A DNA stretch of 64,000 nucleotides from NCBI RefSeq assembly GCF_030286045.1, contig NZ_CP127390.1, forward strand, positions 3,179,482 to 3,243,481. Reading direction: 5' to 3'. Origin of the DNA: Propionimicrobium sp. PCR01-08-3. Its GTDB lineage: Bacteria; Actinomycetota; Actinomycetes; Propionibacteriales; Propionibacteriaceae. How positions within the stretch are numbered: the stretch's first letter is position 1; every line of letters begins with the position of its first letter. A program made the position numbers and the translations under genes. The notes beneath the pieces were generated by a model that was not told the origin of the DNA, did no database searches, and saw only the letters and a list, made by a program, of their open reading frames with translations. Shown one piece after another: positions 1 to 64,000 of this stretch.

Positions 1-110
1 GAAATCGTCAACGACCATTGATGGACAGGCTCAGCTGAGTGTCGAAAGCTCGCCAGTTCCCGTTGACGTTGCTGACCGGTGTAGTGGTCACCCTTGTCGA
101 GCTGTCATGC

Positions 111-518
111 TTATGGAGCGATCAGTCTGACCGTTGGAAAATAGGTCGAGTAGCGCCCATGATCGCGTGTGAGTAGCCGGTATCCGGTAACCGCGGCGTG
201 AGCCCCGATGTAAAAGTCCGGAAGCAGGCTCGTTCGCGTGCCCCCGAGACGCCGATACTTGAGGAAAGCTTTGCCTGCGAGAAATCCTGCTGGCCAAGGA
301 AGAGCTTCTCGGGCGAAATAGCTCGCAGGCAGTGCATCCTCAAGTTCTTCAATCGTGTCAAAGCCGACCGAGACCTCTGCGTAGATGATTTGGTTGATGC
401 AGACGAGACCGCGATTTGCCGCATCCCGCAAAGCGGCGCCCGACCAGGCTGACCAATCAGGATCTTCGGTGAAGATGTCGAGCAGTACATTCGAGTCGAC
501 CAAGGTCACGTCACTCAT
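111..518 (-). CDS. vapC: PIN-domain toxin (VapC-like ribonuclease)
   Basis: A 135-aa protein with PIN-domain architecture. The acidic residues expected to bind Mg2+/Mn2+ are visible: D8 in the N-terminal VDSNVLLD strand, E48, D101 in the LLPDFYIGAHA segment and D119 in the LLTRDH segment. PIN toxins of VapBC systems cleave RNA, commonly tRNA or rRNA. The ATG overlaps the 3' end of the AbrB-type antitoxin gene by 8 nt, so the two are co-transcribed and translationally coupled. The four-acid set is intact, so I expect an active toxin. The RNA target cannot be read from sequence. Confidence 0.9.
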   Translation of the reverse strand: MSDVTLVDSNVLLDIFTEDPDWSAWSGAALRDAANRGLVCINQIIYAEVSVGFDTIEELEDALPASYFAREALPWPAGFLAGKAFLKYRRLGGTRTSLLPDFYIGAHAAVTGYRLLTRDHGRYSTYFPTVRLIAP

Positions 519-738
519 CGCGTAACAGTGCCATCAGTTCGTCTGTGGACAGCTTCGTGGTGGCGCGCCCGCGCATCTGTTCGATCAACCGGTCTCCACG
601 GCCAAGCTCAGGTGCGGTACGGACGATGCGCAGCGTGCTGCCGTCCGCTATGACCTGAACCTCATCGCCCTCAAAGAAGCCGTATTGGTGCCGAAGGGAG
701 GCGGGAATCGTCACCTGGCCCTTGCTGTTGAGTTTCAT
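511..738 (-). CDS. vapB: AbrB/SpoVT-fold antitoxin of the VapBC-like pair
   Basis: A 75-aa protein. The N-terminal half is an AbrB/MazE-type swapped-hairpin DNA-binding domain (MKLNSKGQVTIPASLR, then GDEVQVI). The C-terminal tail (residues ~45–75, charged and leucine-containing) would thread into the PIN toxin. The ATG at 738 was chosen over an upstream in-frame extension because a GGGGG ribosome-binding tract lies just ahead of it and the AbrB fold begins at this Met. It is the first gene of the operon, 8-nt overlapped with vapC. An AT-rich palindrome lies 18 nt upstream and is the probable autoregulatory operator. Confidence 0.88.
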   Translation of the reverse strand: MKLNSKGQVTIPASLRHQYGFFEGDEVQVIADGSTLRIVRTAPELGRGDRLIEQMRGRATTKLSTDELMALLRDE

Positions 739-755
739 GCCAATCCCCCTACTAC

Positions 756-771
756 GTAATAAAAATATTAC
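756..771. promoter_or_regulatory. Palindromic operator/promoter of the vapBC pair
   Basis: GTAATA-AAAA-TATTAC, a perfect 6-4-6 inverted repeat, lies 18 nt before the antitoxin ATG. It is strikingly AT-rich against the surrounding GC-rich DNA. On the minus strand it also supplies a TAATAT -10-like hexamer. A repressor dimer bound here would occlude the promoter, as expected for antitoxin autoregulation. Confidence 0.55.
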
Positions 772-970
772 ATCAGGAAGCGAGTGTGAACTTGCACGGT
801 GTGAGAGAGATGTTGCCAGCGGTTGGACGATCACTGCGGCGCCGCGGCTTGGTCCGTCGTGGTGCTCGAGTATGGAGGTCGGCGAGCCCTGAACCGCTGG
901 TGACGGTCCGAGCGGCCCGTCACCGGGACTCGTTGGACGCCGAGGTTCGGCAAGGCGAGCAACCGATGTT
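772..970. other. Intergenic, no gene seen
   Basis: Between vapB and the tRNA-Arg promoter I see no supported coding region. The only structure noticed is a GGTGACGG/CCGTCACC 8-bp inverted repeat near 899–923, of unknown meaning. Confidence 0.4.
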
Positions 971-1000
971 TTGGGGGTTGGGGTGGCACTGCGCTAAAGT
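971..1000 (+). promoter_or_regulatory. Putative tRNA-Arg promoter
   Basis: TTGGGG (971–976) and TAAAGT (995–1000) are separated by 18 bp. They would start transcription about 37 nt before the mature tRNA 5' end. The match to sigma-70 consensus is moderate. Confidence 0.4.
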
Positions 1001-1043
1001 GGTCAATCGCGCGAGCTAGCGGCTCGCGTCCAAAAGAGAATAG

Positions 1044-1116
1044 GCGCCTGTAGCTTAACGGATAGAGCATCTGACTACGGATCAGAAGGTTGGGGGTTCG
1101 AATCCCTCCAGGCGCG
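1044..1116 (+). tRNA. tRNA-Arg(ACG)
   Basis: A complete cloverleaf. The acceptor stem is GCGCCTG/CAGGCGC with discriminator G, the anticodon stem TCTGA/TCAGA and the T-loop TTCGAAT. The anticodon loop CTACGGA gives anticodon ACG (inosine-modified in bacteria, reading CGU/CGC/CGA). The gene does not encode CCA. This tRNA is a substrate of TadA, encoded about 10 kb downstream. Confidence 0.96.
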
Positions 1117-1123
1117 CGGAGTG

Positions 1124-1153
1124 AAGGTCCCGAGACATGAGTCTCGGGACCTT
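1124..1153 (+). terminator. Terminator after tRNA-Arg
   Basis: A perfect 13-bp stem (1124–1136 with 1141–1153) has a 4-nt ATGA loop and ends in a short T run. It starts 8 nt after the tRNA. Confidence 0.85.
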
Positions 1154-1321
1154 TGTCGTGGTGGCGGACGGTACGTCTCGCTATCCGGCACCGGCTCGAC
1201 GCGGCCTCGGAGCGGCGCCTCTCCTGTGGGCGCAGCCAGGCAGGCCGGCGGGGAGCCCCTAAACTCGGGATGACCACAGCAGCATTTGGGCGCAACGCAG
1301 TGCGTCCCACGAAGGACCTTG

Positions 1322-2620
1322 ATGACGAACACACCCGATATCAACCTCCGATCCGTCGAACCGGATTGGAACGATCGCTTCGCCCGCGTCCAGCGGCGGA
1401 CGATGGGTGTGCTGGTGGTAACGCAGATCGTCGGGACGGTCGGGACGGGAGTGGCGCCGTCCATCGGCGTGCTGCTCGCCTCAGACGTGCTGCACAACGA
1501 GACCTGGGCGGGTCTGGCCCGCACCACCGCCACTTTGGGGGCCGCGCTGCTCGGCCTGCCGCTCGGCAACCTCGCTGCCCGGAGGGGCCGCCGCTTTTCG
1601 CTCGCGACCGGTTGGTGGCTGGCCGCGGCAGGTGCCGCGATCCTCGTCCCGGCCGCGCAGCTGAAACTGGTCGTCCCGCTGTTCCTCGGTTTGCTGCTCA
1701 TCGGATCCGGGTCGGCGGTGGCGTTGCAATCGCGATTCGCGGCAACCGACCTGGCAAACCCCGGGCACAAAGCACGAGCGCTGGCGCTGATCGTCTGGGT
1801 GGGCACCCTCGGCTCGGTGATCGGGCCGAATCTCGGTGCGCCCGGCACCCTCGTCGGCGACGCCACCGGGCTGTCGGTGTACGCAGGAGCCTTCCTCATC
1901 GCTGCCATCTGCCTCGGCATCGCGGGAACGGTGGTCTTCGTGCTGCTGCGTCCGGACCCCTTGCTGCTGCTCACCGAGTCGGGCCTGGCGGACGCGTCCA
2001 CCCTGCCCACCCGCAGGCGCGGTGGAATCCGCAGAATCCTCGCAGAGATCCGCAGCAACAAACCCGCCCGCATCGCAGTGATCGCCATCCTGGTCGCGCA
2101 GATCGTGATGGTGACGGTGATGACCATGACACCGGTGCATATCGTGCATCAGGGCGGCACCGTGAACCTGGTCGGCATCACGATCAGCCTGCACATCGTC
2201 GGCATGTACGCGCTCGCACCGCTGGTCGGCTGGATCACCGACCGCTGCGGCTCCCGACTCGCCATCTGGGCAGGCATCGGTATCTTCGTGGTCTCGCTCG
2301 CCTTCGCAGTGCTGCGTTCGGACGAAAGCCACTGGGTTGTGGCCTCGCTCATCCTGCTCGGTGTCGGCTGGTCGTTCGTCAACGTGGCCGGCTCGGCGCT
2401 GTTCACCTCGAATGTCTCCACCGAGGTCCGTGCCTCGTCTCAGGGCGGTATCGATGCCCTGGCAAATCTGTGTGGCGCGACGATGGCCTTCCTGGCCGGC
2501 CCGCTGATGGCGGCGACCAGCTTCGCGACGCTTGCGGTGATCGCGATGGTGATGTTGATTCCGCTGGCCTGCGTGGTGCTGCGCCGCATCCCCGAAACCA
2601 TTGATTATCGCGTCCCATAG
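1322..2620 (+). CDS. MFS transporter
   Basis: A 432-aa polytopic membrane protein of about 12 hydrophobic segments. It carries the MFS loop 2–3 signature region (GLPLGNLAARRGRRFSL) and a second-half counterpart (GWITDRCGSRLAI). It is probably a proton-coupled efflux permease of small molecules, and the substrate is not inferable. The ATG at 1322 was preferred over the longer frame because AAGGACC sits 6 nt ahead of it. It is monocistronic and convergent with the BtuF-like gene. The shared intergenic gap holds a palindromic element. Confidence 0.85.
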   Translation: MTNTPDINLRSVEPDWNDRFARVQRRTMGVLVVTQIVGTVGTGVAPSIGVLLASDVLHNETWAGLARTTATLGAALLGLPLGNLAARRGRRFSLATGWWLAAAGAAILVPAAQLKLVVPLFLGLLLIGSGSAVALQSRFAATDLANPGHKARALALIVWVGTLGSVIGPNLGAPGTLVGDATGLSVYAGAFLIAAICLGIAGTVVFVLLRPDPLLLLTESGLADASTLPTRRRGGIRRILAEIRSNKPARIAVIAILVAQIVMVTVMTMTPVHIVHQGGTVNLVGITISLHIVGMYALAPLVGWITDRCGSRLAIWAGIGIFVVSLAFAVLRSDESHWVVASLILLGVGWSFVNVAGSALFTSNVSTEVRASSQGGIDALANLCGATMAFLAGPLMAATSFATLAVIAMVMLIPLACVVLRRIPETIDYRVP

Positions 2621-2668
2621 CCGGGAACCCTCGGCCGCAGTCGGGTGAAGGCTGTTTGTGGCTCAAGC

Positions 2669-2755
2669 GTGCGAAACCTTCCGCGATCGGTAGCCGCGGG
2701 GCCGCGAAGCACTGGCCGGATCGGTGCGGACTGCAAGTTACGGAAGATTCTGCAC
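2669..2755. repeat. 87-nt palindromic element, copy 1 (GTGCRAAACCTTCCG family)
   Basis: The left arm GTGCGAAACCTTCCG (2669–2683) and right arm CGGAAGATTCTGCAC (2741–2755) form an imperfect inverted repeat. A second copy of nearly the same length (88 nt) is at 58987–59074. Both sit between convergent genes, immediately 3' of a minus-strand gene. Confidence 0.7.
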
Positions 2756-2791
2756 GGCCATGTCATGCACTATGCGTGGGTTGGCGGCGGG

Positions 2792-3652
2792 TCACGACCT
2801 GACGGCGGCCTCCAATGCTTGCCGCGCGTCACACATCGCGGGCCCATACCAGAACAGCGATCGTCCGGGCACCAGCACGGTGTGCGTCTCCGGAAATGCG
2901 TCAGGCCCGTCGTACGGCCCGAAGGCGTAAGGCTCATCGGGCAGCAGGACTGCGTCCACCCCACCCGAGGTGTGCAGCACCTCCGCCACATCGGCATGTG
3001 GGTAACGCTCACCGAAGTCGGCGCCGGCGCTCGTCCAGCCCAGCCTGCTGACAAGGTCGGACGCATAGGTCCCCGCACCCACCCAGATCCATGGATCGCG
3101 CCAGATCGGGATCGCCACCCGCAGACCGGAGCCATTGATGGTGGCAGGAGAGCTCAGCTGCGTCGATGGACGAGCGGTAGGCGCATTGAACCGTCCCAGA
3201 TTTGATGGAGGGAAAGCCGGGCCTTCTGAATCGATTCCCGACACATCCCACACCTTGCGCGCCGTTCGAAGCCACGCAGGCGTCTCCTTCAGGCCGAGCG
3301 CCTCGGTGAAAAACCGTTCCAGGCTGGCCACGGCCTCGTCCACACTGTCGATCTTGGTCACCCAGACGTCGACGCCGGAGGCCCGCAGCCGTTCGACGTC
3401 GAGTTTGCGGTTCTCCTCTTCGTTCACAACCACGAGGTCTGGTTCAAGGGCGCGGATCTTGGCAAGGTCTGGATTCTTCGTGCCGCGCACCCGCTCGACC
3501 TGCAGGCCCGGCGGCCGGACGCACCAGTCGGTCGCTCCCACCAGGACGCCCGGCACGCTCAGCGCGATGGCCTCGGTCAGCGACGGGACCAGGGACACGA
3601 CTCTGCGTGGTGGATACGACAGGTCCACCGGTGCGCCGAGGTCATCGAACAC
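2792..3652 (-). CDS. Helical-backbone metal-receptor protein (BtuF-like), no signal peptide
   Basis: A 286-aa protein resembling the periplasmic-binding fold of BtuF/FhuD-type receptors. It has the N-terminal block RRVVSLVPSLTEAIA, the middle segment KIRALEPDLVVVNEEENR and the C-terminal segment GGVDAVLLPDEPYAF. There is no signal peptide or lipobox, and no permease or ATPase genes flank it, so it is probably not part of an uptake transporter. Stand-alone relatives of this type are common in actinomycetes and their function is unknown. The GTG start has an AAGGAGC ribosome-binding site 5 nt ahead. No cobalamin riboswitch is visible upstream. Confidence 0.7.
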   Translation of the reverse strand: MFDDLGAPVDLSYPPRRVVSLVPSLTEAIALSVPGVLVGATDWCVRPPGLQVERVRGTKNPDLAKIRALEPDLVVVNEEENRKLDVERLRASGVDVWVTKIDSVDEAVASLERFFTEALGLKETPAWLRTARKVWDVSGIDSEGPAFPPSNLGRFNAPTARPSTQLSSPATINGSGLRVAIPIWRDPWIWVGAGTYASDLVSRLGWTSAGADFGERYPHADVAEVLHTSGGVDAVLLPDEPYAFGPYDGPDAFPETHTVLVPGRSLFWYGPAMCDARQALEAAVRS

Positions 3653-3758
3653 GATTGCTCCTTCCTTCGGTCAGGTCATGAACTTGTTCTGGCCGAAGCT
3701 CTGGGCGCTTTGGTGCGCCGGGCGCTGGCCCCGCCCTGTGCCGACCTCACGGCCGAGA

Positions 3759-4238
3759 TCAGCGTCCGAGCGGGGTCTGCGTCAGATCCGGGCGGGTGGC
3801 GGCCAACGCGCGATCGTTCCAGGTGCCCTGAAGAACCTCCGGAGAGATACCGACCCAATCCACCAGCTTGGTGAATGACTTACTGGTCAGAAAGGCGCCC
3901 GAGACCTGATCAACCCGTTGATTGGATTTCAACACCATGACCGAGTAGCTGAATCCCAGCTGCTTGCGATTGAAAATCGTGACTCTGTGCAGCTTGCTCA
4001 AATCGAACTTCCGAAATCCCACCCGGAGCTGGGTGGCCTCGCCGCGCACCCAACCGGTAATCGGCTGACAGAAGATGAAGACGCCGGGGATGGCCCACAC
4101 CAGCGCCGGCCAGCCGTCATCGCGTGACAGCCACGTGATCGCGAACAACACGAGCGCCGCCGCGGTCGTGCCGAGCGCAAGCAGGGGCGACGGATACAAC
4201 GAGAGCTTGGGCCGCTGCTTCTTATGCGTCCTGGCCAT
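3759..4238 (-). CDS. Small membrane protein, unknown function
   Basis: A 159-aa protein I do not recognise. The N-terminus is basic, and two hydrophobic segments (about residues 19–38 and 44–62) are followed by a soluble domain of about 95 aa with alternating charged and hydrophobic strands. The layout recalls PH-like bacterial membrane proteins, but the similarity is too weak to name a family. The ATG directly abuts an upstream in-frame TAG (4239–4241), and GGAAGGAAGG lies about 10 nt ahead. A TAGAAT promoter-like hexamer is near 4370 on this strand. Confidence 0.6.
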   Translation of the reverse strand: MARTHKKQRPKLSLYPSPLLALGTTAAALVLFAITWLSRDDGWPALVWAIPGVFIFCQPITGWVRGEATQLRVGFRKFDLSKLHRVTIFNRKQLGFSYSVMVLKSNQRVDQVSGAFLTSKSFTKLVDWVGISPEVLQGTWNDRALAATRPDLTQTPLGR

Positions 4239-4429
4239 CTATTTCATGCCTTCCTTCCGCCACGCGTCCGGGTGAGAGCGCACTCGCGCTCCGTCGGACG
4301 ATCCGAACGGGTGCTTCCTGGTCCGAGCCAGCGCAGTTGTCTGTGCGTCGTGCACGAACGGGCCAATTCTAGGTGAGCCGATGAACGTGGCCGCGATCGT
4401 GATCGACCAGTTGGACGAATCGCCCGCAT

Positions 4430-5437
4430 TCATGACCGGCGCAGTACCTCGGCCCGGCAGACCTCCAGCAGCGGTTCGGGGTCGGCGTCGCGTCCGGTCA
4501 TCAGCTTGATCTGGTCGATCGCCTGGCCGACCAATAGATCCAGGCCATCAAGCGAGGGCACCTTTGCTGCCTGCGCGGCGCGGTCGAAGGCCGACGGATA
4601 GTTGTTGTAAACCACCTCGAACACCGTCCGTGACTGCGCCACCAGCGCGGCGGCCAGCTCGTCGTCCGATTCGACGGGGACGGTCGAGATCAGCAGGTCG
4701 GCCTTGGGTGCAGCCGAGTCCGCTGCGCTCACTGAGCCTCCGGGTTGGTCCGTTGGCGCTTCAACCCATGCCTCTGGGAGTCGTGCCGGCTGCCCGTAGG
4801 GCTGCACCTCGAATGAGATTCCGGCAAGCTGCGCTACCTCGTCCAGGCTGGCGTGTGCCCGTTCCGGGTTTCTCGCCAGCACAATTGCCTCGCGGACGCC
4901 CAACTTGCCGAGCGCCCAGAACGCGCTGCGCGCGGTCGCGCCGTTGCCGATCACCACCGCCGTGGAGGCGGAGCGCACACCGATGCGTCCAAGAGCGGCG
5001 AGCATGCCGGTGACATCGGTGTTGTACACGCGGCTGGCCCGAGCGGTGATTCTGCCGGTTGCCCGGTTGATCGGTGCCGCAGGATAGTCCTGCTGATCGT
5101 GCTTGCCGACCGCTGTCGGCCGGCCTGCCTGGCCGGGGGCGATCGATCCGGGGAGCTTATCTCGTCCGAAGATGATGGTGTTTCCCGATTGCAGAGCCGC
5201 GGCGATCGGATCGGGGGAGCCATAGGCCAGCAGGGCCTGTTTGTTGGGGGCGGTGACCGAAAGTCCGACCCATTCGGGCCCGAGGCTCGCGATGAAGTCG
5301 CCGAGGGTATCCGGGGTCACCTCGAAGGCGTCATAGCTGAACTGGTCGGCGATGCCCAGCCCGGTATAGGCGGTGCGGTGCAGCAGCGGTGACAGCGAAT
5401 GGGCGATCGGGCTGCCGATCACGGCGCAGCGGTGCAT
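4430..5437 (-). CDS. aroE: Shikimate dehydrogenase
   Basis: A 335-aa protein that would reduce 3-dehydroshikimate to shikimate in the chorismate pathway. Visible motifs are the substrate-binding SPIAHSLSP, the catalytic Lys K66 in VTAPNK, Asp D141 in NTDVTG, the nucleotide loop VIGNGATARSA and the C-terminal FEVVYNNYPS. The start at 5437 has AAGGAG 7 nt upstream. It is longer than the usual ~275 aa, because about 45 residues (roughly 92–136, polar) are inserted before NTDVTG and another Pro/Ser-rich stretch lies near 210–235. The usual Asn before VTxPxK is Ser here. It is probably a functional AroE, although a quinate/shikimate dehydrogenase-like paralogue cannot be excluded. Confidence 0.85.
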   Translation of the reverse strand: MHRCAVIGSPIAHSLSPLLHRTAYTGLGIADQFSYDAFEVTPDTLGDFIASLGPEWVGLSVTAPNKQALLAYGSPDPIAAALQSGNTIIFGRDKLPGSIAPGQAGRPTAVGKHDQQDYPAAPINRATGRITARASRVYNTDVTGMLAALGRIGVRSASTAVVIGNGATARSAFWALGKLGVREAIVLARNPERAHASLDEVAQLAGISFEVQPYGQPARLPEAWVEAPTDQPGGSVSAADSAAPKADLLISTVPVESDDELAAALVAQSRTVFEVVYNNYPSAFDRAAQAAKVPSLDGLDLLVGQAIDQIKLMTGRDADPEPLLEVCRAEVLRRS

Positions 5438-5725
5438 CAAAGACTCCTTGGGTGCATTCAAGTGGTGCGGCTCGCGCGGCCGACGCGTACGACCATACGT
5501 GCGGTCGTTCGGCGGCGTTGGCTGGTGAAATAGACGACTGGAATCAGTTCAGATCCATAGTGCCAGGCAACGTCGTGTCCAGGTCGCCAGCCATCAGCTA
5601 TTTCGCCAGCCAGTGTATGGGGGTGTCTGCGGGCGTGGGCATCAATGTTGCAGCAGCTGTTTTGCCGGGCAGCCCGGCTGTTATCTGTCGAGCCAACTGG
5701 TCCGCGCATGCCGCCGCTGGTGGCA

Positions 5726-5741
5726 TAGGGTTCTGCCCATG
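5726..5741 (+). promoter_or_regulatory. Leaderless promoter of menB
   Basis: TAGGGT (5726–5731) lies exactly 7 nt before the ATG at 5739, which places the transcription start at or next to the start codon. The same NAnnnT-N7 spacing recurs at many genes in the window. Confidence 0.5.
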
Positions 5742-6650
5742 AGCAACGAGACCACAGCGAATCCGTTCCGCCCCGAGTTGTGGGACGAGGTGCCCGGCTT
5801 CGAGTTCACCGATATCACCTACCACCAGGCGAAGGACGTGCCGGCAGTGCGCATCGCATTCGATCGTCCGGAGGTACGCAATGCCTTTCGTCCGCACACC
5901 GTGGACGAGCTGCTGCTGGCCTTCGAGCATGCCCGGCAGTCGGCCGACATCGGCTGCGTGCTGCTCACCGGAAACGGGCCGAGCCCCAAGGACGGCGGCT
6001 GGGCGTTCTGCAGCGGTGGCGATCAGCGGATCCGCGGCAAGGCCGGATACCAATACGCCGAGGGTGAGGACGCCAGCACGGTCGACCGCGCCCGGGCCGG
6101 ACGGCTGCACATTCTCGAAGTGCAACGGCTGATCAGATTTATGCCGAAGCCGGTGATCGCCCTGGTCAACGGGTGGGCCGCCGGGGGCGGGCATAGCCTG
6201 CATGTGGTCTGCGACCTGTCGCTCGCCTCCGAGGAGCACGCCAAATTCAAGCAGACCGACGCCGACGTCGCGTCCTTTGACGGCGGCTACGGTTCGGCCT
6301 ACCTGGCCCGTCAGGTCGGCCAGAAATTCGCCCGCGAGATCTTCTTCCTGGCCGACACCTACTCGGCCGACGACGCCTACCGGATGGGCATGGTGAACAA
6401 GGTCGTCCCGCACGCGGAGCTCGAGGACGAAGGGCTCGCCTGGGCTGCCAAGATCTGCGGCAAGTCACCCACAGCGCAGCGGATGCTCAAGTACGCCTTC
6501 AACCTTGCCGATGATGGCCTGATGGGCCAGCAGCTGTTCGCAGGCGAAGCGACGAGGCTCGCCTACATGAGCGACGAGGCGGTCGAGGGACGCGACTCAT
6601 TCCTGAACAAGCGGCCTCCGGATTGGTCTGACTACCCCTACTACTACTGA
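5739..6650 (+). CDS. menB: 1,4-dihydroxy-2-naphthoyl-CoA synthase
   Basis: A 303-aa crotonase-fold enzyme that closes the naphthalene ring of o-succinylbenzoyl-CoA in menaquinone synthesis. Diagnostic features are the oxyanion-hole segments CSGGDQRIRGKAGYQ and NGWAAGGGHSLHVVCDLSLAS, the MenB-specific DADVASFDGGYGSAYLARQVG block, and a Trp/Tyr-rich C-terminus ending in DYPYYY. Length matches actinobacterial MenB. The start was chosen from alignment to the family N-terminus and the TAGGGT-N7-ATG pattern. It stands alone here, with no other men genes in the window. Confidence 0.95.
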   Translation: MSNETTANPFRPELWDEVPGFEFTDITYHQAKDVPAVRIAFDRPEVRNAFRPHTVDELLLAFEHARQSADIGCVLLTGNGPSPKDGGWAFCSGGDQRIRGKAGYQYAEGEDASTVDRARAGRLHILEVQRLIRFMPKPVIALVNGWAAGGGHSLHVVCDLSLASEEHAKFKQTDADVASFDGGYGSAYLARQVGQKFAREIFFLADTYSADDAYRMGMVNKVVPHAELEDEGLAWAAKICGKSPTAQRMLKYAFNLADDGLMGQQLFAGEATRLAYMSDEAVEGRDSFLNKRPPDWSDYPYYY

Positions 6651-6697
6651 ACCGGTGTACGTGGGCCGGTGAGTTCAGCGTCCACGGCCGCCGCATA

Positions 6698-7031
6698 ACG
6701 CGCCTGGTTGTGCGCCAGATTGCGCGGGGACGGTGATTGTGGGTCTCGTGGCGCATTTGGAGTGCACTGAAGCGCGTTGGTGGTGCTGAAGTGAGCAGGA
6801 TCGATGTCGACTGCGAGGGTTCACGCGCTTGGTTGTGCGCCAGATTGCAGTGCGACCGTTGATCGTGCGCTGGATAGTTCATCTGGCGCACGCTGGAGCG
6901 TGTCAAGGCCGCAGGGAATCGATATTCCCGACCTCGGCGGCCGATCTACGCGCCTGGTTGTGCGCCAGATTGCGCTACGACCGGTGATGGTGCATCCGAT
7001 GATGCATTTGGAGTGCACTGAAGCGCGTTGG
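6698..7031. repeat. 125-bp tandem repeat array
   Basis: The motif CGCSYGGTTGTGCGCCAGATTGC starts at 6698, 6823 and 6948, spaced exactly 125 bp apart. Copies 1 and 3 share the extended 83/84-nt unit ending GGAGTGCACTGAAGCGCG. Copy 2 has diverged but contains a perfect 11-bp inverted repeat (6835–6845 with 6881–6891). The array fills the gap between menB and the coiled-coil gene. Confidence 0.75.
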
Positions 7032-7106
7032 CCCTGTGAAACCGGGCAGGCTCATTCGGATGACTCGATGAAAGCGGGAACGAAGCGTGATGGCAGAATG
7101 GACCCC

Positions 7107-8537
7107 ATGGCTGAGTTAGACGGTGAGGACACCTTCGAAGGTGACATCGGCCGTCGCGCCTCGCGCATCTTGGAAGTCGCCCAGAACTTTGCCGATCAGG
7201 TGCGCCGTGAGGCGGACGAGTACGCGGTCAAGAAGAAGCAGGACGCCGACGACGCGAATGTCGACATCGAACGCATGCACGGCGACATCTCCCGTCAGCA
7301 TCAGCAGGCAGTCGAGCTGAAAGCAGAAGCCGAGCGCACCCGGGATCAGGCCCGCAGCGATGCGGAGTCGCGGATGGATGACGCGCTCGCGCAGGCGAAC
7401 CAGATCACGGCGACCGCCGAGCAACAGGCGAATGACGCCCTCGCCGCGGCGCTCACCGAGGCCGATCAGATCACGGCGGCCGCCAAGGACAAGGCAGAGC
7501 ATCTGGTCTCGCGCACCGAGGCCGAGTCGAAGCAGCTACGCGAACAGGCCGAACACGAGCTGGACGCGGCGCGTGCGTCCATCGCCACCGATACCCGGGA
7601 GATGAACGAGCGGCTCACGGCTCAAAAGGCCGAGGTGGACGAGCAGTGCAGCAAGCTCATCGAGCAGGCGAAGGCCGATGCAGCCCGCATCGTCGAGGAC
7701 GCCCAGCGGGCAGCAGACGAATCCACTGCGCAGGCCGCGGAGCAGGTTGCCCAGGCGAAGGCCGAGGCGCAGTCGATCGTCGACGTGAGCCAGGCCGAAG
7801 CCGAGAAAACCAGGGCAGCGGCCCAGGCCGACTACGAGCGGATCACGGCAGAGGCTCAGCAGCAGCTCGATTGGACGAAGAAGGTCGTCAGCGACCTGCT
7901 GGCCGGTGCGAAGGCAGAGGCCGTGCAAACGGAGGAGAACGCGCGGGCCGCGGCGTCCGAGCACTCCCGCAAGGTGCATCAGAAACTGGAAGTGCTGATC
8001 GCCCGGCAAACCCACACCTTGCGTACTCAGGTCAGGGACGCGCGCGCTCTCAGCGTCGACCTGAAGTCTCAGGCGGAAGCCACCTTGCGCGCTGCCCAGG
8101 CCGATGCCGAGCGCACCCGCACCGAGGCCGAGCAGGCCGCCAACGACAAGGTCGAATCGGCGAACCGAGAAGCCGAGGGCGTAGTCTCGAGGGCGCAGGC
8201 GCAAAAGGCGGAGGCCGAAGACAGCGCCAAGCGAATCCGCGAGCGAGTGAATACCGACCTCACCAAGCTGCGTCAAGACACCTTCGAGCAAACCAGCAAG
8301 ACCCGGGCCGAAGCCGTCCACTTGCTGCGCGAGGCGCGCAACGACGCAGACCGGGTACGCAAAGAGGCCGACGAAATGCTGTGGAAAGCACGTGCCGAAG
8401 TGTCGCGGCTTGCCGCCCGCAGAGACAACATCACCAGCGAACTGGGGCACCTGTCGGGTGTCATCGAGGCGCTGGCCGTACCTGTACCCACGGTTACAGA
8501 TGACGACCGTGAAAATAACCCTGACACCGCCGAATAG
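7107..8537 (+). CDS. Long coiled-coil protein, cytoskeleton-like
   Basis: A 476-aa protein that is almost entirely predicted coiled coil from about residue 25 to 455. It is rich in Ala, Glu, Gln, Arg and Lys, with repeats of the kind AEA..RT..A..DA. The last segment has ARRDNITSELGHL before an acidic tail. Such proteins in actinomycetes (FilP/Scy-type, often mislabelled cellulose-binding) organise polar growth or envelope assembly. The start at 7107 follows CAGAAT-N7-ATG, and an in-frame ATG at 7098 is the alternative. It precedes the DivIVA-domain gene by 15 nt, almost certainly as an operon. Confidence 0.75.
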   Translation: MAELDGEDTFEGDIGRRASRILEVAQNFADQVRREADEYAVKKKQDADDANVDIERMHGDISRQHQQAVELKAEAERTRDQARSDAESRMDDALAQANQITATAEQQANDALAAALTEADQITAAAKDKAEHLVSRTEAESKQLREQAEHELDAARASIATDTREMNERLTAQKAEVDEQCSKLIEQAKADAARIVEDAQRAADESTAQAAEQVAQAKAEAQSIVDVSQAEAEKTRAAAQADYERITAEAQQQLDWTKKVVSDLLAGAKAEAVQTEENARAAASEHSRKVHQKLEVLIARQTHTLRTQVRDARALSVDLKSQAEATLRAAQADAERTRTEAEQAANDKVESANREAEGVVSRAQAQKAEAEDSAKRIRERVNTDLTKLRQDTFEQTSKTRAEAVHLLREARNDADRVRKEADEMLWKARAEVSRLAARRDNITSELGHLSGVIEALAVPVPTVTDDDRENNPDTAE

Positions 8538-8552
8538 CCAAGGAGATCAAAG

Positions 8553-9665
8553 ATGACGGAGGCCTCATTCCGCCTTGTCCGTAAGGGCTACGAGCCCAGC
8601 GAGGTCGAGCAACGGATCAGCCAGCTGCAATCGAACATTCAGCAACTGCAATCCGACCTGACCCGGGCGCACGATGACAACGCCGTTCAGACGGTGGAGA
8701 ACGCGAAGCTCCGCCAGTCGAGCGACGATCTGTCTGCCCGAGTTGAGATGCTGGAGCAGGCGCTACAGGACGCTCGCGCCGAGCGCGACAACGGCGTCCC
8801 GCCGACCTTCAACAACCTGGGATCGCGGATCGGGCAGATGCTGACGCTCGCTCAGGAGGAGGCCGACGAGCTGCGGGCCGACGCTCAATCCGAGGCCGAA
8901 CAGCTGACCTCGGACGCCACGCAGCAGGCTGCCGACGTGGTGGCGAATGCCGAGCGGGAAGCCGCCGACCTGCGCTCGGACGCGGAGACCGAGGCCGCCC
9001 GAACCGTGGAGCAGGCCAAGCAGCAGGCCGATCAGCTCAAGGAAGCCGCCGATGGCGAGGCCACCGCCAGGCTTGAAGAGGCGGAGGCGGTCTATGAGGC
9101 CCAGCGTGCCCAGGCGGCTCAGGCCGCGACCGATTTCGAGCAGACGCTGACCCAGCGGCGAACCGAGGCGATGGCCGAACTGAATGCGGCCCTGGACAAG
9201 AAGACCGGTGAGGTCGAGCTTGCCACCGAGCAGCTGAATCAGGCGCGGGCCGATGCCGAGCGCGCGACCACTGAGGCTCGCGAACAGGCGGCTCAGATCG
9301 TCCGGGAGGCACAGAATCAGGCCAACACGTTGCTGGCCGACGCCAAGCAGCGGGCCGAGGGGATCAGGCAGAATTCGGAACGCGAGTTGGCGGCTGCGAC
9401 CGCCAGGCGCGATTCGATCACCGCGCAGCTGTCGAACGTTCGTCAGATGCTCGGCACGCTCGGTGGTTCGCCGCAGAACTTCATCGACCCGCTGACTCCC
9501 CGGACCGCCGAAGACTGGGCGTCCAAGAAAGAAGCCGAGGAGGCCTTGGAGGCCGAGGAATCGGTCGAGTCCGAAGATGTGGACGAGGATGAGGTGGACG
9601 CCGATGCGGCGGATGCAGCCGAGACTGACGCGGCCGCGGACGAGGAACCCGTCGTCCAGAACTGA
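8553..9665 (+). CDS. DivIVA-domain coiled-coil protein
   Basis: A 370-aa protein. The N-terminus FRLVRKGYEPSEVEQRISQL matches the DivIVA membrane-curvature domain, and continuous coiled coil follows to about residue 300. The segment ATARRDSITAQLSNV resembles the end of the upstream protein. The last ~50 residues are very acidic and Ala-rich. It is probably a scaffold of polar growth or septation. It lacks the compact size of Wag31/DivIVA and is better called DivIVA-like. The start has AAGGAGATC 7 nt ahead. Confidence 0.8.
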   Translation: MTEASFRLVRKGYEPSEVEQRISQLQSNIQQLQSDLTRAHDDNAVQTVENAKLRQSSDDLSARVEMLEQALQDARAERDNGVPPTFNNLGSRIGQMLTLAQEEADELRADAQSEAEQLTSDATQQAADVVANAEREAADLRSDAETEAARTVEQAKQQADQLKEAADGEATARLEEAEAVYEAQRAQAAQAATDFEQTLTQRRTEAMAELNAALDKKTGEVELATEQLNQARADAERATTEAREQAAQIVREAQNQANTLLADAKQRAEGIRQNSERELAAATARRDSITAQLSNVRQMLGTLGGSPQNFIDPLTPRTAEDWASKKEAEEALEAEESVESEDVDEDEVDADAADAAETDAAADEEPVVQN

Positions 9666-9767
9666 CCGCCTATCGCGAGGCGGCGACCTGCGGTTGGCTG
9701 CATCGTCCGGTCGAAGGGTCGAATGCGGCCCCTCATTGAGGTATGGTCCGGCGAGCTCGCGGGACGG

Positions 9768-9792
9768 CTTGGCTACCGCTTAGGTAGCCAAG
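9768..9792. terminator. Terminator hairpin after the coiled-coil operon
   Basis: CTTGGCTACC/GGTAGCCAAG is a perfect 10-bp stem with a GCTTA loop, followed by TTCT. It lies between the convergent DivIVA-like gene and upp, so it could serve both. Confidence 0.65.
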
Positions 9793-9914
9793 TTCTGGGC
9801 GGCGTCCAGAGCGGTGGCCGGATCTGCCGCACTCAGTTGTGCGGCCGGCATCGGCCATCGCTCGCCAGATCAACCGCACCTCAGCAGGGCCGGCAGTTGT
9901 GAGGTGGTCGACGA

Positions 9915-10556
9915 TCAGTCGACGATGCCGTAGAGGCGGTCGCCGGCGTCGCCCAGACCGGGCACGATGTAGCCGTGCTCGTTGAGTTTCTCATCCACGG
10001 CGGCGACGACCAGCGTGGTCTTGATGCTCAGCTTGTCGACCAGCTGGCGGAACTTTTCGACGCCTTCGGGTGCGGCCAGCAGGCAGATGCAGGTGACGTC
10101 GTCCGCCTTGCGCTCGGCCAGGAATTCGACGCATCCGCTCAGCGATCCGCCGGTGGCGAGCATCGGGTCGAGGACGAAGCATTGGCGTCCGGAAAGATCG
10201 TGGGGCAGCCGTTCGGCGTAGGTGAACGGCTTGAGGGTTTCTTCATCGCGGACCATGCCGACGAAGCCGACTTCGGCGGTCGGCATCAGCCGGGTCATGC
10301 CACCCAGCATCCCGAGACCTGCCCGCAAGATCGGCACGACAAGGGGTTTCGGGTCCTGGAGAGCGACTCCCTCGGCCTGTGAGACGGGGGTCTGGATAGT
10401 AATCGGACGCACCCGGACGCCGCGGGTCGCCTCATAGGCCAACAGCGTGACCAGCTCGTCCACGAGATCGCGGAAGGTCGGGCTCTTGGTGTTGATATCG
10501 CGCAAACAAGTCAGCTTATGGGCCACCAGCGGGTGGTCGAGTACCTTAAGATCCAC
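9915..10556 (-). CDS. upp: Uracil phosphoribosyltransferase
   Basis: A 213-aa enzyme of pyrimidine salvage (uracil + PRPP to UMP). The type I PRTase PRPP loop is [15 protein letters not shown]. The family N-terminus ([15 protein letters not shown]), the ILRAGLGM segment and the uracil-binding C-terminus [16 protein letters not shown] are all present. The GTG at 10556 was chosen because the family N-terminus starts there and AAGG lies 8 nt upstream. It is divergent from the deaminase-associated gene. Confidence 0.95.
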
Positions 10557-10679
10557 GGCACTTACCTTGGCACAGCTCCAAGAGAAGTCATAGACGGGGT
10601 GGCAAAGTGACCCCTGACTTTCGATGCGCGGTTGCATCTGCCACCATGGGTGATGTACGCCCAGGTGAGGAGCCAGAAT

Positions 10680-11339
10680 ATGAGCGCTGATGACGAGCAG
10701 TTCGTAGATGCTGAATCCGTTGATACCGATGATCTGGGCGAAGAATTCGACGACCACGATGCCGATCTCGACGGCGGCATCGTGCCCGATGACTACGACG
10801 AACTCGATGACGAAGAGGACGACGGCGATTTCGATGACGATGATGACGATTACGACGATGACTATGAAGACGCCACCGAAGATGAGGTCGACTTCGTCGT
10901 CGCGCTCTATCGTGAGGACGGTGTGGCGGTAGCCACCGAGTTGTCATGGACGCTGGCCAACGATCTGGACGAACTATGCGATCAACTGCGCAGATTGCCC
11001 GGCGATGCCGGCGCGCTGGGGCTGGTCTCGGTCGCGGGACAGTTCTTCGTGCTGTGCCGGGTGCGCGGACGCACGGTTCAGGTGTTGCTGAGTGATTCGA
11101 TCGAGTCCAACGATTGGCCGATCGCGCGCGATGTGATCGACTACCTCGGCATGGAGGTGCCTGACCCGGACGATGACTCCGATGCGGTCGGTGACTTCGA
11201 CATGCTCGCCGATCAAGGGGTCAGCGAGTTCGACATGGAACAGATCGCGAGTGACCCCGACGAGGATTCGGATCAGCTGGTGCGCCAGATCGTCGATCTG
11301 ATGAGGGTTCGGGAAGCGTTCGAGCAGGCCGTCAACTGA
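10680..11339 (+). CDS. tRNA adenosine deaminase-associated protein
   Basis: A 219-aa protein of the actinobacterial family that almost always precedes tadA. Residues ~1–70 are exceptionally acidic (Asp/Glu runs). A globular part with [18 protein letters not shown] and a Leu-rich C-terminal helix follow. Its role is not established; a chaperone or RNA-mimic partner of TadA is conceivable. The start has GGAG about 9 nt ahead. It ends 6 nt before tadA and is clearly co-transcribed with it. Confidence 0.85.
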
Positions 11340-11345
11340 CCCCGC

Positions 11346-11801
11346 GTGAGTAGGTGGGATGGCGCGATGCGGCGCGCGCTGGCGGTCGCCGGCTTGGCCG
11401 CTGAGAGCGGAGACGTACCGGTTGGCGCCGTTGTGTTGTCGGCTGCGGGGGAGGAGCTCGCTGTCGGCGGCAACGAGCGCGAGTTAGATGCCGATGTCAG
11501 CGCGCACGCCGAGATCGTGGCGCTGCGGCGGGCCGCCGGTGTGCTGGGTGACGGTTGGCGGCTGCCCGGTTGCACTCTCGTGGTGACCTTGGAACCGTGC
11601 GCGATGTGCGCAGGGGCGATCGTGGCTTCCCGGATCGAGCGATTGGTCTTCGGGGCCTTCGATCCGAAGGCAGGCGCGGTGACCTCCCTGTGGGATCTGG
11701 TGCGAGATCCTCGGTTGAACCATCGTGTCGACGTGGTCTCTGGCGTCCTTGCGGACGAAGCAGAGGCGCAGTTGAAGGGCTTTTTCGAGTCTCGCCGTTG
11801 A
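11346..11801 (+). CDS. tadA: tRNA-specific adenosine deaminase
   Basis: A 151-aa zinc cytidine/deoxycytidylate deaminase-fold enzyme that makes inosine at position 34 of tRNA-Arg(ACG). Zinc ligands and catalytic Glu are in HAEI and EPCAMCAGA. FGAFDPKAGAV and LNHRVDVVSGVL are typical TadA blocks. The GTG start lies 6 nt after the preceding stop, indicating coupling. The substrate tRNA-Arg(ACG) is encoded at 1044–1116. Confidence 0.95.
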   Translation: MSRWDGAMRRALAVAGLAAESGDVPVGAVVLSAAGEELAVGGNERELDADVSAHAEIVALRRAAGVLGDGWRLPGCTLVVTLEPCAMCAGAIVASRIERLVFGAFDPKAGAVTSLWDLVRDPRLNHRVDVVSGVLADEAEAQLKGFFESRR

Positions 11802-11930
11802 TCGTCGACCGCTCGCAGGTGCAAACCCCTCCGTCACTGCGTGAACGGCGACCCCGCTTTTGGTATCGGCCTTGCTTCGTCAGCCCGCTCGATTGGAAAT
11901 TGGGGCGACCGATGCCGTACCCTAGTCGAC

Positions 11931-12015
11931 GGTGACGTGTCTGAGCGGCCGAAAGAGCTCGCCTCGAAAGCGAGTGTGGTGCAAGCCACCGAGGGTTCAA
12001 ATCCCTCCGTCACCG
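11931..12015 (+). tRNA. tRNA-Ser(CGA)
   Basis: An 85-nt class II tRNA. The acceptor stem is GGTGACG/CGTCACC with discriminator G, the anticodon stem CTCGC/GCGAG, and the anticodon CGA is at 11965–11967. The long variable arm (TGTGGTGCAAGCCACC) and T-loop TTCAAAT are present. It reads UCG codons. Confidence 0.96.
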
Positions 12016-12196
12016 CGAGGAAGGCCGAGAGAAGAACGAGCTTGCTCGTTCTTCCGAGGCCAACGAAGCGGTCGAGAAACTTCGAATACCGCGAGGAAGG
12101 CTGAGAGGAAATCAGGCTTGCTTGTTTTCCCGAAGCTAACGAAGCGGTCGAGACGCAACGCGTCGAACACCGCGGTGTGATGTCGCAGGACGTTGG
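12016..12196. repeat. Duplicated hairpin units after tRNA-Ser
   Basis: Two related units begin GCGAGGAAGGCYGAGAG at 12015 and 12091 (76-bp period), and both end near AACGAAGCGGTCGAGA. Unit 1 holds the perfect hairpin AAGAACGAGC-TT-GCTCGTTCTT. Unit 2 holds a GGAAA…TTTTCC hairpin. The cores resemble the palindromic elements at 35799, 45666 and 45810. Confidence 0.6.
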
Positions 12197-12233
12197 AATA
12201 GGGTGAACCCTCGGTTAGTGGGTTCACCCTATT
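12197..12233 (+). terminator. Terminator of the tRNA-Ser transcript
   Basis: A perfect 14-bp stem (12197–12210 with 12220–12233) with a 9-nt loop is followed by TGTGTTGTT. If it ends the tRNA-Ser transcript, the hairpin units lie inside the primary RNA. No gene is seen from 12234 to 12493. Confidence 0.8.
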
Positions 12234-12493
12234 TGTGTTGTTCCGGGTTGGTAGTCGCGATCGGGGCTGATGGTGGCCGCGAACAACCTCTGCTCGGCCC
12301 ACCCGGAAAGAACAAGCAGTGATCACGACTCGTGATGTTGCGGGACTTTTCTCGTTCTGGTGCCGCATGCGTCGCCGGCCTCCGGCGTGGACTGCTGCTC
12401 CATGTGGCATCGCGCAGACTTGACGGCCGGCGCGACAGGCATAGCCTTGAGACGCACAGGTCCTGTCGGGACGCTCGATGAGGAGGAACGAAG

Positions 12494-12724
12494 ATGCCGT
12501 ACTCACGTAATGAAGACCTTCCTGAAGCCGTGCGCAAAGCACTCCCCAAACACGCCGAAGACATCTACCGGGCGGCTTACAACAGCGCCTGGGATCAGTA
12601 CGAGAGCCCATCGAAGCGCCGTGGCAAGGAGTCCCGCGAAGAAGCCGCTCATCGTGTGGCCTGGGCAGCCGTCAAGGACAAGTACTCCAAGGGCGATGAC
12701 GACAAGTGGCATCCGGACGATTAG
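12494..12724 (+). CDS. ChaB-like protein
   Basis: A 76-aa protein of the ChaB family. It shows the N-terminal DLPEAVRKALPKHAEDIYRAAYNSAWDQY-type helix pair and the AHRVAWAAVKDKYSKG block. ChaB was named as a regulator of the ChaA cation/proton antiporter, but no chaA is adjacent. Actinobacterial homologues are small stress-associated proteins of unknown role. A strong GAGGAGGAA ribosome-binding site precedes the ATG. Confidence 0.85.
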   Translation: MPYSRNEDLPEAVRKALPKHAEDIYRAAYNSAWDQYESPSKRRGKESREEAAHRVAWAAVKDKYSKGDDDKWHPDD

Positions 12725-12785
12725 AGTGACGGTCCCGATAGCACGTGGTAAACAGTTACGCGGCCGCGACGATGGCCTCCGCTCT

Positions 12786-13298
12786 TCACGTGGGCGCGCC
12801 GAACGGCTGTCGGCCGCGAAAATGCTCCAACACCGTGAGCGTCTTGGTCTTGGCGATCTCGGGATGTGCATTCAGTTCGTTGAGAACGAAATCGCTCAGA
12901 TCGGCCGAGTTCTTCGCTGCGATCCGAACCAGCAAGTCGTAGTCGCCTCCGAGGAAGTCGATCGCAATAACACCCGGACGTTCGGCGAGCCGTAAGGCTT
13001 CCGATTTTATTTTGTCGCGAGAGCTCCGTTGGATCTGAACTTGCACGAGTGCCTCGAGGGGGCGTCCGAGGGCGGATAGATCGAAGTCTGCGTGGACGCC
13101 TCTGATGATTCCCGAGTCCATTAATGCCCGTACCCGGGCGTGTGCCGTCGACTCCGCAACCGAGACGGCTTGCGCGAGCGTGCTGTTGGGTATTCGTCCA
13201 CGAGCCATCAGGATGTGCAGAATCAGATGGTCGGTGGCATCTAGGTGACGCGGATCCTTCGGCGCTTTGGCCCTTGCATGATCGACATCGCGACTCAT
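12786..13298 (-). CDS. Lrp/AsnC-family regulator, probable ald regulator
   Basis: A 170-aa protein. The N-terminal winged HTH spans residues ~18–75 (DATDHLILHILM…ARVRALMDSGII) and the RAM effector-binding domain ~85–165 (ALVQVQI…VIAIDFLGGDYDLLVRI). It is divergent from ald with a 125-bp gap, which is the standard arrangement of AldR-type regulators. It would activate ald in response to alanine. The ATG follows TAAGTT by 6 nt, compatible with a leaderless mRNA. Assignment as the ald regulator rests on position. Confidence 0.85.
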   Translation of the reverse strand: MSRDVDHARAKAPKDPRHLDATDHLILHILMARGRIPNSTLAQAVSVAESTAHARVRALMDSGIIRGVHADFDLSALGRPLEALVQVQIQRSSRDKIKSEALRLAERPGVIAIDFLGGDYDLLVRIAAKNSADLSDFVLNELNAHPEIAKTKTLTVLEHFRGRQPFGAPT

Positions 13299-13423
13299 TG
13301 GAAAAACTTATCTCGAAGGATCCTCAGCATAAAACGCGCACGGGTGTCACCAAGGCCAGATTTCCAGAACGCTTTTCACGTGGGGCTTGCAACGGCGCAG
13401 GCCTCCGTAACGGAAGGCAGATC

Positions 13424-14542
13424 ATGAAAATCGGTGTTCCCACAGAAATCAAGAGTCAGGAATCACGCGTCGCCATAACTCCGGCCGGCGTGCATCAACT
13501 GGTTCAGCATGGCCACGACGTCCTCGTCGAGAAAGGTGCAGGGCTCGGATCGGCGATCAGCGACGAGGCTTACGAGCACGCCGGCGCGAAACTCATCGGT
13601 TCGGCTGCCGATACCTGGGGCCAGGCTGACCTCGTCCTGAAAGTGAAAGAGCCCATCGAGTCCGAGTACGGCTACCTGCGTCCGGATATGACCTTGTTCA
13701 CCTACCTGCATTTGGCCGCCGACAAGCCACAGACCGACGCACTCTTGTCGAGCGGAGCCGTATCGATCGCCTACGAAACCGTGCAGACCGATCGCGGCGG
13801 GCTTCCGTTGCTGTCTCCGATGAGCGAAGTGGCCGGACGCCTGTCGACGCTGGTCGGCTCCCAATGCCTGCTCAAGCACCACGGCGGCGACGGCACGCTG
13901 ATCTCGGGAGTGCCTGGCGTGAAGGCCGGCAAAGTCGTGGTGATCGGTGGCGGCACGGCCGGTTACAACGCCGCTCAGATGGCCCACGGCCTGCGCGCCC
14001 AGGTCACCGTTCTCGATGTGAATCTTGAGCGGCTCGCCCAGCTCGATTCCGAATTCCATGGTTCGGTGTCGACTGTCGCGTCCACCTCATATGCGATCAA
14101 CGACGCAATCGCGGACGCTGATCTGGTCATCGGTTCGGTGCTGATTCCTGGCGCCAGGGCGCCCAAGCTGGTCACCAACGAGATGGTGGCGGCAGCCAAG
14201 CCCGGTTCGGTCTTCGTCGACATCGCCGTCGATCAGGGCGGCTGCTTCGCCGATACCCATGCGACCACTCACGCCGAGCCGACCTACCAGGTGCACAACA
14301 GCATCTTCTATGCCGTGGCGAACATGCCCGGCGCCGTCCCTGTCACATCCACCTATGCGCTCACGAACGCGACGTTGCCCTACGTGACGAAACTGGCGGA
14401 CCTCGGCTGGCGTGAGGCGCTGTGCCGCGACAAGACCCTGGCTCGCGGCCTGTCGACGGCTGCCGGCGAGCTCACCAGCGAGCCGGTTGCGCTGGCCTGG
14501 GGCCACAGCTTCACCTCCGCCGCACACGTGTTGGCGGCCTGA
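13424..14542 (+). CDS. ald: Alanine dehydrogenase
   Basis: A 372-aa NAD-dependent enzyme interconverting L-alanine with pyruvate and ammonia. Catalytic residues are at canonical positions: R15, K75 in KVKEP and H96 in YLHLA. The Rossmann motif is GGGTAGYNAAQMA. The C-terminal VNATLPY-type helix (TNATLPYVTKLA) is also conserved. The ATG has GGAAGG 6 nt ahead. That Shine–Dalgarno sequence lies in the 3' arm of a small hairpin at 13401–13418. With the downstream permeases it forms an alanine-use locus. Confidence 0.96.
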   Translation: MKIGVPTEIKSQESRVAITPAGVHQLVQHGHDVLVEKGAGLGSAISDEAYEHAGAKLIGSAADTWGQADLVLKVKEPIESEYGYLRPDMTLFTYLHLAADKPQTDALLSSGAVSIAYETVQTDRGGLPLLSPMSEVAGRLSTLVGSQCLLKHHGGDGTLISGVPGVKAGKVVVIGGGTAGYNAAQMAHGLRAQVTVLDVNLERLAQLDSEFHGSVSTVASTSYAINDAIADADLVIGSVLIPGARAPKLVTNEMVAAAKPGSVFVDIAVDQGGCFADTHATTHAEPTYQVHNSIFYAVANMPGAVPVTSTYALTNATLPYVTKLADLGWREALCRDKTLARGLSTAAGELTSEPVALAWGHSFTSAAHVLAA

Positions 14543-14696
14543 TCGGGTCTGTACCCGGCTCGGACCAAGCTCGGATCCACGCCATATGGACACGCAGTAG
14601 CGAAAATCGTCGGAATCGGATTCGAAGACTCTTCGATCACGCGCATCGCTGGCATCGGTGAATCCGGGTCTTGACCAAGGCACCTTGAGCAGGCGC

Positions 14697-14758
14697 CCCG
14701 GGAGGCCGTCTTAATCACGACCGGTTGTGCGAACGCGATCGGGACGGTTCCTCCCGGG
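14697..14758 (+). promoter_or_regulatory. Structured leader/terminator hairpin before the first permease
   Basis: CCCGGGAGG (14697–14705) pairs with CCTCCCGGG (14750–14758). The stem continues inward as CCGTC/GACGG after a TT bulge. It lies 155 nt after ald and 76 nt before the permease start. It could be an attenuator or the ald terminator. I see no resemblance to a known riboswitch. Confidence 0.45.
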
Positions 14759-14834
14759 CCCATCCGGGCGGGCGCCGGCATCGATCGACATTGCCGCCTC
14801 GAAAATTTCTGCTTGGAAACAAAGGAGTTCCCTC

Positions 14835-16505
14835 GTGAGTAGTCATCAATCAGACAGACCCCCGGTCGCACAAACCTCGACACAGCCGGACGAGACCCTC
14901 GAGCGGGGTCTCGGCAACCGGCATCTACAACTGATCGCCATCGGCGGGGCCATCGGCACCGGCTTGTTCATGGGATCCGGCAAGACCATTTCGCTGGCCG
15001 GGCCCTCCATCCTGCTTGTCTACGCCATCATCGGCACGTTGCTCTTTTTCGTGATGCGGGCGATGGGTGAGCTGCTGTTGTCGAACCTGAAATACAAGTC
15101 TTTCCGCGATATCGCCGAAGACATCCTCGGCCCCTGGGCCGGCTTCTTCTCCGGGTGGACCTACTGGTTCTGCTGGATCGTCATTGGCATGGCCGACCTG
15201 ACTGCGGTCACCGCCTATGTGCAGTTCTGGTGGGCAGACGTGCCGAAGTGGCTACCGGCGACCTGTCTCGTGCTGTTGCTGTTGGGCCTGAATTTGATCG
15301 CGGTCCGGTTGTTCGGCGAGGTCGAGTTTTGGTTCGCGATGATCAAGATCGTCGCGATCATCTCGTTGATCGTCGTGGCGGTCGTCATGCTCATCGCCGC
15401 GTTCACCTCTCCGGAGGGGCATCAGGCGACGATCGCGAACCTGTGGAACGATGGCGGGTTCTTCCCAACTGGCGGCATGGGGTTTATGGCCGGATTCCAG
15501 ATCGCCTTCTTCGCTTTCGTCGGCATTGAGCTGGTCGGCACCGCCGCAGCCGAAACCAAGGATCCGGTGAAGACCCTGCCGAAGGCAATCAATGCCATCC
15601 CGCTACGAGTCATGCTCTTCTATGTCTGCGCTCTCGCAGCCATCATGGCGGTCACGCCGTGGCGCTCCATCGATCCGAGCGTGAGCCCCTTCGTCTCGAT
15701 GTTCTCGCTGGCGGGCTTCGGCGCAGCTGCTGCAGTGGTCAACTTCGTCGTCCTGACCTCTGCTGCGTCGTCGGCCAACTCGGGCATCTTCTCCACCTCG
15801 AGAATGCTTTTCGGGCTGTCGTTGGACGACAAGGCGCCGAAGTCTTTCGGGCAGTTGACCAGGCACAAGGTACCGGCCAAGGGGCTCATCTTCTCCTGCT
15901 GCTGCTTGGTGCCTGGGGTGGTCCTGCTCTACTTGTCGGACTCGATCATCGGAGCGTTCACTATCGCGACCTCGGTGGCGTCGGTGCTGTTCATCTTCGT
16001 GTGGAGCGTCATCATGTGCTGCTACTTGGTGTACCGGCGACGTACCCCCGGGCTACACGAGGCATCGCCCTACAAGATGCCGTTCGGTATCGGGCTGTCG
16101 TGGCTGGTGCTGGCATTCTTCGTGGTCATGCTGGTGATCTTGGCATTCGAACCCGATACCCGGATGGCACTGATCGCGACACCCATCTGGTTCATCGCCC
16201 TGGGCATCGCCTACGCCGTGCATCGCAAACGGCACCCCGACGATGTCCGCAAGGGTCACGAGCCTGCGACCATGCCGCCTTACTCGGTGCTCGCGAACGA
16301 GTTCGTCCTTAGTGACGAGATTGCCGATGGGGCAGCCGACGCCGCGCCTCCCGCGGGCGTCCGAGCCCCAGAAGAGGCCGATATCACGGCGCAGACCGAG
16401 GACGATTGGGACGATCAGCCGGACGGCGCCTGGACAACTGACGACGATCTGCGAGTGGTCGTGGAAACCGCAAAGCGGGAGAGACCGCCGGTACCGGGCA
16501 GCTAG
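14835..16505 (+). CDS. cycA: CycA-type amino-acid permease, copy 1
   Basis: A 556-aa APC-superfamily transporter with 12 hydrophobic segments. The family N-terminus LERGLGNRHLQLIAIGGAIGTGLFMG, GELLLSNLKYKSFRDIAED and EPDTRMALIATPIWF are close to CycA (D-Ser/D-Ala/Gly/L-Ala proton symporter). It follows ald, so alanine uptake is the likely job. The GTG start follows AAAGGAG by 7 nt. Relative to copy 2 it has a ~65-residue acidic C-terminal extension beyond the last membrane segment (from about residue 485). Confidence 0.85.
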   Translation: MSSHQSDRPPVAQTSTQPDETLERGLGNRHLQLIAIGGAIGTGLFMGSGKTISLAGPSILLVYAIIGTLLFFVMRAMGELLLSNLKYKSFRDIAEDILGPWAGFFSGWTYWFCWIVIGMADLTAVTAYVQFWWADVPKWLPATCLVLLLLGLNLIAVRLFGEVEFWFAMIKIVAIISLIVVAVVMLIAAFTSPEGHQATIANLWNDGGFFPTGGMGFMAGFQIAFFAFVGIELVGTAAAETKDPVKTLPKAINAIPLRVMLFYVCALAAIMAVTPWRSIDPSVSPFVSMFSLAGFGAAAAVVNFVVLTSAASSANSGIFSTSRMLFGLSLDDKAPKSFGQLTRHKVPAKGLIFSCCCLVPGVVLLYLSDSIIGAFTIATSVASVLFIFVWSVIMCCYLVYRRRTPGLHEASPYKMPFGIGLSWLVLAFFVVMLVILAFEPDTRMALIATPIWFIALGIAYAVHRKRHPDDVRKGHEPATMPPYSVLANEFVLSDEIADGAADAAPPAGVRAPEEADITAQTEDDWDDQPDGAWTTDDDLRVVVETAKRERPPVPGS

Positions 16506-16520
16506 CGATCCGCCGGTCGC

Positions 16521-16560
16521 AGCCGGTCAACCATTGCCATGAGCATCTGGTTGACCGGCT
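16521..16560 (+). terminator. Hairpin terminator between the two permeases
   Basis: AGCCGGTCAACCA and TGGTTGACCGGCT form a perfect 13-bp stem with a 14-nt loop, starting 15 nt after the stop codon. There is no T tract. Confidence 0.65.
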
Positions 16561-16718
16561 CGTCCTGGATCCGGCGCCTCGTCCCTGTGACCCGCAGCAA
16601 GAATCCGGGGTGGCTGTATCCGGCTCACAGGCACGCGAGTAATCTCTCCCCGAGTAGGTAAGGCGCCTACCCCCGTCTTCATCGGCACCGGGTCGATCGG
16701 AGACAAAGGAGAGCCCAC

Positions 16719-18176
16719 GTGAGTACAGAACAAAAACAGACCAGCCCTTCGGCCCCGGGGACCGGGTCGTCCGACGACCAATCGGATGGCACCCTCGAGC
16801 GAGGACTCGCCAACCGGCATCTTCAGCTGATCGCCATCGGCGGCGCCATCGGCACCGGCTTGTTCATGGGGTCCGGCAAGACCATCTCACTGGCCGGGCC
16901 CTCCATCCTGCTCGTCTACGCCATCATCGGCATCATGCTCTTCTTCGTGATGCGGGCGATGGGTGAGCTTCTGCTGTCGAACCTGAACTACAAGTCGTTC
17001 CGCGACATCGCCGAAGATGTGCTCGGACCGTGGGCCGGGTTCTTTTCCGGCTGGACGTACTGGTTCTGCTGGATCGTCACCGGCATGGCCGACCTGATCG
17101 CCGTCACCTCGTATGTGCAGTTCTGGTGGCCGGGAGTCCCGAAATGGCTGCCCGCGACCTGCCTCGTGTTATTGCTGCTGGGGCTCAATTTGATCGCGGT
17201 CCGGCTGTTCGGCGAGGTCGAGTTCTGGTTCGCGATGATCAAGATCGTCGCGATCGTCGCACTGATCGCCGTCGCCGTGGTGATGGTCGTCGTCGGGTTC
17301 ACTTCGGCCGAGGGCTACCACGCCTCGGTCGCGAATCTGTGGAACGACGGCGGATTCTTCCCGACCGGCGGCAAGGGATTCATGGCAGGATTCCAGATCG
17401 CGCTGTTCGCCTTCGTCGGCATCGAGCTGGTCGGCACGGCCGCCGCCGAAACCCGGGATCCGGTGAAGACGCTGCCGAAGGCCATCAACGCCATCCCGCT
17501 GCGGGTGATGTTGTTCTACGTGCTGGCGCTGACCGCGATCATGGCGGTGATGCCCTGGCGGTCCATCGACCCGAACGTGAGCCCCTTCGTCTCAGTCTTC
17601 GCGATGGTCGGCTTCGGTGCGGCCGCCTCGGTGGTCAACTTCGTTGTCCTGACCTCGGCCGCGTCATCGGCCAACTCGGGCATCTACTCCACCTCCCGGA
17701 TGCTCTTCGGCCTGTCATTGGACGACAAGGCCCCGGGCGCTTTCGGACGCCTGACCCGTCACAAGGTGCCGGCGAACGGCCTCATCTTCTCGGTGTGCTG
17801 CCTGCTCCCGGGAATCGCATTGCTCTACCTGTCCGACACCATCATCGGCGCCTTCACCATCGCCACCACGGTGTCGTCGGTGCTCTTCATTTTCGTGTGG
17901 AGCATCATCTTGGCCAGCTATCTCGTCTTCCGCCGCCGTAATCCCGAACTGCACGAAGCGTCGGTGTACAAGATGCCGATCGGTGTCGGGTTGTCGTGGC
18001 TGGTGCTGGTGTTCTTCGTCGGCATGCTGGTGATCTTGGCCTTTGAACCCGATACCCGGATCGCATTGATCGCGACGCCCGTGTGGTTCATCATGCTCGG
18101 CATCTGCTACGCCGTGCACCGCAAGCGTCGTCCCGAAGACCTCGCCCATCATCCTCGTCCGGTTGCCCACAGCTAG
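16719..18176 (+). CDS. cycA: CycA-type amino-acid permease, copy 2
   Basis: A 485-aa permease nearly identical in its membrane core to the preceding gene: the same LERGL.NRHLQLIAIGGAIG start and the same order of 12 segments. The C-terminus is short (HPRPVAHS) instead of the acidic tail. The GTG start follows AAAGGAG by 7 nt. It has its own upstream region after a terminator, so the two copies may be expressed separately and differ in substrate or regulation. It arose by tandem duplication. Confidence 0.85.
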   Translation: MSTEQKQTSPSAPGTGSSDDQSDGTLERGLANRHLQLIAIGGAIGTGLFMGSGKTISLAGPSILLVYAIIGIMLFFVMRAMGELLLSNLNYKSFRDIAEDVLGPWAGFFSGWTYWFCWIVTGMADLIAVTSYVQFWWPGVPKWLPATCLVLLLLGLNLIAVRLFGEVEFWFAMIKIVAIVALIAVAVVMVVVGFTSAEGYHASVANLWNDGGFFPTGGKGFMAGFQIALFAFVGIELVGTAAAETRDPVKTLPKAINAIPLRVMLFYVLALTAIMAVMPWRSIDPNVSPFVSVFAMVGFGAAASVVNFVVLTSAASSANSGIYSTSRMLFGLSLDDKAPGAFGRLTRHKVPANGLIFSVCCLLPGIALLYLSDTIIGAFTIATTVSSVLFIFVWSIILASYLVFRRRNPELHEASVYKMPIGVGLSWLVLVFFVGMLVILAFEPDTRIALIATPVWFIMLGICYAVHRKRRPEDLAHHPRPVAHS

Positions 18177-18356
18177 CCACGCGAAGGCTCGTCTCGGCGG
18201 CGGTAGCCGATCACTTTGATCTGAGATGGCGAGAACCCCATCAGCGACGCTCGATCGCTGGAGTTTCTCGGTTCGAGAACCAGCATGGACGCCGTCGGCC
18301 GGCTTCCGTGCTCCGGATACACAGTGGAACCTCGGCGCGCGTGGCCGTCCGTATTG

Positions 18357-18827
18357 TTACTGGCCGGACCAGGGGCCGGGACGATAGTTCTGGGGGCCGC
18401 CCGGATTGTCGCCCTGCTCGGGACCGTAGTCGGTTCGGGGTGCGTTGCCCTGATAAGGACGGTAGCTGTCCTGCGGGCCGGACGCCCAGTGCTGCTGCCG
18501 GGGAGCGGATCCGGGCTGATGCTCGTGGCCGGTGACCATCGCGTCCAATCGCATGAACGCCATCAGCAGGCAGACGATTCCCGCGATCCACAGACCGCCG
18601 GTGATCACCGAGTTCAAGGCGATCACGCCGATCCCCAGCGAGGCGGCGGCCATCGGCAGAAAGGCGGCAACGATTCGTCCGACGATGAACAGGCTCATGC
18701 CGATGATGGCCAGCTTGCGGGCCGTGCTGTGCGACGAAAAGATCAGCCACGCCAATAGGGCGATCTCGGCGAGGACGCCGATGACTCCCACCACTCCGGT
18801 GGCCATGCCCGCTGTACTCGGTGTCAT
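18357..18827 (-). CDS. Small membrane protein with Pro/Gln-rich tail
   Basis: A 156-aa protein I do not recognise. Four hydrophobic segments occupy about residues 8–95. The cytosolic or external tail of ~55 aa is rich in Gln, Pro, Gly and Tyr. The ATG at 18827 was chosen because AAGGAGAG precedes it. It is divergent from the FUSC gene. The tail composition resembles low-complexity tails of actinobacterial envelope proteins. Confidence 0.65.
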   Translation of the reverse strand: MTPSTAGMATGVVGVIGVLAEIALLAWLIFSSHSTARKLAIIGMSLFIVGRIVAAFLPMAAASLGIGVIALNSVITGGLWIAGIVCLLMAFMRLDAMVTGHEHQPGSAPRQQHWASGPQDSYRPYQGNAPRTDYGPEQGDNPGGPQNYRPGPWSGQ

Positions 18828-18955
18828 TGTTTTCTCTCCTTGATCGAAATCGAGATGGTTGACCCGCGCCCCGATTCCCGGCGTCCCCAACGTTATCGTC
18901 CGCCGGGCCTGCTGCAAGACTCAGCGAGCCTCGCGTGCCGAGTAGCATTGTCCCA

Positions 18956-20257
18956 GTGAGTGAATCGCGCATGGAGCATTGGTGGGACCGTTGGGCGTCT
19001 TACATTGGTGCGAATGTCCGCGCAGGCCGGATCCGCGTCAAGGGTGCAGCGATTCCCACCTTGCAGACGGCGTTCTTCGCAACCTTGTCGTGGGTGTTCT
19101 GCTACTACGTGCTGAATGATCCGGCGCCGATCTTTGCCCCCATCGTGACCTTCGTCTCCATGGGCCTGAGCCGCAACCGTGAGCTGCGCAAAGCCGTCGA
19201 GATGAGTGCCGGGGCGAGCATCGGCGTGCTGATCGGGGGCCTCGTCGGCCAGTACTGGGGGTTCGGTGCGCCGCAGCTCTTCTTGCTCTTCTTGATCTGC
19301 CCCCTGATCGGACGCCTGATCGATCGCTCCGAGATGGTCGCGTTCCAAATGGCCATTCAATCCATGGTTGTGGCCGCCACCATCGCCTTGATGAACTCCG
19401 GGTCGTCGACCGTGACGGCTTTCGACCGGTTCCTGAGCGCGGTCGTGGGAGCCGTATTCGCGATCTCGGCGACGGTGATCCTGCCGACCAACGTGATGAC
19501 CAGGCCTCGGCGCTACGTTACCTATGCGATCCTGGAGGCGTCCAAGATCACCCGCCGGCTCAGCAAGGGTCTGCTGAACGGCGACTTCGAAGAGATCTCG
19601 CAGTTGCACGGGCGTCTCGCCTCGTTGCGTGAGCTGCTCAATGATGGCAGGCGGGCTCTCACCACCGCTCAGGAGACGGCTGCCGTCAGCCCGCGTGCTT
19701 TCGGGTCGAGAGGCGCGTTGGCTGAACTCGACCGCATGCTCGGGTTGGTCGAGCGGATGCATGTCACCTTGTCGATGATGCAAAGACAGGGACGCGGCAT
19801 GGTCACCGAGGTGGGGCCGATGGTGGAGATCGCCGCACCGATGTGGCACGCCGCCGATCTCTTGGAGCAGATATCGAAGGGTATCGCCGACTGGAAGCGT
19901 CCGACATCGGCTCGCGACCAGGCGATGCGGCTGGCCAGCACCCTCGGACCCTCAACCCTGGTCGAGGACCCGGAAGACTGGCGCAGCGCGGCGATGACCT
20001 CGATGCTGCGTGCCGTCCTGGTGGACATGCTGGAACTCACGGGCTTGTCGATGGCCCAGGCGCGCGCGGTGCTCGCCGACACCGGCGACTTCAAACCGGA
20101 CGAAGAAGACCCAAAGGCTCCCGATGTGGAGCTGGCCTCGGCGATCTGGGGGACCGAGCAGCTTCCGGCCATCGGGCCTCAGCCGGAGATCAGGCCGGGG
20201 GAGGCTGCGATGCAACCCGGCCGGGAATCCGATGACCCGGACGAGCGCGCCTCATGA
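18956..20257 (+). CDS. FUSC-family membrane protein
   Basis: A 433-aa protein. The N-terminal half has about six hydrophobic segments in the FUSC/aromatic-acid-exporter pattern (APIFAPIVTFVSMG…RKAVEMSAGASIGVLIG). The rest is a soluble helical domain of ~220 aa, with an acidic tail. Family members are suspected small-molecule exporters (PET/YccS-like). The GTG start is supported by TAGCAT-N7-GTG, giving a leaderless mRNA. No Shine–Dalgarno sequence is visible. It is monocistronic. Confidence 0.75.
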   Translation: MSESRMEHWWDRWASYIGANVRAGRIRVKGAAIPTLQTAFFATLSWVFCYYVLNDPAPIFAPIVTFVSMGLSRNRELRKAVEMSAGASIGVLIGGLVGQYWGFGAPQLFLLFLICPLIGRLIDRSEMVAFQMAIQSMVVAATIALMNSGSSTVTAFDRFLSAVVGAVFAISATVILPTNVMTRPRRYVTYAILEASKITRRLSKGLLNGDFEEISQLHGRLASLRELLNDGRRALTTAQETAAVSPRAFGSRGALAELDRMLGLVERMHVTLSMMQRQGRGMVTEVGPMVEIAAPMWHAADLLEQISKGIADWKRPTSARDQAMRLASTLGPSTLVEDPEDWRSAAMTSMLRAVLVDMLELTGLSMAQARAVLADTGDFKPDEEDPKAPDVELASAIWGTEQLPAIGPQPEIRPGEAAMQPGRESDDPDERAS

Positions 20258-20347
20258 TCCACGAAGCCGAAGCGCCTGCCACGCCGACGAATTGAGCCTT
20301 GGTGCCTGCGGCAAGGGGCGGCCTGCCTGACCGATAAGATGTTCGGC

Positions 20348-20434
20348 ATGCCCTCTGATGAGGTGACGAAGCCGCATCAGGGCAGGAGAGCTGGAGGTAA
20401 GCATGAGCAATCCCCCGCCCTATCAGGGCCGTGA
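20348..20434 (+). CDS. Possible leaderless 28-codon upstream ORF
   Basis: TAAGAT (20335–20340) is followed after exactly 7 nt by ATG at 20348, opening 28 codons that end in TGA at 20434. This runs past the ATG of the next gene (20403) in a different frame. The geometry matches the confirmed-looking leaderless starts elsewhere. Peptide content is unremarkable, and it may only be a regulatory leader. Confidence 0.35.
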   Translation: MPSDEVTKPHQGRRAGGKHEQSPALSGP

Positions 20435-21890
20435 TCCCCGATGGTCCGATCAGCACCCGCAGTATCCTGCCGATCAGCGTCCGCCGTATCCTGCCGATCA
20501 GCCACCCTGGTTCGGCCAACACCAGTCACCGGCGCCACCCGCGGGGAGGCAAGGCTTCAGCTATCAGCAGCCGGGACAGCCATACCCAGGGCAGACACCG
20601 CCGGGCCCTCAGCAGCCCTACCGAGGACAGCCCTATCAGCCATCGCCCCCGCCCTGGCAGCAGCAGCCGGGCCCGCATACTTTTAGTTTCGGTCCCCAGC
20701 AGCCGGGACCTGTCGGCGCGAACCCGAAGAAGCGACGGACGATCGTGCTCGGCGGCGCTGCTGTCCTGCTGGTGGCCGTGGTCGTGATCGTGGTGGCCTT
20801 TGTGCGTCCATGGAACAGCGACAAGAACCTGATCTTTCACCCGAATGGCCCGGCAAATGCCTGGCTCGATGAGCGGTACGCGGGAGGAAGCACCTCCTGG
20901 TCGGCGGACGGACTGATGGCGGGAGTTTCGTTCAGCCGGTCGGTCGTCGCGCTGTCGTCGGATGACGCGCTCGCCGGGCTCGATCTCAGCTCCGGGCAGG
21001 AGCTCTGGCGCGTCGACGGGGCCATCTGTGGAGACGGTGCCGTCATTGACGGAAACGCATATTGCGTCGAATACACCGATACCGAAAGCGCGCTGCTGCG
21101 GATCGATCTCGACACCGGCTCGGTGGATGCCTTCTACGCGGCGCCGATAGTCATCCATTCCGTCACTCCACTCGGAGAACGCGACGGCAACGTGATCTTG
21201 GCAGCAGGTGATCCGGGCGGGACACGGCTGTTGTCGATTGCGCTGGACGGCTCCGGGATCATCAACTGGCAAACGGTCTATCCCGAGGTGGGCGTCGACT
21301 GCTATCTGCTGAGCACCCACATCGGCTGCTCCGGCTACACAAGCACGGCATTCGGTGTGGTGGACGCGTCCACCGGAGAGTTCACCGTTCAGCAGGATCT
21401 GAACACCTCTGACGAGGAGAGAGTGGTGTGGGTCTGGGACGGCTACACCCTCCCACAAGGCTGGTTTGACAACGAAGAACGCCCGGTGTTCGACTTCAAC
21501 CAGAACGAGGTGGGCCGGGTGCGTCCTGGAGGTGAGCCGCTGACCCCCTCGTCGACCAATCGCGTGTTCTTCACGGTCGAAGACCTCATGATGGGAGGCA
21601 CCGTGCAGGCCGTGGACGCCGACGGTACGGTCGTGGCCGACTACGCGAACGGAACCGTCCTCCAGCCGTCCGGACATAAGCTGCCGACCGATGGGTCGGT
21701 CGTTGCCGTGTCAGCCGATGGGTCACTGCTCGCCGCCGAGGTCGAGTACGGACGCTATGAGATCTACGATCGCGATGGCAACGAAGTGGATGACTTCGGC
21801 GGCGGAGACACGAACATGACCATCGTGGACGGCCTCGTCGTCTCATGGGACCCGTCGGGTCCGACGATCGTCCACGCTCCGATGGGCTGA
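20403..21890 (+). CDS. Membrane-anchored beta-propeller-like protein
   Basis: A 495-aa protein. Residues 1–110 are a Pro/Gln/Tyr-rich low-complexity cytosolic region. One membrane segment spans ~113–134 after KKRR, and an extracytoplasmic domain of ~355 aa follows. That domain has repeated blades such as VALSSDDALAGLDLSSGQELWRV, typical of PQQ-like/outer-membrane-assembly-type beta propellers. It is probably an envelope sensor or scaffold, and the ligand is unknown. A clear GGAGG lies 5 nt ahead of the ATG. A short leaderless ORF overlaps its start. Confidence 0.75.
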   Translation: MSNPPPYQGRDPRWSDQHPQYPADQRPPYPADQPPWFGQHQSPAPPAGRQGFSYQQPGQPYPGQTPPGPQQPYRGQPYQPSPPPWQQQPGPHTFSFGPQQPGPVGANPKKRRTIVLGGAAVLLVAVVVIVVAFVRPWNSDKNLIFHPNGPANAWLDERYAGGSTSWSADGLMAGVSFSRSVVALSSDDALAGLDLSSGQELWRVDGAICGDGAVIDGNAYCVEYTDTESALLRIDLDTGSVDAFYAAPIVIHSVTPLGERDGNVILAAGDPGGTRLLSIALDGSGIINWQTVYPEVGVDCYLLSTHIGCSGYTSTAFGVVDASTGEFTVQQDLNTSDEERVVWVWDGYTLPQGWFDNEERPVFDFNQNEVGRVRPGGEPLTPSSTNRVFFTVEDLMMGGTVQAVDADGTVVADYANGTVLQPSGHKLPTDGSVVAVSADGSLLAAEVEYGRYEIYDRDGNEVDDFGGGDTNMTIVDGLVVSWDPSGPTIVHAPMG

Positions 21891-21944
21891 TCGGGGCGGG
21901 TAGCGGCAGCGCTGATGATCGCAATGCGAGCGCTACCTGTTGGC

Positions 21945-22469
21945 TCAGCCTTCGGTGGTCGCCTCGTCCGAAGGTGGCGCCGAAGATTCCTGGACGCAGA
22001 TGACGCCGCCGGATACCTCGATCTCGGTGGGTGCATCGTTGTTGAAACCTGCGTAGTTGTCGGTGAGAATCACATCGACGGTGCCGTCGGTCCGATCGTC
22101 TCCTCGCGCCTCGGCGTCGGTGAAGAACCCCGTCACCAACTGCACCTCCGGTGCGTCCGCGGTGGCTCCGACGACGACCGTCTGGCTGGCTTCTTCGCTG
22201 CTGTTGCCCGGTGATTTGGTTTGGAATCCGTAGGTGGTGAGCTGCTCGGTGACCTGGCCGGCCAGGCCTGCCGTCCCTCCCGCGTTGAGCACGGTGACGG
22301 TCACTTGAGTACTGGTCAGCGTCGATGCCGACTGGGTGACGCACGGTTCGGGCTGGTCACCGACCGGTCTCGTCAGTTGCCCCCAGCCCCACCACAATCC
22401 GAATCCGAGCAATGCCAGAAGGACGAGCAAAGTTATCGGGGTGGCCCACCGGCGAACCGAACTCCTCAC
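21945..22469 (-). CDS. LytR_C-domain membrane protein
   Basis: A 174-aa protein. One N-terminal membrane anchor (residues ~10–30) is followed by a LytR cell-envelope attenuator C-terminal domain (VTVTVLNAGGTAGLAGQVTEQLTTYGF) and an acidic/Ser-rich tail. Stand-alone LytR_C proteins sit in the actinobacterial envelope, and their function is unclear. The GTG start has AGGAG about 6 nt upstream. It is downstream of, and probably co-transcribed with, the next gene (45-nt gap). Confidence 0.8.
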   Translation of the reverse strand: MRSSVRRWATPITLLVLLALLGFGLWWGWGQLTRPVGDQPEPCVTQSASTLTSTQVTVTVLNAGGTAGLAGQVTEQLTTYGFQTKSPGNSSEEASQTVVVGATADAPEVQLVTGFFTDAEARGDDRTDGTVDVILTDNYAGFNNDAPTEIEVSGGVICVQESSAPPSDEATTEG

Positions 22470-22514
22470 AGTTGCTCCTGAAATGCTGGGGCCCGCAGGC
22501 CGGGTGGATTGGCG

Positions 22515-22829
22515 TTAGTTTACTTCACTCGAAGGATCGTCGAGATCCAGGACCCGGGCATGAACCGTCTGGCGCTGCTGCAATGCGGCGCGCAGGGCAC
22601 GATGAAGGCCATCCTCGAGGTAGAAGTCGCCATGCCATGACACGACGTGCGCGAACAGATCACCGAAGAAGGTGGAATCTTCCTCCAAGAGAGCATCCAG
22701 ATCAAGGGTGCGTTTGGTGGTGACCAGCTGATCGAGGCGCACCTGCTGCGGGGCGATCGATGCCCATTCGCGCTGGGTGTACCCGTGATCGGGGTAGGGC
22801 CTGTCTTCGCCGACTCGTTTGAAGATCAC
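22515..22829 (-). CDS. Conserved actinobacterial 104-aa protein with ParB/Srx-like motif
   Basis: A 104-aa soluble protein. I recall close relatives throughout Actinomycetota, usually annotated vaguely (some as VapB-type antitoxin). The segment LEDGLHRALRAALQQRQTVHARVL resembles the DGxHR signature of the ParB/sulfiredoxin fold, so it may bind a nucleotide. No toxin gene is adjacent, and the antitoxin label looks unsafe. The GTG start follows TAGGAT by 6 nt, implying a leaderless transcript shared with the LytR_C gene. Confidence 0.7.
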   Translation of the reverse strand: MIFKRVGEDRPYPDHGYTQREWASIAPQQVRLDQLVTTKRTLDLDALLEEDSTFFGDLFAHVVSWHGDFYLEDGLHRALRAALQQRQTVHARVLDLDDPSSEVN

Positions 22830-22939
22830 CTGGTCATCCTAACCAAACGAGTCGCCGGGGCCACAAGGGATAACCGGGTGTAAGGGAAATCTGCAGGAAT
22901 ATTTCGATTGCCCGATGCCACTGATGAAGCGGCTCGGTT

Positions 22940-23161
22940 GGCAAGAAGCCTGCCCATTCGCGGGACGCAGGCAGTCGTCCCGACGTGACCTGCCGCCTGT
23001 GAAACCCCCGGCGACCAGGGGGATGGCTCTGCATACCGGGCGGAGCAGAGCGTGGGCCGCCATCCCGAAGCCCCGGCGACCGGGGGGATGACTTTGCATA
23101 TCCGGCAGAGCGCGGGCCGCCATCCCCGAAACCCCCGATGACTACGGGGATGACGGTCACC
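22940..23161. repeat. Tandem hairpin repeats downstream of gdhA
   Basis: Units starting GAARCCCC at 23001, 23067 and 23128 (66- and 61-bp spacing) each carry a CCCC…GGGG hairpin followed by GATG. The first two also have GCAGAGCGYGGGCCGCCATCCC. A CGGGACG/CGTCCCG hairpin lies just before (about 22958–22981). No gene occurs in 22830–23181. Confidence 0.65.
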
Positions 23162-23181
23162 GGCTCCGCCGGAACCTGCGA

Positions 23182-24585
<1,404 letters not shown>

Positions 24586-24831
24586 TCAGCGAGCACGCAG
24601 CATCTTAGCCGGAACCAGTAGTTCGGCTTCGGCCGACCATTTGTTTGAGCACCGCAGACGATCACCGGTTTGCGCTGTCGTCGCGTGGCGGCGGGCACCA
24701 GCCCATGCGCGTTGGGGGGATCGACTGGTAAGAACTTGGCAGACGGGCCCAAGGGGGGTAGCCACATAGGGATGGCGGGTCAACAGAGGTCTACAGGGCA
24801 GCAACGGGGCTGCTCGCGATGGCGACTGTCA

Positions 24832-26328
24832 CTAAGTCCCCTCGGTAGCCTCTTCGGTCGTTTCAGTGGGCGGACTGGTGGTTGTCGTGGTCGTTGACCC
24901 ACTGGGCCCAGTGCTGCTCGTTATTGTCGGTTGGATGGTCGTCGGCGGAACCGTGACGGTGGGCGGCGCATACGTGGGCGGCGGCTCGTAGGTGGTGACA
25001 GGCGGCGCCTGGGTCGTGGGGTAGCTGGTCGTCGGTGCCGGAGCGGTTGTGCTCGGGGCGGCGGTCGCGGTCGAGGTCAGGGTGACGGTGGGGCTCGACT
25101 GCGGCTCGGCGTTCGTCCTCGTCCATGAGTAGACGAGAGCGGCGATCAACAGAAGAATCACCAGGCCGACGAGCCAGCGTCCCCAATGCTTGGTGATGCC
25201 GGACTTGCGGCCGCCCGATCCGGAGTCATCTCCGGAAGGTTCCAGGGCGTCACCGGCCTGCTCGCCGGCGATCGAGTCTGTGTCCGGAATCGGCGCAGAC
25301 TCGTCGGGGGACGAGGCGAGGTCTTTTCCCGAGGTCATCATCCGGGTCTCGGCGAGCGGGGTCACCGCACGGCGGCCCCCCGGGATGAGCTGAGTCTCGG
25401 CGGTGGGTTCCATCATTTGGGTGGCGCCGGGATCGAGCGGCACGGTCGGCGCCATCTGCGGATTCACGCTGATGGCGCGCAATTCGTGGGCCACCTCGCG
25501 GGCACTCGGACGCACGGTGGCGTCCTTGGCGAGCATCCGCGTGATCAAGGTGTCGAGGGCCGGGGGGATATCGGGGCTGAGTTCCAGCAGCGGGACCGGG
25601 GTATCGAACGCCTGCGCATGCGCGACCGCGATGGAGCTGTCGGCGACGAAGGGAGGCCTGCCGAGAATCAGGTGGTAGGCGACGCAGGCCAGTGAGTAGA
25701 TGTCGGACGCCGATCCGACATCCATGCCGCGGGCCTGCTCGGGCGACATATAGGCGGCCGTGCCGATGGCCGTGGCTGGGCGGGTCAGCTGCTTGCCTGC
25801 TTCATCCACGATGCGGGCAATACCGAAATCGACCAGGACCGGGCGTCCCAATTCGGGGTGAGCCATCAGATCGGGAAGCGTGCCGTCGGTGTCGGGCTGC
25901 GCATCAAGGACGATGTTCGCGGGCTTCACATCGCGGTGCGTGATGCCTGCGTCGTGGGCGGCCTGCAGGCCATCGGCGACGTCGGCCAGCATCGGCAGCG
26001 CCACCTGATAGCTGAGCGGCCCGCCTTCTTTGACCAATTTGCTGGTGTTCGGGCCGCTGAGCAGCTCCATCACCAGCCAGCCGCGCTTGTCGTCGGTGCC
26101 GGTGTCCCAGACCTTCACGATGGCGTCATCGCTGACCCCGGCGATGGCGACGCCCTCGCGGCGGAACCGCTCGGCCATGGCAGGATCGGTCGCTGCGGCG
26201 AGGTCGACGATTTTGATCGCCACGGAGCGCCGGAGCAGCGTGTCGAAGCCACGCCACACTCGTCCGGTCGCGCCCTCGCCGACCTGGGCGATGAGCTCGT
26301 AGCGCCCGGCCAGCAACTCAGATTCCAT
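24832..26328 (-). CDS. Serine/threonine protein kinase, one membrane segment
   Basis: A 498-aa PknA/PknB-type kinase. It has the glycine loop VGEGATGRVW, Lys K39, HRD at 131–133, DFG at 167–169 and YMSPEQARG. A ~20-residue loop is inserted between the catalytic loop and DFG. After the kinase domain come an acidic linker, one membrane segment, then a ~90-aa extracellular Thr/Pro-rich tail without PASTA domains. CAGGAT-N7-ATG supports the start at 26328. Two paralogous membrane proteins lie immediately upstream on the same strand and may be substrates or sensors. It could stand in for the missing pknA. Confidence 0.88.
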   Translation of the reverse strand: MESELLAGRYELIAQVGEGATGRVWRGFDTLLRRSVAIKIVDLAAATDPAMAERFRREGVAIAGVSDDAIVKVWDTGTDDKRGWLVMELLSGPNTSKLVKEGGPLSYQVALPMLADVADGLQAAHDAGITHRDVKPANIVLDAQPDTDGTLPDLMAHPELGRPVLVDFGIARIVDEAGKQLTRPATAIGTAAYMSPEQARGMDVGSASDIYSLACVAYHLILGRPPFVADSSIAVAHAQAFDTPVPLLELSPDIPPALDTLITRMLAKDATVRPSAREVAHELRAISVNPQMAPTVPLDPGATQMMEPTAETQLIPGGRRAVTPLAETRMMTSGKDLASSPDESAPIPDTDSIAGEQAGDALEPSGDDSGSGGRKSGITKHWGRWLVGLVILLLIAALVYSWTRTNAEPQSSPTVTLTSTATAAPSTTAPAPTTSYPTTQAPPVTTYEPPPTYAPPTVTVPPTTIQPTITSSTGPSGSTTTTTTSPPTETTEEATEGT

Positions 26329-26370
26329 GCCTTCTATCCTGCCCCACCCGGCTGTGTCGCCGGGCATGCT

Positions 26371-26970
26371 TCAGCCGACCATCAGATCAGCGTCGTCCGG
26401 CTTACGATAGCCGGGAATCCCGCTCAACAGCTCGGTGTTGATGCCGTGTCCCCGTCCCAGGTCGGTAAGGCTGGTGGGCAGATCGGGCGCCGACTGCACG
26501 GTCACCACGAACCACCCAGGATGTTCGATCGAATCGCGCACGTCGACCAGGTGAATTCCTTTGCGATACAAGAAGCTGCCCTTGCGGTCGAGCATTGCGG
26601 TGGTGGGGGTGATGCGGGTGATGCCCATGCCGTAACGCATCAGGATGGGAGACATCGAGTTCCAGATCTCCCTGGTCTGCGAGCCGGAATACACCTGGCC
26701 CCACGACCACGGGCCGGTGGTGACGAGATCTTCGGGCCGCTTGCGGTCCATCTTCCAGACCATGAAGCAGACGACGCCGATCACGGCGACCAGCCCGATC
26801 AGCACGATCCAGCCCGAACGGGTACTGGATTGGAATCCCGCGTAGACCAGCCCGATGCCTGCCGCCAGCAGCAAAACCGCGGTGATGATCCGGTAGACGC
26901 GGCTGTATTTACGGTTGCGGCGGCGCTCATCGGCCAAGATGTCGGCGTCGCGCAGGACTTCAGGTTCCAC
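26371..26970 (-). CDS. Two-segment membrane protein, paralogue A
   Basis: A 199-aa protein of unrecognised family. It has a charged N-terminus, two hydrophobic segments (about 28–47 and 53–72), then a ~110-aa soluble domain. The soluble domain aligns with that of the next upstream gene: WGQVYSGS…REIW, ITPTTAML, LVDVRDSIEHPGW and LGRGHGINTELLSGIPG. The GTG at 26970 is preferred, since TAATCT lies 8 nt ahead and the paralogue starts equivalently. The annotated-length alternative begins 18 codons earlier. It is adjacent to a Ser/Thr kinase gene. Confidence 0.65.
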   Translation of the reverse strand: MEPEVLRDADILADERRRNRKYSRVYRIITAVLLLAAGIGLVYAGFQSSTRSGWIVLIGLVAVIGVVCFMVWKMDRKRPEDLVTTGPWSWGQVYSGSQTREIWNSMSPILMRYGMGITRITPTTAMLDRKGSFLYRKGIHLVDVRDSIEHPGWFVVTVQSAPDLPTSLTDLGRGHGINTELLSGIPGYRKPDDADLMVG

Positions 26971-27200
26971 GATCAGCCAGATTACCGTCCGTTCGCCAGG
27001 ATTCCCGGGGTCATTGGCAACCATGTGCCGGGTTGCTGCCGAGCCGGCGTCCGACGCGTACCGCAGTCAGAATCGCTCACCCCGGGTTGGGCTCGGACGC
27101 CGGTGCCGGGCAGTTCACGAACCGTCGTCGTACGGCAACGGCGCAGACACACAGAACGGCGCCGACTTCACCGAGATCGGGAGGCTGGGCGGGTTCGGGC

Positions 27201-27791
27201 TCAGTACGTGGTGAAGCCAGGACCGATCGCCGGACCGGCCTGTGGCACCGCGAACAACAGCGCGTTGACCATGCCCTGGTGGCGTCCATAGTCGACCGAG
27301 GCCACCGGCAGGGTCGGCTCAGCGAGGATGCTCACGACGCCCATGCCCGGACGATCGTACGACGGCCTCACGTCGATCAGCACCTTGGAACTCGGCGTCA
27401 CGACACCCATGGCACGGTTGACCTGCATGGTGGTGGGGCCGATCATCCCTCCGAACAGGCCCTGGGTGGCGGCCGCCTGTTGCAGTGCCGGCCAGACCTG
27501 AGCCGGCGGAGCCATGGTGTAGACCTGCCCGAACGAAACGGGGCCGGACGAGGCGGCACCCGCCTGCTGAGCCGTGCTGGTCTTGTTGATCACCGCGGCG
27601 ACGCCGATCCCCAGCACGGCGGCGACGCCGACGATGGGCAGGTAGAGCAGGCCCATCGGGGGGAATACGACGAGCATCACGAGGCCCGGGACGATGGCAA
27701 TCCCCGCGATCAAGCCCCAGTAGCCCGTCGTACCCTTGCGCCGGCGTTGCGCGGAATACTGACGCTCCGCCATCAAGATCTGTGAGTCCAC
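27201..27791 (-). CDS. Two-segment membrane protein, paralogue B
   Basis: A 196-aa protein with the same plan as its downstream neighbour: a basic N-terminus, two hydrophobic segments (about 22–45 and 48–70), then a soluble domain with FGQVYTMAPPAQVW, IGPTTMQV, LIDVRPSYDRPGM and YGRHQGMVNALLFAVPQ. CAGTAT-N7-GTG fixes the start at 27791. Function is unknown. Tandem duplication plus kinase proximity suggests a membrane signalling module. Confidence 0.65.
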   Translation of the reverse strand: MDSQILMAERQYSAQRRRKGTTGYWGLIAGIAIVPGLVMLVVFPPMGLLYLPIVGVAAVLGIGVAAVINKTSTAQQAGAASSGPVSFGQVYTMAPPAQVWPALQQAAATQGLFGGMIGPTTMQVNRAMGVVTPSSKVLIDVRPSYDRPGMGVVSILAEPTLPVASVDYGRHQGMVNALLFAVPQAGPAIGPGFTTY

Positions 27792-27830
27792 GCCGTCCAT
27801 ACTGCCAGTCGTGGGGAGCGCCGGTCAGGG

Positions 27831-27923
27831 TCAGGCGGCGCTGTAGCGTTGGCGGGCGGCTTCACCGCTGGTGCCGATCGCTTCACCCACCTCGCGCCAG
27901 GACATCCGCTGCTCGCGTGCGGG
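27831..27923 (-). pseudogene. Remnant of a helix-turn-helix protein gene
   Basis: On the minus strand an open stretch of 31 codons ends at TGA (27831–27833). It encodes REQRMSWREVGEAIGTSGEAARQRY and a short tail. That is a recognisable C-terminal HTH of the 'SWxxIGxALGxSxxAAxxRY' type found in small actinobacterial DNA-binding proteins. A stop codon (27924–27926) and the 3' end of the ABC gene cut off any upstream part. A 24-codon ORF from ATG 27908 is possible, but decay is likelier. Confidence 0.55.
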
Positions 27924-27931
27924 TCACAGAC

Positions 27932-30040
27932 CTACCCTTCCTCGATGGCCGCGGCGAACTGCGACTGGTAGAGGTCGTAGTAGGCGCCCTTGGCGGCGAT
28001 CAGCTCGTCGTGGTTGCCCTGCTCGACGATCGCGCCCTGGTTCATCACCAGGATCAGGTCGGCGTCCCGGATGGTCGACAGCCGGTGCGCGATCACGAAA
28101 CTGGTGCGTCCCGAGCGCAGTTTGGCCATCGCCTGCTGGACGAGCAACTCGGTGCGGGTATCGACCGAGGAGGTCGCCTCGTCCAAGATCAGCACCTCGG
28201 GCTGCTTGATGAACGCCCGGGCGATGGTGATCAGCTGCTTCTCGCCCGCGGAGACGTTCGTCCCCTCGTCGTTGATCACGGTGTCGTAACCGGCGGGCAG
28301 CCGATGCACGAACTCGTCGACGTGCGCGGCCTCGGCGGCGGCGATGATCTGCTCATCGGTGGCGCCCGGCAGGCCGTAGGCGATGTTGTCTCGGATCGTG
28401 CCGCCGAACAACCAGGTGTCTTGCAGCACCATGCCCAGCGGCTCGCGCAGCGCCGAACGCGAGACCGACCCGATGTCGGTGCCGTCGATGGTGATCGCGC
28501 CGCCGTTGATGTCGTAGAAGCGTTCCAGCAGGTTCACCAGCGTCGTTTTGCCTGCGCCGGTGGGCCCGACGATCGCGACCGTCCGGCCGGGCAGTGCCTT
28601 CATATTTAGCCCGGTGATCAGCGGGCGGTCGGGCGTGTACGAGAAGTCGACATCGTGGAACTCGACCTCGCCCCGGATCGGTGCGGGCAGCTTGCCGGTC
28701 TGCTCATAGGTCATCTCTTCGGCGTCCAGCACCTCGAAGATGCGCTCTGCCGAGGCGACGCCCGATTGCAGCAGGTTGGCCATCGACGCGATCTGGGTCA
28801 TCGGCTGGGTGAACATGCGCGAGTACTGGATGAATGCCTGCACGTTGCCGAGCGGCATCTGGCCGCTCGCCACCCGAAGACCTCCGACCACCGCGATGGC
28901 CACATAGTTCAGGTTCCCGATGAAGAAATTGACCGGCATGATGATGCCCGAGATGAACTGCGCCTTGAACGAGGCATTGAACAGCTTCTCGTTGGTCTGA
29001 TCGAAGACGTGCTCGACCTCGCGCTGGCGTCCGAAGACCTTCACCAGCGAATGACCGGTGTAGGCCTCCTCGACCTGGCCGTTCAGTTCACCGGTGGTGT
29101 CCCAGGTGCGGACGAACTGCACCTGTGCCTTTTTGCCGATGAATGCGGACACCACGGCCGCCAACGGGATAATCAGAACCGTGATGAGGGTCAGCAACGG
29201 ACTTACTGTCAGCATCATGATCGTCACGCCGATCAGCATCAGGATCGAGTTGAGCAACTGGCCCAGGGTCTGCTGCAGGGTTTGCTGCACGTTGTCCATG
29301 TCGTTGGTCATCCGGCTCAGCAGCTCGCCGTGCGGCTGGGAGTCGAAGTAGCGCAGCGGCAGCCGGTCGAGCTTGGCGCGCATCCGGTCGCGCATCCGGA
29401 ACACGGTGCGCTGCACGGCGCGGTTCAGCAGGTAGTTCTGCAGGAAGCTGAGCGCGGCCGCGACCAAATAGAGGCCGAGCGCGAGGATCAGCCAATGCCC
29501 GAGCGAGGTGAAGTCGATGCCCTGGCCAGGGGTGAGGGTCATGCCCGAGATCATGTCGGCAAGCTGATCCTGGCCACCCGCGCGCAGCATGTCGATGACC
29601 TGCTGCTGGGTGACGCCGGCCGGCAGCTGCTTGCTGATCACGCCGGTGAACAGCACGTCGGTTGCCTTGCCCAAGATCTTCGGGCCCACCACGGAGCCGA
29701 TCACCGACAGCACGCCCATGGCCACCACCACGATGAAGCGTGACCGTTCGGGTTTCATGAAGCCCAGCAGGCGCTTCAGCGACGGTCCGAAATTGACCGC
29801 TTTCTCGGTCGGGGCGGCACCGGCTCCGGGTCCGTGGCCATGCTGCGGAACATTCTTGGGACGCTTGTTCGCCCTTGCCGGCGTTGCCTTTGGCGCGTCC
29901 GCTTGCGTGCTCATCTGGTCCTTGGTGCTCGTGGCCTGGGCGCCGGTGGTGTTTTCGGCGGCCAACGCCGGTTCTGCTAGATCGGGTTTGTCTTCGGGAC
30001 GCCTACGATTCGCGGCGCCCGGGTTGTCGGTGGCGCTCAC
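27932..30040 (-). CDS. ABC exporter subunit B (canonical NBD)
   Basis: A 702-aa half-transporter. The N-terminal ~85 residues are a polar, disordered extension. Six membrane segments and an ATPase domain follow, with Walker A GPTGAGKTT, signature NVSAGEKQL and Walker B VLILDEATSSVD. The catalytic Glu is present. It overlaps the partner subunit by 4 nt (ATGA). Together they form a heterodimeric multidrug/lipid-type exporter like TM287/288 or LmrCD. The TetR gene upstream suggests drug- or metabolite-induced expression. Substrate unknown. Confidence 0.88.
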   Translation of the reverse strand: MSATDNPGAANRRRPEDKPDLAEPALAAENTTGAQATSTKDQMSTQADAPKATPARANKRPKNVPQHGHGPGAGAAPTEKAVNFGPSLKRLLGFMKPERSRFIVVVAMGVLSVIGSVVGPKILGKATDVLFTGVISKQLPAGVTQQQVIDMLRAGGQDQLADMISGMTLTPGQGIDFTSLGHWLILALGLYLVAAALSFLQNYLLNRAVQRTVFRMRDRMRAKLDRLPLRYFDSQPHGELLSRMTNDMDNVQQTLQQTLGQLLNSILMLIGVTIMMLTVSPLLTLITVLIIPLAAVVSAFIGKKAQVQFVRTWDTTGELNGQVEEAYTGHSLVKVFGRQREVEHVFDQTNEKLFNASFKAQFISGIIMPVNFFIGNLNYVAIAVVGGLRVASGQMPLGNVQAFIQYSRMFTQPMTQIASMANLLQSGVASAERIFEVLDAEEMTYEQTGKLPAPIRGEVEFHDVDFSYTPDRPLITGLNMKALPGRTVAIVGPTGAGKTTLVNLLERFYDINGGAITIDGTDIGSVSRSALREPLGMVLQDTWLFGGTIRDNIAYGLPGATDEQIIAAAEAAHVDEFVHRLPAGYDTVINDEGTNVSAGEKQLITIARAFIKQPEVLILDEATSSVDTRTELLVQQAMAKLRSGRTSFVIAHRLSTIRDADLILVMNQGAIVEQGNHDELIAAKGAYYDLYQSQFAAAIEEG

Positions 30041-31770
30041 GCCGCCTCCTCAATGCTGAGCTGAGACTCGACGATCTCCCGATAGGTCTGGCAGCTGTCG
30101 AGCAATTCTGAATGGGTGCCGATGCCGGTGATTCGTCCGGCGTCGAGCACGATGATCTGATCGGCACCTCGCACCGTCGAGATGCGCTGCGCGACGATCA
30201 GCACAGCCGCGTTCTTGGTCTGGGCGGCCAGCGCCGCGCGAAGCCTGGCATCGGTGGCCACATCCAACGCGCTGAACGCGTCGTCGAAGACATAGATCTC
30301 GGGGTGCTTGACCAGCGCCCGGGCTATCGACAGCCGTTGCCGCTGCCCGCCTGAAACGTTGGTGCCGCCCTGGGCGATCTCGGCGTCGATCTGGCCGTCC
30401 ATCTCGCTCACGAAGTCGGCCGCCTGAGCCGTGGTGATGGCCTCCCAGATCTGCTGGTCGGAGGCGTCCGGGCGTCCATAACGCATATTGGACGCAATGG
30501 TGCCGCTGAACAGGTAGGGCTTTTGGGGCACCAAACCGATCCTCGACCACAGCACATCGGGATCGATGTCGCGCACGTCGACCCCGTCGAGCAGCACGCG
30601 TCCGCCCGTCGTGTCGAACAGTCTCGGGATGAGGTTGATCAGGGTCGACTTGCCCGAACCGGTCGAACCCACCACCGCGGTGGTCTGGCCCGGACGCAAC
30701 TCGAAGTTGATGTCCGACAGGACCGGTGAATCGGCGCCCGGATAGCAGAACTCGACGTCCTCGAAGCGCACCGTGCCCGACTCCGGAAGCTCGGTGACAG
30801 GATTGGCAGGCGGCACGACGGTGGATTCCGTGTTGAGCACCTCCATGATGCGTTCCGCACAGACGACCGCGCGCGGCGCCATCATAGCCATCATGGTCGC
30901 CATCATCACGCTCATCAGGATCTGCATGAGGTATTGCAGGAAGGCGGTCAGCGACCCGACCTGCATCTGACCTGCGTCGATACGCAGCCCACCGAACCAC
31001 ATCACCGAGACGCTGCCCAGGTTCATCACCAGCATGACGAAGGGGAAGAGCACCGCGAACAGGCCGCCGATGGCGTATCCCAAGCGCATCAGCTGATCGT
31101 TGGCGCCGCGGAACCGTTCGCGTTCGAGCGGCTCGCGGTTGAAGGCGCGGATCACCCGGATGCCGCCGATCTGCTCGCGGACGACCTCGTTGAGCTTGTC
31201 GATCCTGCGCTGGTTGCTCTGGAACAACGGAGTCATCCGGCTCACGATGAACCCGACCACCGAACCCAGCAGAATGACCGCAACCACGATCAGCCAGCTC
31301 AGCCCGAGGTCTTCGCGAAGCGCCATGATGATGCCACCGATCATCGTGATGGGTGCCGAGACCATGAATGCGCAGGTCATCAACACGAGCATCTGCACCT
31401 GCTGGACGTCGTTGGTGCTGCGGGTGATCAGCGACGGTGCGCCGAACTTGTTCACCTCGCGGATGCTGAACGACAAGGTGCGATCGAAGACACCGGCGCG
31501 AATGTCGCGTCCGAATGCCATGGACGTGCGCGCCGCGAAGTAGACGGCGGCCACCTGGCAGATGGCCTGGACGGCGGCGACGCTCAGCATGATTCCGCCG
31601 TGGCTGACGATAAAGCCGGTGTCGCCCTTGGCGACGCCGTCATCGATGATCTGCGCGTTGAGGCTGGGCAGCAGTAGGGACGCGATGGCGGCCACCAGCT
31701 GAAGAATCAGTACCGCGAGGATCTGCTTGCGGTAAGGCCGGATGTATCGGCCGATGAGTTTGAAAAGCAT
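30037..31770 (-). CDS. ABC exporter subunit A (degenerate NBD)
   Basis: A 577-aa half-transporter: six membrane segments, then an NBD with Walker A GSTGSGKST, signature NVSGGQRQRLS and Walker B IYVFDDAFSALD. Asp replaces the catalytic Glu after Walker B. Together with the SAGE signature of the partner this means one ATP site is probably non-hydrolytic, as in other heterodimeric exporters. The ATG lies 1 nt after the TetR stop codon, so the three genes form an operon. Confidence 0.88.
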   Translation of the reverse strand: MLFKLIGRYIRPYRKQILAVLILQLVAAIASLLLPSLNAQIIDDGVAKGDTGFIVSHGGIMLSVAAVQAICQVAAVYFAARTSMAFGRDIRAGVFDRTLSFSIREVNKFGAPSLITRSTNDVQQVQMLVLMTCAFMVSAPITMIGGIIMALREDLGLSWLIVVAVILLGSVVGFIVSRMTPLFQSNQRRIDKLNEVVREQIGGIRVIRAFNREPLERERFRGANDQLMRLGYAIGGLFAVLFPFVMLVMNLGSVSVMWFGGLRIDAGQMQVGSLTAFLQYLMQILMSVMMATMMAMMAPRAVVCAERIMEVLNTESTVVPPANPVTELPESGTVRFEDVEFCYPGADSPVLSDINFELRPGQTTAVVGSTGSGKSTLINLIPRLFDTTGGRVLLDGVDVRDIDPDVLWSRIGLVPQKPYLFSGTIASNMRYGRPDASDQQIWEAITTAQAADFVSEMDGQIDAEIAQGGTNVSGGQRQRLSIARALVKHPEIYVFDDAFSALDVATDARLRAALAAQTKNAAVLIVAQRISTVRGADQIIVLDAGRITGIGTHSELLDSCQTYREIVESQLSIEEAA

Positions 31771-31771
31771 G

Positions 31772-32557
31772 TCAGTCCTTATAGATGCCGTGCGCGAGAG
31801 TGTCGGCCAGCAGTGCTGGATCGGATAGCAGTGTGTCGTCGAAGACGAAATGCAGCGCGCTGAAGGCGGCGCTTTGGATGAGGAAGGCGCATTGTTCGAT
31901 CGACAGCCTCAGCTGGGATCGCCAGGGCTCCAGGGACGCGATGATAGCCGCTCGTACCTCGATGGTGCGCTGCTGGAAGCCGCTCATCTCGCCGTGCCCG
32001 TGGCCCGGGGGAGGCGGGCACTCCTGGTGGTGCCGGCCGGTGCTCGGGTTGTGGACAGTTTCCGGATTCCCCGTGGACGCTTGGGTGGGGGTTGAAGCAG
32101 AGGTGCGCGTGGGCGTTTCAGTCTGTGTCTGCGCCGGAACGTCGGCGGTTGCCGAGGTGCCGTCAACCGCCGGGATAGGGGTGGACGCCGGCGGCGCCAG
32201 CCCCGGGCTTGCCTCGCAGTTGGCGAGTCGGGCCGCCGTGAAGGCGGCATGGGTCACATCGGTGTCGGCGGTCAACAGGGAGATCAACGCCGCCAGATGA
32301 GTCGTGAAGTCCGGTTCGTCCGGGAGCGCCGCGATCTTGTGGCGAAGCGACTCGGTGTCGAGCACGTCGGCAACCACTGCATGGATGATGTCCTGCTTCG
32401 AGTCGAAGACACGGAAGATCGTGCCCTCGGCGATGCCGGCGGCTTCGGCGACTTCTTTGATGGTGAACTGCCCGCCGCCAGCTACCAGCAGAGGCCGGGT
32501 AGCCTCGATGATTGCTTGCCGGCGTTCGTCGGGAGACATGGGTTGAGCTCTGCGCAC
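31772..32557 (-). CDS. TetR-family repressor with disordered insert
   Basis: About 261 aa. The N-terminal TetR HTH (GGQFTIKEVAEAAGIAEGTIFRVFDSKQDII) is clear. The ligand-binding half is interrupted at about residues 115–193 by a Thr/Ser/Pro-rich low-complexity stretch ending in the His/Cys-rich GRHHQECPPPPGHGHGEM. Normal helices resume afterwards. The start is uncertain: GTG 32557 follows TACAGT by 8 nt, while TTG 32566 is three codons upstream. It is the first gene of the exporter operon. The operator at 32574–32591 lies just ahead, so the repressor would control itself and the transporter. Confidence 0.82.
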   Translation of the reverse strand: MRRAQPMSPDERRQAIIEATRPLLVAGGGQFTIKEVAEAAGIAEGTIFRVFDSKQDIIHAVVADVLDTESLRHKIAALPDEPDFTTHLAALISLLTADTDVTHAAFTAARLANCEASPGLAPPASTPIPAVDGTSATADVPAQTQTETPTRTSASTPTQASTGNPETVHNPSTGRHHQECPPPPGHGHGEMSGFQQRTIEVRAAIIASLEPWRSQLRLSIEQCAFLIQSAAFSALHFVFDDTLLSDPALLADTLAHGIYKD

Positions 32558-32573
32558 GGCGTCCAACTGTAAC

Positions 32574-32591
32574 TGAGTGAGCGCTCACTCA
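32574..32591. promoter_or_regulatory. TetR operator
   Basis: TGAGTGAGCGCTCACTCA is a perfect 18-bp palindrome. It lies immediately upstream of the TACAGT hexamer (32566–32571, minus strand) of the tetR promoter and covers the -35 region. Position and symmetry fit an autorepression operator. Confidence 0.8.
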
Positions 32592-32694
32592 CAAGAATCC
32601 GCCCGGGTCGGACGGCAACACGGTTGTCGGCGGCCCGGAGCGTTCGTGCCAGACTTGTGCCTAATACGCGTCACCGTAGATCGAGGAGTCTCAC

Positions 32695-33594
32695 ATGAAG
32701 TTGTTCTCGTCCGCATATAACACCTGGCCGGCCGATGAGGCCGAGCGCGAGGCTTTTGTCTCGGGGCTGACCGAGCGCGACTGGGTCGGTGGCCTGGAAC
32801 TGGGATATGCCGATTCGCTCGATTGGCCTCAGGGTGCTCCGGCGGACCTGCCGGCGATCGTCAGCGGCGTGCCCGGCACCACCGGCCACAACGCGTCCGA
32901 TCCCGATTTCGGTCTCGCTTCGCCCGATGAGGCCGGACGCCAGCGCGCCCTCGAATGGGCCCGCGGTGAGGCAGCCGCCGTCGCGGAGCTGGTGGCCGAG
33001 GGGCATCCGATCAAGGCCGTTCAGCTGCATTCGGCACCCAAGGGCAAGGCGGACGCTGCCAAGTTCGCCGAGTCGCTGCTCGAATTGGCCGGTCTCGACT
33101 GGGGTGGCGTGCAGCTGTGGGTGGAGCACTGCGATGCCTTTATCGAGGGTCAGGAGCCGCAGAAGGGCTACCTGAAACTGGACGAGGAGATCGCGGTTCT
33201 CGAGAAGGTCTCCCAAGAGGCCCCGCAGATCGCTTGGGGCCTGGTGCTCAACTGGGCGCGCAGCGCGATTGAGGGACGCGGCGCCGCTCTGCCGCTCGAG
33301 CATGTCAAGACCGCGGCCGCATCCGGGTGGCTGCGCCATATCGGCTTCTCCAGCTGCGCCGGCATCGAGAGCCCCTGGGGCGGGCCATGGGCCGATCAGC
33401 ATCTGCCGCTGGTCGGCACGGCGGCCGCTCCCGAGGGCTCGCTGCTCGGTGCGGCCGAGGTGAAAGCCACGATCGCTGCCGCCGGTGACGTGACCTACGG
33501 CCTGAAGGTGGCGTTGCGTCCGGTCGATATGCCCGGCGATCAGAAGCTCGCGGCGCTGGACGAGAACGCGGCGCTGATCCTGGCAAACGCCTGA
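32695..33594 (+). CDS. DUF4862-family protein
   Basis: A 299-aa soluble protein. Its N-terminus (SSAYNTWPADEAEREAF…VGGLELGY), QLHSAPKG and WVEHCDAF resemble DUF4862, a TIM-barrel-like family with sugar-isomerase-like features. The reaction is unknown. GAGGAG lies 7 nt ahead of the ATG. It is divergent from the TetR gene, so the operator region is shared, but no functional link is evident. The family call is from memory of sequence pattern. Confidence 0.65.
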   Translation: MKLFSSAYNTWPADEAEREAFVSGLTERDWVGGLELGYADSLDWPQGAPADLPAIVSGVPGTTGHNASDPDFGLASPDEAGRQRALEWARGEAAAVAELVAEGHPIKAVQLHSAPKGKADAAKFAESLLELAGLDWGGVQLWVEHCDAFIEGQEPQKGYLKLDEEIAVLEKVSQEAPQIAWGLVLNWARSAIEGRGAALPLEHVKTAAASGWLRHIGFSSCAGIESPWGGPWADQHLPLVGTAAAPEGSLLGAAEVKATIAAAGDVTYGLKVALRPVDMPGDQKLAALDENAALILANA

Positions 33595-33725
33595 GGTTCG
33601 GGCCTGGGTCGCCGGTGGGTGCTGCGGGCCGAGCCGCCGGGCTTGCCCGGGGCCCGGCCACCCGGGGTTCGCTTACCTGAGCGGCCTCGGCTGCGCGGAG
33701 CCGCCCCGGCGGCAACGATTCAGAT

Positions 33726-33783
33726 GCGCCCGAAATCTGCTCCCGCGCCCGAGATACCTGGCGCGTCGTTCGATTTCGGGCGC
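33726..33783. repeat. 58-nt nested palindrome, copy A
   Basis: The outer arms GCGCCCGAAATC/GATTTCGGGCGC are perfect at 12 bp. Seven-nt internal loops (TGCTCCC and GTCGTTC) separate them from an inner stem GCGCC/GGCGC with loop CGAGATACCT. A second copy at 60187–60244 has the inner stem-loop exactly reverse-complemented. Confidence 0.8.
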
Positions 33784-33819
33784 GGGAACCCGTCAGCGAG
33801 AAGAGGAAGGGAGCAGACG

Positions 33820-34164
33820 ATGGCCGTCATGTTCATAGTCATGGTCGCCATGGTCATGGGGTTTGGGGTGCTGGCCGCGGTCGCGTGGCTGGTCGGTTCC
33901 CGCAATAAGAACCTGCCGGCCGGCGTCTTGTCGTCTCGCGCCCAGATAGTCTCGGTGCGCGAGATCGCCGGCCAATCCGGTAATCAGCACTGGGTCAAGG
34001 TGCAGTTTCCTGATGGTCATCAACGCGAGCTGATGGCCACGCCCAGCCAAGCGGAGGTCCTGACCCGCGGCCAGCAAGGCACGGCGCACTGGATCGACGA
34101 TCGGCTGACCGGCTGGGTCCCCGAACTCGGACGCGGTCCGCAGGACGCGCACCGCAGCGACTGA
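33820..34164 (+). CDS. Small membrane protein with DUF2500-like domain
   Basis: A 114-aa protein: one N-terminal membrane segment (residues ~3–25), then a compact beta-rich domain (AQIVSVREIAGQSGNQHWVKVQFPDG). This resembles DUF2500, whose function is unknown. The start at 33820 was chosen because AAGGGAG precedes it and the longer frame runs back through the palindromic element. It ends 23 nt before lysS, but lysS has its own promoter hexamer, so co-transcription is not required. Confidence 0.65.
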   Translation: MAVMFIVMVAMVMGFGVLAAVAWLVGSRNKNLPAGVLSSRAQIVSVREIAGQSGNQHWVKVQFPDGHQRELMATPSQAEVLTRGQQGTAHWIDDRLTGWVPELGRGPQDAHRSD

Positions 34165-34187
34165 ACGGCCCGGCTAGAATCACCCGG

Positions 34188-35726
34188 GTGAGTGACCAGT
34201 CAGCCGAAGCCAGCACAGACATCGATCTCGCCGAGCAGGCGGAGATCTCCGAACAGCAGCAGGTGCGCCGCGAGAAGCGGGCCCGGATGCTCGGCACTGA
34301 TCGCGAACCCTATCCCGTCGATATGCACCGCACCCACTCGCTTTCCCAGGTGCGCGCCGGGTGGCCCGATCTCGAGCCCGGGGAAGAAACCCAGGATGTG
34401 GTCGAGATCGGTGGACGCATCGTCTTCCTGCGCAACAAGGGAAAACTGTGCTTCGCCACGCTTCAGGACGGTTTCAACCAGGACTCCAACGGTGAGCGGC
34501 TGCAGGTGATGATCTCGCTGGCCGAGGTCGGCGAGCAGGCGTTGACCGATTGGAAGGCCGACGTCGACCTGGGCGATTTCATCTGGGTGCGCGGCCGGGT
34601 GATCTCGTCCAAGCGCGGCGAACTGTCGGTGATGGCCAGCGAATGGAAGATCGCCAGCAAGGCGCTGCGTCCGCTACCGGCACTTCACAAGGAGCTGTCC
34701 GAAGAATCTCGGGTGCGCCGGCGTTACGCGGACCTGATCGCCCGCCCCGAGGCGCGCGAGATGGTGCGGCTGCGTTCGGCGATCACCCGGAGCATCCGCG
34801 AGACTCTTGACAGCGATGGCTTTCTCGAGGTCGAGACCCCGACGCTGCAGCTGATCCACGGCGGGGCGGCCGCGCGTCCGTTCAAGACCCACCTGAACGC
34901 CTTCGACATCGACATGACCCTACGCATCGCGCTGGAGCTCTATCTCAAGCGCGCGATGGTCGGCGGCACCGAATCGGTCTACGAGATCGGACGCATCTTC
35001 CGCAACGAGGGCATCGACTCGACGCACTCGGCCGAGTTCACCATGCTGGAGGCGTACCAGTCGTGGGGCGACGACAAGACGATCGCCGCGCTCACCAAGA
35101 AGATGATCATGAATGCCGCCGATGTGGCGGGCAAGCATCAGATCACCCGCGGGGACGGCCGGGTGATCGACCTGGATGGCGAGTGGCAGTGGATCACCAT
35201 CTATGGGTCGGTAAGTGAGGCCATCGGGGAAGAGATCACGGTCACCACGCCGGTCGAGCACCTGCACAAAGTGGCGGATGCGCACGAGGTCGAATACGAC
35301 CCGGCGTGGGAGAACGGCAAGCTCGCCATGGAGCTTTATGAGCACCTGGTCGAGCCTGGACTGATCAATCCGACCTTCGTCTGCGAGTTCCCCGAGGTGG
35401 CGCAGCCGCTGGCCCGCCGGCATCGCTCGAAGCCCGGCCTGATCGAGGCGTGGGATCTGATCATCGGCGGTGTGGAGCGGGCAACCGGCTTCAACGAGCT
35501 GATCGATCCGATCATCCAGCGCGAGATCCTGACCGCCCAGTCGTTGGCCGCGGCCGCGGGCGACCCCGAGGCCATGCAATTGGACGAGGACTTTCTCGCT
35601 GCTCTGGAGCAGGGTGCCCCGCCGATGGGTGGCATGGGCATGGGTATCGACCGGTTGATCATGCTGTTCACCGACGCCGGCATCCGCGAGACGATCCTCT
35701 TCCCGCTGCTGCGTCCCCAGGGCTGA
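34188..35726 (+). CDS. lysS: Lysyl-tRNA synthetase (class II)
   Basis: A 512-aa enzyme. The N-terminal OB-fold anticodon-binding domain covers ~60–170. The class II core has motif 2 (IGRIFRNEGIDSTHSAEFTMLE) and motif 3 (GGMGMGIDRLIML). The GTG start follows TAGAAT by exactly 7 nt, a textbook leaderless arrangement with no Shine–Dalgarno sequence. Length and motif order are standard. A palindromic repeat element follows about 70 nt downstream. Confidence 0.96.
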   Translation: MSDQSAEASTDIDLAEQAEISEQQQVRREKRARMLGTDREPYPVDMHRTHSLSQVRAGWPDLEPGEETQDVVEIGGRIVFLRNKGKLCFATLQDGFNQDSNGERLQVMISLAEVGEQALTDWKADVDLGDFIWVRGRVISSKRGELSVMASEWKIASKALRPLPALHKELSEESRVRRRYADLIARPEAREMVRLRSAITRSIRETLDSDGFLEVETPTLQLIHGGAAARPFKTHLNAFDIDMTLRIALELYLKRAMVGGTESVYEIGRIFRNEGIDSTHSAEFTMLEAYQSWGDDKTIAALTKKMIMNAADVAGKHQITRGDGRVIDLDGEWQWITIYGSVSEAIGEEITVTTPVEHLHKVADAHEVEYDPAWENGKLAMELYEHLVEPGLINPTFVCEFPEVAQPLARRHRSKPGLIEAWDLIIGGVERATGFNELIDPIIQREILTAQSLAAAAGDPEAMQLDEDFLAALEQGAPPMGGMGMGIDRLIMLFTDAGIRETILFPLLRPQG

Positions 35727-35798
35727 TCGTGGCCCTGGGCAGGGTACCCGAGGGTTGTGTTGGTGAATGGTCCTGCAGCCAAGTCCTGAGCCGAACGA

Positions 35799-35933
35799 CC
35801 GGGTTGCCGGGAAGCGAGCCTATCTTTTCTCGACCGGTGCATTCGCGCCTCAGCCCTTCCTTGACCTCGGGAGAACAAGCTCGCTTGTCTCCGCTCGATC
35901 TTCGTCGGGCCCCGGCGAGCGATGGCAACCCGG
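35799..35933. repeat. GGTTGCCGG-family palindromic element with enlarged centre
   Basis: CCGGGTTGCC (35799–35808) and GGCAACCCGG (35924–35933) are perfect inverted arms. Just inside lie GGGAAGCGAGCC and GGCGAGCG, matching the elements at 45666 and 45810. The middle is ~70 nt longer and contains an extra hairpin (GAGAACAAGC…GCTTGTCTC). It lies between lysS and the Mrp leader. Confidence 0.6.
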
Positions 35934-35968
35934 ACGGCCGGCGACCCCGTCAACGCTCGCATGACGGG

Positions 35969-36164
35969 CGGGCTACAAAAGCCCGGATCGGAGGCAGCAA
36001 GTTGGGCGTCCTGTTAGGCTCGAAAGCGATCCCCGAAGATGACCGATCGCAGTCGAGCCTGCTCGCGCTGCCGAGGTTTGTTGGCGGAGGTCGAGCATCC
36101 GCCAGCCTTCGGGTGCTGGGCCGGCGCCACCAATTCTGCGCGGGATCGCCGGTGCGCCGCACCG
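35969..36164 (+). promoter_or_regulatory. Structured leader region upstream of the Mrp operon
   Basis: A series of hairpins precedes mrpA. CGGGCT/AGCCCG is at 35969–35985. AGGCTCGA-aa-GCGATC pairs with GATCGC-ag-TCGAGCCT at 36016–36060. A C(TTCG)G tetraloop hairpin is at 36102–36119, and CGGTGC/GCACCG at 36150–36164. No open frame is supported. It could be a cis-acting RNA for a cation antiporter operon or stacked terminators. Confidence 0.45.
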
Positions 36165-36209
36165 ACTACCCCTGAAATTTGACGACCCGCTGAGCTTGTG
36201 GAGGGCCTT

Positions 36210-39200
36210 TTGATACAGCTGCTGTGCACCTTTGCTGTGGCAGCTGTGCTCGCTCCGGCCCTGTTCTCTGGCCTCGGACGCCGGTCGTTCGGTCTGCTGG
36301 CACTCGTCCCGGCGGCGACCACCATCTGGGCCCTCAGCCAAACCGGCGCCGTCTTCGCGGGCGAATTCCCGCTGCAGAACGTCAGTTGGGTGCCGTCGCT
36401 GGGCCTCGAGTTCGCCTTCCGGATGGACGTGCTCAGCTGGCTGATGACGTTGATCGTCGGCGGCGTCGGCACCCTGATCCTGATCTACTGCTGGGGATAT
36501 TTCGGCACCGCCGCCGGCCACCTCGGCAGGTTCGGTGGCGTCTTCGTGGCTTTCGCGGGGGCGATGTTCGGCCTTGTCACAACGGATAACACGCTGATCC
36601 TCTACCTTTTTTGGGAGCTGACGACGGTCTTCAGCTTCTTGCTGATCGGCCACTACCACGACCGCCAGCCCTCCCGGATGGCCGCCATGCAGGCCATCAT
36701 CGTCACCGGCTTCGGCGGGCTGGCGATGCTCGGCGGGTTGATCATGCTCGGGACGCTGCCGGGCGGCTCGTTCCAGCTCTCCGCATTGGTGCAGTCAGCG
36801 CTCGCCGGCACGCTCGGGCAGGGCGCGGCGCACCAGGCCATCGTCTGGACGGCGACCGTGCTCATCCTGCTCGGCGCCTTGACCAAATCGGCACAGATCC
36901 CCTTCCACTTCTGGCTGCCCGCGGCGATGGCCGCGCCCACCCCGGTCTCGGGCTACCTGCACGCCGCCGCCATGGTCAAGGCGGGCGTCTACCTGGTGGC
37001 CAGACTCGCGCCGGGGTTCGCAAGCGTCGAGGTATGGCGTCCGATCATCGTGGCAGCCGGGCTGGCGACCATGATCATCGGTGGCTACCGGGCGCTTCGC
37101 CAAAACGATCTCAAGCTGCTGCTCGCCTTCGGCACTGTCTCCCAGCTCGGCCTGATCATGGTGCTGGTCGGCTTTGGTGAACGCGCCATCGCGCTGGCCG
37201 GGCTGGCGATGCTGGTCGCGCACGCCATGTTCAAGGCCTGCCTGTTCTTGGCGGTCGGCGCGATCGACCACGAGTTCGGCACCCGCGACCTGCGCGAACT
37301 CTCCGGCATCGCGCGGGCGATGCCGGGTTTCGCGGTGGCCACGATCATCGCGCTGGCGTCGATGGCGGGCCTGCCACCGATGCTCGGCTATGTCGGCAAA
37401 GAGGCAGCACTCGAGGCGCTCAGCCACGAAGGCCAGTGGCTGATCTTCGTCGTGATCGTGATCGGATCGATCTTCACCTTCGGCTATTCGCTGCGTTTCG
37501 GCTGGGGTGCTCTCGCCACCAAGCCGGGTGTCGAGCAGGCCCAGAAACATCGGTTGGACGCCCGGCTGGGCGTCCCGATCGGGCTGCTCGCCTTGGCGAG
37601 CCTCGCGACCGGTCTGATGCCCGGTCTGATGGAATACCTGCTCGGCCCCTATGCGGCCTCCTTCCCCGGCGAGGATGGTCATCTGACCTTGTGGGGCGGG
37701 TTCGGCTGGCCGCTGGCCGCGACCGGCATGGTGATCGTCGGCGGCATCGCCCTGTTCGTCTTCCGCACCCCGGTCAATCATTTCCAGGCGAGATTCAGCA
37801 TTCCGGCCGCCGATCGGGGCTACCGGAAGATCACGATCGGGCTCAACAATTTCTCCGCTGACTTCACCGCAGCCATCCAGTCCGGTTCGCTGCCGAACTA
37901 TCTGACCGTGATCCTGCTGACCATGGTCGGTGCCGGAGCCTTGCTGGTCGCCATCGGCAAGGTTCCCGGCCTGGTCGCCCCAAGGTCGTGGGACAGCCCC
38001 ATCCAGGCGGGAATCGTGCTGCTGGCCTGCGTGGCTGCAGTGCTGGTCGTCCGGTCGAGGCGGCGGATGAAGGCGGTGCTGCTGACCGCGTTCATCGGAT
38101 ACGCGACCTCGCTGCTGTTCGCGCTGCAGGGCGCCCCCGATCTGGCGCTCACCCAGGCGCTGGTGGAGACCGTCACGCTGGTCGTGATGGTGCTGGTGCT
38201 GCGGCGGCTGCCACCGTATTTCTCCAACCGGCCGCACGCTTCCGATCATGTTAGGCGGATCATCGTGGGCGCGGTGGTCGGTGCCGCGGTGGCGCTGCTC
38301 GGCTGGGTGGCGGTCTCCGCCAGAATCCACCCGCCGGTCACCGTGCACTACCCCGAAGAGGTGTTCGCCTTCGGCTACGGACGCAACATCGTCAACGTCA
38401 CTCTGGTCGACACCAGGGCCTGGGACACCCTGGGCGAGATCTCGGTGCTGCTGGCGGCGGCAACCGGCGTGGCGTCCCTGATCTTCGTCCGGGAACGGCA
38501 TCGCCCCGTTGAGCTGCACACCGTCTTGCGGTCCGCCGTGAAAAAGCAGCAAGTGTGGGGACGCCACACTCCGCGCGCCGCCCAGGCCGAGCTGCTGGTC
38601 TCCAAGTTCGACCAGCCGCCCACCCCCGATCAGCCCAATTGGCAGCGCCGCGGACGCACCTGGCTGCCCGGGGTTGCCACCCTCGCCCCGGTGCGCCGCT
38701 CGCTGGTCTTCGAGATCGGTGCCCGGCTGGTTTTCCATCCGTTGCTGATCTTCTCGCTGTTCCTGCTGTTCTCCGGGCACAACAATCCCGGCGGCGGCTT
38801 CGCCGGCGGTGTGCTCGCCGGCATCGCCTTGGTGATCCGCTACCTTGCCGGCGGACGATTCGACCTCGCGTTGGCCGCGAAGGTTCGTCCCGGTGTGTTG
38901 CTCGGTTTGGGCATGACATTGGCCACCACGGCGGCACTGACGCCGGTGCTGTTCGGCGGGACGATCCTGCAGACCACCGTCTTCGATTTCGGGCTGCCGA
39001 TCTTCGGCGAGGTACACCTGGCGACCGCTCTGTTCTTCGACATCGGCGTGTACCTGATCGTCATCGGCCTGGTGCTCGACATCTTGAACTCGCTCGGCGG
39101 CGAGATCGACCGGCAGGCCGAGGCCGAAGGCGAGGAAGCGCCCGAGGTGCCGCATGACGCTCCGGTCAGCGAGGCCGATGAGGAGATAGATGTGGGAGCC

Positions 39201-39245
39201 GACCTGCGGGCGGCAGCGAAACAAGGTAGCGAGGTGACACCATGA
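36210..39245 (+). CDS. mrpA: Mrp antiporter subunit A fused to subunit B
   Basis: About 1011 aa. The first ~780 residues are MrpA: a complex-I NuoL-like series of membrane segments with ITGFGGLAMLGG, KSAQIPFHFWLPAAMAAPTPVSGYLHAAAMVKAG and GLPPMLGYVGKEA. A MrpB domain lies near 832–968 (FHPLLIFSLFLLFSGHNNPGGGFAGG…LFFDIGVYLIVIGLVLD). The complex exchanges Na+/K+ for protons. The TTG at 36210 is preferred, with GGAGGG 5 nt ahead; GTG 36198 is the alternative. First gene of the operon mrpABCDEFG, and the ATGA overlap with mrpC shows coupling. Confidence 0.92.
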   Translation: MIQLLCTFAVAAVLAPALFSGLGRRSFGLLALVPAATTIWALSQTGAVFAGEFPLQNVSWVPSLGLEFAFRMDVLSWLMTLIVGGVGTLILIYCWGYFGTAAGHLGRFGGVFVAFAGAMFGLVTTDNTLILYLFWELTTVFSFLLIGHYHDRQPSRMAAMQAIIVTGFGGLAMLGGLIMLGTLPGGSFQLSALVQSALAGTLGQGAAHQAIVWTATVLILLGALTKSAQIPFHFWLPAAMAAPTPVSGYLHAAAMVKAGVYLVARLAPGFASVEVWRPIIVAAGLATMIIGGYRALRQNDLKLLLAFGTVSQLGLIMVLVGFGERAIALAGLAMLVAHAMFKACLFLAVGAIDHEFGTRDLRELSGIARAMPGFAVATIIALASMAGLPPMLGYVGKEAALEALSHEGQWLIFVVIVIGSIFTFGYSLRFGWGALATKPGVEQAQKHRLDARLGVPIGLLALASLATGLMPGLMEYLLGPYAASFPGEDGHLTLWGGFGWPLAATGMVIVGGIALFVFRTPVNHFQARFSIPAADRGYRKITIGLNNFSADFTAAIQSGSLPNYLTVILLTMVGAGALLVAIGKVPGLVAPRSWDSPIQAGIVLLACVAAVLVVRSRRRMKAVLLTAFIGYATSLLFALQGAPDLALTQALVETVTLVVMVLVLRRLPPYFSNRPHASDHVRRIIVGAVVGAAVALLGWVAVSARIHPPVTVHYPEEVFAFGYGRNIVNVTLVDTRAWDTLGEISVLLAAATGVASLIFVRERHRPVELHTVLRSAVKKQQVWGRHTPRAAQAELLVSKFDQPPTPDQPNWQRRGRTWLPGVATLAPVRRSLVFEIGARLVFHPLLIFSLFLLFSGHNNPGGGFAGGVLAGIALVIRYLAGGRFDLALAAKVRPGVLLGLGMTLATTAALTPVLFGGTILQTTVFDFGLPIFGEVHLATALFFDIGVYLIVIGLVLDILNSLGGEIDRQAEAEGEEAPEVPHDAPVSEADEEIDVGADLRAAAKQGSEVTP

Positions 39246-40018
39246 TCGACATGGCGCCCTCATTGGCGTTGCTTCTGCTGGTCGGCGTGCTGGTCGGCAC
39301 CGGGGTGGTGCTCGTCCTGGAACGTTCGCTGAGCCGCATCGTGATCGGCATCTCGCTGATCACCTACGGCGTCAATGTGCTGGTGCTGATGGCCGGTGGA
39401 CGGGCGGGCGCGCCGCCGATCATCGGGCAGTCCGAGGTTTCCGAGATGGCCGATCCGCTGCCGCAGGCGATGGTGCTGACCGCTATCGTCATCGGGCTCG
39501 CGCTGACCGCGTTCATGCTTGCCATGGCCTACCGCAGTTGGCAGCTCAATGGTCACGACGAGGTTCAGGACGACCGCGAGGACCGCCGGATCGCTCTCGC
39601 CGCGGCTCGCGACGCCGTTGCCGAGCGGGTCACCGACGACTCGGGCGCCAGCCTCGACGAGCAGGCCGCCAGCATCTTCGACGAGACCGAGGACATCCCG
39701 GCCGCGATACAACACGACCTGCGCTCACCCGACGCCACACCCAAGGCGGCCCCGTCGGTCATCCGGTCAAAGGCAGAGGCGGCCGAAAAGCGGACGACAT
39801 CGGCACCGGGCGCTCCGGCGTCCGGCACAGCTGCACCATCACAGGCCTCGACTTCGGCTGAATCGGCGGATCGCCTGACGGGACAGCTCAGTGATTCCGC
39901 TGCATCCAAGGACGACGAATCCACCGAGTCAACAGATCGGTCGACCAGGCCCACTGGCCCTGCCGCACGCGAGGGCGACGACTCGCCCAACCCCAGCAAC
40001 GGGGGCGATGACCAATGA
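39242..40018 (+). CDS. mrpC: Mrp antiporter subunit C with long polar tail
   Basis: A 258-aa protein. Residues 1–~105 are a NuoK-like three-segment MrpC (ALLLLVGVLVGTGVVLVLERSLSRIVIGISLITYGVNVLVL…AMVLTAIVIGLALTAFMLA). The remaining ~150 residues are a polar Ser/Ala/Asp/Thr-rich tail absent from typical ~115-aa MrpC. It overlaps its neighbours by 4 nt at both ends. Confidence 0.9.
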   Translation: MIDMAPSLALLLLVGVLVGTGVVLVLERSLSRIVIGISLITYGVNVLVLMAGGRAGAPPIIGQSEVSEMADPLPQAMVLTAIVIGLALTAFMLAMAYRSWQLNGHDEVQDDREDRRIALAAARDAVAERVTDDSGASLDEQAASIFDETEDIPAAIQHDLRSPDATPKAAPSVIRSKAEAAEKRTTSAPGAPASGTAAPSQASTSAESADRLTGQLSDSAASKDDESTESTDRSTRPTGPAAREGDDSPNPSNGGDDQ

Positions 40019-41709
40019 TCGCCTCCGAATGGTCGTGGGTGCTCGGCATCCCGGTGCTCGTTCCGTTCGCGGCCGCGGCGATCGCGCTGCTGTTGGGCCG
40101 CCGGGCCACCGCTCAGCGCGTCGTCTCGCTGGTCGCGCTGTGCATCGTCCAACTCGATGCGTTCTTCATCGCCTACCTGTCCGCCGAGGGACCGTTCACC
40201 CTCGACGTGGGCGGCTGGTCGGCGCCGGTCGGCATCACCTTGGTGGCCGACCGGCTGTCGGCGATGATGCTGGTGGTCTCGGTTTTCGTGACCATCTGCG
40301 TGCTCATCTACTCGTTCACCCAGGATCCCGCCGAAGGACGCCGCCTCCCGGTGGCGGTCTTCCAGCCGACCTTCCTCATCTTGTCGGCCGGGGTTTCGAA
40401 CGCGTTCCTGACCGGCGATCTGTTCAACCTCTATGTCGGCTTCGAGATCTTGCTGGTGGCCAGTTTCGTGCTGATCACCCTCGGCGGCAGCCGGGAACGG
40501 ATTCGCTCGGGCACCGTCTACGTGGTGGTCTCGGTGGTCAGCTCGTCGATCTTCTTGATCGCGCTGGCCATGGTCTACGGCGCGGTCGGCACGGTCAACA
40601 TGGCGCAGATCGCCATCCGGATGGACGGCATCGACCCGGCCACCGCCCAGCTGATCGAGGTCATGCTGCTGGTCGCCTTCGGCGTCAAGGCGGCGGTCTT
40701 CCCGCTGTCGGCCTGGCTGCCCGACTCCTACCCGACCGCTCCGGCACCGGTCACCGCGGTCTTCGCCGGGCTTTTGACCAAGGTCGGCATCTACGCCATC
40801 ATCCGTACCCAGAGCACCATCTTCGCCGACACCGGCCTCAACAAGGCCCTGATGGTGATCGCGCTGGCCACCATGATCACCGGCATCCTCGGCGCGGTCG
40901 CTCAGGACGACATCAAGCGTCTGCTGTCGTTCACTCTGGTCTCTCATATCGGCTTCATGCTGTGGGGAGTGGGCATCGGCTCGATCGACGGTCTCTCCGC
41001 GGCGATCTTCTACACCGCGCACCACATCATCGTCCAAACCGCACTGTTCTTGGTCTCCGGCCTGATGGAGCAGGTGGGCGGTACGACCTCGCTGGCCAAG
41101 CTCGGGTCGCTGCTGAAGGTGTGGCCCTTCCTGGCGGTCGTCTACCTGATCCCGGCGCTCAACCTGGCGGGCATCCCGCCGCTGTCGGGCTTCTTGGGCA
41201 AGATCGGTCTGATCGAGGCGTCCGCAGCGGTGGGCAGCCCACTGAATTGGACGCTGATCGCCGGCGGTCTGGTCACCTCGCTGCTGACTCTTTACGCTTT
41301 GCTGCGGGCCTGGAACATGGCGTTCTGGCAGCCCGCCGAAGACGAGATCACCAAGCGTCCGGTTGCCTGGACGATGACCTTTTCGACGGTGCTGCTGGTG
41401 GCGGCTTCGGTGCTGCTGGCGGTGCTGGCCGGCCCGATCTACCAGTACGCGGCGGGCAGCGCGACCGAGCTGCGCGAGCAGGAGCCGTACATTCAGGCGG
41501 TGCTGCCCGACTCCGAACGAGGCACCGGACAATCGCACGAGGAATCCGACGACCACGGCGAATCCGACGGCGAGCAGACCCCCGCCGTGATGCCGCCGAT
41601 CGCCACCCCGGCACCGTCCGCGGACGCTTCAAGCGATGGCCCGACAAGTGCCCCCGTATCCGGCACGCCAACGGTAGGGGAGCCTTCGCAGTCGGCAGGT
41701 GAGCGATGA
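40015..41709 (+). CDS. mrpD: Mrp antiporter subunit D
   Basis: A 564-aa NuoM/N-like membrane subunit with LTGDLFNLYVGFEILLVASFVLITLGG, KAAVFPLSAWLPDSYPTAPAPVTAVFAGLLTKVG and a GIPPLSGFLGK loop. These segments carry the conserved Lys and Glu used in proton translocation. The final ~70 residues are a polar, acidic and Pro-rich tail. Start and stop overlap neighbouring genes by 4 nt. Confidence 0.93.
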   Translation: MIASEWSWVLGIPVLVPFAAAAIALLLGRRATAQRVVSLVALCIVQLDAFFIAYLSAEGPFTLDVGGWSAPVGITLVADRLSAMMLVVSVFVTICVLIYSFTQDPAEGRRLPVAVFQPTFLILSAGVSNAFLTGDLFNLYVGFEILLVASFVLITLGGSRERIRSGTVYVVVSVVSSSIFLIALAMVYGAVGTVNMAQIAIRMDGIDPATAQLIEVMLLVAFGVKAAVFPLSAWLPDSYPTAPAPVTAVFAGLLTKVGIYAIIRTQSTIFADTGLNKALMVIALATMITGILGAVAQDDIKRLLSFTLVSHIGFMLWGVGIGSIDGLSAAIFYTAHHIIVQTALFLVSGLMEQVGGTTSLAKLGSLLKVWPFLAVVYLIPALNLAGIPPLSGFLGKIGLIEASAAVGSPLNWTLIAGGLVTSLLTLYALLRAWNMAFWQPAEDEITKRPVAWTMTFSTVLLVAASVLLAVLAGPIYQYAAGSATELREQEPYIQAVLPDSERGTGQSHEESDDHGESDGEQTPAVMPPIATPAPSADASSDGPTSAPVSGTPTVGEPSQSAGER

Positions 41710-42362
41710 GCGAGCGCAAACATGGCATCGGACGGGTCGCCGAACTATGGCGGCAGCGCGTGTCTCCGGTCAGCCTGATCCTGCTGACCGCGATCTGGAT
41801 CATGCTCTGGGGCGACCCCAGCTGGGCAAACCTGGTCGCCGGGCTCGTGCTCGCGGCGCTTGTGCTGCTCGCCGCCCCGGTGCCGCGCGGGCCCGCCCGC
41901 CGCATCACCATTCGTCCGATTGCCCTTGCCAGACTGGTGCTGGTGTTCGCGAAAGACATCGTGATCGCCGCAACCCAGATCGCCTGGGTGACGATCACCG
42001 GACGCAAGCCCCGGGAGGCGATCATCAGGGTGCGCACCCGCGCCCACTCGGACGGTTTCCTCGCGGCCACCGCGGGATTCACCTCCCTGGTGCCCGGATC
42101 GATCGTGATCGACGCGCACCGGATGACCGGCACCTTGTACATCCACATCTTCGACGTGGACGACAGCCCCGAAGGGTTGGAGCGGGCTCACCATCAGGTG
42201 CTGCGGCAGGAGGAGCGGATCTTACGGGCGCTGGCCAGCGATGAGGAGCTGGGGCTGGCCGGTTTCCGGCCGGGTGGCTCGATGAAGGCCGGACGCCTCA
42301 GCGAGGCCGAGCAAGCCGAGTTCTGGGAGCGCGCGCATGACCGCAGTGAGGGGGACGCATGA
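41706..42362 (+). CDS. mrpE: Mrp antiporter subunit E
   Basis: A 218-aa protein. Two or three N-terminal membrane segments (SLILLTAIWIMLWGDPSWANLVAGLVLA) are followed by the soluble MrpE domain (TSLVPGSIVIDAHRMTGTLYIHIFDVDD) and a ~45-aa charged C-terminal extension. It is required for full Mrp assembly in characterised systems. 4-nt overlaps on both sides. Confidence 0.9.
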   Translation: MSERKHGIGRVAELWRQRVSPVSLILLTAIWIMLWGDPSWANLVAGLVLAALVLLAAPVPRGPARRITIRPIALARLVLVFAKDIVIAATQIAWVTITGRKPREAIIRVRTRAHSDGFLAATAGFTSLVPGSIVIDAHRMTGTLYIHIFDVDDSPEGLERAHHQVLRQEERILRALASDEELGLAGFRPGGSMKAGRLSEAEQAEFWERAHDRSEGDA

Positions 42363-42790
42363 TCACCATCTTGTGGATCTGCTTCGCCCTGCTGGTGGTC
42401 AGCATGGGCATGGTGCTGATCAGGCTGGAGAAGGGACCGACGAACCTCGACCGGGCCGTGGCGCTGGATGTCATCACCGCATGCGCGGTCGGTGTCGTGG
42501 TGGTCATCATGGCTCTCACCGGACGCGTCGACCTGCTGCCGTTGCTGGTGGTGCTGACCTCGGTCGGCTTCATCGGGACGACCACGATCGCCCGGTTCTC
42601 GCGCGCCGAGTCGATCAGCCAGCGCCGGGTTCTCACCTCCGAGGAGGCGGCTGGGGAAGCCGAGCCCGAATTGGCCGACGAAGATGCGCCGGTGCACCCC
42701 GACGCGTCCGGTGACGCGGACGAAGATGACGAGGCCGAGATCACCGGGCAGATGCCTGCGCAGACCGCCCGGGAACAGGAGACACCATGA
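42359..42790 (+). CDS. mrpF: Mrp antiporter subunit F with acidic tail
   Basis: A 143-aa protein. Three membrane segments in the first ~85 residues are typical MrpF (RLEKGPTNLDRAVALDVITACAVGVVVVIMALTG). About 55 extra residues are highly acidic and not part of the usual ~90-aa subunit. 4-nt overlaps link it to mrpE and mrpG. Confidence 0.9.
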   Translation: MITILWICFALLVVSMGMVLIRLEKGPTNLDRAVALDVITACAVGVVVVIMALTGRVDLLPLLVVLTSVGFIGTTTIARFSRAESISQRRVLTSEEAAGEAEPELADEDAPVHPDASGDADEDDEAEITGQMPAQTAREQETP

Positions 42791-43146
42791 TCGTTTGGCT
42801 ACAGGTGATCGGCGTGGCACTGATTCTTGCCGGTGTCGCGCTGACTTTCATCACGGCGCTCGGTATGCTCCGGCTGTCCTCGCTGTTCGCGCGGATGCAC
42901 GCGTCCACCAAGCCGCAGGTGCTCGGATTGGTGCTGATGTGCGCTGGTCTGGCCTGCGTGATGCAGCAACTACACGTCGCCGTGACCTTGGTGCTGGTGG
43001 TGATGATGCAGTTCTTCGTGGCGCCGATCTCGGCCCACATGCTCGGACGATCGGTCTACCGGCTGGGCCAGACCGGTCGCGGAGAGCTCGTCAACGATGA
43101 ATATGCCGAGGATCTACAGCGTGCCCGCGAGCACGCCGAGAAGTAA
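42787..43146 (+). CDS. mrpG: Mrp antiporter subunit G
   Basis: A 119-aa protein with three membrane segments and the MrpG signature FITALGMLRLSSLFARMHASTKPQVLGLVLMCAG. Last gene of the operon. It converges on crgA across 130 bp in which I see no strong terminator. Confidence 0.92.
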   Translation: MIVWLQVIGVALILAGVALTFITALGMLRLSSLFARMHASTKPQVLGLVLMCAGLACVMQQLHVAVTLVLVVMMQFFVAPISAHMLGRSVYRLGQTGRGELVNDEYAEDLQRAREHAEK

Positions 43147-43276
43147 TCCCGACGCGGATCCGACCCCGGCAGATGGCAGGTTCCTGTCCGTGCTACGCCG
43201 AGCCACTGCTGCTTGATTCTCGTTTCGCTCGATCTGGTTGTGCTGAGGGATCAGCGGTGACACGCGGGGAAGCGCG

Positions 43277-43570
43277 TCACTTCCACAACGTGGCGATGCC
43301 GAACGATGCGGCGATCAGACCGATGCCGATCAGGTAGTTCCAGTTGTCGAGGTCCTGCATGCCCGGCACCCGGTTGCCTGCGACATAGAAGACCAGCAGC
43401 CACAGCACGCCCAGCAGGCCGACGGGAATGAACACCCACGGCACCCAATCGCGGGTGCCACCGGCGAGACGAGCCTTGGCCTTGGACTTGGAGCGCTGCT
43501 TGTCGGTCTGCGCCTTGTTCTTGGCCACCTTCTTCTGGGCGGCCTGTTTGCGGACCTTGGACTCAGGCAC
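43277..43570 (-). CDS. crgA: Cell division protein CrgA
   Basis: A 97-aa protein: ~40 basic residues, then two membrane segments with WVPWVFIPVGLLGVLWLLVFYVAG and NWNYLIGIGLIAASFGIATLWK, the CrgA pattern. CrgA recruits and regulates septal peptidoglycan synthesis in mycobacteria and streptomycetes. The GTG start has GAGGAG about 9 nt ahead. Its place beside DUF881 and trpG reproduces the conserved actinobacterial order. Confidence 0.92.
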   Translation of the reverse strand: MPESKVRKQAAQKKVAKNKAQTDKQRSKSKAKARLAGGTRDWVPWVFIPVGLLGVLWLLVFYVAGNRVPGMQDLDNWNYLIGIGLIAASFGIATLWK

Positions 43571-43774
43571 TTACTCGCTCCTCGACTGACATCAATCTCC
43601 GACTGTGGCCCCGCCCCGATCGGTCAGGGCTGAACCCACATCCACCGCGCTACGCCTACCGCGCTCGCCGATGGATCCGGGCCACAGACCACCTGTCCAG
43701 TATGACCGGTAAGGCGTCCGATGCCCAACTGAGTCCGAGGAGCGACTTCGGCGTCCCAAGGTAGGCTGTGCCGC

Positions 43775-44665
43775 ATGACAGGCCGCAGCCATGAACAGCA
43801 GCCGGGAGCCCGCACCCCGGCGCGGATGGCTGCCGACGGCGAGGAGGCCGACCTTTCCGGTGCCCGAGCCGATCCTGCGGCTGGAGCGGGTCCGTCGGCG
43901 ACCGATGCAGGTGCGTCGGTTGAGGGGGCGAGCGCTTCATCCGGAACCGGAGATAAGAAGCATCGTGCTCGCGGCGGAGCGATGAAGCTGGCGGTCGGAT
44001 TGCTCGCCGGGCTGCTCGTCGGGGCCACCGCCATCACGTCGCAGGGAGACGACCTGCGTCCCGATCGGACGAGTGACCTGGCCGAACTGGTGGTTCAGGC
44101 AGAACAACGCAACACCGAGCTGGCCAGCCGAGCGTCCGAGCTGCGAGAGCAGAATGAAGAACTCAGCGCGGCCCAGGGTGCTCCGCAGCCAACCCTTGAC
44201 CCGGAGCATCCGGCCGTCAATGAGATGGCCGGTCTGGCGCCGGTGGCCGGTCCCGCAGTGCGGGTGACGCTGACCGATGCTCCGGCCGATTTCACGCCGG
44301 TCGGTGTCGATGGCGACCTGCTGGTCGTACACGAGCAGGACATTCAAGATGTGGTGAATGCCTTGTTCGCGGGAGGGGCCGAGGCGATGACGATCCAGGG
44401 CCAACGAGTGATCTCGACGACGGCCGTCAAATGCGTCGGCAACACCGTGGTGCTGCACGGTGTGCCGTATGCGCCGCCCTATGTCATCACCGCGATCGGC
44501 GATCAAGAGGCGTTGGAGGCCGGGCTCGACGCCGACGAGCATGTGCAGATCTATCGGGAGTACGCCCAGGCTTATCAGCTCGGCTACCAGCAGCAGCGCA
44601 TGGACGATGTGACGATGCCCGCCTACGAGGGTGCCCTGCCCCGGGTCGCGGTTGCCGAGCGGTAA
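43775..44665 (+). CDS. DUF881-family membrane protein
   Basis: A 296-aa protein. A polar N-terminus of ~65 aa and one membrane segment (~69–88) are followed by a short coiled coil (LVVQAEQRNTELASRASELREQNEELSA) and the DUF881 domain (VRVTLTDAPADF…NALFAGGAEAMTIQGQRVISTTAVKCVGNTVVLHG). It is the equivalent of mycobacterial Rv0012. Its role is probably in the divisome or envelope, but no biochemical function is known. TAGGCT-N7-ATG marks a leaderless start. The last codons form the first unit of a 44-bp tandem repeat. Confidence 0.88.
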   Translation: MTGRSHEQQPGARTPARMAADGEEADLSGARADPAAGAGPSATDAGASVEGASASSGTGDKKHRARGGAMKLAVGLLAGLLVGATAITSQGDDLRPDRTSDLAELVVQAEQRNTELASRASELREQNEELSAAQGAPQPTLDPEHPAVNEMAGLAPVAGPAVRVTLTDAPADFTPVGVDGDLLVVHEQDIQDVVNALFAGGAEAMTIQGQRVISTTAVKCVGNTVVLHGVPYAPPYVITAIGDQEALEAGLDADEHVQIYREYAQAYQLGYQQQRMDDVTMPAYEGALPRVAVAER

Positions 44666-44783
44666 GCGGTCCAGGCTTGAATCGCTGGGTCGCGGTTGCC
44701 GAGTGTTGAGCGGACCAGGTTTGATCCGCCGGGCCGCGGTCACCGAGCGCTGGGCAGACCGGGCTTGATCCGACGAGTCGCGG
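44643..44783. repeat. 44-bp tandem repeat spanning the DUF881 stop codon
   Basis: GGGYCGCGGTYRCCGAG recurs at 44643, 44687 and 44731 with exactly 44-bp spacing. A partial fourth copy (GAGTCGCGG) starts at 44775. The first unit contains the last seven codons and the stop. The rest of 44784–44977 holds no supported gene. Confidence 0.8.
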
Positions 44784-44977
44784 GCTGTTGTGGCGTTGCG
44801 GGCATTCTCTCCTCGAAAACCATCCTCTGCCGCTTCTGCGCGACCCCATCGACGGATTCAGCACAATCCGTGGGTTTGTAGTGAGCGCCATCATCCGCAA
44901 CGGTGCCAGGGTTAATACTTGGATCTGCCGTTGGGCATCGCGTAGACGGTCATCGCCCATAAGGGACAATAGAGCTC

Positions 44978-45610
44978 ATGGCACGCATTCTCGTCATCGA
45001 CAATTACGACTCGTTCGTCTTCAACGTGGTCAACTACCTGGCCCATATCGGTGCCGAGGTCGATGTCTGGCGCAACGACGATGCGCGCTTCGAGAACCCC
45101 GATTGGGCCGACGATTACGACGGGATTCTGCTTTCGCCCGGGCCCGGCACCCCCGAACAGGCCGGGGTCTGCATCCGCGTGGTGCGCGAGCTGGGCGGCA
45201 AGGTGCCGATCTTCGGCATCTGCCTCGGGCTGCAGTCGATCGGTGTGGCCGAAGGAGCAGTGGTCGGACGAGCCCCCGAGCTGCTGCACGGCAAGACCTC
45301 GCAGATCACCCATGATGGACGCGGGGTCTTCGCAGGTCTGCCGAATCCGCTGACCGCCACCCGCTACCACTCCCTGGCTATCGATCCCGCCACCTTGCCC
45401 GACAGCCTGGAGGTGAGCGCCCGCACCGACTCTGGTGTGATCATGGCGGTGCGACACCGCGAACTGCCGATCGAGGCCGTGCAGTTCCATCCAGAATCGG
45501 TGCTCACCACCGGCGGCTACCAGATGCTCGCCAACTGGCTGGCGGCCTGCGGAGATGCAGACGCTCCCGCCCGCGCCACGGGGCTATCGCCACTGATGAG
45601 CGCCAGTTAG
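44978..45610 (+). CDS. Glutamine amidotransferase (anthranilate/ADC synthase component II)
   Basis: A 210-aa class I glutamine amidotransferase. It has the N-terminal VIDNYDSFVFNVVNYL, the oxyanion segment LSPGPGTPEQAG, the nucleophile in GICLGLQSIG and the catalytic His-Glu in FHPESV. It supplies ammonia for anthranilate (TrpG) or aminodeoxychorismate (PabA). With no partner synthase gene here the two cannot be separated. At this conserved location it is usually called trpG or pabA. GACAAT-N7-ATG supports the start. It is convergent with pknB. Confidence 0.92.
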   Translation: MARILVIDNYDSFVFNVVNYLAHIGAEVDVWRNDDARFENPDWADDYDGILLSPGPGTPEQAGVCIRVVRELGGKVPIFGICLGLQSIGVAEGAVVGRAPELLHGKTSQITHDGRGVFAGLPNPLTATRYHSLAIDPATLPDSLEVSARTDSGVIMAVRHRELPIEAVQFHPESVLTTGGYQMLANWLAACGDADAPARATGLSPLMSAS

Positions 45611-45665
45611 CTACTGGGACAAACGACCGCGAACGCTAGTTGAGGTCCCGCCGCCCCGGAACAGG

Positions 45666-45725
45666 GATTTTGGTTGCCGGAAAGCGAGCCTCGTCTTTTC
45701 CCGGCGAGCGTCGGCAACCAAAATC
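45666..45725. repeat. GGTTGCCGG palindromic element, copy 1 (terminator-like)
   Basis: The arms GATTTTGGTTGCCG (45666–45679) and CGGCAACCAAAATC (45712–45725) are perfect at 14 bp. Inside is a GGAAA…TTTTCC hairpin. The core 45671–45720 is the same as copy 2 except for one base. It is placed between convergent trpG/pabA and pknB. Confidence 0.75.
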
Positions 45726-45809
45726 GTCCCGACTATCGGTATCTGCAGTCAGCATGTTGCTGTCACTCCAACACCGAACCGGCTGGGCAGGTCTCAATAC
45801 GCTGAAACA

Positions 45810-45875
45810 GGGGGTTATGGTTGCCGGAAAGCGAGCCTCGTCTTTTCCCGGCGAGCGGCGGCAACCACAACCCCC
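45810..45875. repeat. GGTTGCCGG palindromic element, copy 2 (terminator-like)
   Basis: The arms GGGGGTTATGGTTGCCG (45810–45826) and CGGCAACCACAACCCCC (45859–45875) pair with one mismatch. The core matches copy 1, but the outer stem is a different sequence that still pairs with itself. It is 32 nt from the 3' end of pknB. Confidence 0.75.
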
Positions 45876-45907
45876 AGGGCTGCACCCTTGTTGAGTAAGA
45901 AATATCT

Positions 45908-47902
45908 CTACGGGGTCTTCGAAGAGCTGGGCGAGGACGAAGCGGGCTTCTCCAGCGTGAGCTTGATCGCCGGGTTCTCGCTTCGCCGCAGCACCTTGTC
46001 GACGTCCTGATCCTGGGCGGTGACCTTGGCGTCGTCCTTGCCGTCGGCGGGCGAGAAGGTGACACTGGTGAGGCCGAGCGCTTCGAGTTTCGCGGTGGCT
46101 TCGGCCTTCGTCATCCCGACCAGATTCGGCATCACCGACTCGCCGGAAGCCAGCCACAGCACGATCGGGGAGTCGTTCTCGACGGTGCTGCCGGTGGCGG
46201 GTACCGCGTAGACGACCTGGCCTCGCTGGTAGTCGATGGGCTCGTCGGAGTCCCCGGGCTCCAGGTAGTCGCTGGTCACATTTGTGTATCCGGCGCCCTC
46301 CAACAGCGCCCGGGCGTCCGCGTCCTGCATGCCGATGATGTCTCCCGGCAGCTCGGAGCGTCCGCTCGCAACGTACAGCGTGACCTTTTCGTCGGTCGAG
46401 GCCTCGGTGCCCTCCTCGGGGTCGACCGCGACGACCTCACCCTCCTTCGCCCCGACAGTATCGAGGCTGGCCGGAGCATCCATGGGCTCGACATTGGTGA
46501 ACCCGGCGTCCTTCAGCAGGGCGACGGCCTCGTCCTGCATCGCGCCGACCACCCCGGAGGGAATCGGTGAGACCGGTGGCCCGTCGTTGATGACGATCGT
46601 GACGGTGCTGCCGACGAGTACGGTTTCACCGGCCGCCGGATCCTGGGACACGACGGTGCCCTTGCCCTCGGCGGGCCCGGTTTGGTGCTGGACGTTGGCC
46701 TGCAGCTGGACGGTCTCCAGTTGATCGACGGCCGCGTCCTGCAGCGATCCGGTCACCGTCGGAACCTGAACATCGTTGTTGCCGATCAGACCCGACATAC
46801 GCAACGCGAAGAACCCCAGCACACCCAGCAGCACCACGAGCAGCCCGATCAGCACACCGGTCGCCGGGGAGATGCGCCGCTTCTTCGGCTGCTCGTCGAT
46901 GTCGTCCGCATCCACCACTTCGGACGCAGCAGTCTCGAGCTGAGCCTCGTTATCGTATCCGGCGGGGTCGTACTCGGGATCGAGTTCGACCGGAAGAGCC
47001 CTTGTCGCGCGGGTCTCGCTGACCGCGGCAGCGGAAAGCTGAGCCGTCACAGCCTGTCCGTTGAGCAGCCGCCAGCAATCGTCCCGCATCTGCTTGGCGC
47101 TCTGGTAGCGGTCGTCGGTTCTCTTGGCGAGCGCCTTCATGGTGACGGCGTCCATCTCGGGGGTGATGTCCGGATTCAGCTGGGATGGCGGAATCGGCAT
47201 CTCGCGCACATGCTGGTAGGCCACGCTCACCGGCGAGTCCCCGAGGAAGGGCGGGCGTCCGGTCAACAGCTCATAGAGCAGGCAGCCGGCCGAGTACAGG
47301 TCGGAGCGTGCGTCCACCTGTTCGCCGCGGGCCTGCTCGGGCGACAGATACTGGGCGGTGCCGATCACGGCGGCCGTCTGGGTCATGGTCGCCGAGGTGT
47401 CGGAGACCGCCCGGGCGATACCGAAATCCATCACCTTGATCTGGCCGCTGTTGGTCAGCATCACGTTGGCGGGCTTGATATCGCGGTGCACGATGTCGTG
47501 CTTGTGCGAGTAGCTCAGGGCGTCGAGCACGCCGATCTCATATTCAAAGGAGCGTTGGGCGCTGATCGGTTCGCCTTCGCGCAGCAGTTCGCGCAGTGTG
47601 TGGCCCTCGACCAGCTCCATCACGATATAGGGCACCGAGACCCCGCTGGCCGGATCCAGCTGCTCGTCGGTGTCGTAGACGCTGACGATATTCGGGTGAT
47701 TCAGACCCGCGGCCGACTGTGCCTCACGTTGGAATCGTTTCTGGAAGGTGCTGTCGGTGGCGAGATCGACGCGGAGCCGCTTGATGGCCACCGGACGCCC
47801 GAGCCGCGTGTCATTGGCCCGCCAGACTTCGGCCATGCCGCCCCGCCCGATGATCGTTTCCAGCTGATAGCGGCCGCCAAGGATCACTGGCTCGTCGGTC
47901 AT
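45908..47902 (-). CDS. pknB: Serine/threonine kinase PknB with PASTA domains
   Basis: A 664-aa protein. The kinase domain spans ~12–270 with K41, HRD ending at D141, DFG near D159, activation-loop Thr residues in TMTQTAAVIGT and LSPEQARG. A linker and a membrane segment (~340–362) are followed by four extracellular PASTA repeats, which bind muropeptides or lipid II. The ATG at 47902 has AAGGAAT about 10 nt ahead; the longer frame lacks support. It follows pbpA after 178 bp. It should phosphorylate FhaA, FhaB and cell-wall enzymes, opposed by PstP. Confidence 0.95.
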   Translation of the reverse strand: MTDEPVILGGRYQLETIIGRGGMAEVWRANDTRLGRPVAIKRLRVDLATDSTFQKRFQREAQSAAGLNHPNIVSVYDTDEQLDPASGVSVPYIVMELVEGHTLRELLREGEPISAQRSFEYEIGVLDALSYSHKHDIVHRDIKPANVMLTNSGQIKVMDFGIARAVSDTSATMTQTAAVIGTAQYLSPEQARGEQVDARSDLYSAGCLLYELLTGRPPFLGDSPVSVAYQHVREMPIPPSQLNPDITPEMDAVTMKALAKRTDDRYQSAKQMRDDCWRLLNGQAVTAQLSAAAVSETRATRALPVELDPEYDPAGYDNEAQLETAASEVVDADDIDEQPKKRRISPATGVLIGLLVVLLGVLGFFALRMSGLIGNNDVQVPTVTGSLQDAAVDQLETVQLQANVQHQTGPAEGKGTVVSQDPAAGETVLVGSTVTIVINDGPPVSPIPSGVVGAMQDEAVALLKDAGFTNVEPMDAPASLDTVGAKEGEVVAVDPEEGTEASTDEKVTLYVASGRSELPGDIIGMQDADARALLEGAGYTNVTSDYLEPGDSDEPIDYQRGQVVYAVPATGSTVENDSPIVLWLASGESVMPNLVGMTKAEATAKLEALGLTSVTFSPADGKDDAKVTAQDQDVDKVLRRSENPAIKLTLEKPASSSPSSSKTP

Positions 47903-47955
47903 AGGATCATTCCTTTCCAGTCCGGCCCGAAGTCGGCCGCGGCTGAGTGCTCGGA

Positions 47956-47988
47956 CACCGGCGGAAGACCATCGGGGGTCCGCCGGTG
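47956..47988 (-). terminator. Hairpin between pbpA and pknB
   Basis: CACCGGCGG/CCGCCGGTG is a perfect 9-bp stem with a 15-nt loop, in the 178-bp gap that interrupts the otherwise overlapping gene cluster. It may reduce read-through into pknB. Confidence 0.45.
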
Positions 47989-48080
47989 GATCCGAGCTGA
48001 GCATGTCGCACCGCACCATTGTGGACGGTGCAGATGAGCGCACCCTGAGAAAACTGTGAAGTGGGCCGGCTGGTAGCAGA

Positions 48081-49487
48081 TCACGGCAGCGCCTCCATGA
48101 TCTGGCGCGCGAGCGGGGTCGCGGTGGTGGCGTCCTCGTGAGCCAGGTAGACGGCCACCGCCACGTGCTTCTCCTCGATGAACCCGGTGAACCACGAATG
48201 GTCGTCGCTGCCGGCCGAGGTCTCGGCCGTACCGGTCTTGCCGCCGACCGTCATTCCCGAGATCTGGGCCTGGGTCGCGGTGCCGGACTGCACGACGTGG
48301 GTCATCATCTCGGTCAGTGTCGCCGCATTGGCCTCGGTCATCGCCTGCGAGCGAACCTCCGCATCGTGGCTGCTGATCACCGACTCGTTCGAATTCCGGA
48401 TCTCCTGGACGACGTAGGGCTCCATCACGGTGCCGCCGTTGGCGATACCGCCGGCGACCACGGCCATCTGCAGCGGGGTGGCGGCAACGTCGAACTGCCC
48501 GATGGAGGACATGGCCAATTCGGCCTGACTCATGTCGCTCGGGTAGACGCTGGTGGCCGATTCGAAGTCGGAGCCCAGTGATGAGTCGAAGCCGAATGCC
48601 TCGGCCTGCTGGCGGATGGCATCCTGCCCCAGCGCCATCCCGATATTCGCGAACGAGGTATTGCACGACAGCGTCAGGGCTTGGTCCATCGTCTTGGTGG
48701 TGTTGCCGCAGGCCGCCAGGTTCGGCAGCTCGTGGGTCGATTCGGGCAACGGCAGGGAGGCCGGGGTGTCGATCACCGAGTCGGGGGTGTAGCCGTTGGC
48801 CAGGGCGGTGGCAGCGACCACCAGCTTGAAGGCCGATCCAGGAGCGTTGATCTCTTGGGTGGCGCGGTCGTTCATCACCGTCGAGCCGTCGGCGGTGAAT
48901 CCCTCCCAGGCCGTTTGGGTAGCGGGGAAATCGAGGCTGGCAAGCTGCGACACGTCATAGCTCGGGGTGGAGACCCAAGCCAGGATGGCCCCGGTCTCGT
49001 AGTCGATGGCCACCGCGCCGCCTTCTTGGCCGCCGAGGGCGTCCCAGGCTGCCTGCTGCACGGCAGGCTGAATCGTGGTCTGCACCTGGCCGCCGGTCGC
49101 GGTGCGTCCGGCGAGCGTGTCGAGGGCCCGGTCGAAGAACTGTGAGTCGGCCTGGCCGGTGAGCTCGGCGTTAAAGCTCTGCTCCAGCCCGGTCCGGCCG
49201 TAGATGTAGGAGTAGTAGCCGGTGATCGGCGCATACAGCGCACCATCGACATACTGGCGCTGGTAGGCATACGGGGTGGTGCCGGTCTCCACACTTTGCA
49301 CGATCGGCGTGTTCGCGGCCAGGATCGGGCCGCGGGGCCCGCCGAACTGCTCGTCGCGCACCCTGGTGTTGCGCGGGTCGTTCACCAGGTCGTCGGTACG
49401 CACCCAGTATCCGGCGGTGGCATTCACCAGCAGCGCGAGAAACATCACGCCGACGAAAATGGCCACGCCACGAATCGATTTGTTCAT
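48081..49487 (-). CDS. pbpA: Penicillin-binding protein A (class B transpeptidase)
   Basis: A 468-aa protein: an N-terminal membrane anchor (residues ~6–27), a short PBP dimer domain, then a transpeptidase domain with the nucleophile S218 in SAFK, SCN at 274–276 and KTGT at 417–420. It cross-links peptidoglycan with RodA during growth and division. It overlaps the rodA stop by 1 nt. In mycobacteria PbpA is a PknB substrate, and this gene order supports the same circuit. Confidence 0.94.
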   Translation of the reverse strand: MNKSIRGVAIFVGVMFLALLVNATAGYWVRTDDLVNDPRNTRVRDEQFGGPRGPILAANTPIVQSVETGTTPYAYQRQYVDGALYAPITGYYSYIYGRTGLEQSFNAELTGQADSQFFDRALDTLAGRTATGGQVQTTIQPAVQQAAWDALGGQEGGAVAIDYETGAILAWVSTPSYDVSQLASLDFPATQTAWEGFTADGSTVMNDRATQEINAPGSAFKLVVAATALANGYTPDSVIDTPASLPLPESTHELPNLAACGNTTKTMDQALTLSCNTSFANIGMALGQDAIRQQAEAFGFDSSLGSDFESATSVYPSDMSQAELAMSSIGQFDVAATPLQMAVVAGGIANGGTVMEPYVVQEIRNSNESVISSHDAEVRSQAMTEANAATLTEMMTHVVQSGTATQAQISGMTVGGKTGTAETSAGSDDHSWFTGFIEEKHVAVAVYLAHEDATTATPLARQIMEALP

Positions 49488-50905
49488 CAGGCCGCACCCT
49501 CGTTCATATTGATCAGGGATGTCTGTTCGTCCGCGAGGCTGGTGACGTTCGCCGGACCGGACGGCATCTGCGGATGCCTGGCCTGATGACTGATCACCAG
49601 CAAGATGGCGATGATCACCCAGTTGGCCACCAGCGAGCTACCGCCCTGGCTCATGAACGGGGTGGTCAGTCCGGTGAGCGGAAGCAGCCGGGTGACCCCG
49701 CCGACGATCGCGAAAACCTGCAGGGCGAAGACGAAACTGAAACCGGACGCCAGCAGCTTGCCGAAGATCACCGTCGAGGTCAGCGCCACACGCAGCCCCC
49801 TGGCGACCAGCAGCAGGTAGATCAGGATAATCGCCAGCAGCCCGACCAGCCCGAGTTCTTCGTAGATGGCCGCCGAGATGAAGTCCGAACTGGCCACCGG
49901 GGTCAGCCCCGGGCGTCCCTCGCCCCAGCCTCGTCCGAACAAACCGCCCCAGGCCATGCCGTACTGGGCAGTGATGATCTGATAGTTGGCGTCGTAGTCG
50001 CTGAACGGGTGCAGCCAGCTGGAGACCCGGGTCGCCACGTGCGGGGCCAACTGCCCGATGACGTAGGCGGCGAGCGCGAAGGCACTGACCCCGATCACCA
50101 CCCAGCGCACCTGGCTGGTGGCGACATAGAGCATCATCACGAACAACCCGAAGAACAACAGCGAGGTGCCCAGATCGTTCTGGAAGATCAGCACGACCAC
50201 CGCGGCCGCCCACATGATGCCGACCGGAATGAGGTCGCGCATCCGGGGCATCTGAAAGCCGAACACCCGTCTGCCGGCCAGCTGCAGCAGATCACGGTTC
50301 TCGGTCAGGTAGGACGCGAACGCGAGCGTCAGCACGATCTTGGCGATCTCGGCCGGCTGGAATGAGTAGCCGCCGACCTGGATCCAGATCTGGGAGCCGT
50401 TCGCCGCGTTGTTGGGGGAGGCCAGGAAAGGCACCAGCGGCAGCAGCAGCAAGAACATGCCGACGATGAACAAGATGTAGCTGAAGCCCTGCAGCGAGCG
50501 GTAGTCGCGCAGCGCGAACAGCACCACTCCGAACAGGATCACGCCCAGCACCGTCCAGATCAGCTGGCCGGTGGCGGCATTCGGGGAGGGATCGAAACTC
50601 AGGTCGAGCCGGTGGATCATCGCCAGCCCGAGCCCGTTGAGGCCCAGCACACAGGGCAGGATCACCGGATCGGCATAGGGCAATTTGAACCGGACGATCA
50701 GATGCGCTCCGATACAGACCACCAGCCAGCCCAGCGCCACCACCGGCCAGTTGGCAGGCAGTGCATCGTCGCGGTTGAGGTGGGTGATCAGGTAGCCGCC
50801 GATGCCCAGCGCGGCGGCGATGACGCAGAGCGCAAGCTCCGCATTGCGCCGTTTGCGGTAGACGACGATCGGCTGGGAACCGCTTGTGTTGGGCGTAGAC
50901 ATCAT
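49487..50905 (-). CDS. rodA: SEDS glycosyltransferase RodA
   Basis: A 472-aa polytopic SEDS-family protein with about 12 hydrophobic segments and typical motifs: FQNDLGTSLLFFG, GLFGRGWGEGRPG and GLTTPFMSQGGSSLVANW. It polymerises lipid II with its cognate class B PBP, encoded next. The ATG at 50905 was chosen because it forms a 4-nt ATGA overlap with pstP. An N-terminal cytosolic stretch of ~20 aa precedes the first segment. Confidence 0.94.
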   Translation of the reverse strand: MMSTPNTSGSQPIVVYRKRRNAELALCVIAAALGIGGYLITHLNRDDALPANWPVVALGWLVVCIGAHLIVRFKLPYADPVILPCVLGLNGLGLAMIHRLDLSFDPSPNAATGQLIWTVLGVILFGVVLFALRDYRSLQGFSYILFIVGMFLLLLPLVPFLASPNNAANGSQIWIQVGGYSFQPAEIAKIVLTLAFASYLTENRDLLQLAGRRVFGFQMPRMRDLIPVGIMWAAAVVVLIFQNDLGTSLLFFGLFVMMLYVATSQVRWVVIGVSAFALAAYVIGQLAPHVATRVSSWLHPFSDYDANYQIITAQYGMAWGGLFGRGWGEGRPGLTPVASSDFISAAIYEELGLVGLLAIILIYLLLVARGLRVALTSTVIFGKLLASGFSFVFALQVFAIVGGVTRLLPLTGLTTPFMSQGGSSLVANWVIIAILLVISHQARHPQMPSGPANVTSLADEQTSLINMNEGAA

Positions 50906-52509
50906 CCACAAGCCTCGAGATCTGGACGGTCGGACGGTATGGAGGTGGCGGTGTCATCGGCGCTCGGGGAATCTTCGGCCGATGCCGTGTCTTCGGGGCC
51001 GGAGCTTGGTGAGCCTTCGGGGTTCTCCGAGGAGGTGGGATCGGGCGCCTGGGGTGTGCTCGGCTCACCGCTGGCTTCGCGTTCTGCCTTGCAGCGCTCG
51101 GCCATCTCGCCGAGCTTGTCGAGGGTGCCCTGCGCCTGGTCGACTGCGTCGAAGCGCAGTTCCTTGTTGCGCACCTTGGCCTCGTAGTAGGGCGGCAGGT
51201 CGGAGACCTGGATCTCGCTCGGTTTGACCAGATCGGCCAGGGAGTGCCCGAAAACGTCCTCCGGCAAGCCCTGATAGATCGCCGCCTGTTCATCTTCGGG
51301 GCCGATGAAGTATTGCGAATCGAGATAGGCGCGCCCGGCGAATGCCCCTCCGGACACCAGCGCCAAGACCAGAATGATGGTCAACGCCCAGCCGATCCAG
51401 CGGCGCTTGCGTCCGGGCATGTGCGGCGTATAGCGGATCGCCTCGTAGCGATCCGGGTCGATGACTCCTTCGGGAAGGTCGTCATCGAGCGGGGTGCCGG
51501 CCAGTGGGACGCGTTGGCGCGGCACACGGGCGGTCTGCTCGACCAGTTCCTCCAGACCGGCGGGATCCGAGAAGTCCGTGTCGGGGATCTTCATGGCCGC
51601 CGCCGCGCCGATCACCTGCGGCGGAACTTGTTGCAGTGCCTCGTCATAGTCGACGACATCGGCGACGATCATCGTGATGTTGTCGAGGCCGCCACCTTGA
51701 TAGGCGGCCGAGGTCAGCGATTTGACGATGTCGTCCAACGGCTTGTCGGCGGCGAGCAGCGTGTGAATGACTTCGTCGTCCACCATTCCGCACAGGCCGT
51801 CGGAGCAGAACAGCACGCGGTCGCCGAGCTTGGCGTCCACCAGCGTGAAATCGGGAGTGTGCGCGGGCTGGCCGTTAAGCACTTTCAGCAGCAGCGAGCG
51901 GTGCGGGTGGGTTGCGGCCTCTTCGGGGGTGATGCGGCCGGCGTCGAGCAGCGACTGCACCCAGGAGTGATCGTGAGTGAGCCTGGTCAGCTGGCCGTCG
52001 CGCAGCAGATAGCCGCGAGAATCACCGATATGGCCGATGCCGTACTGGGTGCCCGAGAACATCGCGCCGCACACGGTGGTGCCCATGCCCTCCAACGAGT
52101 GATCCCAGTTGACCAGGTCTGATATCGCGTCGTTGGCCTTTGAGAGAGCACCGCTGAGCGCCTCCAGCATGTCGTCGCCGGCGAGCGGGGCAGTGGCGGC
52201 AATCGGGGCATCGGCGGCAAGGGGAGCGTCACCGGTGAGCGGGGCATCGCCATCGGACGGCTCTTCGTCGCCTCGCGCGGTTTGTGGGGCGCGCTCATCG
52301 TGGCGCTGATCGGAAAGGTTTTGCTTGTCGGTGCGGCGCAACTCGCGGATCGCCACGGAACTGGCCAGGTCGCCGGCCGCAGCGCCCCCCATGCCGTCGG
52401 CGACCACGATCAGGTGCGGCGAGATATACGCCGAATCCTGGTTGTTGTTGCGCACCAACCCGATCTCGGAGTGCGCGCTGATCTTTAGCGAGAACGCCAT
52501 ATCAGCCAT
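50902..52509 (-). CDS. pstP: PP2C-type Ser/Thr phosphatase
   Basis: A 535-aa protein. The PP2C metal-binding motifs are VVADGMGGAAAGD (D38), GHIGDSRGYLL (D163), CSDGLCGMV and GGLDNITMIV. A membrane segment lies near ~365–388 with an extracytoplasmic acidic/Pro-rich tail. Unusually, ~45 residues (about 65–112) are inserted after the first helix and include GDAPL/ADAPI-type repeats. It reverses PknB phosphorylation. It overlaps fhaB by 8 nt and rodA by 4 nt. Confidence 0.94.
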   Translation of the reverse strand: MADMAFSLKISAHSEIGLVRNNNQDSAYISPHLIVVADGMGGAAAGDLASSVAIRELRRTDKQNLSDQRHDERAPQTARGDEEPSDGDAPLTGDAPLAADAPIAATAPLAGDDMLEALSGALSKANDAISDLVNWDHSLEGMGTTVCGAMFSGTQYGIGHIGDSRGYLLRDGQLTRLTHDHSWVQSLLDAGRITPEEAATHPHRSLLLKVLNGQPAHTPDFTLVDAKLGDRVLFCSDGLCGMVDDEVIHTLLAADKPLDDIVKSLTSAAYQGGGLDNITMIVADVVDYDEALQQVPPQVIGAAAAMKIPDTDFSDPAGLEELVEQTARVPRQRVPLAGTPLDDDLPEGVIDPDRYEAIRYTPHMPGRKRRWIGWALTIILVLALVSGGAFAGRAYLDSQYFIGPEDEQAAIYQGLPEDVFGHSLADLVKPSEIQVSDLPPYYEAKVRNKELRFDAVDQAQGTLDKLGEMAERCKAEREASGEPSTPQAPDPTSSENPEGSPSSGPEDTASAEDSPSADDTATSIPSDRPDLEACG

Positions 52510-53023
52510 CCAGTTGCATCTGCGAGCGTCCGATCCGGACGATGTCGCCGGGTGCTATGCGGGTTGGCTGGGTGATGCGTTGTCCGTTGACGTAGGTGCC
52601 GTTGGTCGAGTTCAGGTCTTCGACGACGAAGCCCTGGGCGTCCCGCCAGATCTTGGCATGCCTGCTGGACGCGTAGTCGTCGTCCAGATCGAGATCGCTC
52701 GATGCCGCCCGGCCGAGGACGATCTCCTGATCGAGTTGCGGAAGCTGCGCCGTTGCCCCGGCTCCCTTGCCGGTGGTGATGACGACTCTGGTAGGGGGTG
52801 CGGGCGGTGCGGACTGCTTGTTCTGACTGCGGTTGCGCAGCGCTGACAGGCGACTCGAAGGCTTGGATATCGACGATGCCTGCTCGTTCGCGGCCACCAG
52901 TTCCTCGGCGGTGACCCGGCGTCCGAAAAGATCGGCACGGATCACATTGGTGACGAACAAGATGAACAGCCACATCAATACCAGGAAGGCCACCTTCAAG
53001 GTGGCTACGAGAACAGTACTCAA
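52502..53023 (-). CDS. fhaB: FHA-domain protein FhaB (FipA)
   Basis: A 173-aa protein: one N-terminal membrane segment (~8–28), a polar linker, then an FHA phospho-Thr-binding domain at ~95–170 (VLGRAASSDLDL…SSRHAKIW…NSTNGTYVNG). FhaB links PknB signalling to FtsZ/division in mycobacteria. It starts 4 nt after fhaA and overlaps pstP. Confidence 0.92.
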   Translation of the reverse strand: MSTVLVATLKVAFLVLMWLFILFVTNVIRADLFGRRVTAEELVAANEQASSISKPSSRLSALRNRSQNKQSAPPAPPTRVVITTGKGAGATAQLPQLDQEIVLGRAASSDLDLDDDYASSRHAKIWRDAQGFVVEDLNSTNGTYVNGQRITQPTRIAPGDIVRIGRSQMQLDG

Positions 53024-53026
53024 AGG

Positions 53027-53743
53027 TCACGACCCCACAGGTGAGTGCACGAGCATCCGGGTTGAGCCGATTTCGATGCGTGAGCCGTCACCGAGGGCCA
53101 CGTTGGTAACACGCTGGCCGTTGACGACGACGCCATTGGTCGACCCGAGATCTTCGATGCTGACGACAACCTCGCCGCTCGGGGCGGGCTGGACGATAAT
53201 ACGGGCGTGCTCGCGGCTGATCCCCGGATCGTTGATGCGCAGATCGGCCTCGGAGCCTCGTCCGATCGTGAAACCGGGAGGCAGCAGCGGATGCCGGACG
53301 CCGTTGACTTCCAGCACCAGGGGCGCACGCTTGATCGCGGTCGTGGAGGCGGCTCCGCCGGTCTCCGCTACGGTCGCGACGGCTTCGGAACTCACCCGGA
53401 AACGCCCGACGGAAAGCGACTGGTCGCATTCGTAATCGATACGGATCGGCCCATTGAAAACGTAATGCCGCTCGCCCGCATGCCTGCGCAACTCCGGGAC
53501 GATGTCGTCGTTGATGGCCCGGGCCATCGGTGCGAGCTCGTCGTAATCGTGCGTGGACAGATGGACGGTGAAATTGTTCGGCACCAGCCGCTTGTCGCGG
53601 TTGAGCAGCTTCGCTTGCGAATCAAGCTCTTTGGTGAGCCTGGTCGCGATTTCAATGGGCTCCACCTCGCCGCGGAAGGCTCGCGCGAAGACGGTGTTGA
53701 CCGCATTCTCGATGCCGCGTTCCACGTTGTGCAACCAGCCCAT
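53027..53743 (-). CDS. fhaA: FHA-domain protein FhaA (DUF3662 + FHA)
   Basis: A 238-aa protein. The N-terminal DUF3662 spans ~1–115 (MGWLHNVERGIENAVNTVFARAF…VPNNFTVHLSTHDYDEL) and the C-terminal FHA domain ~150–235 (TIGRGSEADLRI…SREHARI…GSTNGVVVNG). The long linker of mycobacterial FhaA is nearly absent. The ATG at 53743 was chosen for the family N-terminus and AAGGGAGG just upstream. First gene of the signalling operon. It binds phosphorylated MviN and regulates late peptidoglycan steps in mycobacteria. Confidence 0.93.
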   Translation of the reverse strand: MGWLHNVERGIENAVNTVFARAFRGEVEPIEIATRLTKELDSQAKLLNRDKRLVPNNFTVHLSTHDYDELAPMARAINDDIVPELRRHAGERHYVFNGPIRIDYECDQSLSVGRFRVSSEAVATVAETGGAASTTAIKRAPLVLEVNGVRHPLLPPGFTIGRGSEADLRINDPGISREHARIIVQPAPSGEVVVSIEDLGSTNGVVVNGQRVTNVALGDGSRIEIGSTRMLVHSPVGS

Positions 53744-53955
53744 CGTGCCTCCCTTCAGCAGCTTCCCAGCGGAGCAAACCGAGCTCCGGGCGAACAAAGT
53801 CCACCAGCGATACTAGGTCATTGCGCTGTGGACTCGCGCGTCCGGAGCATCCGGAGGCTCATATTCGGGCATTTTCAGCCGGTATGCAACACCGTTTTTC
53901 GCCTGTGGACGAGCGTACCGGGGCGCACGCGTGCGGGAGTTCGAGGGTGGTGCGA

Positions 53956-54354
53956 TCAGTTTTCGGCGGCGGTGTCGGCAGCTGCCTTCTCGGCGGCCTC
54001 GGCTTCGGCGAGCTTGCTGCGCACATCGTCCATGTCGAGGGTGCGCACCTGCTCGACGAGGCTCTCGAGGGCAGAGGCGGGCAATGCGCCGGCCTGCGAG
54101 AAGACCGGGATACCGCCGCGGAAGACCATCAGGGTCGGGATCGACGTGATGCCTGCGGCTCCCGCGAGCTCCTGCTGATCTTCGGTGTCGATCTTGCCGA
54201 AGGTGATGTCGTCGTAATCTTCGCTGGCCTGCTCGTAGATCGGCGCGAAGTTACGGCATGGACGACACCAGTCGGCCCAGAAGTCGAGGAAGACGATGTC
54301 GTTCTCGCGCAGGGTCTCGTCCAGGTTCTGTGCGGTAATCGCAACGGTGGCCAT
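53956..54354 (-). CDS. Thioredoxin with WCRPC active site
   Basis: A 133-aa thioredoxin fold: an N-terminal strand, VFLDFWADWCRPCRNFAPIY with Cys30/Cys33, cis-Pro in GITSIPTLMVFRGG, and a ~30-aa acidic/Ala-rich C-terminal tail. The canonical Gly of WCGPC is Arg, which may shift redox potential or substrate choice. The ATG has AGGAG 7 nt ahead. Alone between fhaA and a long intergenic region. Confidence 0.88.
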   Translation of the reverse strand: MATVAITAQNLDETLRENDIVFLDFWADWCRPCRNFAPIYEQASEDYDDITFGKIDTEDQQELAGAAGITSIPTLMVFRGGIPVFSQAGALPASALESLVEQVRTLDMDDVRSKLAEAEAAEKAAADTAAEN

Positions 54355-55015
54355 CTGCATCTCCTGTACTGCCTTGGGTGCGCCACTCACAAGTCACTTC
54401 CGTACTTGTTTTCGGGTGCATCCTTACGTCTTATTCGGGTGGCGTGGTCAACTTGTGCTGTCTCGTGAGGCCGATTCCCGGTTCGCGAATGGCCTGCCGG
54501 TCTCAGCCCTGGACGCCGGTATTCGCCGACCTGAAGCCGGTGACTATCGACGAGTTCAGAACTAGCTGACTACGCCCGTTGCTCACTCCAACCACAGGCA
54601 CCGGTTCGTTATTCCCCGTCCGATCCGGACGAGGACGTTGTTCGGCGTTCCGCGAAATCCGCGAGGTGCCCGGGCGGATGCGGTGGCAGGCCTTGGCTCC
54701 CGTCCGGCTTGCGTTGTGGATGCCGCGGGTGTTCTGGCTTGCGTTGTGGATCGTGGCTCGCGGTATAGCACGAGCGAACGCCATAGCGCGAGCAAAGGGC
54801 TGTGGCGCATGAGAGAACGGCCCTGAACGTTAAAGGACCGGGACTCGCGCACCCACCCCCTGAGACGCGAGTCCCGGTCAGCCGGTCGCACATCGGCAAG
54901 CCGGGGGACCGCCGGAATCGACCGTGGTTTCTAGGATGCCACGGCAATGTTGATCATGCCAGCCGTAAGGCGATCCTATATTTTTCCCGGTTCCGGAGAT
55001 CATCCGGAGATCGGA
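54355..55015. other. 661-bp intergenic region
   Basis: No confident gene. It contains a perfect 16-bp direct repeat GGCTTGCGTTGTGGAT (54706 and 54736), a CGTCCG/CGGACG hairpin near 54630, and a short protein-like 26-codon stretch ending at 54569 with high third-position GC. That stretch may be a remnant. Confidence 0.4.
54837..54878 (-). terminator. Terminator-type hairpin downstream of the IclR gene
   Basis: ACCGGGACTCGCG (54837–54849) and CGCGAGTCCCGGT (54866–54878) form a perfect 13-bp stem with a 16-nt loop, about 140 nt beyond the IclR stop codon. Confidence 0.55.
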
Positions 55016-55822
55016 TCAGGCGGATGCCCGGAGCTGTGCGGGCAGCTCAAAGTTCTCCGGCAGCCGGGGAGGAACCAGTTCGGCGATAGTGGCGGCGACT
55101 TCGTCCATCCGCTCGGCACCGAAGGTGGTCGCGAGCATCGTCACGCTCAGCGCCGCGACGGCTGCCCCCTCGAACAGCACCGGGACACCCAGGCAGGCGA
55201 TCCCTGGCTCGTTCTCTTCGATCTCGGTTGCATATCCTCGCTCGCGAGCCTGGACGACGGCCTTGCGCAGGCCCGCGGACTCTGCGTCCGAGTGAGCGAA
55301 GACTTCGAGATGATCGTCCGGGATCGGACGGTACGCGAGAATTGCGCGTCCGAGCGAGGTGTTCGCCGCCGGCACGTGGCGTCCGACCTGCGACCAGACG
55401 CGGATGGACTTGTCGGGCTCGACCTTGTCGACGTAGATCACCTGGTCACCGTTGAGTACGCCCAGGTGGACGAGCTCGTCCAGATTGCGAGCCAGCACCA
55501 ACAAGGCCGGACGCAGCTGCTGGGTGAGCGAGGCCGGACCGAAATAGCCGGCGCCCAAACCGATGGCTTCGGGCCCGAGCCGATAGCTGCCGCCGGCGTC
55601 CTGGGTGACGAAACCGCGGCTGCGCATGGTGGCCAGCGCGCGATAGGCGGTGGATTTGTTCAGGCCGAGGTCGCGGCCCAGATCGGCCAGCGTCGCGCCT
55701 TCGGGCCCTGCGCCTGCCAAGCCGGTGAGCAAGCTGAGCGCGCGATCAATCGCTTCGATGGGTGCCGGGCCGTTGCTCTCGGGGCTGCTCGCCCCGGAGC
55801 CGCTGGTCACCGGATTGCTCAT
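55016..55822 (-). CDS. IclR-family regulator (KdgR-like)
   Basis: A 268-aa protein. An N-terminal ~20 polar residues precede a winged HTH (~23–80: AIDRALSLLTGLAG…DLGRDLGLNKSTAYRALATMRSRGFV) and an IclR effector domain (~95–265). It is divergent from the KDPG aldolase/KDG kinase pair, so it most probably represses them and responds to KDG or KDPG. CAGACT-N7-ATG supports a leaderless start. Confidence 0.87.
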   Translation of the reverse strand: MSNPVTSGSGASSPESNGPAPIEAIDRALSLLTGLAGAGPEGATLADLGRDLGLNKSTAYRALATMRSRGFVTQDAGGSYRLGPEAIGLGAGYFGPASLTQQLRPALLVLARNLDELVHLGVLNGDQVIYVDKVEPDKSIRVWSQVGRHVPAANTSLGRAILAYRPIPDDHLEVFAHSDAESAGLRKAVVQARERGYATEIEENEPGIACLGVPVLFEGAAVAALSVTMLATTFGAERMDEVAATIAELVPPRLPENFELPAQLRASA

Positions 55823-55934
55823 GACATTCAGTCTGCCACCTGCGTCGGGGCCCGCCTGAGTCCGGATTGATCGTCAACTGTTTTGACGGCTTCGACCGTT
55901 TGCACCGATTCGTCGCCGAGCAAGACGGTCGTCG

Positions 55935-55983
55935 TTATTGTGAGTGATTTTGCGTGCTGGGCGGGCAAAACCACTCACGATAA
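55935..55983. promoter_or_regulatory. 19-bp hairpin/operator-like palindrome upstream of the IclR gene
   Basis: TTATTGTGAGTGATTTTGC (55935–55953) pairs with 55965–55983 with only two non-Watson–Crick positions and an 11-nt loop. It lies 112 nt upstream of the IclR start in the 437-bp divergent region. Confidence 0.5.
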
Positions 55984-56055
55984 ATAAGCAGCCCGAATTG
56001 TCGCAGGCGCCCGACCGGATTGGGGCATCGACAGACCCGGATCGGCGCATGGGCT

Positions 56056-56219
56056 TGGGGAGGCAATGCCCAGCTCGCCGTGCCGAGGCCGACGTCGCGA
56101 TACCCAGGGCCCAGTAATCCAGATCTGGGGAGGCAATGCGGCAACTGGCCCGTCCGAACCGATGCCCGGCTGATATTATCTATTTCGGTAAACGACTCGT
56201 CTATTTCGCTGACTGAAAC
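56056..56219 (+). promoter_or_regulatory. Direct repeats and candidate IclR sites ahead of eda
   Basis: TGGGGAGGCAATGC occurs at 56056 and 56126, exactly 70 bp apart. Nearer the gene, CTATTTCG occurs twice, about 24 nt apart (near 56180 and 56203), and the second is part of TTTCGCTGACTGAAA, a TTTC…GAAA dyad like KdgR/IclR boxes. These are the likeliest regulator sites for eda–kdgK. Confidence 0.4.
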
Positions 56220-56259
56220 GGACGGTCTCCTGTTCGCAATATCTCTATGAGGAGTGCAG

Positions 56260-56904
56260 ATGAGCGTCACTCTTGACGACATCACCCGTTATCGCATCGT
56301 TCCTGTCGTGGTGCTGAATGACGCAGCCAACGCGTCCGGGCTGGGAGATGCCCTGGTCGCCGGCGGGCTGCCGGTTGCAGAAGTCACCTTCCGCACCGCG
56401 GCGGCCGCGGATTCGATCAAGACGCTTGCCAAGCGCGACGACATCCTGGTCGGCGCCGGCACTGTTCGTTCGGTCGCCCAGGTCGAGCAGGCCGTGGACG
56501 CAGGCGCGTCGTTCATCGTCAGCCCGGGGCTGAGCGCCGACATCGTCAAGCGCTCCCAGGAGCTCGGTGTTCCGGTGCTGCCGGGCGCCGTCACTCCGAG
56601 CGAGATCATGCTCGCCCACGAGCTGGGCCTCTCCACAGTCAAGTTCTTCCCGGCCAATGTCTACGGCGGCGCGGCGGCCATCAAGGGCCTGTCGGCTCCG
56701 TTCGGCGACACCCAGTTCATTCCGACCGGCGGCGTCAACGTCAACAACCTCGGCGAATTCCTCGGGCTGTCCTGCATCCCGGCGGTTGGCGGCTCCTGGA
56801 TGGTTCCGGCCAAGGCCGTGGACGCCGGTGAATTCGACAAGGTCACCTCGCTGACCCGCGAGGCCATGGAGCTGGTCGCCCAGTTGAGCGGAGGCACCAA
56901 GTGA
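56260..56904 (+). CDS. eda: 2-keto-3-deoxy-6-phosphogluconate aldolase
   Basis: A 214-aa class I aldolase splitting KDPG into pyruvate and glyceraldehyde-3-phosphate. Key residues are E41 and R45 in AEVTFRT and the Schiff-base Lys K128 in STVKFFPANVYGG. VGAGTV, FIVSPG and FIPTGGV are standard blocks. The ATG at 56260 follows GAGGAG by 6 nt. It overlaps kdgK by 4 nt. The two enzymes give consecutive steps from KDG in the Entner–Doudoroff/uronate route. Confidence 0.95.
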   Translation: MSVTLDDITRYRIVPVVVLNDAANASGLGDALVAGGLPVAEVTFRTAAAADSIKTLAKRDDILVGAGTVRSVAQVEQAVDAGASFIVSPGLSADIVKRSQELGVPVLPGAVTPSEIMLAHELGLSTVKFFPANVYGGAAAIKGLSAPFGDTQFIPTGGVNVNNLGEFLGLSCIPAVGGSWMVPAKAVDAGEFDKVTSLTREAMELVAQLSGGTK

Positions 56905-58007
56905 GCGTCGACCTCGGCATCAAGGCAGCAGAAGACTGCCAGTGGGACGCCCTTTCCCTCGGCGAGATCATGCTGCGCCTCGATCCCGGCGACGGACGCG
57001 TGCGCACCGCCCGCGAGTTCAAGGTCTGGGAGGGCGGCGGCGAATACAACGTCGTCCGCGGCCTGCGCAAGGTCTTCGGTCTGCGCTCGGGCGCGTTGAC
57101 CTCGTTGGTGGACAACGAGGTCGGCCACCTGGTCGAGGACTTCATGATGCAAGGTGGCGTCGACACCTCGCTGATTCGTTGGGTACCCAACGACGGTGTG
57201 GGACGCACCGCCCGCAACGGCCTGAACTTCGTCGAGCGCGGCTACGGTGCCCGTGGCTCGGTCGGGGCGAGCGACCGCGGACACACCGCGATCAGCCAGA
57301 CCAGCGCGTCCGATTGGGATCTCGATGAGATCTTCAACAAAAAGGGTGTGCGCTGGCTGCACACCGGCGGCATATACGCGGCCCTCTCGGAGGTCAGCGC
57401 GCAGGCCGTCATCGATGTCTGCAAGGCAGCGAAGGAATCGGGCACGCTGATCAGCTATGACCTGAACTACCGTCCGAGCCTGTGGAAGTCGATCGGCGGC
57501 CAGGCCAAGGCGCAAGAGGTCAACCGCGCGGTCGCTCCCTATGTCGACGTGATGATCGGCAACGAGGAAGACTTCACCGCGGCCCTCGGCTTCGAGATCG
57601 AGGGCGTGGACGAAAACCTCACCGTGTTGCCGCTCGACTCCTTCAAGAACATGGTGGAGCGCGTCGGCGATGCCTACCCGAACCTCAAGGTGATCGGCAC
57701 CACGCTGCGCGGCGTGAAGTCCGCCACCATCAACGACTGGAGCGCCATCGCCTGGTCGCGTGCCGATGGCCTGGTCAAGGCGGCCCAGCGCGACGATCTG
57801 ATGGTCTTCGACCGTGTCGGTGGCGGCGACTCGTTCGCGTCCGGCCTGGTCTACGGCCTGATCTCGGGCGCCGACCTGGAGACCGCCGTCAACTTTGGTG
57901 CGGCCCACGGTGCGCTCGCGATGACCACGCCCGGCGATACCTCAATGGCAACCAAGGCCGAGGTGTTGAAGCTGGCCGGCGGAGGTTCGGCCCGCGTCGA
58001 TCGCTGA
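56901..58007 (+). CDS. kdgK: 2-keto-3-deoxygluconate kinase (PfkB family)
   Basis: A 368-aa ribokinase-fold sugar kinase. The N-terminus has SLGEIMLRLDPGDGR and GGGEYNVVRGL, the middle ISYDLNYRPSLW, and the catalytic GxGD-type motif GGGDSFASGLVYGL. It is slightly longer than usual (~310–340). The GTG start overlaps eda in GTGA. The substrate call (KDG) rests on the eda pairing and the GEYNVVRGL-type N-terminus. Confidence 0.88.
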   Translation: MSVDLGIKAAEDCQWDALSLGEIMLRLDPGDGRVRTAREFKVWEGGGEYNVVRGLRKVFGLRSGALTSLVDNEVGHLVEDFMMQGGVDTSLIRWVPNDGVGRTARNGLNFVERGYGARGSVGASDRGHTAISQTSASDWDLDEIFNKKGVRWLHTGGIYAALSEVSAQAVIDVCKAAKESGTLISYDLNYRPSLWKSIGGQAKAQEVNRAVAPYVDVMIGNEEDFTAALGFEIEGVDENLTVLPLDSFKNMVERVGDAYPNLKVIGTTLRGVKSATINDWSAIAWSRADGLVKAAQRDDLMVFDRVGGGDSFASGLVYGLISGADLETAVNFGAAHGALAMTTPGDTSMATKAEVLKLAGGGSARVDR

Positions 58008-58023
58008 GCGAGCGATAACTAAC

Positions 58024-58065
58024 GGGAGTGTCCCAGGCGTCATGCCCGGGACACTCCCTTTGTTT
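58024..58065 (+). terminator. Terminator of the eda–kdgK operon
   Basis: GGGAGTGTCCC pairs with GGGACACTCCC around a GC-rich inner loop, followed by TTTGTTTG. It begins 17 nt after the kdgK stop. Confidence 0.85.
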
Positions 58066-58131
58066 GCGCCTTGATTACTCCCTGGCGGTGGCCGGTGGCG
58101 GACGAGTGCGGTGACCCGCGATACTGGGGCC

Positions 58132-58815
58132 ATGCCCGGACCCACAGAAAACCTTTGGGTTGCTGCCCTGCGCAACAATCCCGACCACGCCCGCAACTAC
58201 GCCGAACGTTGGAGCACCTTCGTCGCCGAGGGACGCGACATCTACGGCGAGGCGCGGACCATCGATGCGATGGTTGACCGGCGTGCCCGCATCTTGGACG
58301 CCGGCTGCGGAACCGGACGCATCGGCGGATGGCTCGCCGAACGCGGACACGATGTGACCGGAGTCGATCTCGATGACACTTTGATCGATGTGGCGAAGAG
58401 GGATTGGCCGAAGGCGATATGGGAGGTACAGAATCTCGCCGAACTGAACGTGGTCGACGACTCCGGCATACAGCGCCAATTCGACATCGTCGTCTCGGCC
58501 GGCAATGTGATGACCTTCCTGGCTGAATCGGAACGCATGCCCGCGCTCGTGCGTATTCAAGACCATCTGGCCCCGACCGGCCGCTTCGTGGTCGGCTTCA
58601 GTTCGGGCCGCGACTACGACTTCGAAGAGTTCGAGGCCGACGCGTTCGAAGCCGGAATGGAGATTCAACAGCGCTATTCGACCTGGACGCTGCGCCCTCC
58701 CGCCGTGGGCTTCCTCGTTGCGGTGCTCGCACCCGTTGGCGGTACCTCGACGACCGACTCGGTCACTTCAGGCGCCTGCGCGGGTTTCGCGCCTTCGATC
58801 GGGCCGCTGATGTGA
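58132..58815 (+). CDS. SAM-dependent methyltransferase (class I)
   Basis: A 227-aa protein. It has motif I ILDAGCGTGRIGGWLAERGHDVTGVDLD, acidic motif II, the motif III-like DIVVSAGNVMTFL and HLAPTGRFVVGFSSG. The substrate is unknown. GATACT lies 6 nt before the ATG at 58132, supporting this start. The C-terminal ~35 residues (Gly/Ser/Thr-rich) after STWTLRPP look unlike the fold and may reflect an old frameshift or extension. Confidence 0.85.
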   Translation: MPGPTENLWVAALRNNPDHARNYAERWSTFVAEGRDIYGEARTIDAMVDRRARILDAGCGTGRIGGWLAERGHDVTGVDLDDTLIDVAKRDWPKAIWEVQNLAELNVVDDSGIQRQFDIVVSAGNVMTFLAESERMPALVRIQDHLAPTGRFVVGFSSGRDYDFEEFEADAFEAGMEIQQRYSTWTLRPPAVGFLVAVLAPVGGTSTTDSVTSGACAGFAPSIGPLM

Positions 58816-58986
58816 GGGGCGACGCCGGTCGGCTTGTCGAAGCGGCTTACGGGTCGCGGTCGTGAGGGATGGCCAGTCACATGTGGGCGAACCCATTCAC
58901 ATGAGCGTTCACTTGATGAGACCCGTCATTTTCACACCCGAACGGGGTTAACAAGAGGCCCGCCTGCTGGTTACGAGGTCAACGGC

Positions 58987-59074
58987 GTGCAAAACCTTCC
59001 GCAATCGGGCTCCCCGGCTGATGGTCCGAGCGTGGGCGAGGTGTGACCCAAGCGAATCGTGGAAGATTTTGCAC
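58987..59074. repeat. 88-nt palindromic element, copy 2 (GTGCRAAACCTTCCG family)
   Basis: GTGCAAAACCTTCCG (58987–59001) and TGGAAGATTTTGCAC (59060–59074) are inverted arms matching copy 1 at 2669–2755. It ends 20 nt before the stop codon side of the minus-strand oxidoreductase gene, between convergent genes. Confidence 0.7.
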
Positions 59075-59094
59075 GGTCGATCATTGTGACGGGC

Positions 59095-60120
59095 TCAGCC
59101 GGCGAGGCGCTCACCCAATTCCCGGACCGCGAATTCTCTGGCCGGCACCTGATCAAGCGGATCGGTGTCACGGGCACCGGCGATCGGGTGGATCATCACC
59201 TCGTCCACATCGAATTGGCTTGCCAGCTCCTCGATCTGGCCCGCGACCTGATCGGGGTCTCCGATCAGCCAAGGCTCGATGAGCTGATCCCAGACTGGGC
59301 CGCTGAGCGGAGGTTCGGCGGCCGATGCCTGCTCCACGCTCAGCAGCGGCGTCATGGGTTGACCGGAGCGCAGCCGGGCCATGCTCACCTGATAGGGCAG
59401 TGCCAGCTCGCGGGCCTCGTCCATGCTGTGCCCGACCGAAACGTTGACCGTCAAGAAGGTCCTCGGCTCGCCCGGCCCGGCGAACGAGTCGCGGTACAAG
59501 CCGAGCGCCGCCGCAGTGCCCTGGCCCGAGAAGTGATGCGCGAAGACATAGGGCAGACCCATCTGGGCGGCGAGCCTGGCCGAGTAATCGGACGAACCGA
59601 GCAGCCAGACCGGCGGAGCCGACGCGGCTTGCGGGGTCGCGTGCAGCTCGAACGTCCGCCCGCCGACCTGTACGCCGAGCCCACCGTCGTCCAGGAGTGC
59701 GATGACCTGCTCGACCCAGGAGGGGAACTCGCGCAGGGTCTCGTCCCCGCGTCCGGATCGCAACGCCCAACTGGTCACCGGATCGGTGCCGGGTGCGCGT
59801 CCGATGCCCAGGTCGATGCGTCCGGGGAAAGCCGCTTCTAGAAGCGCGAACTGTTCGGCGACCGCAAGCGGAGCGTGATTGGGCAACATCACGCCGCCGG
59901 AGCCGATGCGAAGGTTTTCGGTGCGAGATGCGAACAAGGCGATCAGCACGGCCGGGTTGGTGGACGCGACGGCCGCCGCGTTGTGATGCTCGGCCACCCA
60001 GTAGCGGGTGAAGCCGCATTGGTCGGCGGCCTTCGCAAGTCCGATCGATGCGCTCAGGGCCTGACCGGTGGTCTGGCCTTCCCGCACGGGGATCAGATCG
60101 AGAATTGACATCTTCACCAT
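59095..60120 (-). CDS. LLM-class flavin-dependent oxidoreductase
   Basis: A 341-aa luciferase-like monooxygenase fold. It has the N-terminal ILDLIPVREGQT, RYWVAEHHNAAAVASTNPAVLI, RIGSGGVMLPNHAPLAVAEQFALLEAAFPGRIDLGIGRAPGTD and VWLLGSSDYSARLAA, characteristic of the group 1 'alkane monooxygenase-like' subfamily. It uses FMN or F420, and the substrate is unknown. TAGGCT-N7-ATG supports the leaderless start at 60120. Confidence 0.88.
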   Translation of the reverse strand: MVKMSILDLIPVREGQTTGQALSASIGLAKAADQCGFTRYWVAEHHNAAAVASTNPAVLIALFASRTENLRIGSGGVMLPNHAPLAVAEQFALLEAAFPGRIDLGIGRAPGTDPVTSWALRSGRGDETLREFPSWVEQVIALLDDGGLGVQVGGRTFELHATPQAASAPPVWLLGSSDYSARLAAQMGLPYVFAHHFSGQGTAAALGLYRDSFAGPGEPRTFLTVNVSVGHSMDEARELALPYQVSMARLRSGQPMTPLLSVEQASAAEPPLSGPVWDQLIEPWLIGDPDQVAGQIEELASQFDVDEVMIHPIAGARDTDPLDQVPAREFAVRELGERLAG

Positions 60121-60186
60121 GGACGCGAGCCTATCTGGCATTGACAGGCCACGACGGCTTCAGCGCAGGTCAGGGCTCATGCAGCC

Positions 60187-60244
60187 GCGCCCGGAATCTG
60201 CTCGCGCGCCAGGTATCTCGGGCGCATCTTCCGATTTCGGGCGC
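60187..60244. repeat. 58-nt nested palindrome, copy B (inner stem-loop inverted)
   Basis: The outer arms GCGCCCGGAATC/GATTTCGGGCGC have one wobble position. The internal loops TGCTCGC and ATCTTCC keep the orientation of copy A, and the inner stem GCGCC/GGCGC carries loop AGGTATCTCG. The 20-nt inner stem-loop is the exact reverse complement of that in copy A at 33726–33783. Confidence 0.8.
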
Positions 60245-60359
60245 AGCTGTGCGGCTGGCAACAGCTGGTGCTCCATATGTGCGGCTTGATATGTGCGGCT
60301 CGGAGAATTATGCACTTCAGGGCGTGGACCCCACGGCGCGATCGGGCATCATGGGAAAT

Positions 60360-61316
60360 GTGAATACCGTCGAGGTCCTTCAACCACGCCGAGTGCGGCT
60401 GGACGGCAAGCAGCCCGGGTCCGAGCCGAACGCCGGTGGGGTCATCACCGAGACCGCTCGGCTCCTACCGCAACGTGACCGGACGCTGATCGGTGGCTGG
60501 TGTCTCATCGATCACTTCGGGCCGGACGCAGCACCGCTGCGGATCGCGGGACATCCGCATACCGGACTGCAGGCCATGACCTGGCTATTCGACGGGGAGA
60601 TCAGGCATCGGGATTCGCTCGGCACCGACGAGATCATTCGTCCGGGTGAGGTGGGCGTCCTGACCGCCGGATGGGGCGTGACGCACAGCGAATACTCGGC
60701 CAAAGACACGGCGCCTTTGCATGGTGTCGAGTTGTGGGCGGCGCTGCCCGACGCATCCAGGTTCGTCGACCCGGGCTTCGAACAGTTCGCCACCGAGCCG
60801 GTGCGCATGGGTGATCACGAGGTGGCCGTCTTCATTGGCGAATTCGGCGACGGCGATTCCCCGGTGACGACCTATTCGCCGCTGTGCGCTGCAGAGATCC
60901 GCTTCACCACCGACGATCCGCTGGTGGTCGATGTGCCGGCCGGTTGGGAGTTCGGTGTGCTCGCGGATTCCGGTGTCGTGCAGGTTGACGAGATCAAGGT
61001 CCCTGCGGGATCGCTCGGCTACCGGGCCTCCGGGTCAGATCGGTTGCGCCTCCAGGCCCATGCGAACGCGGGCGAGATCGTCCGGGCGATCGTGCTCGGT
61101 GGCGAGCCGCTGGATGAGGACATTTTGCTCGCCTGGAACTTCGTCGGACGCAGCCACGACGAGATCGCCGCCTGGCGCGCCAACTGGCAGGCGGGCATCG
61201 GCGCCGAACAAGGTGGCGACAACCCGAAGAACTTCCCGCTGGTCGCCCGCACCGACGACGATCCGGAGTATCCGGCGCCGCCACTGCCGCCGGTGCGGTT
61301 GCGTCCGCGCCACTGA
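60360..61316 (+). CDS. Pirin-family protein
   Basis: About 318 aa, a bicupin. The N-terminal cupin holds the metal ligands in GHPHTGLQAMTWLFDGEIRHRDSLG and AGWGVTHSE. Pirins act as Fe(II) quercetinase-like dioxygenases or regulators, and the role here is unknown. The start is ambiguous: CATCAT-N7-GTG favours 60360, with an in-frame ATG at 60351. A run with no Shine–Dalgarno sequence supports leaderless translation. Confidence 0.87.
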   Translation: MNTVEVLQPRRVRLDGKQPGSEPNAGGVITETARLLPQRDRTLIGGWCLIDHFGPDAAPLRIAGHPHTGLQAMTWLFDGEIRHRDSLGTDEIIRPGEVGVLTAGWGVTHSEYSAKDTAPLHGVELWAALPDASRFVDPGFEQFATEPVRMGDHEVAVFIGEFGDGDSPVTTYSPLCAAEIRFTTDDPLVVDVPAGWEFGVLADSGVVQVDEIKVPAGSLGYRASGSDRLRLQAHANAGEIVRAIVLGGEPLDEDILLAWNFVGRSHDEIAAWRANWQAGIGAEQGGDNPKNFPLVARTDDDPEYPAPPLPPVRLRPRH

Positions 61317-61456
61317 CCGGTCCAGTAAAAGACCGATACCAGCGGTGACTCGCGCCCCTCCAACCAGATCCTCGATCTGAGCGGAGGACCGCAAGTGCGC
61401 CAGCTATCGTCTCTATCACCAGTCGGGTAGGGCGAATAGCAGAGGTCGAAAAGGTC

Positions 61457-62497
61457 GTGGGCTTGCAGAAAGGCACCGAAGGCGGCGCCGTGGCCGCCGC
61501 TGTGCTGGGGGCCGTGTTGTTCGGCACCTCGGGCACCAGCCAGGCTTTTGCACCCACAGCCACCGAGCCGCTGTCTTTGGGCGCCGCCCGGTTGATCATC
61601 GGTGGATCGCTGCTCGGCGTGCTCGGACTTCTCCGCCATCGCCGATCAGTTAGAAGTGCCTCCCGCTTTGCGGCGGCCTTGCCCCTTGCGGCGGCCGGAT
61701 CGCTTGAAGCCGGAGAAGTTGCGCGGGCCGGATCAGCAGGAGAATCGTCCAAGCCAAGCAGGCTGGTCTCGATCTGGATCGCGGTTGCGGCGGTGGCAAC
61801 CACCTGTTATCAGGCGACCTTCTTCGCCGGAGTCCGGGCCAACGGGGTGGCGGTGGGCACCGTCATCGCGCTCGGCTCGACACCGTTGTTCGCGGGCCTG
61901 TTCGAGTGGGCGTTGATGCGTAAACGTCCTGGTCTGCGCTGGTTGGTGGCCACCACGCTGTCGGTTCTGGGCGTGGTGCTACTGGCCGATCTGACCAACG
62001 CCGACATCCGGACGACCCCGGCCGGGGTCGCGTTCTCGCTGGCGGCCGGTGCCTCGTATGCGCTCTATACGGTGGCCATCAAGTCCTTGTTGGAACGCGG
62101 CTGGCATTCTGCGTCCGCCACTTCGGCGGTTTTCTCGGTTGCCGCGCTGCTGGCGGTGCCGATCTTCTTATCCACCCCGACCGGCTGGATCACCGAGCCC
62201 ACCGGCATCGGAGTGGTCGTCTGGCTGGCGGTGGTGTGCACCCTCGGCGCATATCTGCTTGTCGGTGTCGGAATCAGCGGGCTTCCGGCGACCACCGTCG
62301 CGACCCTGGCGCTGGCCGAACCGGCCACGGCCACCGGGCTGGGCGTCCTCTTGCTGGGCGAGAAGCTGTCGATTCTGCAGGGGCTCGGTATCGTCGCGGT
62401 CGCAGCCGGGGTGCTGGTCGCCGGAAGCCGGAGCAAGAGTGGCGTGGTGATGGCTTCAAGCGACGTTGTAACGGAGGCGCGCAGCCTCGACGATTGA
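61457..62497 (+). CDS. EamA/DMT-family transporter
   Basis: A 346-aa membrane protein with ten hydrophobic segments in two EamA halves. The first contains AAVLGAVLFGTSGTSQAF and GAARLIIGGSLLGVLGLL, the second FSLAAGASYALYTVAIKSLLERG and LALAEPATATGLGVLLLGEKLS. A ~50-aa polar loop lies between segments 2 and 3. It is a likely exporter of amino acids or metabolites, substrate unknown. The GTG start at 61457 is weakly supported (AAGG only 2 nt ahead). Confidence 0.82.
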   Translation: MGLQKGTEGGAVAAAVLGAVLFGTSGTSQAFAPTATEPLSLGAARLIIGGSLLGVLGLLRHRRSVRSASRFAAALPLAAAGSLEAGEVARAGSAGESSKPSRLVSIWIAVAAVATTCYQATFFAGVRANGVAVGTVIALGSTPLFAGLFEWALMRKRPGLRWLVATTLSVLGVVLLADLTNADIRTTPAGVAFSLAAGASYALYTVAIKSLLERGWHSASATSAVFSVAALLAVPIFLSTPTGWITEPTGIGVVVWLAVVCTLGAYLLVGVGISGLPATTVATLALAEPATATGLGVLLLGEKLSILQGLGIVAVAAGVLVAGSRSKSGVVMASSDVVTEARSLDD

Positions 62498-62564
62498 GGC
62501 TTCCAGAGGATGGTGATACCCAGAAGGAGCCGCTAAAGAGGTGCCCAGAGAGGGAAAACCGATA

Positions 62565-64000
62565 TCAGCTCGCCCCACGGGCCCGGGCGACGTCGTCGTC
62601 CGGCTCGGCAGTATCGGTCACGTGCTCGTCCTTGCCGAGCAGTTGGTCGCGCCAGATACCGAGGCGGGTGGGTAGGTCGAGGGTCTCCAGGCGCTCCCGC
62701 AAGATCGCGCTCTCCTCGCCGAGCCAGGAGCGGACGTTCTGGTCGAGGGTCTCCAGCCGCTCGCGCATCTCCTGGCCAGAGCCCTCGAACCGGTCCTGCA
62801 GTTCGTCGCCAGCCTGGTTGAGCCATTCGCGCAGCTCGGGGCCGATCTCGTCGAGCTGGATCTTCCAATGCGGACGAAACTTCGCCAGCTGGTCGGCGAA
62901 GTAATTGTGTTCCAGCCGGCTGCGCACCTCGCGGCGCAACACCTTGCCCATCTCGTTGCGGGGCAGCTCAGTGACCACGAAGAAGCGGCGCGGCACCTTG
63001 TAGGCCGCCAGCCGCTCCTTCACCGAATGCCGCAGCTCGTCCACATTGGGCAGTAGGCCGTCGGTCGTGACGACCGCGGCAACCACCTCCTCGACACCCA
63101 ACTCATTGGCGAGCCCGACCACCGCGATGTCATCGATGCCGTCGTGGTCGCGCATTGCCTGCTCGACCTCGGAGGGATACACGTTGAAGCCACCGGTGAT
63201 CACGACCTCCTTGATGCGGTCGACGATGTGCAGGAAGCCGTGTTCGTCCGGTTTGGCGATGTCGCCGGTTCGGAACCAGCCGTCGACGAATGCGTCCGAT
63301 TCATCGGTTAGGAGATTGCGGTAGCCGGCGAAGACCTGCGGGCCCTTGACCAGGATCTCGCCGGGTTGGCCGAACGGCACCTCGCGCGACGGGTCTTCCG
63401 GGTCGGTGAGCTTCACCTGCGTGTCGGGGAAGGGCACGCCGATCGAGTCGGCCTTGCGGTCATGGTTGACCGGGTTGCCCGCGACGATCGGCGAGCATTC
63501 GCTCAGCCCGTAGCCTTCGATCAGCAGGCCTCCGGTGGCCTGCTCCCATTTGTCGATCAGCTCACCGCGCAGTGACATGGCCCCCGAGATGCCGGTGCGG
63601 ATGCCCCGCAGCGAAACCCCGCGCTCGGCGGCGCCGTCCACGATGCGTTCGAACAGCGGCGGCACCGCGATGGCCATGGTGGGGGTGCAGCGCTTGATCG
63701 CGTCCAGAATCAGGCCGGTCTCGGGTTTGGGAATCAGATGCAGCATCGCGCCGTCGGTCAGCCCGGCGTTCATCGACAGTGAGCAGCCGAAGACGTGGAA
63801 CAGCGGCAGGCAGGCCAGGAAGACGTCGCGGCCCGGCTTGAGCGGGGTCACCCATTCCATCGCCTGTGCGGTGGACGCCAGCAGGTTGGTATGGGTGAGG
63901 GGCACGCCCTTGGGAGTACCCGTGGTGCCCGACGTATACAACAGCAGCGCGATGTCGTCCGCGGCCGGGCGCAGGTCGACGGGTGCCGGGCGTCCCGGGC
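62565..64000 (-). CDS. AMP-forming acyl-CoA ligase, 3' part (runs off the window)
   Basis: 478 codons visible; the N-terminus lies beyond position 64000. It has the P-loop ALLLYTSGTTGTPKGVPLTH, the A5 region LIEGYGLSECSPIVAG, A7 VDGWFRTGDIAKPDEHGFLHIVDRIKEVVITGGFNVYPSEVE and the A10 lysine in PRNEMGKVLRREV, so it is a long-chain fatty-acid–CoA ligase type. After A10 there is an unusual ~115-residue extension of charged heptad-like helix (ELREWLNQAGDELQDRF, MRERLETLDQNVRSWL), absent from ordinary FadD proteins. Confidence 0.9.
   Translation of the reverse strand, partial: PGRPAPVDLRPAADDIALLLYTSGTTGTPKGVPLTHTNLLASTAQAMEWVTPLKPGRDVFLACLPLFHVFGCSLSMNAGLTDGAMLHLIPKPETGLILDAIKRCTPTMAIAVPPLFERIVDGAAERGVSLRGIRTGISGAMSLRGELIDKWEQATGGLLIEGYGLSECSPIVAGNPVNHDRKADSIGVPFPDTQVKLTDPEDPSREVPFGQPGEILVKGPQVFAGYRNLLTDESDAFVDGWFRTGDIAKPDEHGFLHIVDRIKEVVITGGFNVYPSEVEQAMRDHDGIDDIAVVGLANELGVEEVVAAVVTTDGLLPNVDELRHSVKERLAAYKVPRRFFVVTELPRNEMGKVLRREVRSRLEHNYFADQLAKFRPHWKIQLDEIGPELREWLNQAGDELQDRFEGSGQEMRERLETLDQNVRSWLGEESAILRERLETLDLPTRLGIWRDQLLGKDEHVTDTAEPDDDVARARGAS

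Follow-up and report, generated by a model that had tools for sequence, protein, structure and literature searches.

Lineage-specific palindromes bracket a gene for an AbiEi- and Vsr-like predicted nuclease in Actinomycetota and are dispersed through its host genomes

In Actinomycetota, a gene for a predicted nuclease is bracketed by two copies of a long palindrome, the sequence of which is specific to the lineage and to the nuclease, and the same palindromes are dispersed genome-wide. The complete unit of ~1.1–1.4 kb runs from a palindrome of ~58–80 bp through one gene to another copy of that palindrome, in most cases inverted. The window analyzed here, a 64,000-nt stretch of the genome of Propionimicrobium sp. 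PCR01-08-3 (G000 below), carries two 58-nt palindromes that are probably solitary copies of a palindrome family belonging with such a gene. Their parts are as follows.

33726..33783, + strand: palindromic element copy 1, 58 nt, intergenic, between two tandem + strand genes
33726..33737, + strand: left outer arm of copy 1, GCGCCCGAAATC
33738..33744, + strand: left 7-nt segment of copy 1, TGCTCCC, the commonest type in the family (GGGAGCA in the right-hand reading)
33745..33764, + strand: core of copy 1, GCGCC-CGAGATACCT-GGCGC
33765..33771, + strand: right 7-nt segment of copy 1, GTCGTTC
33772..33783, + strand: right outer arm of copy 1, GATTTCGGGCGC
60187..60244, − strand: palindromic element copy 2, 58 nt, intergenic, in the promoter region of divergent genes, with its core opposite to that of copy 1
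60187..60198, + strand: left outer arm of copy 2, GCGCCCGGAATC
60199..60205, + strand: left 7-nt segment of copy 2, TGCTCGC
60206..60225, − strand: core of copy 2, reading GCGCC-AGGTATCTCG-GGCGC on the + strand, the exact reverse complement of the copy 1 core
60226..60232, + strand: right 7-nt segment of copy 2, ATCTTCC
60233..60244, + strand: right outer arm of copy 2, GATTTCGGGCGC

The sequence reads as the initial annotation had described it: each copy is exactly 58 nt long, and the two 20-nt cores are inverted relative to each other. The accompanying claim that the outer parts share one orientation holds for the left 7-mers, which agree (TGCTCCC and TGCTCGC); the right 7-mers match each other weakly, and because the 12-nt arms are mutually complementary, and hence uninformative, the claim depends solely on the left 7-mer. 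Within the window, the pattern GCGCCCGRAATC-N34-GATTTCGGGCGC, which allows for the gap, has just two matches, at copies 1 and 2 (0.00 matches expected from shuffles). Folded as single-stranded DNA, both copies form a stem, a 7 × 7 internal loop, a second stem, and a 10-nt loop (z = −4.9 and −2.7, respectively). Two unrelated strong inverted repeats in the window, AATAGGGTGAACCC...GGGTTCACCCTATT at about 12196–12232 and TTATTGTGAGTG... at about 55934–55982, are probably terminators.

BLAST searches with each window copy retrieved ~26–28 dispersed copies from this 3.29 Mb Propionibacteriaceae genome. The 25 full copies that we aligned are all exactly 58 nt long. Outer arms and core are conserved and both 7-nt segments are variable, and each element holds four similar half-sites (GCGCCCGAnAT), two at positions 1 and 20 and an inverted pair ending at positions 39 and 58. 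Every one of the 27 copies scored for context, using gene calls from a codon-usage heuristic, is intergenic (19 tandem, 6 convergent, and 2 divergent). Both the 58-nt length and the half-site spacing are near-fixed across the host genus and its closest relatives, and related palindrome families are present in other species. A scan of the genome collection with the arms returned two loci, one of them in a Propionibacterium MAG that is a near relative; the other, in Celeribacter, proved to be an unrelated palindrome. Base-pair covariation of the family within the genome showed no excess over shuffles, and no Rfam covariance model matched at gathering level in eight loci.

Two observations concern other palindromes. 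At a convergent-gene site that holds a 58-mer in G005 and G007, both G000 and G004 have the palindrome GATTGTGTAGAT...ATCTACACAATC with an inner GGCGCC (L162 about 455–675, that is G000:C1:3172355–3172575, and L164 in G004), possibly a second family at the same site. REPIN-like inverted doublets, made of solitary palindromes 40–75 bp apart, were seen at G269:C1:77659–77848, G293:C320:16746–16974, and G446:C3:23790–23981.

Three pairs of palindromes lying close together, in G000, G006, and G010, enclose ~1.1 kb with homologous reading frames, and the gene between two closely spaced palindromes is homologous in four lineages. Its product joins a winged-helix/DNA-binding region resembling AbiEi to a predicted Vsr-like PD-(D/E)XK nuclease at the C terminus. 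A profile search for the enclosed gene added further members, whose flanks hold, on both sides, palindromes of the same geometry with a sequence specific to the gene. G006 encodes two nucleases; a separate palindrome type goes with each (GCGCG and GCGGA), and solitary copies of both types are present. The nuclease of G010 is bracketed by a GCGCCAGAG-type palindrome, and the brackets in G004 keep the 58-nt geometry with half-sites GCTACCGA instead. Counting some distant homologs, 13 of 18 Propionibacteriaceae loci are bracketed. The window's own genome has such a gene as well:

3081837..3082734 of contig 1 of G000, ~97 kb to the left of the window: bracketed nuclease gene with one frameshift

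This gene is split into two reading frames at G000:C1:3082093–3082100 (L113), and its palindrome family may thus now be without a working enzyme of its own. In G020 (genus g14), two to three matches to the palindromes were found but no nuclease homolog was detectable; its nuclease partner is either lost or distant. G010 also has a more distant AbiEi/DUF559-like gene; the palindrome that tightly brackets it, CTGTCGAGTTGATGC..., is an unrelated one and recurs in a third copy ~1.1 kb downstream (L125:1111–1163, 2114–2190, and 3271–3321).

With a profile built from eight members, homologs were detected in 158 of 247 genomes of Actinomycetes. We analyzed 30 Actinomycetes loci with 1.5-kb flanks, with segments from the same loci as the control. 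A repeat common to the upstream and downstream 400 bp was found at 28 of the 30 loci (control: 1/27). These bracket repeats are mostly inverted and 41–101 bp long depending on scoring, mostly 70–90 bp. Palindromes scoring at least 15 numbered 18 per 23.6 kb of near flank, 1 per 63.6 kb of far flank, and 0 per 26 kb of coding sequence. An independent and more distant set of loci, drawn phylum-wide, gave 20/29 bracketed loci (control: 0/26). Pooling both sets, 48 of 59 loci, from many families of the phylum, are bracketed. The sequence of the bracket palindrome is lineage-specific, with complete turnover between lineages, and across loci the relatedness of the nucleases correlates weakly with the similarity of the palindromes (Mantel 0.16, 59/2000 permutations). 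Among 28 loci, 12 carry an outer tag, TGAYCAYGT, at each end of the bracket in inverted orientation (control: 0). Ten bracket palindromes compared with ten other genomes were dispersed, with at least 17–75 matches per genome (rough figures that count both strands), and among the matches listed in these ten genomes most were to the palindrome of the genome itself or of a congener.

The AlphaFold2 model of the protein has a mean pLDDT of 88.9 and a pTM of 0.85. Its best structural match in Foldseek is the antitoxin AbiEi (6y8q, E = 8e-5), followed, with weak E-values, by Vsr (1cw0) and the catalytic domain of I-Bth0305I (3r3p; TM of target 0.65). Consistent with the first match, PADLOC AbiEi profiles match all eight members, and Pfam AbiEi_4 matches four of the eight, below cut-off in the case shown. 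A sequence search for a solved structure of the nuclease found none. For the assignment to the Vsr-like PD-(D/E)XK class, the fold match is weak and the invariant acidic residues are present: E, D, and E of the motifs ESxGES, R-x-DF, and GE-x-DG are invariant in 36 aligned homologous domains. We infer that the bracketed protein is an active nuclease.

We next consider the movement of the palindromes. G005 and G007 are ~98% identical; all 11 palindrome pairs compared are common to both, with no insertion polymorphism, and the palindromes diverge like their flanks (2.35% vs 2.04%), which rules out hypervariability of the elements between these two genomes. No target-site duplication was evident outside the repeats; inverted repeats are present, and the repeat ends are uncertain. 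The shared, flank-like palindromes and the lack of evident duplications speak against recent movement. Between species the occupancy of sites differs: the site of copy 1 is without the element in the aligned G005 and G007 sequences, and both of the G005 palindrome sites tested are without the element in G000. In a search of orthologous loci for clean empty sites, the divergence of the intergenic regions was too great for exact insertion points or duplications to be read. As a separate observation, the palindrome to the left of the nuclease gene has lost 31 internal nt in G005 (L111, G005:C1:281565–281622 region) compared with G007 (L112:38–95), a hairpin-type deletion.

Nine copies are clearly asymmetric. 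Oriented by their cores, they have GGGAGCA/TGCTCCC on the left in three cases and on the right in six; the flip is therefore a family-wide mosaic that took more than one event, and the window pair is one example of a free combination of core and arms. The switching orientation proposed in the initial annotation, along with an undescribed mobile palindrome of REP/MITE type, thus survives in part: the elements are REP-like, dispersed, and related to families in other species, and the switching is standing variation between loci. Orthologous copies in the near-identical G005 and G007 gave no sign of ongoing inversion, although most cores there are symmetric and hence unable to show one. As for the cause, the annotation had suggested template switching inside a cruciform, or an enzyme. 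Inversion of the core inside paired arms fits the data, and a history in which the ancestral hairpin was symmetric and one of its 7-mers was replaced independently fits equally well. Many G005 and G007 copies are perfect palindromes of 58–72 nt. One orthologous copy differs between the two genomes by two changes, both within a single 7-mer (TGAAGAT to TGAGGTT), and the TGAGGTT type occurs also in other copies; this single case favors block replacement.

Our preferred interpretation, which we consider rather likely, is a REPtron-like selfish or domesticated system that operates without an HUH transposase. Weighing against it are the palindromes shared by G005 and G007, the lack of evident target-site duplications, the frameshift in the G000 nuclease, the palindrome matches of G020 without a nuclease match, the weak Mantel correlation, and covariation that stays at the level of shuffles. 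Around the observed brackets, mobilization might proceed as follows. The nuclease would recognize its own palindrome, either as a cruciform or hairpin or via the repeated half-sites, and would cut it or cut at it. Repair of the break, or a transposition-like joining, could then place single palindromes at new intergenic sites. The core flip may arise as a side effect when a nested inverted repeat is processed, in that pairing of the arms would allow template switching or inter-copy conversion to swap the core or one 7-mer independently.

AbiEi binds inverted repeats at its own promoter, and the AbiEi-like domain could likewise be a repressor, the brackets regulating the gene and the dispersed copies serving as regulatory or decoy sites, without any mobilization by the nuclease. 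The AbiEi-like N-terminal part, the copy that precedes the gene at all bracketed loci, and the resemblance of the four half-sites per palindrome to repeated binding sites are all in keeping with this idea. An operator, however, has no need of the second, downstream and usually inverted copy or of invariant nuclease residues; most dispersed copies are found on the 3′ side of genes (25 of 27 in a tandem or convergent setting), where operators are unlikely to be, and bracket sequences turn over completely between lineages. We therefore regard pure regulation as unlikely. Homing is still less probable in our estimation. Here the nuclease would cut empty solitary palindromes, and repair would copy in the palindrome-gene-palindrome cassette, making spread of the gene the main activity. 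The protein model does resemble the homing endonuclease I-Bth0305I, and copying into a target would leave the cassette bordered by two target copies, but homing by itself makes no solitary copies at new sites, and the closest-related cassettes are single in each genome whereas solitary palindromes are many. Known EDxHD homing enzymes are found in introns or inteins, or are free-standing; we know of none with bracketing, dispersed palindromes.

That the elements are ordinary terminators or mRNA-stabilizing hairpins, passively amplified, is highly improbable. Although they are stable hairpins, intergenic and mostly downstream of genes, their length and half-site spacing barely vary in the genus and its closest relatives, copy 2 lies in a divergent promoter region, and the bracket statistics, with one gene family enclosed at 48/59 loci, disfavor this account. 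We give scarcely any credence to a classical REP/RAYT system or an IS-derived MITE, despite an overall look of dispersed extragenic palindromes beside one enzyme gene. The RAYT/Y1 transposase anticipated by the initial annotation was not the partner: the Y1_Tnp profile (PF01797) matched in 0 of 8 genomes (5 of 14 control genomes were positive), and the palindrome-linked enzyme belongs to the PD-(D/E)XK/Vsr-like nucleases. Target-site duplications are not evident, and the GTAG (or CGTC) end tag of REPs is absent from the copies, which end in GCGC with variable flanks. Lacking both the HUH transposase in these eight genomes and the GTAG tag, the system is therefore not a member of the REP/RAYT group.

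REPtrons are coding sequences bordered by palindromes, with an enzyme gene in few copies and dispersed solitary palindromes (PMC8266576, PMC3733652). The REPtron-like reading that we prefer draws on these likenesses to REP/REPtron systems (RAYT, TnpA-REP; PMC8266576, PMC3733652, PMC3116915): short, dispersed, extragenic palindromes of lineage-specific sequence, a few-copy enzyme gene bordered by palindromes that are often inverted, and an outer tag motif at some of the loci. By contrast, the enzyme here is AbiEi-like and PD-(D/E)XK/Vsr-like rather than an HUH Y1 transposase, and the palindromes are nested and longer (58–80 bp vs 20–40 bp), those of Propionibacteriaceae carrying four half-sites; a GTAG tag is absent, and the hosts are Actinomycetota. 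In TIRtrons, TIRYT genes are flanked by palindromic TIRs (PMC3733652), some self-complementary and some dispersed, but TIRYTs are HUH tyrosine transposases and the present enzyme is not. The N-terminal half matches AbiEi of the AbiE toxin-antitoxin system (PDB 6y8q) by fold and PADLOC profiles, yet the protein here is fused to a nuclease domain and bracketed as a single gene. With Vsr and the EDxHD homing endonucleases (I-Bth0305I, PDB 3r3p) the C-terminal domain shares a Vsr-like PD-(D/E)XK fold, at weak E-values. On these grounds, the best reading is that the system is REP/RAYT-like at the level of anatomy and would have converged with REP/RAYT on a different nuclease.

The open-access literature yielded no account linking AbiEi/DUF559/Vsr-type nucleases to bracketing palindromes; an earlier description elsewhere is possible. 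The novelty lies in the enzyme, whose superfamily is an unrelated one; for the arrangement, a parallel is already known. Few bacterial repeats are as common as REP sequences, the enzyme family linked to them is the HUH RAYTs, and the route of their spread is still open. The chances seem to us about even that a class of selfish or domesticated elements is widespread in the Actinomycetota, each with an AbiEi-Vsr-type nuclease that spreads the long palindrome by which it is itself bracketed, as a second, independently evolved system of REPtron type based on PD-(D/E)XK chemistry rather than HUH single-strand transposition. If an enzyme unrelated to RAYTs were a second partner of dispersed palindromes throughout a phylum, palindrome dispersal would have evolved more than once. 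Many genes at present labeled 'hypothetical' or 'AbiEi-family antitoxin' would also acquire a function, in a tractable system of one ~310 aa protein and one ~70 bp palindrome, and actinobacterial genomes would gain a recognized class of dispersed repeats.

Follow-up and report, generated by a model that had tools for sequence, protein, structure and literature searches.

REP, REPIN and BIME elements of the GTAG and CGTC classes are short, dispersed extragenic palindromes that are often clustered, and CGTC-class REPs also occur without a dedicated transposase, according to the excerpted text of PMC3733652. MITEs are non-autonomous palindromic sequences whose presence or absence differs by species, and intrinsic (Rho-independent) terminators form strong hairpins just after stop codons, convergent junctions included. 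In quasipalindrome correction, or the formation of template-switch hairpins, whole arm blocks change and stems become perfect in one step; the excerpts of PMC8794818, on RNA stems, and PMC8604942, on yeast inverted repeats, describe template switching as a process that makes and repairs perfect stems.

The palindrome family analysed here, from the chromosome of Propionimicrobium sp. PCR01-08-3, resembles REPs, MITEs and terminator hairpins, and lacks, for each of these, one or more of the defining features that were tested. Like REPs, it is a dispersed extragenic palindrome (34 model matches and one long-loop copy). Unlike them, it comes with no Y1 transposase and no tag seen at the hairpin foot, was seen in just two species, both of one genus, and varies its outer stem from copy to copy while the core stays nearly identical. 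It differs from MITEs in giving no target-site duplication signal, and a search for mobility enzymes, which covered Y1 transposases only, gave no autonomous partner. In contrast to intrinsic terminators, the family has a conserved unpaired loop, is a dispersed repeat and mostly lacks a U-tract. What sets it apart from described quasipalindrome correction is that here the changes are spread over families of multicopy repeats, in which the core stays constant while the stems change. No published description of the family was found among open-licence PMC papers.

The window, meaning the whole stretch of 64,000 nucleotides that was analysed, spans positions 3179482–3243481 of contig 1 in a chromosome of 3,248,514 bases (G000). 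Two hairpins of the family occupy the spacer between a pabA/trpG-type gene and a convergent pknB-type gene (Table 1). The first gene ends 61 nt before the core of copy 1, and the stop codon of the second lies 41 nt after the core of copy 2. The preliminary description had reported two near-identical cores within different, self-complementary outer stems. The cores (45671–45720 and 45818–45867) indeed differ at one of 50 bases. All bases of the copy 1 outer stem, GATTTT/AAAATC, are paired, but that of copy 2 contains an A–C mismatch, and its self-complementarity is to this extent incomplete. Folded as RNA, the two copies on both strands gave four structures, all far beyond those of shuffled sequences (z −3.4 to −3.9).

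Table 1. Positions of the hairpins and their neighbouring genes in the window.
Feature	Position	Strand	Match or remark
Glutamine amidotransferase gene (pabA/trpG type)	44978..45610	+	Pfam GATase 5.5e-57
Copy 1, outer stem, left arm GATTTT	45666..45671	+	
Copy 1, core hairpin (GGTTGCC...GGCAACC)	45672..45719	+	model R1 match C1:3225141-3225212, E 3.7e-13
Copy 1, outer stem, right arm AAAATC	45720..45725	+	
Copy 2, outer stem, left arm GGGGGTTAT	45810..45818	+	
Copy 2, core hairpin	45819..45866	+	model R1 match C1:3225288-3225359, E 4.3e-14
Copy 2, outer stem, right arm ACAACCCCC	45867..45875	+	one A-C mismatch
PASTA Ser/Thr kinase gene (pknB type)	45908..47902	-	Pfam Pkinase 1.8e-50, PASTA 1.2e-31
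Third copy, outer stem, left arm GCCGAACGACCG (second stem type)	35790..35801	+	partner 35931-35942
Third, diverged copy, loop longer by about 80 nt	35802..35930	+	

An alignment of the left arms of the two window copies, anchored at the core and extended outwards, gave AACA-GGGATTTT against AACAGGGGGTTAT, which are not wholly unrelated. For the wider left flanks, local alignment gave no significant similarity (183 of 2000 shuffles). A simple shared ancestry of the two outer stems was therefore set aside, the anchored alignment being suggestive and the shuffles not significant. With up to three mismatches, the arm motif has three matches in the window, against 0.05 expected. The third copy follows a gene that we take, from reading it, to be lysS, and its extra loop sequence contains a small palindrome, ACAAGCTCGCTTGT. 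Elsewhere in the window, an 18-nt inverted repeat at 58021–58061 (89% complementary, with 5 nt between the arms) forms an ordinary terminator-like hairpin, the sequence of which is unrelated to the palindrome family.

A genome search with one core arm, allowing up to three mismatches, returned 27 matches, 24 of them with a partner arm; the other three (L023, L024 and L027), in which no partner arm was seen, were left out. One copy, L010, was kept out of the alignment (A1, 23 rows) owing to its long loop. A covariance model of 23 copies matched 34 places at E≤0.01, which with the long-loop copy brings the family to 35 copies at 28 intergenic places, two copies standing at each of seven places by our reading of the table. 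The tables of 34 copies used below omit the model match at 838536, which was read separately and brings the total to 35. Each copy consists of a conserved core of about 45–54 nt within an outer stem of about 5–14 bp. Inner stems occur in a type with tandem G–A pairs (GCGAGCC/GGCGAGC) and in fully paired types (GCGAGCC/GGCTCGC, GCAAACC/GGTTTGC and GCGAACC/GGTTCGC). Double changes were seen in 17 of 26 stem pairs, in the interior of the core as well as outside it, and the covariation score was 0.291, compared with 0.161 for shuffled alignments (0/500) and at most 0.126 with slid partners. Rfam 15 matched only two tRNAs in the window and gave no match above threshold at the locus. A simple tandem duplication of the element lies a little upstream of the window, where copies L054 and L056 (C1:3174144 and 3174239) are 95 nt apart and have a 41-nt flank in common.

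To assess how the flanks pair, we used the 24 copies that had come from the single-arm search, the pattern of which is blind to pairing. The claim of pairing rests on this set because the model behind the 34-copy set itself rewards paired flanks. Flanks scored 8.4 with their own partner and 3.0 with permuted partners, for which the maximum was 6.1 (0/20,000). Between copies, the flanks diverge rapidly: in eight copy pairs with cores no more than three edits apart, the mean flank distance is 10.1 edits over 24 nt, compared with about 13 for pairs with distant cores and 15.5 for random sequence. Given genome-wide pairing together with fast divergence of the flanks, the pattern of the window is the rule in the family. 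The proposal that pairing is kept while sequence is not thus extends to the genome as a whole, but as a tendency: 15 of the 24 copies score at least 8, whereas six score 4 or less and two of these six score 0, so that complementarity does not hold at every copy. Two loose types of outer stem recur, GGGCGGTTGT/ACAACCGCCC and GCCGGACGGCCT/AGGACGGCAGGC, and flanks paired across copies score 2.98 compared with 1.36 when shuffled. On these grounds, alignment and scoring suggest that the outer stems partly share a common ancestry.

All 35 copies lie past the 3′ end of a gene. On our own codon-usage gene calls, which are not an annotation, the 28 sites divide into 11 convergent, 17 tandem and no divergent junctions; in the small background of window spacers of at least 60 nt, 7 of 34 are divergent. 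The nearest stop codon is 15–271 nt away in the 34 tabulated copies (15–118 nt in 30 of them) and 21 nt away in the 35th, and at tandem sites 15 of 21 copies are closer to the 3′ end than to the following start. The orientation of the hairpin relative to the gene at these sites is random (8 same and 9 opposite, by our count). Pairs of G–T and A–C, looked at for an RNA-level effect, numbered 15 and 19 in the mismatched class at tandem sites.

The position past gene ends, the random orientation and the strong covariation all favour an explanation by selection alone, in which a bidirectional terminator or 3′-end hairpin would acquire compensatory RNA substitutions pair by pair, the core being conserved for other reasons. 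The preliminary description had likewise proposed a selected bidirectional terminator. Its gene-end position and its paired stems agree with the data, but a U-tract (at least five T in the 8 nt after the core) is present in only 1/34 and 4/34 copies on the two strands, and a search for terminator-like sites at the pabA–pknB locus gave none. With U-tracts missing from the majority of copies and no consensus terminator at the locus, the data do not support a standard intrinsic terminator; a terminator that works without a U-tract, or a hairpin that protects 3′ ends, is possible.

Among 147 genomes of the same taxonomic family, its own included, the element was found only in G000 and in the congener G004; G030 gave one marginal model match (E 0.002). 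An exact pattern scan of genome contigs returned 62 stretches, with clear members only in L080 and L117, both from Propionibacterium sp. MAG 3-JJ_aug_S1_071. The remaining 60 stretches and three viral-contig matches were assumed to be chance, and a search of viral contigs with pabA found no relative.

The pabA–pknB spacer measures 297 nt here compared with 5–96 nt in seven of seven congeners, in which neither the core nor the outer stem was found; G002 alone among the seven has a strong hairpin at this junction, of unrelated sequence. For 14 other sites of our genome, 39 orthologous stretches were read (14 in G005, 11 in G004 and 14 in G006; the spacer was unreadable at L151, L163 and L170, and some gene calls elsewhere looked unreliable). 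The element was present in one of the 39, in G004 at L147, and a search of the whole G005 and G006 genomes with the RNA model found it nowhere. At the tandem site L031, the sister spacers are bare and 15–29 nt long in three species, compared with 190 nt here, and at convergent sites the sisters often carry other hairpins of unrelated sequence (e.g. L132, L146 and L139). Beyond a gene that we take, from its translation, to be ffh, G000 (L048) and G004 (L058) each carry a copy, the outer stems of the two being different, and the six other congeners have a spacer of 12–102 nt without the element. The site of the G004 copy L066 was left out of the comparison, since in G000 and G005 some 8 kb separates its flanking genes, and L063, with a spacer that is long in all species, is of little use as an empty site. 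Since the flanking genes of the compared species are only about 70–90% identical, these empty sites are species-level rather than strain-level.

L058 itself resembles an element sitting within the remnants of a second one, with GCGGATG...CATCCGC further out and GTGGTTGCC repeated.

The preliminary description had offered a second explanation, with the core inserting into loops of hairpins that already existed. The unrelated strong hairpins that congeners carry at several of the same convergent junctions would suit such targets, but these hairpins do not share the outer stems of the family. The outer stem is missing in all seven congeners at pabA–pknB, and tandem sites such as L031 have no such stem in their short spacers. 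Wherever the core was missing in congeners, the outer stem was not seen either, an outcome that the preliminary description had itself named as contrary to loop insertion. The absence of both core and stem from the empty sites means that the two arrived together, which contradicts insertion into loops at the level of species; we see hardly any chance that this explanation holds. The orthologous comparisons show that whole hairpins, core plus outer stem, were gained in this lineage.

The size of the element, its extragenic palindromic form, its location at 3′ ends and its paired clustering resemble those of REP and BIME elements. These features would fit an ordinary REP mobilised by a RAYT (a Y1 tyrosine transposase), but a search of G000 for Y1/HUH transposases (PF01797) gave no match, whereas 5 of 14 control genomes matched. 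In the flanks of 34 copies, read by eye, no GTAG or CGTC tag common to the hairpin feet was evident (tags as given in the excerpt of PMC3733652), which may also speak against mobilisation of this kind. Direct flank matches gave no sign of a target-site duplication, the longest being 6.4 within copies compared with 5.5 across copies; the signal did not go beyond stem sequence that copies share and a sole long match, a tandem duplication. An ordinary RAYT-moved REP is very improbable.

In G004, copies of the window's family with similar cores carry five perfect outer stems of 11–14 bp, namely GAAGCGGGTGT, GCGTCCTGCGGTTC, CTTGTGGTGGT, CGGTCAGGTTGGT and GGTTCAAGAGGATG, each with its complement. 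Within an array in this genome, the middle copy, L064, combines the left arm of L062 with the right arm of L060. This chimera is what unequal crossing-over through the core would leave. The five stems could also have been written at insertion, if the core inserted and fold-back synthesis copied the adjacent target as an inverted duplicate. Flanks that diverge far faster than cores in G000, and empty sites without a stem, point the same way. Such an origin is at odds with the loose consensus among outer stems (GGGCGGTTGT or GCCGGACGGCCT type) and with the common ancestry suggested by the cross-paired flank scores. Nor is either arm clear at the empty sites (best 8–11/12), although this uncontrolled comparison is weak given intergenic divergence. 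Writing of the stem at insertion therefore seems improbable to us.

G004 carries a second palindrome family, GGCTACCGA...TCGGTAGCC, with 47 forward and 47 reverse matches. We scored 51 copies from fetched stretches (L188–L235) over a block of 12 pairs that lies outside the search pattern, which covers the inner 22 bases only. The block contained no non-Watson–Crick pair in 23 of the 51 copies, one to three in 3 and four to nine in 25. An independent-site model expects 1.5 perfect blocks and 30.6 with one to three such pairs, and random arm pairing yields 0.8 perfect blocks on average and five at most. The 23 perfect blocks represent 19 different sequences, and many copies are perfect over 31–34 bp. 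In the mismatched copies (24 rather than 25, L226 being left out of the per-block means), mismatches averaged 1.0/12 in the outer block, 6.1/12 in the middle block and 0.3/7 in the inner block. Among 50 arms of the mismatched copies, just 2 are identical to a perfect type and 8 come within one mismatch of one; the mismatched copies are therefore not simply arm swaps between perfect ones.

A third family, GCGCCCGATATATCGGGCGC, is common to G005 and G007 (L171–L186 and L236–L242) and has the compensated subtypes GCTG/CAGC, GTTG/CAAC and GATG/CATC. At one site that the two genomes have in common (3 kb at 96.6% identity), the stem in G005 is perfect, GAAGATG/CATCTTC, and in G007 the left arm alone is changed, by two bases, to GAGGTTG, a subtype that occurs elsewhere in G007. 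Apparently one arm has been replaced here, and the other has not yet been, or never will be, matched to it. In a further genome, G006 (L156, L158 and L165), recurrent inverted repeats of the CTTTCGACAGGCTCA type were observed at gene ends; they are probably another palindrome family, belonging to that species.

These families bear on selection alone from both sides. Only 2 of the 44 classified copies of the second G004 family are divergent, which favours it (a usable gene was missing on one side in 7 of the 51 G004 rows and in 1 of the 19 G005/G007 rows). In the G005/G007 family, however, long perfect stems also stand at divergent sites (6 of 18 rows, three distinct sites by our reading). The near absence of intermediates with one to three mismatches in the second G004 family, and nearly perfect stems of 31–34 bp that exceed what a terminator requires, argue against it too, as does the scarcity of U-tracts in G000. 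Because the stems of the second G004 family are perfect or heterologous in whole blocks, selection alone looks insufficient; we regard it as the chief rival of the reading that we prefer, and as unlikely.

The reading that we prefer, with about even confidence, is that the family is a lineage-restricted, dispersed palindromic repeat (REP/MITE-like), whose arms are re-matched by template switching and which is kept at gene ends. The element would spread as a whole hairpin, core plus outer stem. Copies would then recombine through the core, and an arm could be replaced alone, both of which are seen in related genomes. Mutation, core recombination or one-arm conversion may make the two arms diverge, and template switching during replication would copy one arm onto the other, giving a perfect but new stem. 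At gene ends, the hairpins may be kept because they help to end or protect transcripts, or may be tolerated only there. Arm-to-arm copying and recombination through the core probably keep the stems matched, and selection at gene ends is likely. The strongest block-wise support comes from the families of the sister species, not from the G000 copies, whose outer stems are often imperfect. We infer that arm copying acts in the window's own family, and likewise any role of the hairpins in ending transcription; RNA selection could add to, or replace, arm copying there.

A related and rather doubtful possibility concerns the gene-end palindromes of the genus, several species of which each have their own family: the core would be a seed, and fold-back copying of DNA, during insertion or later, would rewrite the arms. 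If so, such a family would propagate by sequence in its core and by shape only in its stem, and the perfect covariation would therefore stem from a DNA mechanism rather than from RNA selection.

Covariation is usually taken to prove that RNA is under selection. With its three palindrome families, this genus provides a natural multi-copy test of whether DNA template switching writes matched arms, and the split between perfect and heterologous blocks in G004, together with the one-arm change between sister genomes, makes that test direct. If arm copying is true, compensatory changes in dispersed hairpins would not, on their own, be evidence of a functional RNA.
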